The notes under the pieces are model-generated. The model was not told the origin of the DNA. It saw only the letters and a program-made list of their open reading frames with translations, and ran no database searches. The position numbers were made by a program, and so were the translations under genes. Shown piece by piece: positions 1-27,869 of a DNA stretch of 27,869 nucleotides. Source of the DNA: a virus; IMG/VR virus record IMGVR_UViG_3300027801_000126, positions 1 through 27,869 of that record. One strand, 5' to 3'. The number at the start of each line of letters is the position of its first letter. The stretch's first letter is position 1.

Positions 1-333
1 TTTGTGCATGTCTTCAACTCGTTCAGGCAAATCTAAATTTATGCTAGGCAGCGGATTGCTGTGATATCCAGTCTCAGTGATATCAATTATAGGTATGTAT
101 TTTTTTGAGTTAGGCTCTGCGGGGTTAACCGAATGGAACTCAGTCCAAACAAAATAACATCCTTCTTTTCTAAACTCATCATAGGGCATAGTCAATGCCC
201 CGTTCTGCTCGGGATCATTTTCTGAACAACCCCAAAGACTTCTGAATACATACTGTTGATATATCTTTTGACCTCTGTATATATCTATAAATATTCCCTT
301 CATATAATGTGAGTCCCCGATTCTCTTATTCAT
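1..333 (-). CDS. Hypothetical protein, 3' end cut by window edge
   Basis: On the minus strand an open frame starts at the ATG at 333-331 and runs without a stop to position 1 (111 codons visible, C-terminus missing). Its start overlaps the stop of the preceding leftward gene as ATGA, which suggests translational coupling; there is no separate Shine-Dalgarno sequence. The visible product begins MNKRIGDSHYMKGIFIDIYR and is a soluble-looking mixture of aromatic and charged residues, with two cysteines and no membrane segment. I recognise no domain. The gene would be co-transcribed with the 112-aa gene from the promoter at 701-730. That it is a real gene is inferred from frame openness and the overlap. 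Confidence 0.6.
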   Translation of the reverse strand, partial: MNKRIGDSHYMKGIFIDIYRGQKIYQQYVFRSLWGCSENDPEQNGALTMPYDEFRKEGCYFVWTEFHSVNPAEPNSKKYIPIIDITETGYHSNPLPSINLDLPERVEDMHK

Positions 334-668
334 TGTTGCGACTTCCCGAAATAACTTTGATAATAATTATCGCATCGTTCATTCTTATCATCGGGCATCA
401 AATCAACCCAATCACTAAGTACTAATTTATCTTTTCCTTTTGCAAGTACTCCACATTTAATTAGGCAACCATCAACATATAATCTATATTGCCTGTCGCC
501 GTTATCCATAATTCTATGGGTTGTTTTAATCGCTGCGAACTCGTGAGAATTTGAAGCACTTGTACCAACTACCACGTTGTTCACTCCTGTATTTTTAACG
601 CCGTATGATTTGCTTGATTTATAAATACATGCTGTTATATTGTTCCAGATTGGATAGCTTCTACTCAT
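330..668 (-). CDS. Hypothetical phage protein, 112 aa
   Basis: A leftward gene with ATG at 668-666 and stop TGA at 332-330. A Shine-Dalgarno GGAG (677-680) lies 8 nt before the ATG, and a consensus promoter (701-730) lies just upstream, so expression is well supported. The product has an N-terminal pattern PIWN...ACIYKSSKSYG followed by VVVGTSASNSHEF, giving a compact beta-rich look, then a DG-containing strand and an acidic C-terminal part. There is no signal peptide or membrane helix. I have an impression of similar proteins in other marine phages but cannot name a family or function. It is the first gene of a two-gene leftward unit with the edge-truncated ORF. Confidence 0.75.
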   Translation of the reverse strand: MSRSYPIWNNITACIYKSSKSYGVKNTGVNNVVVGTSASNSHEFAAIKTTHRIMDNGDRQYRLYVDGCLIKCGVLAKGKDKLVLSDWVDLMPDDKNERCDNYYQSYFGKSQQ

Positions 669-700
669 TAGTTAATCTCCAAGTTATTTGTTATACTTCT

Positions 701-730
701 ATTATACTATTATTATACTTCATCTGTCAA
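701..730 (-). promoter_or_regulatory. Consensus sigma70-type promoter, leftward
   Basis: On the minus strand there is a perfect TTGACA (-35, plus coordinates 725-730), 18 nt of spacer and a perfect TATAAT (-10, 701-706). A second TATAAT (712-717) lies in the spacer. Initiation near 694 would give a leader of about 25 nt carrying the GGAG at 677-680 ahead of the 112-aa gene. The -35 box starts a few bases after the stop of the upstream 28-aa gene. A host-type promoter this strong suggests that early or constitutive transcription of the leftward genes depends on host RNA polymerase. Confidence 0.65.
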
Positions 731-733
731 TCA

Positions 734-820
734 TCAACCATAAAATATTGCAATCATGCAACATATTACAAGTCCAAGCCATGCTGAAAACAGCATAATA
801 TTTGCTGATTTGTTATACAT
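734..820 (-). CDS. 28-aa single-span membrane micro-protein
   Basis: A small leftward gene with ATG at 820-818 and TGA at 736-734. A strong ACGGAGG-type Shine-Dalgarno sequence (GGAGG at 827-831) lies 6 nt upstream of the ATG. The product starts MYNKSANIMLFSAW and, after about six polar residues, is a continuous hydrophobic helix with a Cys-Cys pair, ending IFYG. That is enough to cross one membrane. It lies between the 142-aa gene and the promoter of the 112-aa gene, in the same direction. The function is unknown; small holin-like, superinfection-exclusion or regulatory membrane peptides are possibilities. The strong ribosome site and clean helix support a real gene despite its size. Confidence 0.6.
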   Translation of the reverse strand: MYNKSANIMLFSAWLGLVICCMIAIFYG

Positions 821-843
821 TTTCTACCTCCGTAAGGGGAAAT

Positions 844-878
844 GATTCCAAGCTGAACTTTAATTTCAACTTGGAATC
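844..878 (-). terminator. Hairpin downstream of the 142-aa gene
   Basis: Arms at 844-857 and 865-878 form a 14-bp stem around a 7-nt loop. On the minus strand the only non-Watson-Crick position is a G-U wobble, while on the plus strand it is a C-A mismatch, so the RNA is best formed by leftward transcription, just after the 142-aa stop (889). The downstream U tract is weak (AUUUCCCC). It could therefore be a partial terminator or an mRNA-stabilising hairpin before the 28-aa gene. Confidence 0.5.
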
Positions 879-888
879 TTTGATTAGA

Positions 889-1317
889 TTATCCTAAGTT
901 AGAATAATTAACTCTTGGTTTTGATTTAGCCATTGGTCTCTTCTTAGTAAATGTTCTAGGATGTTTGTACTCAATGTCAAACTCAGACTCAAGAGTCTTA
1001 ACAAGTTTTGCATGAACATCTTTCTTAAGTCTATTAACTAAAGTGTAATATTGTAGTAACTCATTCAAGTCTAAAATTAACTCCTTGTTTTTCTCAGCAT
1101 CTACTGAGCTTTTCTCAGTTTCTAATTGAGCAACTATTCCAGATAGTTTGGTCTCCATCTTTTGCATTTCGAACCATGTAGAGTCGCATAAACTCTTAGC
1201 AAAATAGTAAGATGGTACATACTTTTGATTTTCATGTGAGCTTGGTGCTTCAATCCTTTCCAAATCAGAAACATGCTTGCTTATTATATTTTCTAGTTTT
1301 GTATTTTTCTCTGTCAT
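889..1317 (-). CDS. Hypothetical helical protein, 142 aa
   Basis: A leftward gene with ATG at 1317-1315 and an AGGA Shine-Dalgarno sequence (1326-1329) about 8 nt upstream. The product is highly charged and predicted mostly alpha-helical. Residues about 50-115 (MQKMETKLSGIVAQL onward) have heptad-like spacing of Leu/Ile consistent with a coiled coil, and the C-terminal 25 residues are rich in Lys, Arg and Pro. There is no signal peptide, membrane helix or recognised catalytic motif. It is the first leftward gene after the divergent intergenic region and is followed by a hairpin. Function unknown. Confidence 0.65.
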   Translation of the reverse strand: MTEKNTKLENIISKHVSDLERIEAPSSHENQKYVPSYYFAKSLCDSTWFEMQKMETKLSGIVAQLETEKSSVDAEKNKELILDLNELLQYYTLVNRLKKDVHAKLVKTLESEFDIEYKHPRTFTKKRPMAKSKPRVNYSNLG

Positions 1318-1334
1318 TATATTATCCTGACTGC

Positions 1335-1363
1335 ATTACAGCCTTTTGTTATTGTGTAGCCAA
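1335..1363 (-). promoter_or_regulatory. Possible leftward promoter for the 142-aa gene
   Basis: On the minus strand TTGGCT (1358-1363) and TGTAAT (1335-1340) are separated by 17 nt, matching the sigma70 consensus at 4/6 and 5/6. The inferred start site falls very near the Shine-Dalgarno AGGA at 1326-1329, giving an unusually short leader. This keeps confidence low. Confidence 0.3.
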
Positions 1364-1380
1364 TACCCTCTAAAGTCAGT

Positions 1381-1428
1381 GAAAGGTCAATGAGAGGCTC
1401 GGTTGGTATGGAAGGAAATTGACCTTTC
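1381..1428. repeat. 10-bp perfect inverted repeat (operator-like)
   Basis: GAAAGGTCAA at 1381-1390 is exactly mirrored by TTGACCTTTC at 1419-1428, with 28 bp between the arms. The wide spacing suits a pair of protein half-sites or a looped hairpin better than a terminator. No regulator gene is in the window to pair with it. Confidence 0.5.
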
Positions 1429-1531
1429 GGAACTTATAGAGGTACGGTTATCACAAATAACTAAAAGTCTGAAATAAAAATGACAGGATAAGGACAGAGA
1501 AAAAACAAGAACTAGATACTTACCCTATATA

Positions 1532-1576
1532 CCTTGCGACTGCAAGGATGACTCCACGATCTAAAGTCGTGTCGTC
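1532..1576 (-). ncRNA. Tandem hairpins, possible structured RNA
   Basis: The first hairpin has arms CCTTGC (1532-1537) and GCAAGG (1542-1547) with a 4-nt loop. The second has CACGA (1555-1559) and TCGTG (1567-1571) around a 7-nt loop, extended by GAC (1550-1552) with GTC (1574-1576). The 2x2 internal loop between the two stem parts is TC/TC on the plus strand but GA/GA on the minus strand, that is, tandem G-A pairs that stack well. The structure is therefore best as a leftward RNA. It could be the leader of the leftward genes or a separate RNA. The anticodon-like loop is not backed by a T arm, so this is not called a tRNA. Confidence 0.35.
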
Positions 1577-1581
1577 TTCTC

Positions 1582-1615
1582 AATATTATGTATATACAAG
1601 TCTATCCATAATATT
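1582..1615. repeat. 9-bp perfect inverted repeat AATATTATG/CATAATATT
   Basis: AATATTATG (1582-1590) and CATAATATT (1607-1615) form a perfect inverted repeat with a 16-bp AT-rich spacer, about 40 bp before the small terminase start. It may be an operator or an AT-rich melting site. No protein can be assigned to it. Confidence 0.45.
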
Positions 1616-1656
1616 CGAGATTGTCTTATTACATCCAATAGAATAAGATATGAAGT

Positions 1657-2034
1657 ATGGATTTGATGCCTAAAAAGAAAGAGATTAACCCAAAAGCAAA
1701 GAAGCTAGTAGATATACTCGTATCTAAAGGATGCACTATAACAGAGGCATCTAAACTGGCTGGATACAAAGGGATAAGCTCGAGGGTAAGTGCCTCACGA
1801 ATGTTACATAAGTCTGAGGTCCAGGAATACTACCGAAGCCAGATACAATATAAGGTTAACATGTCTACCTCTAAGGCATTGAATTCCCTAGTAAGATTGA
1901 CTGATGGGGCAAAGTCTGAGTATGTACAGCTTGAAGCATCTAAGGACATTCTAGATAGGGGAGGATTCAAGGCACCGGATAAACATATGCACCTATTGTC
2001 AGGGGACTTCACTGTCAAGATAGACCTGTCATAG
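1657..2034 (+). CDS. terS: Probable terminase small subunit (TerS)
   Basis: A 125-aa protein. The N-terminal third has a helix-turn-helix pattern (ILVSKGCTITEASKLAGYKG, about residues 20-39) typical of terminase small-subunit DNA-binding domains. The second half has the ALNSLVRLTDGAKSEYVQLE / AAKDILDRGG type of helical segment (about 72-105) seen in phage small terminases, which repeatedly read '..A..L..a..g.ks..vrl.AakdiLDraG'. In the packaging motor TerS recognises the packaging site and delivers it to TerL. It lies 2.4 kb before TerL, separated by non-coding DNA and five small genes, which is unusual. The start is uncertain: ATG 1657 and ATG 1666 both lack a clear Shine-Dalgarno sequence. 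T7 TerS (gp18, 89 aa) is shorter. Confidence 0.7.
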   Translation: MDLMPKKKEINPKAKKLVDILVSKGCTITEASKLAGYKGISSRVSASRMLHKSEVQEYYRSQIQYKVNMSTSKALNSLVRLTDGAKSEYVQLEASKDILDRGGFKAPDKHMHLLSGDFTVKIDLS

Positions 2035-2039
2035 CTCCC

Positions 2040-2055
2040 CTCCGTTGACACGGAG
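2040..2055. repeat. 6-bp stem, 4-nt loop hairpin after TerS
   Basis: CTCCGT (2040-2045) and ACGGAG (2050-2055) pair perfectly around TGAC, starting 6 bp after the TerS stop. There is no following U tract, so it is probably not a classical terminator. Confidence 0.4.
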
Positions 2056-2133
2056 CCACCGCATGCCCACCCCACAATAGAAGTACTCCGTACACTAATC
2101 AATAGCTCACATGTTCGCTATAAGCAAGCGGAG

Positions 2134-2201
2134 CGAAACAAGTTTCGTACATACTACCCTCCCCCTGAGTTCACGGTAGCACGACACATAGAGAGGGAGG
2201 G
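2134..2201. repeat. Palindrome and long-range GC-rich stem
   Basis: CGAAACAAGTTTCG (2134-2147) is a near-perfect palindrome. Just after it CCCTCCC (2157-2163) can pair with GGGAGGG (2195-2201) across a 31-nt loop. The GC-rich tract next to a palindrome is unlike the rest of the sequence. Confidence 0.4.
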
Positions 2202-2211
2202 GGGTTAGAAA

Positions 2212-2240
2212 ATCTCCTTATTCAAGGGAGATACGTCCCT
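2212..2240 (+). promoter_or_regulatory. Mutually exclusive hairpins (attenuator-like)
   Basis: ATCTCCTT (2212-2219) pairs with AAGGGAGAT (2224-2232) with a single bulged G. The downstream half of that stem can instead form AGGGA (2225-2229) with TCCCT (2236-2240). Two competing stems sharing one strand are the layout of attenuators and RNA switches, but no leader peptide or ligand domain is evident. Confidence 0.3.
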
Positions 2241-2310
2241 CAATCTAGCCAGACCTCAAAAAGGCTCGATGCTCCAAACACTGAGTAGCGCAATTCAAAA
2301 AAATTTAACC

Positions 2311-2340
2311 TTGAAATAGCTCGTTGTTTAGTTATAGAAT
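2311..2340 (+). promoter_or_regulatory. Promoter-like element before the rightward operon
   Basis: TTGAAA (2311-2316), 18 nt, TAGAAT (2335-2340) matches the sigma70 consensus 5/6 in each box. The -10 box is only 6 nt from the ATG at 2347, so the transcript would be essentially leaderless. The segment ATAGAAT(G)AAGATATGA (2334-2350) recurs almost exactly before TerS (1638-1653). Confidence 0.4.
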
Positions 2341-2346
2341 GAAGAT

Positions 2347-3243
2347 ATGAGAAACTATAGATCAAACACTAATCAATTAGCTAACCTAAAGAATAATCCT
2401 ATTGTTAGACAAGCTATTCGTAAAAAGGAAATAAGTAATGTTAAGAATTTAAGTGGTAATACTAATAGGTCTCTTTTCACGGGAGTAGAGTATGTTATCC
2501 CTGTAGCGGGAGTTGTTGGATTAGGCGCTCATTTCCTTAAAGGAATAAGTGTTAAAGGTATTCAACAAGCTTATAAGTATGCTGGAAGTCCACTTAAGAA
2601 TACTAGAGGTGCTAATACCGTAGGTGGTAGTATTAAGCAAACTTTAGCTATAAACCCAAAACTTGTTAATAACTCTCCTAGATTTGCTAGTCAGTTTAAA
2701 AAAGGACAGCCTGTTATGAATGAACAAGGCGTTAGAGTTGGTACAGGTGGTACAACTAGTTATGTAGGTTTAGGGAAAGACGGCAGAACAATACAAAATG
2801 CCGTAGAACAAGGACCCGCTAAATACTTTAGCAAAGTTAAAAACAATCCTAAGACAGGTATAATGTCAGGTAAAAGAAATTATGATTCTCCAAGAAGAAA
2901 AGGTGCAAGACGTGAAAAAGACCAATATGAGGTTGGATTAGAAAATAGTAGAGGACCATATTCTGATCTTGCTGAAGATTACAATGTATTAAGAAACCAT
3001 TTTAATAAATCTTTACTTAGAAAAATGCAACCTAACCCATCAAAAAAATATACTCCAATTACTAAAAAGGAATTTAGAGCGGGCGTAATGATTAAAGCAA
3101 AAGATATGGGGTTACTAAAACCTAATCTTAATAATATACCTTCTTCAAAAAAAGAAAGCTTATTGTTTAATAACAAAGCTATAAAATCTCATATTGATGC
3201 TATGAACAAAGCGGCAAGAAAGAAACCTAAGAAACCTAAGTAA
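2347..3243 (+). CDS. Lys-rich hypothetical protein, 298 aa
   Basis: Not recognised. The product is strongly basic (a Lys/Arg-rich N-terminus, an RRKGARREK cluster near residue 185 and a KKPKKPK tail) and has one hydrophobic Gly-rich stretch (GVEYVIPVAGVVGLGAHF, residues 46-63). The middle is Gly/Thr-rich (about 130-150). The gene is first in a chain of five joined by TAATG overlaps. Its GVEY....GVVG motif is spaced exactly like a motif in the 253-aa protein two genes downstream, which suggests distant relationship. The start is supported only by a weak GAAG and a possible leaderless promoter. It could be a virion-associated DNA-binding or membrane-interacting protein, but this is speculation. 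Confidence 0.65.
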   Translation: MRNYRSNTNQLANLKNNPIVRQAIRKKEISNVKNLSGNTNRSLFTGVEYVIPVAGVVGLGAHFLKGISVKGIQQAYKYAGSPLKNTRGANTVGGSIKQTLAINPKLVNNSPRFASQFKKGQPVMNEQGVRVGTGGTTSYVGLGKDGRTIQNAVEQGPAKYFSKVKNNPKTGIMSGKRNYDSPRRKGARREKDQYEVGLENSRGPYSDLAEDYNVLRNHFNKSLLRKMQPNPSKKYTPITKKEFRAGVMIKAKDMGLLKPNLNNIPSSKKESLLFNNKAIKSHIDAMNKAARKKPKKPK

Positions 3244-3305
3244 TGGCAAGTAAGAAGAACGAAAGACGTAAGGCAGCCAAAGATAAGAACAAGAGGAAAT
3301 ACTAA
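3243..3305 (+). CDS. 20-aa highly basic micro-protein
   Basis: A small frame, ATG 3243-3245 to TAA 3303-3305. Its ATG overlaps the stop of the previous gene as TAATG, and its stop overlaps the next ATG in the same way. The product MASKKNERRKAAKDKNKRKY has 10 Lys/Arg in 20 residues. It uses AAG and CGT codons more than the flanking 298-aa gene, resembling the following 62-aa gene. The precise double TAATG linkage is the main evidence for translation. It may bind nucleic acid, or act only as a coupling ORF that carries ribosomes to the next start. Confidence 0.5.
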   Translation: MASKKNERRKAAKDKNKRKY

Positions 3306-3493
3306 TGGCAAAAAGCTTAACTAGAATACAGAAACTAGAGAGAAGGGCTGCAAAGATACTGGCTCTATCTGAAGTACAAAAGCGCGAAGAGCGTAATGAG
3401 AAGGTCAAACAATACATAGAAGTTAAAATGCATCGTGGACACAGCAGAGAAGATGCCACCCGTATGGCAAAAGAACTGATTGATGGACAGTAA
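3305..3493 (+). CDS. Hypothetical small charged protein, 62 aa
   Basis: The start overlaps the previous stop (TAATG), with an internal GAGG about 8 nt upstream as a ribosome site. The product is almost wholly alpha-helical and highly charged (IQKLERRAAKILALSEVQKR, then EERNEKVKQYIEVK), ending in a second helix with GHSREDATRMAKELI. The C-terminal part resembles short 'hxxGhsxexAxxxA' helices found in many small phage proteins, but I cannot name a family. It is linked by a further TAATG to the 253-aa gene. A role near the packaging genes is suggested only by position. Confidence 0.6.
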   Translation: MAKSLTRIQKLERRAAKILALSEVQKREERNEKVKQYIEVKMHRGHSREDATRMAKELIDGQ

Positions 3494-4254
3494 TGAGCTT
3501 ACTACCTAAAAGAACTGTTAAAGATCCATCAACCCCAGAAGAAAGGCGTATTACTAATCGTAATGTTGCCAATATTTATAAAGGATTAGAGTATGGCTCT
3601 TATGCATTAGGAGTTACTGGTGCAGCTAAAGTTGCTTTTACAGCTGGCAAATCATTATTCAACTACGGTAAAACTCATCTAGCAAAATCTATTGTTACTA
3701 AGCAACATCCAGCAGTTTTAAATCAATCTATAAAAAACTCAATGGGAGTGCCACCAAGAAAATATACTTTGTATAGTGGTAGCGTAAAAGGAGATCCGTT
3801 CCCCACATCTTTAAAGGGAGCTAAATATGATAAATGGTGGACTAATAAACAAGCTTATGCAATAAGACATACAATGCCTTATGGCGTAGTATCTAAAACA
3901 AAATTAAATAAACTACCAAAAGTTGAAGATGACCTAAAAGCATACAGTAAAGCATGGGTGGGGATGGCTAATAAAGGCGGAGGAGAATTACGGAAAGTAA
4001 CACTCAACCAAAAAGAAATGTTAGCTGCATCCAAAGTAAATACCAATGTTGAGCTTGGAAAGCGTGGCTGGAAACCTACTATGTTTTCTAAGGGAGCTTC
4101 TGAAAGTGGTTTTTCCCAATCTTTTCATGGTCCGCTTCCAATAAGTTTATTAAACAAATCTGTTAAAATACCACTGAAACCATTAACTAATATGAAAATA
4201 AAACCAACGCATTATGATATGTCAGGTGGAGTGAGGAGAGTAAAAGATTACTAA
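3493..4254 (+). CDS. Lys-rich hypothetical protein, 253 aa
   Basis: Not recognised. It has a basic N-terminus, then a small-residue hydrophobic segment (GLEYGSYALGVTGAAKVAF, residues 31-49) matching the GxEYx5GVxG spacing of the 298-aa protein. A mid-section follows that reads YTLYSGS, then WWTNKQAYAIRH and PYGVVSKTKL. That spacing loosely recalls the 'Y-x-G ... fsT...A..y...G.v' layout of ADP-ribosyltransferase-like folds, though the key catalytic residues are not clear, so no function is claimed. The gene is AT-rich compared with the 62-aa gene before it and TerL after it. It begins and ends with TAATG overlaps and has no Shine-Dalgarno sequence of its own. Confidence 0.65.
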   Translation: MSLLPKRTVKDPSTPEERRITNRNVANIYKGLEYGSYALGVTGAAKVAFTAGKSLFNYGKTHLAKSIVTKQHPAVLNQSIKNSMGVPPRKYTLYSGSVKGDPFPTSLKGAKYDKWWTNKQAYAIRHTMPYGVVSKTKLNKLPKVEDDLKAYSKAWVGMANKGGGELRKVTLNQKEMLAASKVNTNVELGKRGWKPTMFSKGASESGFSQSFHGPLPISLLNKSVKIPLKPLTNMKIKPTHYDMSGGVRRVKDY

Positions 4255-4478
4255 TGGCTCACTCATTAGAAAAACTTAATAAATATTCATTCGACGGTCT
4301 TAAGAAACTTAGAACAGCCGTTAAACTTAGATACATGAAAGACTATCCTAAAGACTTTGTAACCGATTATGAGGCTGATAAGGTACTTGAAACCCTAAAC
4401 CCTGTTACACTGGAACAATTATACAAGATGGTAACTGATAAAAAGGTAGTTACAGAAGATGGCATCATTAAGTTATAA
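4254..4478 (+). CDS. Hypothetical protein, 74 aa
   Basis: The last member of the TAATG-linked chain; its start overlaps the 253-aa stop. A GAGGAG about 15 nt upstream is too far to be a good ribosome site, so coupling is likely. The product is helical and charged (LEKLNKYSFDGLKKLRTAVK, then DYEADKVLETLNPVTLEQL) with no membrane segment. Its last 20 nt overlap the TerL start in another frame, which ties its translation to that of TerL. Its position directly before TerL would suit an accessory packaging protein, but no homology is recognised. Confidence 0.6.
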   Translation: MAHSLEKLNKYSFDGLKKLRTAVKLRYMKDYPKDFVTDYEADKVLETLNPVTLEQLYKMVTDKKVVTEDGIIKL

Positions 4479-5964
4479 GCCAGATGGCGATACGATAAAA
4501 CAATTCATGAAAGACGAATCATTCTTTAGAGGACTGCGAGGTCCTGTAGGTAGTGGTAAGTCTGTATCTTGTTGTATTGAAATACTACGTAGGGCGCTTG
4601 AGCAAAAGATTGGAGTGGATGGTAAGCGTAAGTCCAGATGGGCTGTCATTCGTAACACCAACCCACAACTTAAGACTACTACCATTAAGACTTGGCTGGA
4701 TTGGTTCCCAGAAGAAGAATGGGGTAAGTTTCATTGGTCAGTACCCTACACTCATCACATTAAAAAAGGAGAGATTGACCTTGAGGTTATCTTTCTAGCC
4801 CTAGATAGACCCGAAGATGTAAAGAAATTACTCTCATTAGAGTTAACAGGAGCATGGATTAACGAGGCAAGGGAAATACCTAAGTCAATTATTGATGCTT
4901 GTACTATGAGGGTAGGTAGATATCCCTCTATGAGAGATGGCGGACCCAGTTGGTATGGTGTAATTGCTGATACCAATCCACCTGATACGGATCATTGGTG
5001 GTCAATATTGGCGGGTGAAGCTGTTATTCCTGATTACATTACCAAACAAGAAGCCAAGATGTTAATCAAACCAGACAACTGGAGATTCTGGAATCAGCCT
5101 CCAGCAATGACTGAGGTGTTTGATGATGATGGTCATTTGCATACTTACGATGAAAACAAAAATAAAGAGAACGGCAAAAACTTAACGCCCAATTATTATT
5201 CTAATATTATTAGAGGTAAGACTAAATCATGGATAGATGTTTATATATTAAACAAGCTAGGACAGATTGAAGACGGCAAACCTGTCTATGAAATGTTTAG
5301 AAGAGACGTTCATGTAGCTAAATCAGACGTAGCTATCATGAAAGATAGTCCTATATACGTAGGAATAGACTTTGGATTGACTCCAGCCTGTGTATTTGGA
5401 CAGAGAGTTAGGGGTAGATGGCTTATCATTGATGAATTAGTAGCAGAAGATATGGGTATATTAAGGTTCTCAGACCTTATGAAACAAAAAATGGCAGAGT
5501 ATCTACCTAGAAACTTTGTTATATTTGGTGACCCAGCTGGAGACCATAGAGCGCAGACTGATGAATCAACTCCCTTTCAGATACTAAGAGGTAGAGGAAT
5601 CAGTGCAAGACCCGCACCTAGTAACGATGTTATGTTGAGATTAGAGAGTGTTAATGTTACTTTATCTAGAATGATAGATGGAGATTCAGGTTTATTAATA
5701 GACCCTAAGTGTATAAATATTATTAAAGGTTTTGATGGTGGATATCATTATAGAAGAATGCAAGTATCTGGAGAAAGATACGATGAGAAACCAAATAAAA
5801 ATAGATTCTCCCACATACACGATGCACTACAGTATATGTTATTAGGTGCTGGAGAAGGAAGAGCATTGACAATTGGTGGGAAAACTAGCAAAGTTATAGT
5901 AGCAAAAAGAAATTTTAATGTATTTGACGTTAAGCCAAAGCATTACAACGAAAGGAGAAAATGA
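4459..5964 (+). CDS. terL: Terminase large subunit (packaging ATPase/nuclease)
   Basis: A 501-aa DNA-packaging motor. The N-terminal ATPase carries a Walker A motif GPVGSGKS (residues 28-35) and a Walker B-like segment ending GAWINEAR, with the catalytic Glu at about 136. The C-terminal RNase H-like nuclease has acidic residues in YVGIDFG (D304), FGDPAGD (D358) and HIHDAL (D455). TerL docks on the portal, pumps DNA into the procapsid and cuts concatemers. It is somewhat shorter than T7 gp19 (586 aa). The start at 4459 overlaps the previous gene by 20 nt and has only a weak GAAG upstream; MASLSYKPDG is a plausible N-terminus. Downstream come the MCGGGGG protein and the portal. Confidence 0.95.
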   Translation: MASLSYKPDGDTIKQFMKDESFFRGLRGPVGSGKSVSCCIEILRRALEQKIGVDGKRKSRWAVIRNTNPQLKTTTIKTWLDWFPEEEWGKFHWSVPYTHHIKKGEIDLEVIFLALDRPEDVKKLLSLELTGAWINEAREIPKSIIDACTMRVGRYPSMRDGGPSWYGVIADTNPPDTDHWWSILAGEAVIPDYITKQEAKMLIKPDNWRFWNQPPAMTEVFDDDGHLHTYDENKNKENGKNLTPNYYSNIIRGKTKSWIDVYILNKLGQIEDGKPVYEMFRRDVHVAKSDVAIMKDSPIYVGIDFGLTPACVFGQRVRGRWLIIDELVAEDMGILRFSDLMKQKMAEYLPRNFVIFGDPAGDHRAQTDESTPFQILRGRGISARPAPSNDVMLRLESVNVTLSRMIDGDSGLLIDPKCINIIKGFDGGYHYRRMQVSGERYDEKPNKNRFSHIHDALQYMLLGAGEGRALTIGGKTSKVIVAKRNFNVFDVKPKHYNERRK

Positions 5965-5965
5965 T

Positions 5966-6232
5966 ATGTGTGGAGGAGGAGGAGGACAACCAGCGCCACC
6001 GCCACCACCTGATCCTCGTATTGCGGAACAGGCGGCTGAGAAACGTGCAAGAGAAAGGCGAGTAGCTTTAAACGAAAAATCAAGAATTAAAGATGAAGCT
6101 TTTGAAACAGCAGTTCAAGATGCTTACGGAAGAAAAAACCGTAGGTCATTATTGTCTAGCTCAAGTAGAAAAGGCGGAGAGGGATTTCAAGTAGCAACTG
6201 ATTTGATGTCTAAAACTACATTAGGAGCTTAG
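5966..6232 (+). CDS. MCGGGGG small virion-cluster protein, 88 aa
   Basis: The start is placed at ATG 5966, where AAAGGAG (5951-5957) lies 8 nt upstream, rather than at the upstream in-frame ATG (5918) inside terL. The product begins MCGGGGGQPAPPPPPDPR, a Gly run then a Pro run, followed by a charged helix (EQAAEKRARERRV) and a basic Ser-rich tail. Short proteins with an MC-Gly-Pro start occur next to portal genes in other podoviruses as I recall; no function is established to my knowledge. Position between TerL and portal suggests a head-assembly or connector accessory role. Confidence 0.75.
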   Translation: MCGGGGGQPAPPPPPDPRIAEQAAEKRARERRVALNEKSRIKDEAFETAVQDAYGRKNRRSLLSSSSRKGGEGFQVATDLMSKTTLGA

Positions 6233-6233
6233 A

Positions 6234-7826
6234 ATGATAGAAACGCTTGAACAGCCTCAAGTTAATGTTAACGATTCAGATGTTAAACAATTATTATCTA
6301 GATACGAACACGCTAAAACAATTAAACATCAATGGCATGACACTTTTGAAGAGTGCTATGAGTATGCGTTACCTCAGAAAGAAAGTTTTTTTAATGAAAC
6401 TCAAGGAAGAAGACGCACTGATAGAATATTTGATGAGACCGCAGTAGTAGGTGTACAGGAATTTGCTTCAAGATTACAAGCTGGTATCGTACCAAACTAT
6501 GCTAGATGGGCTGATTTTGTAGCGGGAACAGACATTCCACCTGACCAAGCTAAAGAAGTAAATGAGATGTTAGACATGGTGACAGACTATGTGTTTGAAA
6601 TATTACACTCATCTAATTTCTCACAAGAAGTACACGAATCATTTTTAGATATGGCTTTAGGAACAGGAGTCTTACTGGTTGAAGAAGGAGATGCTGTTAA
6701 CCCTATAAGATTTAGAGCAATACCTTTGCCTCAAGTTTGGATAACATCTGGACACGATGACAAAGTCGACCATGTTTTTAGAAGACGAGTAATTCGTATG
6801 AAAGAATTAGCAATTGCTTACCCAAATGCTGTTCTTAGCGACAAGATGATGACTGACATGAACAAGAATCCAGACAAAGAATGTGAAATAATAGAGGTTG
6901 TATACAGAAATTACTACAATACTAAGGAAGAAGAGTACAAATTTTGTGCTATTTCTAAGATGTATGAGCATAAACTGTACTCAGATACGTTCAAAGGTAG
7001 GGGTTCTAACCCATATTTGATCTATAGATGGAGTAAATGTGCGGGTGAAGTCTATGGTCGTGGACCATTAATGAATGCTTTGCCAGCAATTAAGGTAGCA
7101 AATCTTACAATTGAAATGATTTTAGAAAATGCACAGATGTCTATCTCTGGTATGTATCAGGTTGAAGACGATGGTGTTGTCAATGTAGATAACATTCAAT
7201 TGATTCCGGGAACTATAATTCCTAAAGCTGCTGGCTCACAAGGATTAACTCCTATAGCTCCAGCTGGAAGTTTCCAAGTATCAGACTTAGTTTTAAATGA
7301 CATGAGGGCTAATATTAAGAAAGCCTTATATAATGATATGCTAGGAAATCCTAATGCTTCAACTCCAATGTCAGCTACTGAGGTAGCAGAAAGACAAGCA
7401 GACTTGTCACGTCAAATAGGTTCAGCATTCGGTAGATTGCAATCAGAATTAGTTAATCCTTTGCTAGAAAGAATCGTTTATATTCTTAAGAAGCAAGGAA
7501 GCATTAGTCTTCCAAAGATAAATGGTAAAGAAGTAAGAATTGTATCTACTTCTCCTTTAGCACAAGCTCAACAACAGAGCGATGTAGCTACTATTGATAG
7601 ATTTTTAGGCATGATACAAGGCAGAGTAGGTCCAGAACTTATGAATATCTTAATAAAACAAGATGAAGTAGCTAAGTATGTGGCTAAAAAACTAGGGATT
7701 CCAGAGAATTTAATACGTTCTAAGGAAGAAATGCAAGAAGCTGCACAACAAATGCAACAGATGATGCAACAACAACAGCAGCAACAACAACAACAACCTC
7801 AGGAGGAAGCACCTCCCGAGCAATAA
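6234..7826 (+). CDS. Portal (head-to-tail connector) protein, T7 gp8-like
   Basis: A 530-aa protein, close to T7 gp8 (536 aa). It forms the dodecameric portal through which DNA enters and leaves, and on which capsid and tail assemble. The N-terminal segment (DVKQLLSRYEHAKTIKHQWHDTFEECYEYALPQ) with the DRIFDETAVVGVQEFASRLQ stretch, the RWADFVAGTDIPP region and the C-terminal 'NPNASTPMSATEVAERQADLSRQIG' helix are typical of the T7-like connector family. The C-terminus ends in a Met/Gln tract with ten consecutive Gln codons (7767-7796), then an acidic Pro/Glu tail. AGGAG at 6222-6227 serves the start. Confidence 0.93.
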   Translation: MIETLEQPQVNVNDSDVKQLLSRYEHAKTIKHQWHDTFEECYEYALPQKESFFNETQGRRRTDRIFDETAVVGVQEFASRLQAGIVPNYARWADFVAGTDIPPDQAKEVNEMLDMVTDYVFEILHSSNFSQEVHESFLDMALGTGVLLVEEGDAVNPIRFRAIPLPQVWITSGHDDKVDHVFRRRVIRMKELAIAYPNAVLSDKMMTDMNKNPDKECEIIEVVYRNYYNTKEEEYKFCAISKMYEHKLYSDTFKGRGSNPYLIYRWSKCAGEVYGRGPLMNALPAIKVANLTIEMILENAQMSISGMYQVEDDGVVNVDNIQLIPGTIIPKAAGSQGLTPIAPAGSFQVSDLVLNDMRANIKKALYNDMLGNPNASTPMSATEVAERQADLSRQIGSAFGRLQSELVNPLLERIVYILKKQGSISLPKINGKEVRIVSTSPLAQAQQQSDVATIDRFLGMIQGRVGPELMNILIKQDEVAKYVAKKLGIPENLIRSKEEMQEAAQQMQQMMQQQQQQQQQQPQEEAPPEQ

Positions 7827-7835
7827 GGAGTAAAT

Positions 7836-8120
7836 ATGTCAGAGAAAAAGCCCAATAAGCTTATAGGATTGGATAATATCCAACGAAGTCCTAAAGATGA
7901 GGAGAACTTAAATACTTTGTTTTACAAAATGTTCAGCACAGATGGTGGTTCTTTTATTCTTAAATACTTAAAATCATTGACTCTAGAAGCAGTAGCTGGT
8001 CCAGAGATAACGGATCAACATCTGAGACATCTAGAAGGTCAACGCTATTTAGTAGGACTTATTCAAAGAAGAGCAAATAAAGGCATAAGCCAAAACACAG
8101 TACAGGAGAATATTAAATGA
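7836..8120 (+). CDS. Small head-cluster protein (Bbp19-like), 94 aa
   Basis: A strong TAAGGAG (7824-7830) lies 5 nt before ATG 7836. The product has a helical core with FYKMFSTDGGSFILKYLKSL and a C-terminal HLEGQRYLVGLIQRRANKG. This layout (short GxxVLxxL helix, then an 'EGQRxxVxxI' helix) is what I associate with the Bbp19-like family of small phage proteins found between portal and scaffold; the match is from memory and not tested. The stop overlaps the next start as ATGA, so it is coupled to the scaffold. It is probably a minor head or assembly protein. Confidence 0.65.
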   Translation: MSEKKPNKLIGLDNIQRSPKDEENLNTLFYKMFSTDGGSFILKYLKSLTLEAVAGPEITDQHLRHLEGQRYLVGLIQRRANKGISQNTVQENIK

Positions 8121-8917
8121 GCGAAGAACAATTAGAAACTACAGAGCCTGTAGCACCTGAGACAACAAGTGACCTTTCACGTGGAACAGAAATCAATACA
8201 GAACCCCAGCCTACCGCACAAAGACCTGAGATTATTCCAGAAAAATTTTGGAATGCAGATTCAGGAGAAGTTAATCTAGAGGACATGGCTAAGTCATACG
8301 CTCATCTAGAAAAATTTGCGAGTGGTAAACAAGAAGAAGTTAGAGAAGCTGTGATTGCAGAATTGAAAACAGAAGCTGCTGAAGGACTACCTGAAGACTC
8401 TAAAGGTTATAATCTACCACCTTTAATGGAAGGATTAACCGAAGAAATGGTAGAAGAAAACCCATTAACAGGATGGTGGAGAGAAAAATGCCATGCAACA
8501 GGGCTAGACCAAGACCAATTTGAAGATGGAATTAACCAGTACATTCAATTTGCTCAACAACAACAACCAGATATTGAACAGGAAATGAAAAATCTAGGAG
8601 AAAACGCAAAGGAAAGAATACAAGCTGCTAACAATTGGGCTAGTACTATGCTTAATCCAGAGCAATTTGAAGTTTTACAACAAACTTTAGGGCTATCTGC
8701 TAGAGGAATTGAGGTTATGGAAACTCTTATGGAGTCAAGTAAACAAAACATTTCAAGAGCAAACACTGTAGCTATGCCAGAAAGAGAGTTAGATCTTTCT
8801 CAGGTAAGAGAAATGATGAACGACAAAAAATACTTTGACCCTAGATTTAGAGACAAAGACTATGTAAGAAAAGTAGACGAAGCCTTTGGGAGATTACAAC
8901 TATCCGGCAAGTTATAA
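8117..8917 (+). CDS. Scaffolding protein, T7 gp9-like
   Basis: A 266-aa acidic protein with no aromatic core at its N-terminus and long predicted helices. Features are an acidic disordered N-terminus, a RPEIIPEKFWNADSGEVNLE segment (residues about 37-56), a 'NPLTGWWREKCHATGLDQDQF' segment (about 116-136) and a helical C-terminus ending in LSQVREMMNDKKYFDPRFRD. These match podovirus capsid-assembly scaffolds, which fill the procapsid core and leave before packaging. Its position between the portal and capsid genes agrees. AGGAG (8102-8106) lies upstream of the start, and the gene overlaps the previous stop by 4 nt. Confidence 0.85.
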   Translation: MSEEQLETTEPVAPETTSDLSRGTEINTEPQPTAQRPEIIPEKFWNADSGEVNLEDMAKSYAHLEKFASGKQEEVREAVIAELKTEAAEGLPEDSKGYNLPPLMEGLTEEMVEENPLTGWWREKCHATGLDQDQFEDGINQYIQFAQQQQPDIEQEMKNLGENAKERIQAANNWASTMLNPEQFEVLQQTLGLSARGIEVMETLMESSKQNISRANTVAMPERELDLSQVREMMNDKKYFDPRFRDKDYVRKVDEAFGRLQLSGKL

Positions 8918-9466
8918 ATGCTTTATGTAGAAAAAGGAATACCAGCTCATGCTTTTGAGTTAGCTTTTAAATTAAAAGAATCTGATAAGTATGAACTGGC
9001 TATTATGGGACACGACCCCTTAACTGCTTTAACTAATGTTTTTAGGTACAGTAGAAAGGGAATAAGAACTTATACTATCTTTGAAGAAGATAAAGTCTTA
9101 GCAATGTTTGGTGTAGTTTCTGAGGAAAAGAATCAAAAGAGAGGAGCTGTTTGGTTTTTGTCTACAGACTTTACTAAGAAACAATGGTCTTATTTCTTAA
9201 AAAGAAACAAAAAGTGGACAGAATTTTTTCTTTCTGACTATGAGTATGTGGCTAATCTTGTACCTAAAGACAACAAAAACACTATTAAGTGGTTAAAATG
9301 GCAAGGTTTTTCTTTTAATACTAAATCTATTCTTGTAAAAGGTGTTAAGTTATTGTATTTTTATAAGAAGATACATAAGGTATCTAATGGGATACAGCCC
9401 GTTTTAGATGATATCGGTCCACTGTGGACAACCGATGGTAAGTTAAAAAGGACAACTGTAATATAA
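8918..9466 (+). CDS. T7 gp13-like (GNAT-fold) virion protein
   Basis: A 182-aa protein. The central part reads like a GNAT-type fold as in the T7 gp13 family: KVLAMFGVVSEE, then RGAVWFLSTDFTK, then a long basic helix, 'YEYVANLVPKDNKNTIKWLKWQGF', the usual end-of-domain 'N..a..wl...GF'. In T7, gp13 is needed for virion morphogenesis and lies after tail gene 12; here it sits between scaffold and capsid and is longer (T7 gp13, 138 aa). The gene abuts the scaffold stop with no spacer and no Shine-Dalgarno sequence. Acetyltransferase activity is not implied. Confidence 0.7.
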   Translation: MLYVEKGIPAHAFELAFKLKESDKYELAIMGHDPLTALTNVFRYSRKGIRTYTIFEEDKVLAMFGVVSEEKNQKRGAVWFLSTDFTKKQWSYFLKRNKKWTEFFLSDYEYVANLVPKDNKNTIKWLKWQGFSFNTKSILVKGVKLLYFYKKIHKVSNGIQPVLDDIGPLWTTDGKLKRTTVI

Positions 9467-9491
9467 CGTAACTTTTAAAGGAGAATTGCTA

Positions 9492-10316
9492 ATGGCAACT
9501 CAAATTTCAACGGCGTTTATTAAGCAGTTTGAAGCCGAAGTGCATATGGCTTACCAGCGCATGGGATCAAAACTGAAGAATACTGTACGCCAATCAAACA
9601 ACGTGGTGGGTAATCAAGCTCGCTTTCAAAAAGTAGGGAAAGGTACTGCGTCTACTAAATCTAGACACGGACAAGTTTCTACAATGGAAGTGGCTCACAC
9701 TACTGTTGACGCAACACTTAGTGACTTCTATGCAGCCGACTATGTCGACACATTAGATGAACTAAAAACAAACATTGACGAAAGACAAGTACTTGCAACA
9801 TCTGCTGCTAGTGCTTTAGGAAGAAAAATTGACGACCTTATCCTCACAGTATTAGATGCTAACGGCAACAGTAACAATATTGCTCACGGAAGTGCGGCAT
9901 TTACTTTAGCTAAAGCAACTTCTATCTGGGAAGACATGGGTTCTGCTGATGTTCCAGACGACGGGCAAAGATACTTAGTAGTATCTCCAGCTGGTTGGGC
10001 TGATTTATTAGCTTTGGATCAATTTTCAAGAGCAGAATATGTGGGCGAAGCTGACCTACCATATGCTGGCGGTATGACTGCTAAGCGTTGGTTAGGGTTT
10101 ACAGTCTTTGTACACTCGGGACTGTCTATAACAAGTACAACTCGTGAATGTCACGCTTACCATGCTTCGGCAATAGGTTTGGCAACGGGTTCTGATATTA
10201 GAACAGAAATGAACTACGTGCCTGAAAAGGTAAGTAACTTAGTAACCTCTTACTTCTCAGCTGGAGCCGTTGAAATAGACGAATCTGGTATGATTAAAGT
10301 ACAGATTACTGAATAA
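9492..10316 (+). CDS. Major capsid protein
   Basis: The start is set at ATG 9492, served by AAAGGAG (9477-9483), giving 274 aa. The product has an HK97-fold look: an N-terminal helical arm (AYQRMGSKLKNTVRQS), an E-loop-like region (GKGTASTKSRHGQVSTMEVAH), then a long helix (LDELKTNIDERQVLATSAASALGR) and a C-terminal domain with YLVVSPAGWADLL and GFTVFVHSGL. It lies after scaffold and before a small decoration-like protein, the normal place. The first three Arg codons are CGC and five of eleven are CGN, unlike the AGA-dominated neighbours, which may reflect selection for high expression. It is shorter than T7 gp10A (345 aa). Confidence 0.9.
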   Translation: MATQISTAFIKQFEAEVHMAYQRMGSKLKNTVRQSNNVVGNQARFQKVGKGTASTKSRHGQVSTMEVAHTTVDATLSDFYAADYVDTLDELKTNIDERQVLATSAASALGRKIDDLILTVLDANGNSNNIAHGSAAFTLAKATSIWEDMGSADVPDDGQRYLVVSPAGWADLLALDQFSRAEYVGEADLPYAGGMTAKRWLGFTVFVHSGLSITSTTRECHAYHASAIGLATGSDIRTEMNYVPEKVSNLVTSYFSAGAVEIDESGMIKVQITE

Positions 10317-10328
10317 GGAGAATATTAT

Positions 10329-10577
10329 ATGGCATATGCAGCAGCAAACCTTAAAAAAATAGCTGGTGGAGGCGATCATAATCTCTTTTTATACAAGAGT
10401 ACTGATGCTTTATCAGTAATTATTGCATCTGGTTACTTCAGCACAAGCACAGCAGACCTTAAAAAGTTTGATGTGATTATAGCTATTGGTACATCAGGCG
10501 GTACTGCGACAGTGGATGTGATTTATGTCTCATCTGCAACAGCAGCGGCAACTGTAACAACGGTAAACGGAACATAA
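10329..10577 (+). CDS. Small decoration-like protein, 82 aa
   Basis: An 82-aa protein directly after the capsid gene, with AAGGAG (10315-10320) 8 nt before its ATG. The sequence is Ala/Thr/Ser-rich and beta-strand-like (SVIIASGYFSTST, then FDVIIAIGTSGGTATVDVIYV). Proteins of this length with 'K...G......LYxSxDaxsxI.asGYF' directly after capsid genes are, as I recall, common in phages and are thought to be head decoration or fibre-like proteins. It may bind the outside of the capsid and stabilise it. No enzymatic motif is present. Confidence 0.7.
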   Translation: MAYAAANLKKIAGGGDHNLFLYKSTDALSVIIASGYFSTSTADLKKFDVIIAIGTSGGTATVDVIYVSSATAAATVTTVNGT

Positions 10578-10585
10578 CATTCCAG

Positions 10586-10616
10586 ATGTGGGAGATTCTC
10601 CAAGTGTCTCCCGCAT
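10586..10616 (+). terminator. Hairpin after the capsid gene pair
   Basis: ATGTGGGAGA (10586-10595) pairs with TCTCCCGCAT (10607-10616): 10 bp with one G-U, 11-nt loop. It sits in the only longer gap of the structural operon, at the position where T7 places its main terminator after the capsid gene. There is no U run behind it, so a partial terminator or RNase-resistant 3' end is likely. Confidence 0.5.
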
Positions 10617-10629
10617 CACTTAAAAAATT

Positions 10630-11241
10630 ATGAGTGAAAGTAAATACACATTATGTAGCAAAGGCATGGTTTTAGTAGGAGCTAACACTATTACTTCGTT
10701 CACAGAAAGCACTACTGAATCAAAAGTGGCGAGTCAGCTGTATGAAACTACACTAGAAACTATGCTAACTAGACTTAGATGGAGATTTGCATCTAAACAA
10801 TCACAACTATCAAGACATGCAGATGCACCAGAAGCAAGATACTCTGCTAAATACGCAGTACCATCAGGAACTTTAATCATTCATACTTTAACAGTAGGTG
10901 ATAACGTAATAGAATATGATAGATATGAAGACTTCTTGTATTGTGATGCCTCTACTTCTGACGTAGTAGTAGCTGATTATACTTATCAACCCTCAGAAGC
11001 TAATTTTCCAGCATACTTTAAACAAGCATTAATTTTTGAACTCGCATCATTATTTGCTGGAGCAATAGCTAGAAACGATAGCTTGTCTCAGTTATATCAA
11101 CAAAGAGCAATGCAACAACTTGCAATAGCAAAAGCCCAAGACTCTCAAGCTCAGACATCAAGAAGATTAGATGTTAGTAGATTTAGAAATAGGAGGAACT
11201 CAGGGGCTATGGGGACAATCAAAGCCACTGTATCATCGTAA
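10630..11241 (+). CDS. Tail tube protein A (T7 gp11-like)
   Basis: A 203-aa protein, close to T7 gp11 (196 aa), which forms the upper ring joining the portal to the tail nozzle. It has the characteristic N-terminus with 'CSKGMVLVGANTITSFTESTTESKVASQLYETTLETMLTRLRW' spacing, then ADAPEARYSAKYAVPSGTL and a C-terminal helical region (YFKQALIFELASLFAGAIARND) ending in a basic tail. The gene follows a hairpin and has no clear Shine-Dalgarno sequence before ATG 10630. It abuts the next gene (TAA then ATG), so the two tube proteins are translated in tandem. Confidence 0.88.
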   Translation: MSESKYTLCSKGMVLVGANTITSFTESTTESKVASQLYETTLETMLTRLRWRFASKQSQLSRHADAPEARYSAKYAVPSGTLIIHTLTVGDNVIEYDRYEDFLYCDASTSDVVVADYTYQPSEANFPAYFKQALIFELASLFAGAIARNDSLSQLYQQRAMQQLAIAKAQDSQAQTSRRLDVSRFRNRRNSGAMGTIKATVSS

Positions 11242-13722
11242 ATGGGAATCCATAGAATACATCAATCCAATTTTAATAAAGGCGAGCTTGACCCTAATCT
11301 AATTTCAAGAACAGACATGACTTCATATGGTTCAGGTTTAAAAAAATCTAGAAATACTATACACACTAATCAAGGACCAGTAGAAAGAAGAGGTGGAACT
11401 TACTATAGAGGAGACTTAGGAGCTAGTACTAGACTAGAATCTTTTATATTTAGCGAAGATCAAGAATATATTTTTGCATTTCAAAACACAGTATTAAAAA
11501 TATACTCTACAGCGGGAGCGTTATTACAAACAATTACTTCTTGCTCTTGGTTATTAGCTGATTTATTTGAGTTAAATTGGACACAGCAAGGCGATACAAT
11601 GATTATTGTACATAAAGACCATGCTCCAACAATGATTACTAGAACAGGTGCATCATCATTTGTTAAAGCTGATTTTACTTTTGACTCAAGCATTAATGGA
11701 GAAATGCTATATCAACCTTATTTTAAGTTTGCTAGTGATACTATTACTCTAGATATTAATTCAGTAACAAAAGACGCTACAGGTGTTACATGTACAGCTT
11801 CTTCGGCTTATTTTACTGATGCCTATGTTGGTACAAGAATTAGATACATGGATGCAGAATTGCTTATTACGGGCTTTACAAGTACTACTGTGGTTACAGC
11901 TACATTAAAGTCTGTACCAATATTAGAATTAGATGAAGATCCGTTTGCAACTTCAGCTGGAAGTGCTGTTGTTGTAGTAACTCATGTAGCACATGGTTTT
12001 AGCACAGGAGCTTCTGTAACGATTGCTGGAGCAGAATCTATCAATGATGTTGATGGAGCGGGTATTGCTTATAGTAATCTTAATGGAGCTAGAACAATTA
12101 CAACAGTAGATGATAATCATTATTCATTTACAACAGGTAGTAGTGATGCAGCAACAGAATCAATAGATGGTGGCGGTGTTAGAGTAACTGTATCTGGACA
12201 CCCTCCTACTAGAAACTGGGACGAACAAGTGTTTTCTGCTGTAAACGGATATCCAAGAGCAGTAACTTTTCATGAAAATCGTTTATTTTTTGGAGGAGTA
12301 ACTTCTTTACCAGACGGAATACAATCTAGTAAGGTAGGTCAATTTTTTAACTTTGATGTTGGAACCGCAGCTGATACAGATTCGGTACAAATACAAATAG
12401 CTTCTAACGAAATCAATGAGATTAGACATTTAATTTCTGGAAAAGTTCTAGAAATATTAACCAATACATCTGAGTTTTATCTAAAACCTCAAGTCTCTAA
12501 ACCAATAACACCTATAGATGTACAGATTATTAGACAAACTACTATAGGCGCACAAGAAAAAGCAATGCCTAGAATATTTGATGGAGCAACTATATATGTT
12601 CAGACTAATGGAAAAACAGTTAGAGAGTATTTATACAGCTCATCTTTTGAGGAATTTACCTCTTTAGCTATAAGTTTAGAATCAAATCATTTAATAGGAA
12701 CTCCTACAGATACTGCTTATATTAATGCTATTCCAGATAGAACAGAACAATTCTACTTTGTAGTTAATACTGACGGAACAATGGCTGTTTATTCAGCACA
12801 AAGAGAACAAAAAATATTTGGATGGAATCTCTGGTCAACTGACGGAACTATTGAATCAGTGGCTTGTACTACAAATTTTATATATGTATCAATAAAAAGA
12901 GTTATAAATAGTGCAACTGTTTATTATTTGGAGCAGTTTGCTGCTACTTCTTTTGATATACCAACAGATATGACAGTGACCAAAACATTGTCTGGGAGCT
13001 ACCAGCCTCATGGTTCACCCCTAACCAACGGCACAACGAGTAGCTCCACCAATGTTATTGTCAATGGAATGACATCAGCTCCACAAGTAGGAGAAAAGTT
13101 TACTTTTGCTGGAAATGCTACTGTCTATACAGTTAACGCAGCTTCAGCTACCTCTAATTCAAATGAATATTCTATCACAGTTAACGCTGCAAAGAGTACA
13201 GCCAATGATGTTGCTCTTACTTTTACTTCTTCTAGAACATGGTCTGGATTAAATTCAGCTCCTGACATGAGATTAAAAACAGTTTACGGAACATCGGGTT
13301 CTGTAGAAGGGGGAAGCATTAATTATTATGGAGATGGTGTAGTAAATAGTAGTGGTGTTGTTGTTCTTGATAGTGCAACATCAGCTGTAGATATAGGTTT
13401 AAACTATGTTTTAGAAATAAATACTATGCCTGTAGACGGAGCTATAGCTAGATCTTTAGGAGCATCTCCTTTGACAAATGCACCAAGAAAAATATCTAAA
13501 GCTATACTGGAACTATCAAGTAGTTATAATATAAGGGTAAATGATACAGATGTTTTAATAGGTACTGTTTCAAACTTAGATACATCAGCAGCTTTAAATA
13601 GTTTTACAGGAAAAAAAGATGTGTTTTTTTTGGGATATGATAATGAGCCTTATTTAACTATAACTCAATCAGCTCCTCTACCTCTTAGAATATTAGGAAT
13701 AACATCGGAGATTTATTATTAA
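11242..13722 (+). CDS. Tail tube protein B (T7 gp12-like nozzle)
   Basis: An 826-aa protein, similar in length to T7 gp12 (794 aa), the hexameric nozzle of the short tail. It shows the family start (FNKGELDPNLISRTDMTSY, then NQGPVERRGGTYY), the mid motif YPRAVTFHENRLFFGG (about residues 333-348) and the later AQREQKIFGWNLWSTDG segment. An inserted beta-rich domain (HVAHGFSTGASVTIAGA onward, about 246-310) is common in nozzle proteins of marine phages. A stretch around 12990-13060 is visibly richer in G and C codons than the rest of the gene, which may mark a recombined segment. Confidence 0.88.
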   Translation: MGIHRIHQSNFNKGELDPNLISRTDMTSYGSGLKKSRNTIHTNQGPVERRGGTYYRGDLGASTRLESFIFSEDQEYIFAFQNTVLKIYSTAGALLQTITSCSWLLADLFELNWTQQGDTMIIVHKDHAPTMITRTGASSFVKADFTFDSSINGEMLYQPYFKFASDTITLDINSVTKDATGVTCTASSAYFTDAYVGTRIRYMDAELLITGFTSTTVVTATLKSVPILELDEDPFATSAGSAVVVVTHVAHGFSTGASVTIAGAESINDVDGAGIAYSNLNGARTITTVDDNHYSFTTGSSDAATESIDGGGVRVTVSGHPPTRNWDEQVFSAVNGYPRAVTFHENRLFFGGVTSLPDGIQSSKVGQFFNFDVGTAADTDSVQIQIASNEINEIRHLISGKVLEILTNTSEFYLKPQVSKPITPIDVQIIRQTTIGAQEKAMPRIFDGATIYVQTNGKTVREYLYSSSFEEFTSLAISLESNHLIGTPTDTAYINAIPDRTEQFYFVVNTDGTMAVYSAQREQKIFGWNLWSTDGTIESVACTTNFIYVSIKRVINSATVYYLEQFAATSFDIPTDMTVTKTLSGSYQPHGSPLTNGTTSSSTNVIVNGMTSAPQVGEKFTFAGNATVYTVNAASATSNSNEYSITVNAAKSTANDVALTFTSSRTWSGLNSAPDMRLKTVYGTSGSVEGGSINYYGDGVVNSSGVVVLDSATSAVDIGLNYVLEINTMPVDGAIARSLGASPLTNAPRKISKAILELSSSYNIRVNDTDVLIGTVSNLDTSAALNSFTGKKDVFFLGYDNEPYLTITQSAPLPLRILGITSEIYY

Positions 13723-14357
13723 TGTGTGATCCAGTAACTTTAGCAGTAGTAGCGGGGACAGGTGCAACATACGGCACGGCTGCTGTCGTAGGTGGTGCTG
13801 TAACAACTGGGATGATAGGTATAGGTTTAACTGTTGGTATGGGTGTAATGCAATATGCCTCAGCAAGACAAGCAAATAAAGCACAAAACAAAGCTTATGA
13901 TGCAACTGATACTAGATTAAAAACAGAAATGGAACAGAAGAATTTAAAAATGATATTAGATTCTAATCAAATTAACAAAGAATACCAGAAAGAAAGAGTA
14001 AAAATGTTGTCTACTTTTGCTGCAAGAGGCATCACATTAGGCGGTCAATCTATTAACGCAGCTTTTAAAACAATGGATGATGACGAAAGGGATGATTTAG
14101 CTTTAGCTGGTTTATCTAATTTAGAGTCTCAAACAGTTACTGCTGCAAATATTTCTGATAACGAAGCTGCAAAAGATGCTTCTAATCAAGCTTATAAAAC
14201 AGATAGAGCGTTAAGTTTGTTTCAAACAGGAAGACAATTAACAAGTTCTTTTAGTGAAATATCAGGTGCTAAACCAATTGATAAGTCAAAAGGAAGTAGT
14301 GTTACAAGCACCTATAATTCATACAAAGGACCAACAACAGGTTATAAAATAAATTAA
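13722..14357 (+). CDS. Internal virion protein, T7 gp14-like
   Basis: A 211-aa protein, near T7 gp14 (196 aa). The N-terminus MCDPVTLAVVAGTGATYG is followed by a Gly/Ala/Val-rich hydrophobic stretch to about residue 45 and then a polar, helical Ala/Gln/Lys-rich body with a Gly-poor C-terminus. In T7, gp14 inserts into the outer membrane during ejection as part of the trans-envelope channel; the same role is inferred here. Its start overlaps the previous stop as TAATG. It precedes the two long internal-core genes in the same order as in T7. Confidence 0.8.
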   Translation: MCDPVTLAVVAGTGATYGTAAVVGGAVTTGMIGIGLTVGMGVMQYASARQANKAQNKAYDATDTRLKTEMEQKNLKMILDSNQINKEYQKERVKMLSTFAARGITLGGQSINAAFKTMDDDERDDLALAGLSNLESQTVTAANISDNEAAKDASNQAYKTDRALSLFQTGRQLTSSFSEISGAKPIDKSKGSSVTSTYNSYKGPTTGYKIN

Positions 14358-16627
14358 TGGCTAAGTTAGTAGATTACAGACCACAGATAGGAATAAATAG
14401 AGGTAGAGGTTTATACCAAGCTGCCGCTATAAAAACAAATACAGCCAATAAGTTTTCACAAGCTCAAGAATATTTTGCCGATGAAACTTTAAAAGCTTTA
14501 AAAGAAGAAGGTGAAAAAAGAGGTACTGAAGAAGGAATAGCTTTTCAATTTGCAGATAAAGAAGTCATGGTTACAGATGAAAATGGGGAAAAAGAATTTA
14601 TAAACATTCCTCTTCAACCTGAAATACCTGATTATTTAGGCGCTACTGCAAGAAAAAGTTTTGAAGCCACTACAAACAAAAGACTTCTTTTAAAGAACCA
14701 AAGTCTTGTTGAAAGTATTATTGGCAAAGAATACCTTGAGGCAAAAGAAAAAGACCTTTCTCCTTCGGTTGTAGAAAATACCATAAACTCTTTAAAGGAA
14801 ACCTATGTAGAAACTTTAGGTCCAAAATTTGGCGAGTTAATGAAAGATCATTGGGACAGCACAGTAAAACAAAAAGGGCTGGGTTATCTGGGTACTTATG
14901 GAGAGAGAAGAAAAAAAGAATCTAAAGCTGTTTTAGACAATGAGACAATAAATATTTCAAATGACATTAAAGATGCGGCAACAAAAGGTTTAGACTATTC
15001 TAGTGATTTTATAAGAGAACACGCAGATGAACTTTATAGCAATGGTGTAATGACAAAAGTTGAAGCAGATTTATTTTATAATAAAACAAATGGAAACAAA
15101 AATGCTTTGCTTGGTATTACAAAAACACTTTCTAAATTTATTGGAGTAACCAATGATGAGATAAATGGCAAAGATTTAACAACTAGTAATGAGTTAAACG
15201 TTAATAGAAAAAGAGTTCTTAGTATGGTAAACATGGACGGAATCCGTCCAAAGTCAGTTATATTGTCTTCTGGTGGAGAAAAGTTTGTTTTAACTCAAAA
15301 AATGGTAGATGAGTTTTCAGACAATGATTTAAGTAATTTTGAAACAACTAATGATTTTCTTAAAAAGACTGTTGAAATTACAAGTGAATTATCTAAAGCT
15401 TTTCAACTTGAAGTAAGTGCAAACAAACAATTTGAAAGGAATATTTCTAATCATAATAACGGTGTAGGGCTAGAATATACTATTAAAAAGAAAGATTTTC
15501 AAGACTGGATGGACAGTGAAAAAGGAAGAAGTAAAATTACACACCAGCTTAATTTAAGCTTAAACAAAGGTGAGATGCCTTACACTTCAGATACTGTCTA
15601 TAGCAATATAGATGCTATTAAAAAGATTGTTAGAAGACATGGAGTTATACCAGCTTCACTAGTAGAAACATATCAAAACAAAATAAGAAGTTTAGATCCA
15701 AAAAATTTTACTGAAGAGGATTATGAGCTTTTAAATATTCTTCATAGCTCAGGTTCTTCTCAGGGTAATTTTGATTATCAGGTTGATTGGGGGTTTAGTG
15801 CTAAAGTTAAAAAATTAATGGACGAAATTAATCTTACAAGATTGGGCGACCCAGATGCAAGTCTTACTGAAGTACTTTCAAATGTTCAAGTTAACAGAGA
15901 CACAAACGTAAGAGAGAAATCAAGAGATGTTTATGAAAGTTTTTATGACACATCTAGTTGGAAAGATGCTGGGGCTTTTTCTGAATCAGTCCACCAGAGA
16001 CTAATGACTGAACTTGCAAACGATCCTAAGTTTGGAGACAAATTAACATTGGGAACTTATTTTATCTCTAGTTTAAAATCAAAAGTTTTTAATGAAATAG
16101 AAACTTCATCAATACAAACTCTTAACGAAACACAGATAAATTATCATATTAAAAATGTTCTTGCTTCAAGTGGTATAAAATATAAATTTGGGAGAAGTAA
16201 CGCTGTAGTAGGAATTTCTCAAACGATAAGAAAAGATGAGGACTATACAACAGAGTCGTTTGTAGCTTTACCATCCGAACAAATCTATAGCATGGAAGGT
16301 GAGTCTACAAAAAACGCTCAAACAAATATACAGAATATGCTTATTGATAGACCTATGAATGAAGCTAGCAGAAAACTTTTTAATAAAACTAGTGAAAGAG
16401 TATTTTCAGATAAGTTAGGATTAATCCCAACAGATTACAATGTGTTACGAGATCATAATTTTGCTCGTAATTTAGACAAAGCTTTTAAAAACGAAGAATT
16501 TGATAGACCCGTATACTATGTAGCTGGATGGAATGAAAATAAAAGTCGTTGGGAAATGCTGGTAGACGAAGACGGTAATTTTTACATCACAGAACAAGAT
16601 ACTTTTAGAAAAAAATTAGAGGAGTAA
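14357..16627 (+). CDS. Internal virion protein, T7 gp15-like
   Basis: A 756-aa protein, nearly the length of T7 gp15 (747 aa). It is hydrophilic and predicted largely helical, with no signal peptide or transmembrane segment, as expected for the middle core protein that spans the periplasm on ejection. No catalytic motif is visible. Identity is based on length, composition and position between the gp14-like and gp16-like genes rather than on clear sequence motifs. The start overlaps the previous stop (TAATG) and has no Shine-Dalgarno sequence, so translation is probably coupled. Confidence 0.72.
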   Translation: MAKLVDYRPQIGINRGRGLYQAAAIKTNTANKFSQAQEYFADETLKALKEEGEKRGTEEGIAFQFADKEVMVTDENGEKEFINIPLQPEIPDYLGATARKSFEATTNKRLLLKNQSLVESIIGKEYLEAKEKDLSPSVVENTINSLKETYVETLGPKFGELMKDHWDSTVKQKGLGYLGTYGERRKKESKAVLDNETINISNDIKDAATKGLDYSSDFIREHADELYSNGVMTKVEADLFYNKTNGNKNALLGITKTLSKFIGVTNDEINGKDLTTSNELNVNRKRVLSMVNMDGIRPKSVILSSGGEKFVLTQKMVDEFSDNDLSNFETTNDFLKKTVEITSELSKAFQLEVSANKQFERNISNHNNGVGLEYTIKKKDFQDWMDSEKGRSKITHQLNLSLNKGEMPYTSDTVYSNIDAIKKIVRRHGVIPASLVETYQNKIRSLDPKNFTEEDYELLNILHSSGSSQGNFDYQVDWGFSAKVKKLMDEINLTRLGDPDASLTEVLSNVQVNRDTNVREKSRDVYESFYDTSSWKDAGAFSESVHQRLMTELANDPKFGDKLTLGTYFISSLKSKVFNEIETSSIQTLNETQINYHIKNVLASSGIKYKFGRSNAVVGISQTIRKDEDYTTESFVALPSEQIYSMEGESTKNAQTNIQNMLIDRPMNEASRKLFNKTSERVFSDKLGLIPTDYNVLRDHNFARNLDKAFKNEEFDRPVYYVAGWNENKSRWEMLVDEDGNFYITEQDTFRKKLEE

Positions 16628-16629
16628 TC

Positions 16630-19600
16630 ATGGCTGAAAAGAAAATTTCTCCAACAACAGGTCAACCAAGATTCGATGACGTTGGTTATCTAGAGTCAGT
16701 TTTTGGAGGCAATGTAGATTACTCTAAAGCCCTTATTGACCAAGCAAGAAAAGAAGGAAGAACTATCCAAGAAGCTAAAGAGTTAGGTTATCCTACTCCT
16801 GAGTATATAGTTCAAACCGAAGAAGAAATGACTACTATTCTCCAACAAAGATATGATAGTGCTGTTTCAAACTTACCTCCAAGAAAAGAAAATTTATACC
16901 CACAAGATGAAAGCAAGGTAGAGTTTGGTGAAGCTTATGAAGCAAATTGGATGCTTGGTTATGGAGGTCAATCTATACAACATGTAGGTTTAATGAGTGA
17001 AATAGGGTTTGTAAATAAAAAAGCTCAGTACGATGACAAAGGAAATCTTTACGATGTTTTTTCAGACCCAGCTTTTTCTTCAATTATATCAAAAGGTTAT
17101 GGTCCTAAGTTTATAGAAGAGAGAGTTGTGAATAGAGAGTACGCTTTTTACTTAGCAGAACAAATGTACAGAAATGCAAACTACTATGACAAAGCTGCAA
17201 GAGGAGGAATAGCTCCAATGTTGTTAGCGGGGTTAACAGACTTAGTAAACTTTGCTGGATTTGGATTAGTTAAAGGTCCGGGAATGTATATAATGTCTTT
17301 TTTAGATAAAGGTTTTAAAGGAGGAATTGTTAAAAACATGCCTTGGCATGTTCCTATTGTTGGAGCAACTGCTGGGAAAACTTTTGAAAAATTTATTACT
17401 TCTGGGGCTTCAGTTGCAGTAACAACGGCAGCGTTAGAACCTCTCCGATGGAAGCTAGATCCTTTTGGTACTCCATTACAAAGCCCAGCAATTATAGTTG
17501 GCTCTTTTATATTGGGAGGAGCAGTTCATGCAGTTGCTATTCCTTCAATACAAAATTTTTCAAAAGTTGCATTTGGTCGTAAATACAGAGAAAAACATTT
17601 TGACCCACACGGAGGAGAAGAACAATTAAAACAAAAATATATCAATGACCAGATTAATAAACATCTTGATGGTGAAGACTGGGATTCATTTCAATATAGA
17701 ATTGGAGATGATTATGTGGGAATTGCAACAACAGAATATAAACCAACAAATACTTTTATCCATAAAGATGGAGGCATACTTATAACTAAGCCTGCCCCAG
17801 ATAAAATGATTCAACAAAATCCTGATTGGGAATATATGCCTATAGAAATAGTAGAGGTTAAATCAAAAGGAACACAGCCAGCTATTGAAATAATTTACGA
17901 TAAAGTTACTGTAGATGTTTTTTATAATAAAGGTTGGTGGAAAGATATGGTTCCTGAGTCAATGCATAAAATGATAAATAGTGCAGATGATTTAGGTAAA
18001 TGGTTTTTAAAAAAAGAATATTATAGGTCAATTAAGTTTCCTAAAAAAACAAATGAAACGGCTTTGCAACATAAAGAAAGAATAGATGACTTAGCATCTA
18101 GAGATTTAATGGCAAGACAAATAGATGACCGCACAACTGATTATGGAAGGATTCCTTTGCTTAGTAATATTGTCAAAGCATTGAATGCTTATGGTGATTT
18201 AGAGATAGGTACTAGAGCATTTAATAACAATATAATTGTTCAAAATAAAATTGGCAGTTCTTTTTCTAGGCTTTCTCATGACAATGCTCTTGCTAGCCAT
18301 ACTCAGATTTCTGGAGAAATACAATCTGCTCATATGATGACTCGTACAGTTTTCCAACCACTTGCAAATAGATTTACAGAAGACATTATGAATGATTATA
18401 ATCAATATTATCTTGGATTATATAACCAAGACTTTACATATAGATTTCCGGGTGCACGTTTTAATACACAAAAACAATTGAATGAACTTGACCAAACGGT
18501 TGTAAGAACTAAAGATGCTGTTGCACAAGCTATACGTACTAGTAAAAAATATTTAATTGATGATAAAGCTAATTTAGTACCTGAAGTTCCAAGAGACCAA
18601 AAATTACGTAAAAAAGAATTTGAAGAAAGAATCGCAAAACTTTCTATGACGGAAGAACACTTTAGCCAGATAACAGATCAAGGAGTAATTAACGCTGTCA
18701 ATAGAACAAGAAAATACTGGGAGCCATATAAAGCAGACATAGATAGATTAAAAATGTTAGAAACTCCTGAGACAAGATTTGATATACAAGAAAAGTTTAA
18801 TAAATCAATAGAATATAAAATTAAAATAATTGATGACCACAATAAAGGTATTAAAAAATTAAGTAAAGCTGGAGAAGATTTTATAAAAACAGCTAGAAAT
18901 CAACAAATTTCTGAAAGAAACTCTATGGGTTTAAAAGAGCCTATTAATGTTAAAGAGGAAAATAGGTTAATAGCAGAAAATCCTAAACCAAAATATGAGC
19001 TAGACAAAGAATGGTATCCAAGACAATATTTAGTAGACAACATTATTAACCATAATCTTACTTATGAAACCAGAGTATTATATCCATATTTTATGGCTGA
19101 AAGATTAGGTATAGATGCTATGAATCAAAATGGCACTCAAATGAAATGGTTTGAGCTTACACCTTTAATAACACAAAAACTAAATTCTCTACCAAACAAA
19201 GACGCTATTATTGCAAAAGTATTAAAAAACGTAAGAGCAACAAGTACTAGAATTATAGATGTAAATTCAATTCACTCTGACATAGAAGGAGGATTTATTG
19301 GCTATCAAAAAGAGTTTATGGATAAATCTAATAAAAATAAAATAAGTTCTTTAATTGGTAGACGGATAAGAATAGCAAGTAATAATATGGTAGACATATC
19401 TATTATAGGTAAAGAAGGAAAAACAGTAGATTTTATAAGCACAGCGTTAACTTCCAATATAACCCAATATCAAAAATCTGTTGGAGTAGCTATAAGCATG
19501 GTTAATTATTTTGGAGATAAAAATGGAAGATTGGAACTGCATAGAATGCAAGATTTAATTATATCTGAAATGATAAAGGCTCCTAAAATTACATCTAAAA

Positions 19601-21327
19601 TGGTAAACGAAGCTAACAAAGTTTTATCTGCATGGGAAAATGCTGTTAATAAACAATATCAAACTCACCAACCTTTAGACCCTAGAGCGGTTTCTACTAA
19701 ACTTGCTAACATAGGGAAAGGTATTCTTACGCCAGCAAAACTGTCTATGGTGGTAGGAACTTCTCTTGTAGATTATGCTCAGCATGGTTTAGTTTCAGGA
19801 TTTGCTCAACATTTTAAATCTATTAACGCTGGGAAACAACTTAAACTACTTTTATCGCCAGAAGAAAAAATTATTATGAAAAAAGATAGTCAGTATTTAA
19901 TAGGTATTCTTGAAGATTTTGCTAATCTTGGTCAGTTCAATAGATATGTTGTAAATGATCCAATACCAATTGGGATTAAAACTAGACTAGAAGAGCCAAG
20001 CGGTAATCTTATTAAAGATGCGGGAAGGTCTTTGCTTGGCAAAGGAGAGTCTCTTCTTGCTAAGACGGAAAAAGGTTTGGAGTCGTTTAATACTTTTTTC
20101 TTTCAATCAGTATTTTTATCACAGTTCACTAGGATGCACAAAGAAATAGCCAGAAAACATCACACTCATACTATTTTAGACTACCTTGTTAAAGTAGGTA
20201 AAAATAAATTTACCGGAAGAGACGACCCTAAATACATAAATAGATTTTTAAGAGAATTTGGTTTTAGTAAAGGAGATATTGAAGTGGCAATGAGATTGTA
20301 TGATGCTGGTCTTTTTGGTCAAAGAATTGTTAAGGAAAAATCTTTTACTTTATCTTTAAGTAAATCATATAACAAAGATACATTTGCATATCATCCTAAA
20401 TTACATAAATGGGGTTTAAGTAATATTCCCGGAGCTGATTCTTTTGCTTTAAAAATAAGAATGGCAATTGCTAATGCGGTAGATAAAACTATTTTAACAC
20501 CAAACGCTAATGTTGATTACAATTTTACTGGAGGAGCTGTTAACCTTTATAGTAAAAAAGGAATGGAAATTGCAACTAGCCCTTTCTTTAAGCCCGGATT
20601 AACAACTGTGGCAACAGGTCTTGGATTTGTTGCGGGAGGTCCTGTTGGAGCAATAGCCGCTGGAGCAATAGCTGCATCAACAAAAGTTAAAAAACAAAAT
20701 CACCATGTTTCTGTAGCAAATGTTTTTAACAAAATATACTGGATGTTTTTGAGTTGGACTAAAACAGCTACAAGAACTAGATTAAGCAATGCTGTTGCTG
20801 GACACGAAGGCTCATATGTAGCGGGGAGTTTTGCAATAGCTTTATTAGGTTTATTAGGGTTGTGGATAAAAAATCCTGACGTAGTAGAAAAAATGTTTGA
20901 AGAGGGGGATTACGCAGAAATATCAATACAGTCTTATTTATCTGGAGGAGGAGGGGCTGGTGTTGCGGATATTGCTGCAGCAATGGATGTTGCAACAGAT
21001 TACAATTATGGACTAAGAAGTACATTTGGAATGCCTAATCCTTACGATGGAGGTTTTAATGATGGTCTGAATTATTCTAGAAACTTTGGAGCTTTAACCT
21101 CAACTTTAATTGAAGGGTGGAATGTTTATCAAAATGGAACAGACGATCAACAAGCAGACTGGATAGCTAAAAGTATAATTCCTTATAATAATTTAAGGAC
21201 TCCGGGAGTTCCCCCTTGGTTTCCATCACAAGCAATAGGAAAAAATGTTTATCAACCAGCAGACAAAGGCGGTAGTGCTGTTGGTGAATTTGTAAGAGAT
21301 AAAATACTTATGCCAATTGTAGATTAA
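16630..21327 (+). CDS. Large internal virion protein, T7 gp16-like
   Basis: A 1565-aa protein, longer than T7 gp16 (1318 aa), with GAGGAG upstream of ATG 16630. It is the largest gene and fills the gp16 position before the tail fibre. Hydrophobic stretches occur at about 197-225 and 287-305 and near the C-terminus (about 1323-1350 and 1397-1413), suited to membrane interaction during ejection. The long middle part is helical and charged. The N-terminus shows no lytic transglycosylase signature (no E-S-x-x-n ... G-l-m-q pattern), unlike T7 gp16. Murein opening may therefore be done by another protein or be absent. Confidence 0.78.
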   Translation: MAEKKISPTTGQPRFDDVGYLESVFGGNVDYSKALIDQARKEGRTIQEAKELGYPTPEYIVQTEEEMTTILQQRYDSAVSNLPPRKENLYPQDESKVEFGEAYEANWMLGYGGQSIQHVGLMSEIGFVNKKAQYDDKGNLYDVFSDPAFSSIISKGYGPKFIEERVVNREYAFYLAEQMYRNANYYDKAARGGIAPMLLAGLTDLVNFAGFGLVKGPGMYIMSFLDKGFKGGIVKNMPWHVPIVGATAGKTFEKFITSGASVAVTTAALEPLRWKLDPFGTPLQSPAIIVGSFILGGAVHAVAIPSIQNFSKVAFGRKYREKHFDPHGGEEQLKQKYINDQINKHLDGEDWDSFQYRIGDDYVGIATTEYKPTNTFIHKDGGILITKPAPDKMIQQNPDWEYMPIEIVEVKSKGTQPAIEIIYDKVTVDVFYNKGWWKDMVPESMHKMINSADDLGKWFLKKEYYRSIKFPKKTNETALQHKERIDDLASRDLMARQIDDRTTDYGRIPLLSNIVKALNAYGDLEIGTRAFNNNIIVQNKIGSSFSRLSHDNALASHTQISGEIQSAHMMTRTVFQPLANRFTEDIMNDYNQYYLGLYNQDFTYRFPGARFNTQKQLNELDQTVVRTKDAVAQAIRTSKKYLIDDKANLVPEVPRDQKLRKKEFEERIAKLSMTEEHFSQITDQGVINAVNRTRKYWEPYKADIDRLKMLETPETRFDIQEKFNKSIEYKIKIIDDHNKGIKKLSKAGEDFIKTARNQQISERNSMGLKEPINVKEENRLIAENPKPKYELDKEWYPRQYLVDNIINHNLTYETRVLYPYFMAERLGIDAMNQNGTQMKWFELTPLITQKLNSLPNKDAIIAKVLKNVRATSTRIIDVNSIHSDIEGGFIGYQKEFMDKSNKNKISSLIGRRIRIASNNMVDISIIGKEGKTVDFISTALTSNITQYQKSVGVAISMVNYFGDKNGRLELHRMQDLIISEMIKAPKITSKMVNEANKVLSAWENAVNKQYQTHQPLDPRAVSTKLANIGKGILTPAKLSMVVGTSLVDYAQHGLVSGFAQHFKSINAGKQLKLLLSPEEKIIMKKDSQYLIGILEDFANLGQFNRYVVNDPIPIGIKTRLEEPSGNLIKDAGRSLLGKGESLLAKTEKGLESFNTFFFQSVFLSQFTRMHKEIARKHHTHTILDYLVKVGKNKFTGRDDPKYINRFLREFGFSKGDIEVAMRLYDAGLFGQRIVKEKSFTLSLSKSYNKDTFAYHPKLHKWGLSNIPGADSFALKIRMAIANAVDKTILTPNANVDYNFTGGAVNLYSKKGMEIATSPFFKPGLTTVATGLGFVAGGPVGAIAAGAIAASTKVKKQNHHVSVANVFNKIYWMFLSWTKTATRTRLSNAVAGHEGSYVAGSFAIALLGLLGLWIKNPDVVEKMFEEGDYAEISIQSYLSGGGGAGVADIAAAMDVATDYNYGLRSTFGMPNPYDGGFNDGLNYSRNFGALTSTLIEGWNVYQNGTDDQQADWIAKSIIPYNNLRTPGVPPWFPSQAIGKNVYQPADKGGSAVGEFVRDKILMPIVD

Positions 21328-21352
21328 CTATGAGTATAGTAGAGTTTAAGAT

Positions 21353-23074
21353 ATGACAATAGCTAGTAATAAAAATACACCAAGAGTTGCTTATACTGCT
21401 TCAGCAAATCAGTTAACTTTCACTATACCCTTTGAATTTTTTGCAGTCACTGACATAAAGGTATATAACGGAACAACTCTTCTTACTTATGATGCTAATG
21501 CTGATGCTGTTACAGAATACAGTCTTACAGGTACAGCTTCAGATAGTGATGAGTCTTATGAATTTGGTGCTGGTGGCACAGTAACTATAGGAGCTACTGG
21601 TATTCTTAATGGGTCAATTATTACAATCATAAGAGATATTGTAATAGAAAGAGCCTCAGACTTTCCGTCATCTGGTTCGTTTGACATGAAATCTCTTAAT
21701 ACAGATTTAGATAAAGTCTATGCAAAACTTGCAGACTTAGACCAACACATAGATAGATCCGTCAAATTATTAGACACAGATTCAATTGCAGCAAACATGG
21801 CGTTACCAGCTAAAGCTACTAGAGCAAGCAAGGTAATGGCTTTTGCTAGTGATGGCACAATAGATGTAAGTAATAGCACAGCAAGTGTTGCAACGATTGC
21901 AGCGATTGCGTCAGATGTAACAGCAGTATCTAACATAGCTAGTGATGTAGCAGCGGTTCAAGACATTGCTGCGAATGTAACTTCAGTAGCGGGTATTGCA
22001 AGTAACGTAACAAGCGTTGCGGGTATTGCATCTAACGTTACAACAGTGGCTGGGATTGCATCAAACGTTACTTCGGTAGCTGGAATTGCATCTAATGTAA
22101 CTACTGTAGCTGGCAATATAACTGGATTAAATAGTTTTGCAGATAGATATAGAGTGACTAGTGGAGATCCAGATTCATCTTTAAATGCTGGTGATTTAAA
22201 CTTCAATACCTCATCTAATACCTTTAAGTATTACTCAGGTTCAGCATGGGCTTCAGTTGCAGCAACAGATTCAAATATAAAAGTTTCCTCAAACGACAGC
22301 AGTGCTGGTGGTTTGTTAGCTAAGCTAACGGCTACAGGAAGTACTGGTGTTACTCTCACCGAGACTAATGATGGTAGCAATGAGACACTAAACATTACTC
22401 TTGCTGGCATTCCTATTGCCAAATTGGCAGCTTCCGCTATTACCATTAATGGAAGTGCAGTTAGTCTGGGTGGAAGTGTGACAGTTGGTGAGACTAAACC
22501 TACAATATCAGGCATAAGCCCATCAATAGCACTAGCCTCAACAGCAACAACAATTGTGATCACAGGTTCAAACTTTGTAGTTACACCTAATGTAGAAATT
22601 ATAAATACAAGTGGAGCTATTAGCTACCCATTAACAGTAGTAAGAAACAGCGCTACTCAATTAACGATTACAGTAAACCTATCAACTAAAGCATCTTACT
22701 TTTTAAGAATTGAAAATCCTGATGGACTAGCAGTGAGGTCAAGCTCGGCATTATTGGTAGTATCAAATGCTCCTACATTTAGTACAAATTCAGGTTCTCT
22801 GGGCGAAGCAGATAAAGCATCTGCAATGAGCTTTGATGTAGATGGTAGCAGTGATTCAACAGTAGCATTCTCTAAAACAGCTGGAGCTTTTCCATCCGGA
22901 CTTAGTTTAAACACCTCAACAGGTGTAATATCTGGAACTGAGAATGGCTCACAAACTTCAACAACAGTGTATAACTTTACCTTAAGATTAACTGACAACG
23001 AGTCTCAGACCGTTGACAGGGCATTCTCTATCAGTGTTTCAGTAGGTATGGAAAACTCAGGACAATTTAACTAA
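21353..23074 (+). CDS. Tail fibre with T7 gp17 N-terminal domain
   Basis: 573 aa. Residues about 1-145 are the T7-type fibre anchor (YTASANQLTFTIPFEFF, then NGSIITIIRDIVIERASDFP and DLDKVYAKLADLDQHIDR). Residues 185-254 are seven tandem 10-residue repeats of type IASNVTxVAG, probably a trimeric coiled coil or shaft. A common fibre module follows (YRVTSGDPDSSLNAGDL, about 266-282), then an IPT/TIG Ig-like domain (about 383-471) and a putative-Ig domain with the hallmark FPSGLSLNTSTGVISGT (513-529). It attaches to the tail by its N-terminus and probably binds the host or carries the next two proteins. The upstream AAGATATG contains the ATG; the Shine-Dalgarno sequence is weak. Confidence 0.9.
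   Translation: MTIASNKNTPRVAYTASANQLTFTIPFEFFAVTDIKVYNGTTLLTYDANADAVTEYSLTGTASDSDESYEFGAGGTVTIGATGILNGSIITIIRDIVIERASDFPSSGSFDMKSLNTDLDKVYAKLADLDQHIDRSVKLLDTDSIAANMALPAKATRASKVMAFASDGTIDVSNSTASVATIAAIASDVTAVSNIASDVAAVQDIAANVTSVAGIASNVTSVAGIASNVTTVAGIASNVTSVAGIASNVTTVAGNITGLNSFADRYRVTSGDPDSSLNAGDLNFNTSSNTFKYYSGSAWASVAATDSNIKVSSNDSSAGGLLAKLTATGSTGVTLTETNDGSNETLNITLAGIPIAKLAASAITINGSAVSLGGSVTVGETKPTISGISPSIALASTATTIVITGSNFVVTPNVEIINTSGAISYPLTVVRNSATQLTITVNLSTKASYFLRIENPDGLAVRSSSALLVVSNAPTFSTNSGSLGEADKASAMSFDVDGSSDSTVAFSKTAGAFPSGLSLNTSTGVISGTENGSQTSTTVYNFTLRLTDNESQTVDRAFSISVSVGMENSGQFN
21905..22114 (+). repeat. Seven 30-bp tandem repeats in the fibre gene
   Basis: Seven in-frame 30-bp units encode IASDVTAVSN, IASDVAAVQD, IAANVTSVAG and four further IASNVT(S/T)VAG copies. 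Synonymous differences between units (for example AAC/AAT and GTA/GTT) show the array is not a recent duplication. The last four or five units are the most alike. Confidence 0.9.
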
Positions 23075-24519
23075 TGGCTAATTCAGTTTTAACTAAAGTA
23101 TTTTCAAGCAATGGTAATAGAAGAACTATGGCTATTTCTTTTTGGCTAAAAAGAGCAAGTGTAGGAACTCAAACAACTATAATGGGTACTGGAAGTACAG
23201 GTAGTATAAATTCATTTATAAGATTTGAACCAAATGGGGCATTAAAAATATTTGATTACAATGGTCAAGCTGGGCAATGGATAGTACAAACGAGTCGATT
23301 ACTTCTTGATTGTTCTTCTTGGTATCATCTTCACTTTATACTTGATTCAACACAATCGACAGCTGCTGACAGAGTACAAATATGGATTAATGGGGAAAGA
23401 ATAACAGGTCTATCTAGTCCAACTTATCCTAACCAAAACACAGATTTTAACTGGAACAGTGCAGCTCAATCTTGGGGAATAGGTTGTCAAAGATATGGGG
23501 GTAGTAACTCACAATTTTTCGATGGACAACTAGCTCACATAAATTTTGTAGATGGGACTGCATCAGCTTGTACAGTGTTTGGAGAAACAGATTCTACTAC
23601 TGGTGAATGGAAACCAATACTTAGCCCATCAGTTACTTATGGTGATGAAGGGTTTTTCTTAAAATTTGAAAACGCTGGAGCTTTAGGCACAGATTCATCA
23701 GGTAACTCTAATACTTTTACAGTCAGTGGAAATTTAAAACAATCTATATCAACTCCTAGTAATTTATTTAACACATTAAATGCAAACGAGGGTTACATAA
23801 CTAACATTATAACTGCAATTAAATATGCTGGAACAGGGTGGGAAGATGCTAATACAGGAGCAGATGGTATAAAAGGAATAACTGGAACATTAGGTATGGC
23901 TAGTGGTAAATGGTATTACGAAATGAAATACACCTCACCAGCTATGTATAGTAATTTTGGTATAGGCAAAGCAAACACTTTAGCTTCATCTAAATTGATT
24001 CTAGATACTCAACGCGCTCCATGGTATCAGGGTAACGAAGGAGATGGATTTGGATTTAGAGTTGGCAGTACAACACCAGTAATTTTTAGAGGAGATAATA
24101 TAGAAATTACTTGGCTTACCAATTCAAGTGATGCTAACTCAGCTATATCACCAGCGACCAATGGTCAGATATGTATGTGTGCCTTTGATTTAGATGCTGG
24201 TAAAATTTGGTGGGGAATTAATGGTACATGGAATACTGTTCCAGGCTCAACCACGACCACATCATCAGCTCAAATAGCTTCAGGTGCTAATGCTCATAAA
24301 ACATGGACACCAACTGGTGCTTTTTATAGAACAGGTCACTCAGAATATAATAGATTTGGAAACGCAGCAGCACAAAAACTCAACTTTGGGGAAGGAAGAT
24401 TTGGGGTAGATGCAGTAGCTAGTGGAAATGCAGACTCTGCTGGAGAGGGAGTCTTTGAATATGCTCCACCAACAAATTTCTTAGCAATATGTACTAAGAA
24501 TATTAAGAACACAGGATAA
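23074..24519 (+). CDS. LamG/SPRY-like adhesion protein, 481 aa
   Basis: The start overlaps the fibre stop as TAATG. The N-terminal half is a concanavalin-like LamG-type domain: 'ISFWLKRAS', 'IRFEPNGALKIFDYN', 'WYHLHFILDST', 'VQIWINGERI', then 'FFDGQLAHINFVDGTA'. The second half resembles a SPRY-type domain ('GKWYYEMKYTSPAMYSNFGIG' to 'CMCAFDLDAGKIWWGINGTW'), followed by 'LNFGEGRFG' and 'YAPPTNFLAICT', a tail ending I associate with marine phage virions. Both domain types bind carbohydrate or protein, so a receptor-binding role at the tail is inferred. There is no N-terminal anchor, so it must attach through another fibre. Confidence 0.8.
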   Translation: MANSVLTKVFSSNGNRRTMAISFWLKRASVGTQTTIMGTGSTGSINSFIRFEPNGALKIFDYNGQAGQWIVQTSRLLLDCSSWYHLHFILDSTQSTAADRVQIWINGERITGLSSPTYPNQNTDFNWNSAAQSWGIGCQRYGGSNSQFFDGQLAHINFVDGTASACTVFGETDSTTGEWKPILSPSVTYGDEGFFLKFENAGALGTDSSGNSNTFTVSGNLKQSISTPSNLFNTLNANEGYITNIITAIKYAGTGWEDANTGADGIKGITGTLGMASGKWYYEMKYTSPAMYSNFGIGKANTLASSKLILDTQRAPWYQGNEGDGFGFRVGSTTPVIFRGDNIEITWLTNSSDANSAISPATNGQICMCAFDLDAGKIWWGINGTWNTVPGSTTTTSSAQIASGANAHKTWTPTGAFYRTGHSEYNRFGNAAAQKLNFGEGRFGVDAVASGNADSAGEGVFEYAPPTNFLAICTKNIKNTG

Positions 24520-24523
24520 CGAT

Positions 24524-25627
24524 ATGGCATATACAACCATTGACAAACCATCAGCACATTGCTCACAAAAAACCTATGCTGGTAGTAATAGCACAACAAC
24601 AATTAGTGGAATGGGTTTTAAACCTGATTTAATTATTACTAAGAATAGACCTGATTCTTCTAACTGGAATACAGTGGACAGCTCAAGAGGTAATACTAAA
24701 AATATTTATACTAATGATGTTTCAGGTGGTTCTCCAGTTGAAGATACAAATACAAGAATAGCTAGTTTTACATCAGATGGATATACTTTAACTGGTGGTG
24801 ATGCTTTAACTAACACAGCATCTAAACAATTCCGTTCATGGAATTGGAAAGCAAATGGGGGGAGTAGAACTACCTTTACTGAAAATGGTAATAATCCAGG
24901 TGGTGGTCGCCAAGTTAATGTTGCTGGTGGCTTTGCAATCATAGATTATGTCGGCACTGGAGCTGTGGGTACAATTGCTCATGGACTTGGTGCAGCACCA
25001 GCTTACATATCAATTAAAAATAGAAGTGTCGCAGACCATTGGAGTTTATTTCATGGGAAGCAAGATGCGATTGGAGTAACAGACCCTCAAACAGATTATT
25101 ATGGGTGGAGTAATGAAAGTGGTACACAAGATTCAGCAGCTTTCTGGAATGATACAGCTCCAACTTCATCAGTCTTTACAGTAGGTACAGACCATAGATG
25201 TAATGCAGATGGAGAAAATTATGTAGCTTATGTTTGGACTCCTATTCAAGGTTACAGCGACATTGGTTCATATACTGGAAACGGAAATGCTAATGGAAGT
25301 TTTATTTATACTGGTTTTAGACCAGCGATGACCATTACTAAAAAACAAAATGGAAACGAGCAATGGCTTATTCAAGATGCTGGTAGCACTATAATTACAA
25401 AAGCTGGTGCTCTTGGTATAGGTGGGAATCCTATCGCACAAAGATTATCATTAAAAGACCCAGTAGCAGAAGATGATAGTAATTCACCAGTTGATTATTA
25501 TTCAAATGGGTTTAAATGGAAAGCTGGTAATGCAAGAGAAAATGGAGCTGGTGTACCATTTATTTATATCGCCTTTGCTGAGATGCCACTGGTCGGAACT
25601 AACGGCGTAATAGCGTTGGCAAGATGA
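24524..25627 (+). CDS. Tail-associated host-recognition protein, 367 aa
   Basis: 367 aa with AGGA 7 nt before the ATG. It contains 'GMGFKPDLIITKNR', 'FRSWNWKANGG', 'IDYVGTGAVGTIAHGLGAAPAYISIKNR' and 'VAYVWTPIQGYSDIGSYTGNGN', ending 'FIYIAFAEMPLVGTNG'. This pattern of a Gly/Asn-rich beta protein with an '.YIAFAE.P' end is widespread in marine phage fibre clusters as I recall, and I believe corresponds to a DUF7483-type family (not verified). The sequence is internally repetitive: 'GF.P..I..K' appears twice. It probably decorates the fibre or binds host surface. Confidence 0.75.
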   Translation: MAYTTIDKPSAHCSQKTYAGSNSTTTISGMGFKPDLIITKNRPDSSNWNTVDSSRGNTKNIYTNDVSGGSPVEDTNTRIASFTSDGYTLTGGDALTNTASKQFRSWNWKANGGSRTTFTENGNNPGGGRQVNVAGGFAIIDYVGTGAVGTIAHGLGAAPAYISIKNRSVADHWSLFHGKQDAIGVTDPQTDYYGWSNESGTQDSAAFWNDTAPTSSVFTVGTDHRCNADGENYVAYVWTPIQGYSDIGSYTGNGNANGSFIYTGFRPAMTITKKQNGNEQWLIQDAGSTIITKAGALGIGGNPIAQRLSLKDPVAEDDSNSPVDYYSNGFKWKAGNARENGAGVPFIYIAFAEMPLVGTNGVIALAR

Positions 25628-25806
25628 AAGTAACTAACGAACACTTGATGGAAAGATTAGAGTCATTAGACAGAACTGTTAAACAAAACAGTAAAGACAT
25701 CATTGATCTTTATAGAATAATAAACACAGGGATAGGTGGAGTTAAAGTATTTGTCTGGGTAGGGACAATAGTAATAGCCATACTAGGCTGGAGGATGACA
25801 GAATGA
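25624..25806 (+). CDS. Small single-span membrane protein, 60 aa
   Basis: ATGA overlap with the previous stop. An N-terminal amphipathic or coiled-coil helix (VTNEHLMERLESLDRTVKQN) is followed by a transmembrane helix (GGVKVFVWVGTIVIAILGW, about residues 38-56) and a short polar end. This resembles small phage membrane proteins with an N-terminal helical stem and C-terminal anchor, some of which act in lysis. The stop overlaps the next start (ATGA). A holin accessory or spanin-like role is possible but unproven. Confidence 0.6.
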   Translation: MKVTNEHLMERLESLDRTVKQNSKDIIDLYRIINTGIGGVKVFVWVGTIVIAILGWRMTE

Positions 25807-26219
25807 AAAATTATTTTAAAGTTACAAACAAAGAAGAAATATTATTTAGAAACGTTTTAAATAAAAATAAAAATAAAACATTTGTTAAAAGAACTTTAGA
25901 TTCAAAAGGATTAAGACTTAATCTTCAAGGTGGAGGTAAAGCTTCTATACTTACTTCGAGTGATTATAATAAAGTATACCCAACTGTACAACAATTTCAT
26001 AAAAGCGGTAAAGCATCCCTTAAAGAATTAAAACCTGAATATGCTTATAAGCGTTCTCTGTTTCAAGGTAATCAAATAACTTTACCAATTAAAAAAGCAA
26101 CAGGTCTATTAGGAAACTTTCAATCAAATAAAAATGTTGATAGGGCTATACAAAACGACCAAAGCAAAAAGTTTTCTCAATGGCTTTCTGGTTCAGAGTA
26201 TGTAAGGAGAATGAAATGA
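25803..26219 (+). CDS. Hypothetical basic protein, 138 aa
   Basis: The start overlaps the previous stop (ATGA) with GGAGGA about 7 nt upstream. The product is Lys/Asn-rich and AT-rich in codons ('LNKNKNKTFVKR', 'LNLQGGGKASILTSSDYNK', 'EYAYKRSLFQGNQITLP') with no signal peptide, membrane span or familiar motif. It lies between two membrane-protein genes in a gene-dense lysis-like segment. Its style recalls the Lys-rich proteins of the TerS-TerL interval, but I see no shared motif. Function unknown. Confidence 0.55.
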   Translation: MKNYFKVTNKEEILFRNVLNKNKNKTFVKRTLDSKGLRLNLQGGGKASILTSSDYNKVYPTVQQFHKSGKASLKELKPEYAYKRSLFQGNQITLPIKKATGLLGNFQSNKNVDRAIQNDQSKKFSQWLSGSEYVRRMK

Positions 26220-26650
26220 TACCAATGGAATTAGTAAGCATGGGTGCAAGTACAATACTAGGTGGAGTACTAGGCATCATGGCTCAGAAAGCCAAAGATA
26301 AAGCTGACGAACAAAAGAACTTAATGGCACGAGCTGGTTTTGTAGCTGAACAAGCAGACAAAGCAAGAGACGTTACAGATTCTTTTACAAAAAATACTAG
26401 AAGATACATTGCATTAATGTGTGTGTTTTCAATTTTAGTATTACCTAAACTTGTATTTTTTATTGCACCTGAAACTCCTATTTATGTAGGTTATACCGAA
26501 GCAGTTATGGAAGGATTTTGGATATTTTCATATTCAGTAGATGTTACACAATGGAAACCAATGACTGGTTTAATCATTACGCCTTTAGATACGCATGTCG
26601 TATCATCAATAGTAGGATTATATTTTGGAGCTTCGACAGTTAGGAGGTAG
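26216..26650 (+). CDS. Probable holin-like membrane protein, 144 aa
   Basis: The start is set at ATG 26216, which overlaps the previous stop (ATGA) and has AAGGAG (26204-26209) 6 nt upstream; an earlier in-frame ATG at 26180 lacks support. An N-terminal hydrophobic or amphipathic segment (MGASTILGGVLGIMAQKAKDK) is followed by a charged helix, a transmembrane helix (RRYIALMCVFSILVLPKLVFF, about 62-82) and a final hydrophobic stretch (THVVSSIVGLYFGAS). This layout is like holin proteins of phages and gene-transfer agents in the three-segment class. A hole-forming function is inferred. Confidence 0.65.
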   Translation: MIPMELVSMGASTILGGVLGIMAQKAKDKADEQKNLMARAGFVAEQADKARDVTDSFTKNTRRYIALMCVFSILVLPKLVFFIAPETPIYVGYTEAVMEGFWIFSYSVDVTQWKPMTGLIITPLDTHVVSSIVGLYFGASTVRR

Positions 26651-26652
26651 AA

Positions 26653-27255
26653 ATGATAGCAAGAATAAAAGAATGTTTTATACTTCTATTGATAGCTATA
26701 TTAATTTACGGAATAACAGATGCTATTGCAGATGTAACTAGCACAGGTTCTAAGTCTAATACCCAGAGCAATTCAACAGGAACCAACACTTTAATCGACA
26801 CATACGAATCAGCAACCACATATCAATCAGGCTCATCTTCCAGCACTACCACAAATAACGACACCAACAATAGCACGAATACTAAAACAGCCGTAAATCC
26901 AGCCTCAGCGCCTTCTATGTCTGTCTACGGACAGTCGAGTTGCGTAATTCCATTGGCAGCTGGTGTTACAGTCATTGGTTTCAGTGGTTCATTCGGTTCA
27001 TATTATGTTGATCCAATGTGCGAAATGCGTTTGTCAGTTTCTGTATTAGCTAAACTTGGTATGAAGGTAGCCGCAATAGCAAGAGCCTGTATGGATGAAA
27101 GCGTCTGGAAATCCATGATGAACGCTGGTTCGCCATGTCCTGTGGATGGATTGATAGGTGATAAAGCTAAAGCAAGATGGAAAGAAATAGGTGGATTTCA
27201 TAGGACTAAGCTAACAACTTATAATGATAAGAGAAGCATGGTATGGAACAACTAG
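26653..27255 (+). CDS. Secreted Ser/Thr/Asn-rich protein with Cys-rich domain
   Basis: AGGAGG (26642-26647) lies 5 nt before ATG 26653. The N-terminus is a signal peptide or anchor (hydrophobic 9-26, possible cut after DAIA). Residues about 28-85 are low-complexity Ser/Thr/Asn/Gln, then a conserved-looking domain with Cys at 97, 123, 146 and 162: 'YGQSSCVIPLAAGV', 'DPMCEMRL', 'GMKVAAIARACMDESVW' and 'AGSPCPVDGLIG'. I recall this domain from other marine phages, often beside another secreted protein as here; no function is known to me. Four Cys after a signal peptide suggest export to an oxidising periplasm, so it may act on the host envelope. Confidence 0.7.
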   Translation: MIARIKECFILLLIAILIYGITDAIADVTSTGSKSNTQSNSTGTNTLIDTYESATTYQSGSSSSTTTNNDTNNSTNTKTAVNPASAPSMSVYGQSSCVIPLAAGVTVIGFSGSFGSYYVDPMCEMRLSVSVLAKLGMKVAAIARACMDESVWKSMMNAGSPCPVDGLIGDKAKARWKEIGGFHRTKLTTYNDKRSMVWNN

Positions 27256-27272
27256 TAAGAGAGTAAGAGAGA

Positions 27273-27869
27273 ATGAATAAGTTATTAATATTAATTGCTC
27301 TCTCTCTCAACATATCATATGCTGATACGACTGACAATCTTTTATCTCAAGACTTTACTAATGGATGGACAGGTACTAACCAGTCGTCAAGACATGGTAC
27401 AAGTACAATAGCTGGGGTAGATGGGGGTAATGTGGAATCTACTGTCTCCCTCAGTGACACCCTTAATGCAAGTCAAATCAATGGTGGATGGACTTCAACG
27501 CTTGGTGCTGACATGTGGGGTTGGAATCAATACGACCAAGAAATTAAAATGACTCAGACTATAACTGATGCAAACGGCACAGTTACTACGCAGATAAGAG
27601 ATGTAGCTATTCCAGGTTGCAGTGGATATAACTGTGGTAGTTACTCAACTTATACAGATAGTTATACACAGGGTATTAACAGTCAATCAGATTATGATAT
27701 CACTGTAAGATTTAGCTTTGATGAGAGCAGTAATAGCTCAGGTCATCAAGCAACAGACTTAAGAAACCCCACGCTAACCATAGAGCATAGCTTATTAGAT
27801 ACCTCTCAGGTAACTGAGTTGAAGACAATGAGTGAAACGGTATATAATACAGTAGAAGATATAGAACTA
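27273..27869 (+). CDS. Secreted protein, 3' end cut by window edge
   Basis: An open frame from ATG 27273 to the last base, 199 codons with no stop. It begins MNKLLILIALSLNISYA, a clean signal peptide with a predicted cut before DTTDNLLSQDF. After that it is a Gly/Thr/Ser-rich beta-type protein with 'FTNGWTGT', 'GADMWGWNQYDQEIKMTQTI', a Cys pair (C116, C121 in 'PGCSGYNC') and a Tyr/Ser/Thr stretch. The upstream spacer is a tandem GTAAGAGA repeat (27255-27270) with a weak ribosome site. With the previous gene it forms a secreted-protein pair at the end of the virion operon. It is perhaps a beta-sandwich envelope or adhesion protein; not recognised by name. Confidence 0.65.
   Translation, partial: MNKLLILIALSLNISYADTTDNLLSQDFTNGWTGTNQSSRHGTSTIAGVDGGNVESTVSLSDTLNASQINGGWTSTLGADMWGWNQYDQEIKMTQTITDANGTVTTQIRDVAIPGCSGYNCGSYSTYTDSYTQGINSQSDYDITVRFSFDESSNSSGHQATDLRNPTLTIEHSLLDTSQVTELKTMSETVYNTVEDIEL

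Follow-up and report, generated by a model that had tools for sequence, protein, structure and literature searches.

A three-gene module of marine phages with predicted exported and membrane-anchored proteins and an exchangeable carbohydrate-binding-like head

Phages of marine bacteria carry an essentially obligate three-gene module, A-B-C, which is undescribed as far as our tools reach. Genes A and B close the window, the whole 27,869-nt stretch of DNA analysed here. On our preferred reading, to which we give a probability of about 0.38, the products would form a late envelope complex that grips strain-variable glycans and aids opening of the outer envelope at lysis. In a wider sense, A-B-C is tentatively seen as a novel inner-membrane-anchored complex with an exchangeable glycan-binding cartridge, shared as a unit among unrelated families of phages infecting the ocean's most abundant bacteria; it might sense or grip a variable surface glycan from within the cell, timing or driving release or locking out rivals. 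SAR11 bacteria and their phages predominate in surface seawater, and to our knowledge little has been described of how these phages act on the host envelope. The module hints at a mechanism, so far undescribed, by which marine viruses would work on the host surface late in infection, and it raises the questions of which host glycan belongs to each head and what loss of the module does to lysis or superinfection.

Results

The sequence-only reading of this window had proposed two adjacent signal-peptide genes at its end, and both open reading frames were found there (Table 1). AGGAGG lies directly 5' of the ATG of A and 17 bases separate the end of A from the start of B; B is cut off by the end of the IMG/VR record, which is an entire contig of 27,869 bases. 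A second locus (L256), 98% identical over the shared part of B, completes it (L256:543-2006, 487 aa). Under a crude signal-peptide rule that requires a basic N terminus, a hydrophobic stretch and small residues where cleavage would occur, 50 of 57 A and 38 of 48 B proteins passed, versus 13 of 372 other reading frames of at least 150 aa in the same loci, which bears out the proposal; among the 18 window genes tested, A and B alone passed and the 16 others failed. Neither protein has a second hydrophobic stretch beyond the signal peptide, and a lipobox scan found none on A and one in only some B proteins, with none in most loci, the window included. In one group of B proteins (L022, L050, L069, L021 and L028) the signal peptide contains LASC, which resembles a lipobox, so B may be lipid-anchored in some phages.

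Table 1. Features at the right-hand end of the window.
Feature	Position	Strand	Basis or remark
XhlA-like 60-aa protein, tail-anchored helix	25624..25806	+	phrog_37133, unknown function; XhlA resemblance by eye
Holin-like membrane protein gene directly upstream of A	26216..26650	+	Homologues in 23 phage records
Gene A, exported four-Cys protein, 200 aa (PHROG 20531, unknown function)	26653..27255	+	Open reading frame, PHROG
A signal peptide, residues 1-26, cleaved between TDAIA and DV	26653..26730	+	Hydropathy and AxA rule; cleavage site inferred
A Ser/Thr/Asn/Gly region, residues 27-86	26731..26910	+	Near-invariant columns in 57-sequence alignment; predicted disordered
A four-Cys domain, residues 87-180, beta hairpin and helices	26911..27192	+	Alignment, model; no PDB match
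Gene B, first 199 codons, cut by record end	27273..27869	+	Open reading frame in frame to last base
B signal peptide, residues 1-17, cleaved between ISYA and DTT	27273..27323	+	Signal-peptide rule; site inferred
B head, carbohydrate-binding-like jelly roll, residues 18-175, swappable	27324..27797	+	Fold of a relative's B (L013); swap analysis
B linker start	27798..27869	+	Rest of linker, C-terminal helical domain and gene C lie past record end

The four-Cys domain reported for A likewise held: the cysteines stand at positions 97, 123, 146 and 162 in the window protein, 56 of 57 relatives likewise carry four Cys beyond the signal peptide, and the four are among the 19 invariant columns of the 57-sequence alignment. 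The Ser/Thr/Asn segment, described earlier as a linker, is indeed present but appears to be more than a plain spacer because it is conserved, with Gly60 invariant in the same alignment, Q38, N40, G43, S44, N45, T46, I48, G50, Y51, Y57, S61 and T66 kept in at least 90% of rows, and a consensus of QxN..(S/T)G(S/T)NT.I....Y...TTYQSGSSS.TTT or QTNxSGSNTAIEGGY...TTYQSGSSS.TTT. An AF2 model of A, of modest confidence (pLDDT 64), predicts a beta hairpin and helices; it had no meaningful PDB match, and its BFVD matches were uncharacterised phage proteins.

A third gene, C, lies just past the window's end (L256:1999-2223, 75 aa, ending SDNPLSN) and encodes a single N-terminal membrane helix and a coiled coil. 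The N-terminal flank of the helix is more positive than the C-terminal flank in 59 of 66 C proteins, predicting an N-in/C-out topology, and 62 of 66 end in Asn-Pro-Leu. In 58 A-led loci with at least 3 kb downstream, B is present in 54 and C in 57; among independently fetched B-led loci, A precedes B in 62/62 and C follows it in 67/67; a search from the window's own B found A in 26/26 and C in 24/24; and a C-led search, with one C sequence as query, found B in 46/46 and A in 20/20. Co-occurrence of the A and B families, chosen beforehand as the test that could overturn the proposed exported pair, was thus found in each of these searches. The pair is conserved and strictly linked in marine phages, but the unit is three genes, C being equally linked.

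Variants occur at the second and third positions. The C-position matches of HTVC115P and of L077 belong to a different helix-coiled-coil family that lacks the NPL end and has a relative, phrog_20984, in HTVC031P. In the Roseobacter phages CRP-810 and CRP-207, and in MW202675, an exported protein, B', stands between A and C; profile comparison found it unrelated to B, and it has no recognisable head. We rejected the 'lysozyme' labels of CRP-810 gp51 and CRP-207 gp73 (L009:9198-9620 and L010:3292-3873), which are likely misannotations of C-type proteins with the helix, coiled coil and NPL end, and the GenBank label TonB in MW202481 looks like a composition effect.

The earlier view of the second protein as a Gly/Thr-rich beta protein proved incomplete, as B comprises a carbohydrate-binding-like head, an acidic linker and a C-terminal domain. 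In the AF2 model of a relative (L013), the jelly-roll head is mostly at pLDDT 80-98, the acidic linker (residues 216-433) is predicted to be disordered (pLDDT<50) and the C terminus to be helical; Asp and Glu commonly make up 25-45% of B linkers. Foldseek matched this head to the sugar-recognising Fbs1/Fbs2 (E 5.6e-8), TmCBM61 and CBM22, with E values from 5.6e-8 to 1e-5 at sequence identities of 10-18%, and Pfam CBM_4_9 matched 3 of 48 B proteins. By its model, then, the head has a fold like those of solved sugar-binding domains, a likeness that does not prove binding. The jelly roll is common to carbohydrate-binding modules (CBM_4_9, CBM22, CBM61) and the Fbs1 sugar-recognition domain; unlike these, the B head continues into an acidic linker and a C-terminal domain that is new.

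Near-identical modules exchange the head precisely. The DNA of two loci, L051 and L063, runs at 97.5% identity through A and up to about codon 28 of B, shows no relation over the head, and returns to 97.3% identity from about codon 248 of B through C; similar exchanges, in other backgrounds, separate L044 from L037, L060 from L075 and L076 from L048, and because the backgrounds differ, at least three separate swaps are indicated. A, the C terminus of B and C co-vary, the identity of A correlating at 0.84 with that of the B C terminus, 0.61 with C and 0.38 with the head. The swaps have the pattern of a specificity domain under selection, and host glycans may be what drives it. The exchange is as clean as that of a tail-fibre tip, yet nothing found places the head on the virion. 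A tblastn search with two head types matched B proteins or nothing, with no tail fibre in cultured phages, and we rejected the idea that tail fibres share it.

We regard as very improbable the alternative in which A and B are minor structural proteins whose N termini would act in membrane association or assembly and not in export. Tail fibres often have jelly-roll heads and the A-B pair comes after tail-fibre genes in the window, but both proteins have typical signal peptides, which makes a non-exported virion role unlikely, as well as an even Cys count and a membrane-anchored third partner, and the module also occurs far away from structural genes, near polA or primase/nrdA.

At least 597 IMG/VR contigs, some longer than 100 kb, encode A (by one pattern), in podophage and T4-like contexts. 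Annotated phages with A amount to 11 records, which comprise SAR11 podophages, the myophage Mosig, an Autographiviridae phage, two Roseobacter phages and two spring-water phages; the cultured phages Mosig, HTVC023P, HTVC202P, HTVC033P and Baldr carry the module. In a quick tree of A the contexts are interleaved, but many forks are weak and branches long, and we base no claim of transfer on it. A bacterial origin of A was rejected, since all 24 matches in the genome collection are MAG or single-cell contigs, 20 of them with the same flanking genes as phage loci and four unassigned. The culturable Achromobacter phage phiAxp-2 encodes a distant A homologue (L288:44598-45155, minus strand, E 2.8e-7 within that stretch); next to it lies another exported protein, rich in Gly and Asn (45216-45710), and neither B nor C was matched in the vicinity. 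The suggestion of an undescribed system survives: A-B-C matched no family of known function beyond weak coiled-coil hits and the likeness of the head to carbohydrate-binding domains, the PADLOC models of anti-phage defence did not match the module, and the open-licence pelagiphage papers describe curli genes and not A-B-C, which is weak evidence of novelty.

The pair had been placed at the end of the virion operon; it in fact follows a holin-like gene, where virion genes give way to lysis genes. This holin-like gene overlaps the preceding gene by ATGA, and a homologue lies at most 3 kb upstream of window-type B in 18 of 22 loci. Several of the 23 records are annotated beside or as peptidase M15; relatives occur in SAR11 and Roseobacter phages, and those of the Skadi phages are labelled peptidase M15, yet the sequence looks membrane-type. 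Across loci the module often adjoins holin-like, XhlA-like, endolysin or spanin (Rz/Rz1) genes. In T4-like pelagimyophages it lies between Rz/Rz1 and a D gene, primase and nrdA, and the corresponding place in HTVC008M holds Rz, a small lipoprotein, D and primase without the module; in many loci of HTVC023P-type phages it sits beside polA and not beside lysis genes, some having an M15 endolysin downstream. Podophages with the window's holin family often lack the module, so it is not essential for lysis, and its absence from close relatives makes it an accessory insert, found most often in lysis regions.

This neighbourhood, together with the predicted shape of C, raises the possibility that C is a divergent inner-membrane spanin and A or B its outer-membrane partner, the membranes fusing after endolysin action. 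Like the Rz/Rz1 spanins (PHROG 739, 812), C is predicted to have an N-terminal membrane helix and a periplasmic coiled coil, and 16 of 46 C proteins weakly match an Rz-like spanin PHROG (best 4.5e-6), but coiled coils cross-match easily. We nevertheless find this reading improbable. Eight T4-like loci (L014, L015, L020, L023, L026, L036, L038 and L081) carry canonical Rz-like and lipoprotein Rz1-like genes upstream of A-B-C (phrog_739, 1.4e-12; phrog_812, 6.4e-7), close relatives do without the module, and unlike Rz the C protein is partnered by a lectin-like exported protein and a four-Cys protein, with no outer-membrane lipoprotein in most loci, the window included. The architecture of a unimolecular spanin (T1 gp11) is also missing, as A and B lack the second hydrophobic stretch. 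Because Rz/Rz1 coexist with A-B-C, an exclusive spanin role is disfavoured, and we rejected it as the sole function.

GenBank labels the C protein of S28-C10 as DUF2730, the family of the Mu gp25 releasin, likewise a small one-helix protein near lysis genes. No C representative tested matched Pfam DUF2730, even at E 10, and the family is absent among the 25 listed. The topology of Mu gp25 is N-out/C-in (PMC9239132), unlike the N-in/C-out orientation predicted for C by charge bias, and on both counts this identity was rejected.

Discussion

Action of the module at the host envelope, as proposed for the pair, is plausible, and adhesion, exclusion and lysis control are not separable by sequence. 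We infer that A-B-C form a complex, are expressed late, bind glycan and act at the lysis stage, as follows. The three products would assemble at the envelope of the infected cell, with C in the inner membrane and its coiled coil and NPL tail predicted, from sequence and modelling, to be periplasmic. A and B would be exported by way of their signal peptides, A serving as a disulfide-stabilised partner, and the C-terminal domain of B would dock with A and/or C. The flexible acidic linker could allow the head to extend from the inner membrane as far as the glycans of the host envelope. Made late, together with the lysis genes, the complex would hold strain-variable envelope glycans and assist at lysis in opening or stripping away the outer envelope, acting in parallel with the holin, the endolysin and any Rz/Rz1 present, with recombination exchanging the head to match host glycans. 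Against this, it is not evident that surface glycans can be reached from the periplasm while the outer membrane is closed, and the target of the head could be something other than an envelope glycan. The loci beside polA, the phages that keep the holin without the module and the headless B' of Roseobacter phages also weigh against it.

Close in probability to this lysis aid, though still on the unlikely side, is superinfection exclusion, in which the exported lectin-like head occupies a receptor glycan or its periplasmic precursor. Such a head would exclude other phages and keep progeny off debris, a role that T5 Llp plays for a protein receptor. Head swapping fits a varying target and the module is accessory, missing in close relatives; there is also the precedent of T5 and BF23 Llp, which are non-homologous, do the same job and lie beside the receptor-binding gene (PMC4728585). 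Like the module, Llp and Cor are phage-made envelope proteins with target-matched variants; unlike it, T5 and BF23 Llp are single small lipoproteins without lectin head, linker or membrane partner, and no sequence relation of the module to either Llp or Cor was found. A lipoprotein in 16 loci does weakly match the Cor superinfection-exclusion family (E 0.0069). The module, however, travels with late and lysis genes and not with receptor-binding genes, most B proteins lack an outer-membrane export signal, the two head types tried gave no tail-fibre match in cultured phages, and matches of A to exclusion families in PHROG are weak and driven by the signal peptide.

Less probable still is that the products are surface proteins that make infected cells stick together or to new hosts, a role that the conserved Ser/Thr/Asn/Gly segment of A and the exported lectin-like head might fit. 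'Sibling capture' has been proposed for pelagiphage curli operons (PMC7029224, PMC9599517), a precedent for adhesion, but clumping was not seen with the curli-bearing phage Melnitz (PMC9004378). Pelagiphage curli/type VIII secretion genes (CsgF, CsgG) resemble the module in having exported products and in recurring in unrelated SAR11 phage families; in contrast, module loci differ and hold no CsgG/CsgF-like gene. No CsgG-type pore gene recurs beside the module, nor does it contain another outer-membrane exporter, and neither A (to curlin in particular) nor B matched a curli family; identity with the curli/T8SS system was rejected on the lack of CsgG and CsgF.

Small genes accompany the module in many loci. 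The lipoprotein noted above, 52-55 aa with extra Cys, adjoins A, B or C (L021:3327-3488, L028:3314-3475, L034:9110-9265 and 13 other loci). A 55-aa protein rich in Cys and Asp/Glu (MTKKCKNCNCDCHCDGDIHGDVYGACTCQNCKC...) recurs immediately 5' of A in HTVC023P-type phages, in L022, L049, L054 and about 16 other loci. Lastly, a membrane coiled-coil protein (phrog_20984, no NPL) followed by a small two-Cys protein (phrog_24646; L119:6436-6801 and 6818-7000) adjoins the holin of HTVC031P and others and recurs, as 'C cl6', in many loci; this pair is a candidate non-canonical spanin pair of SAR11 podophages.
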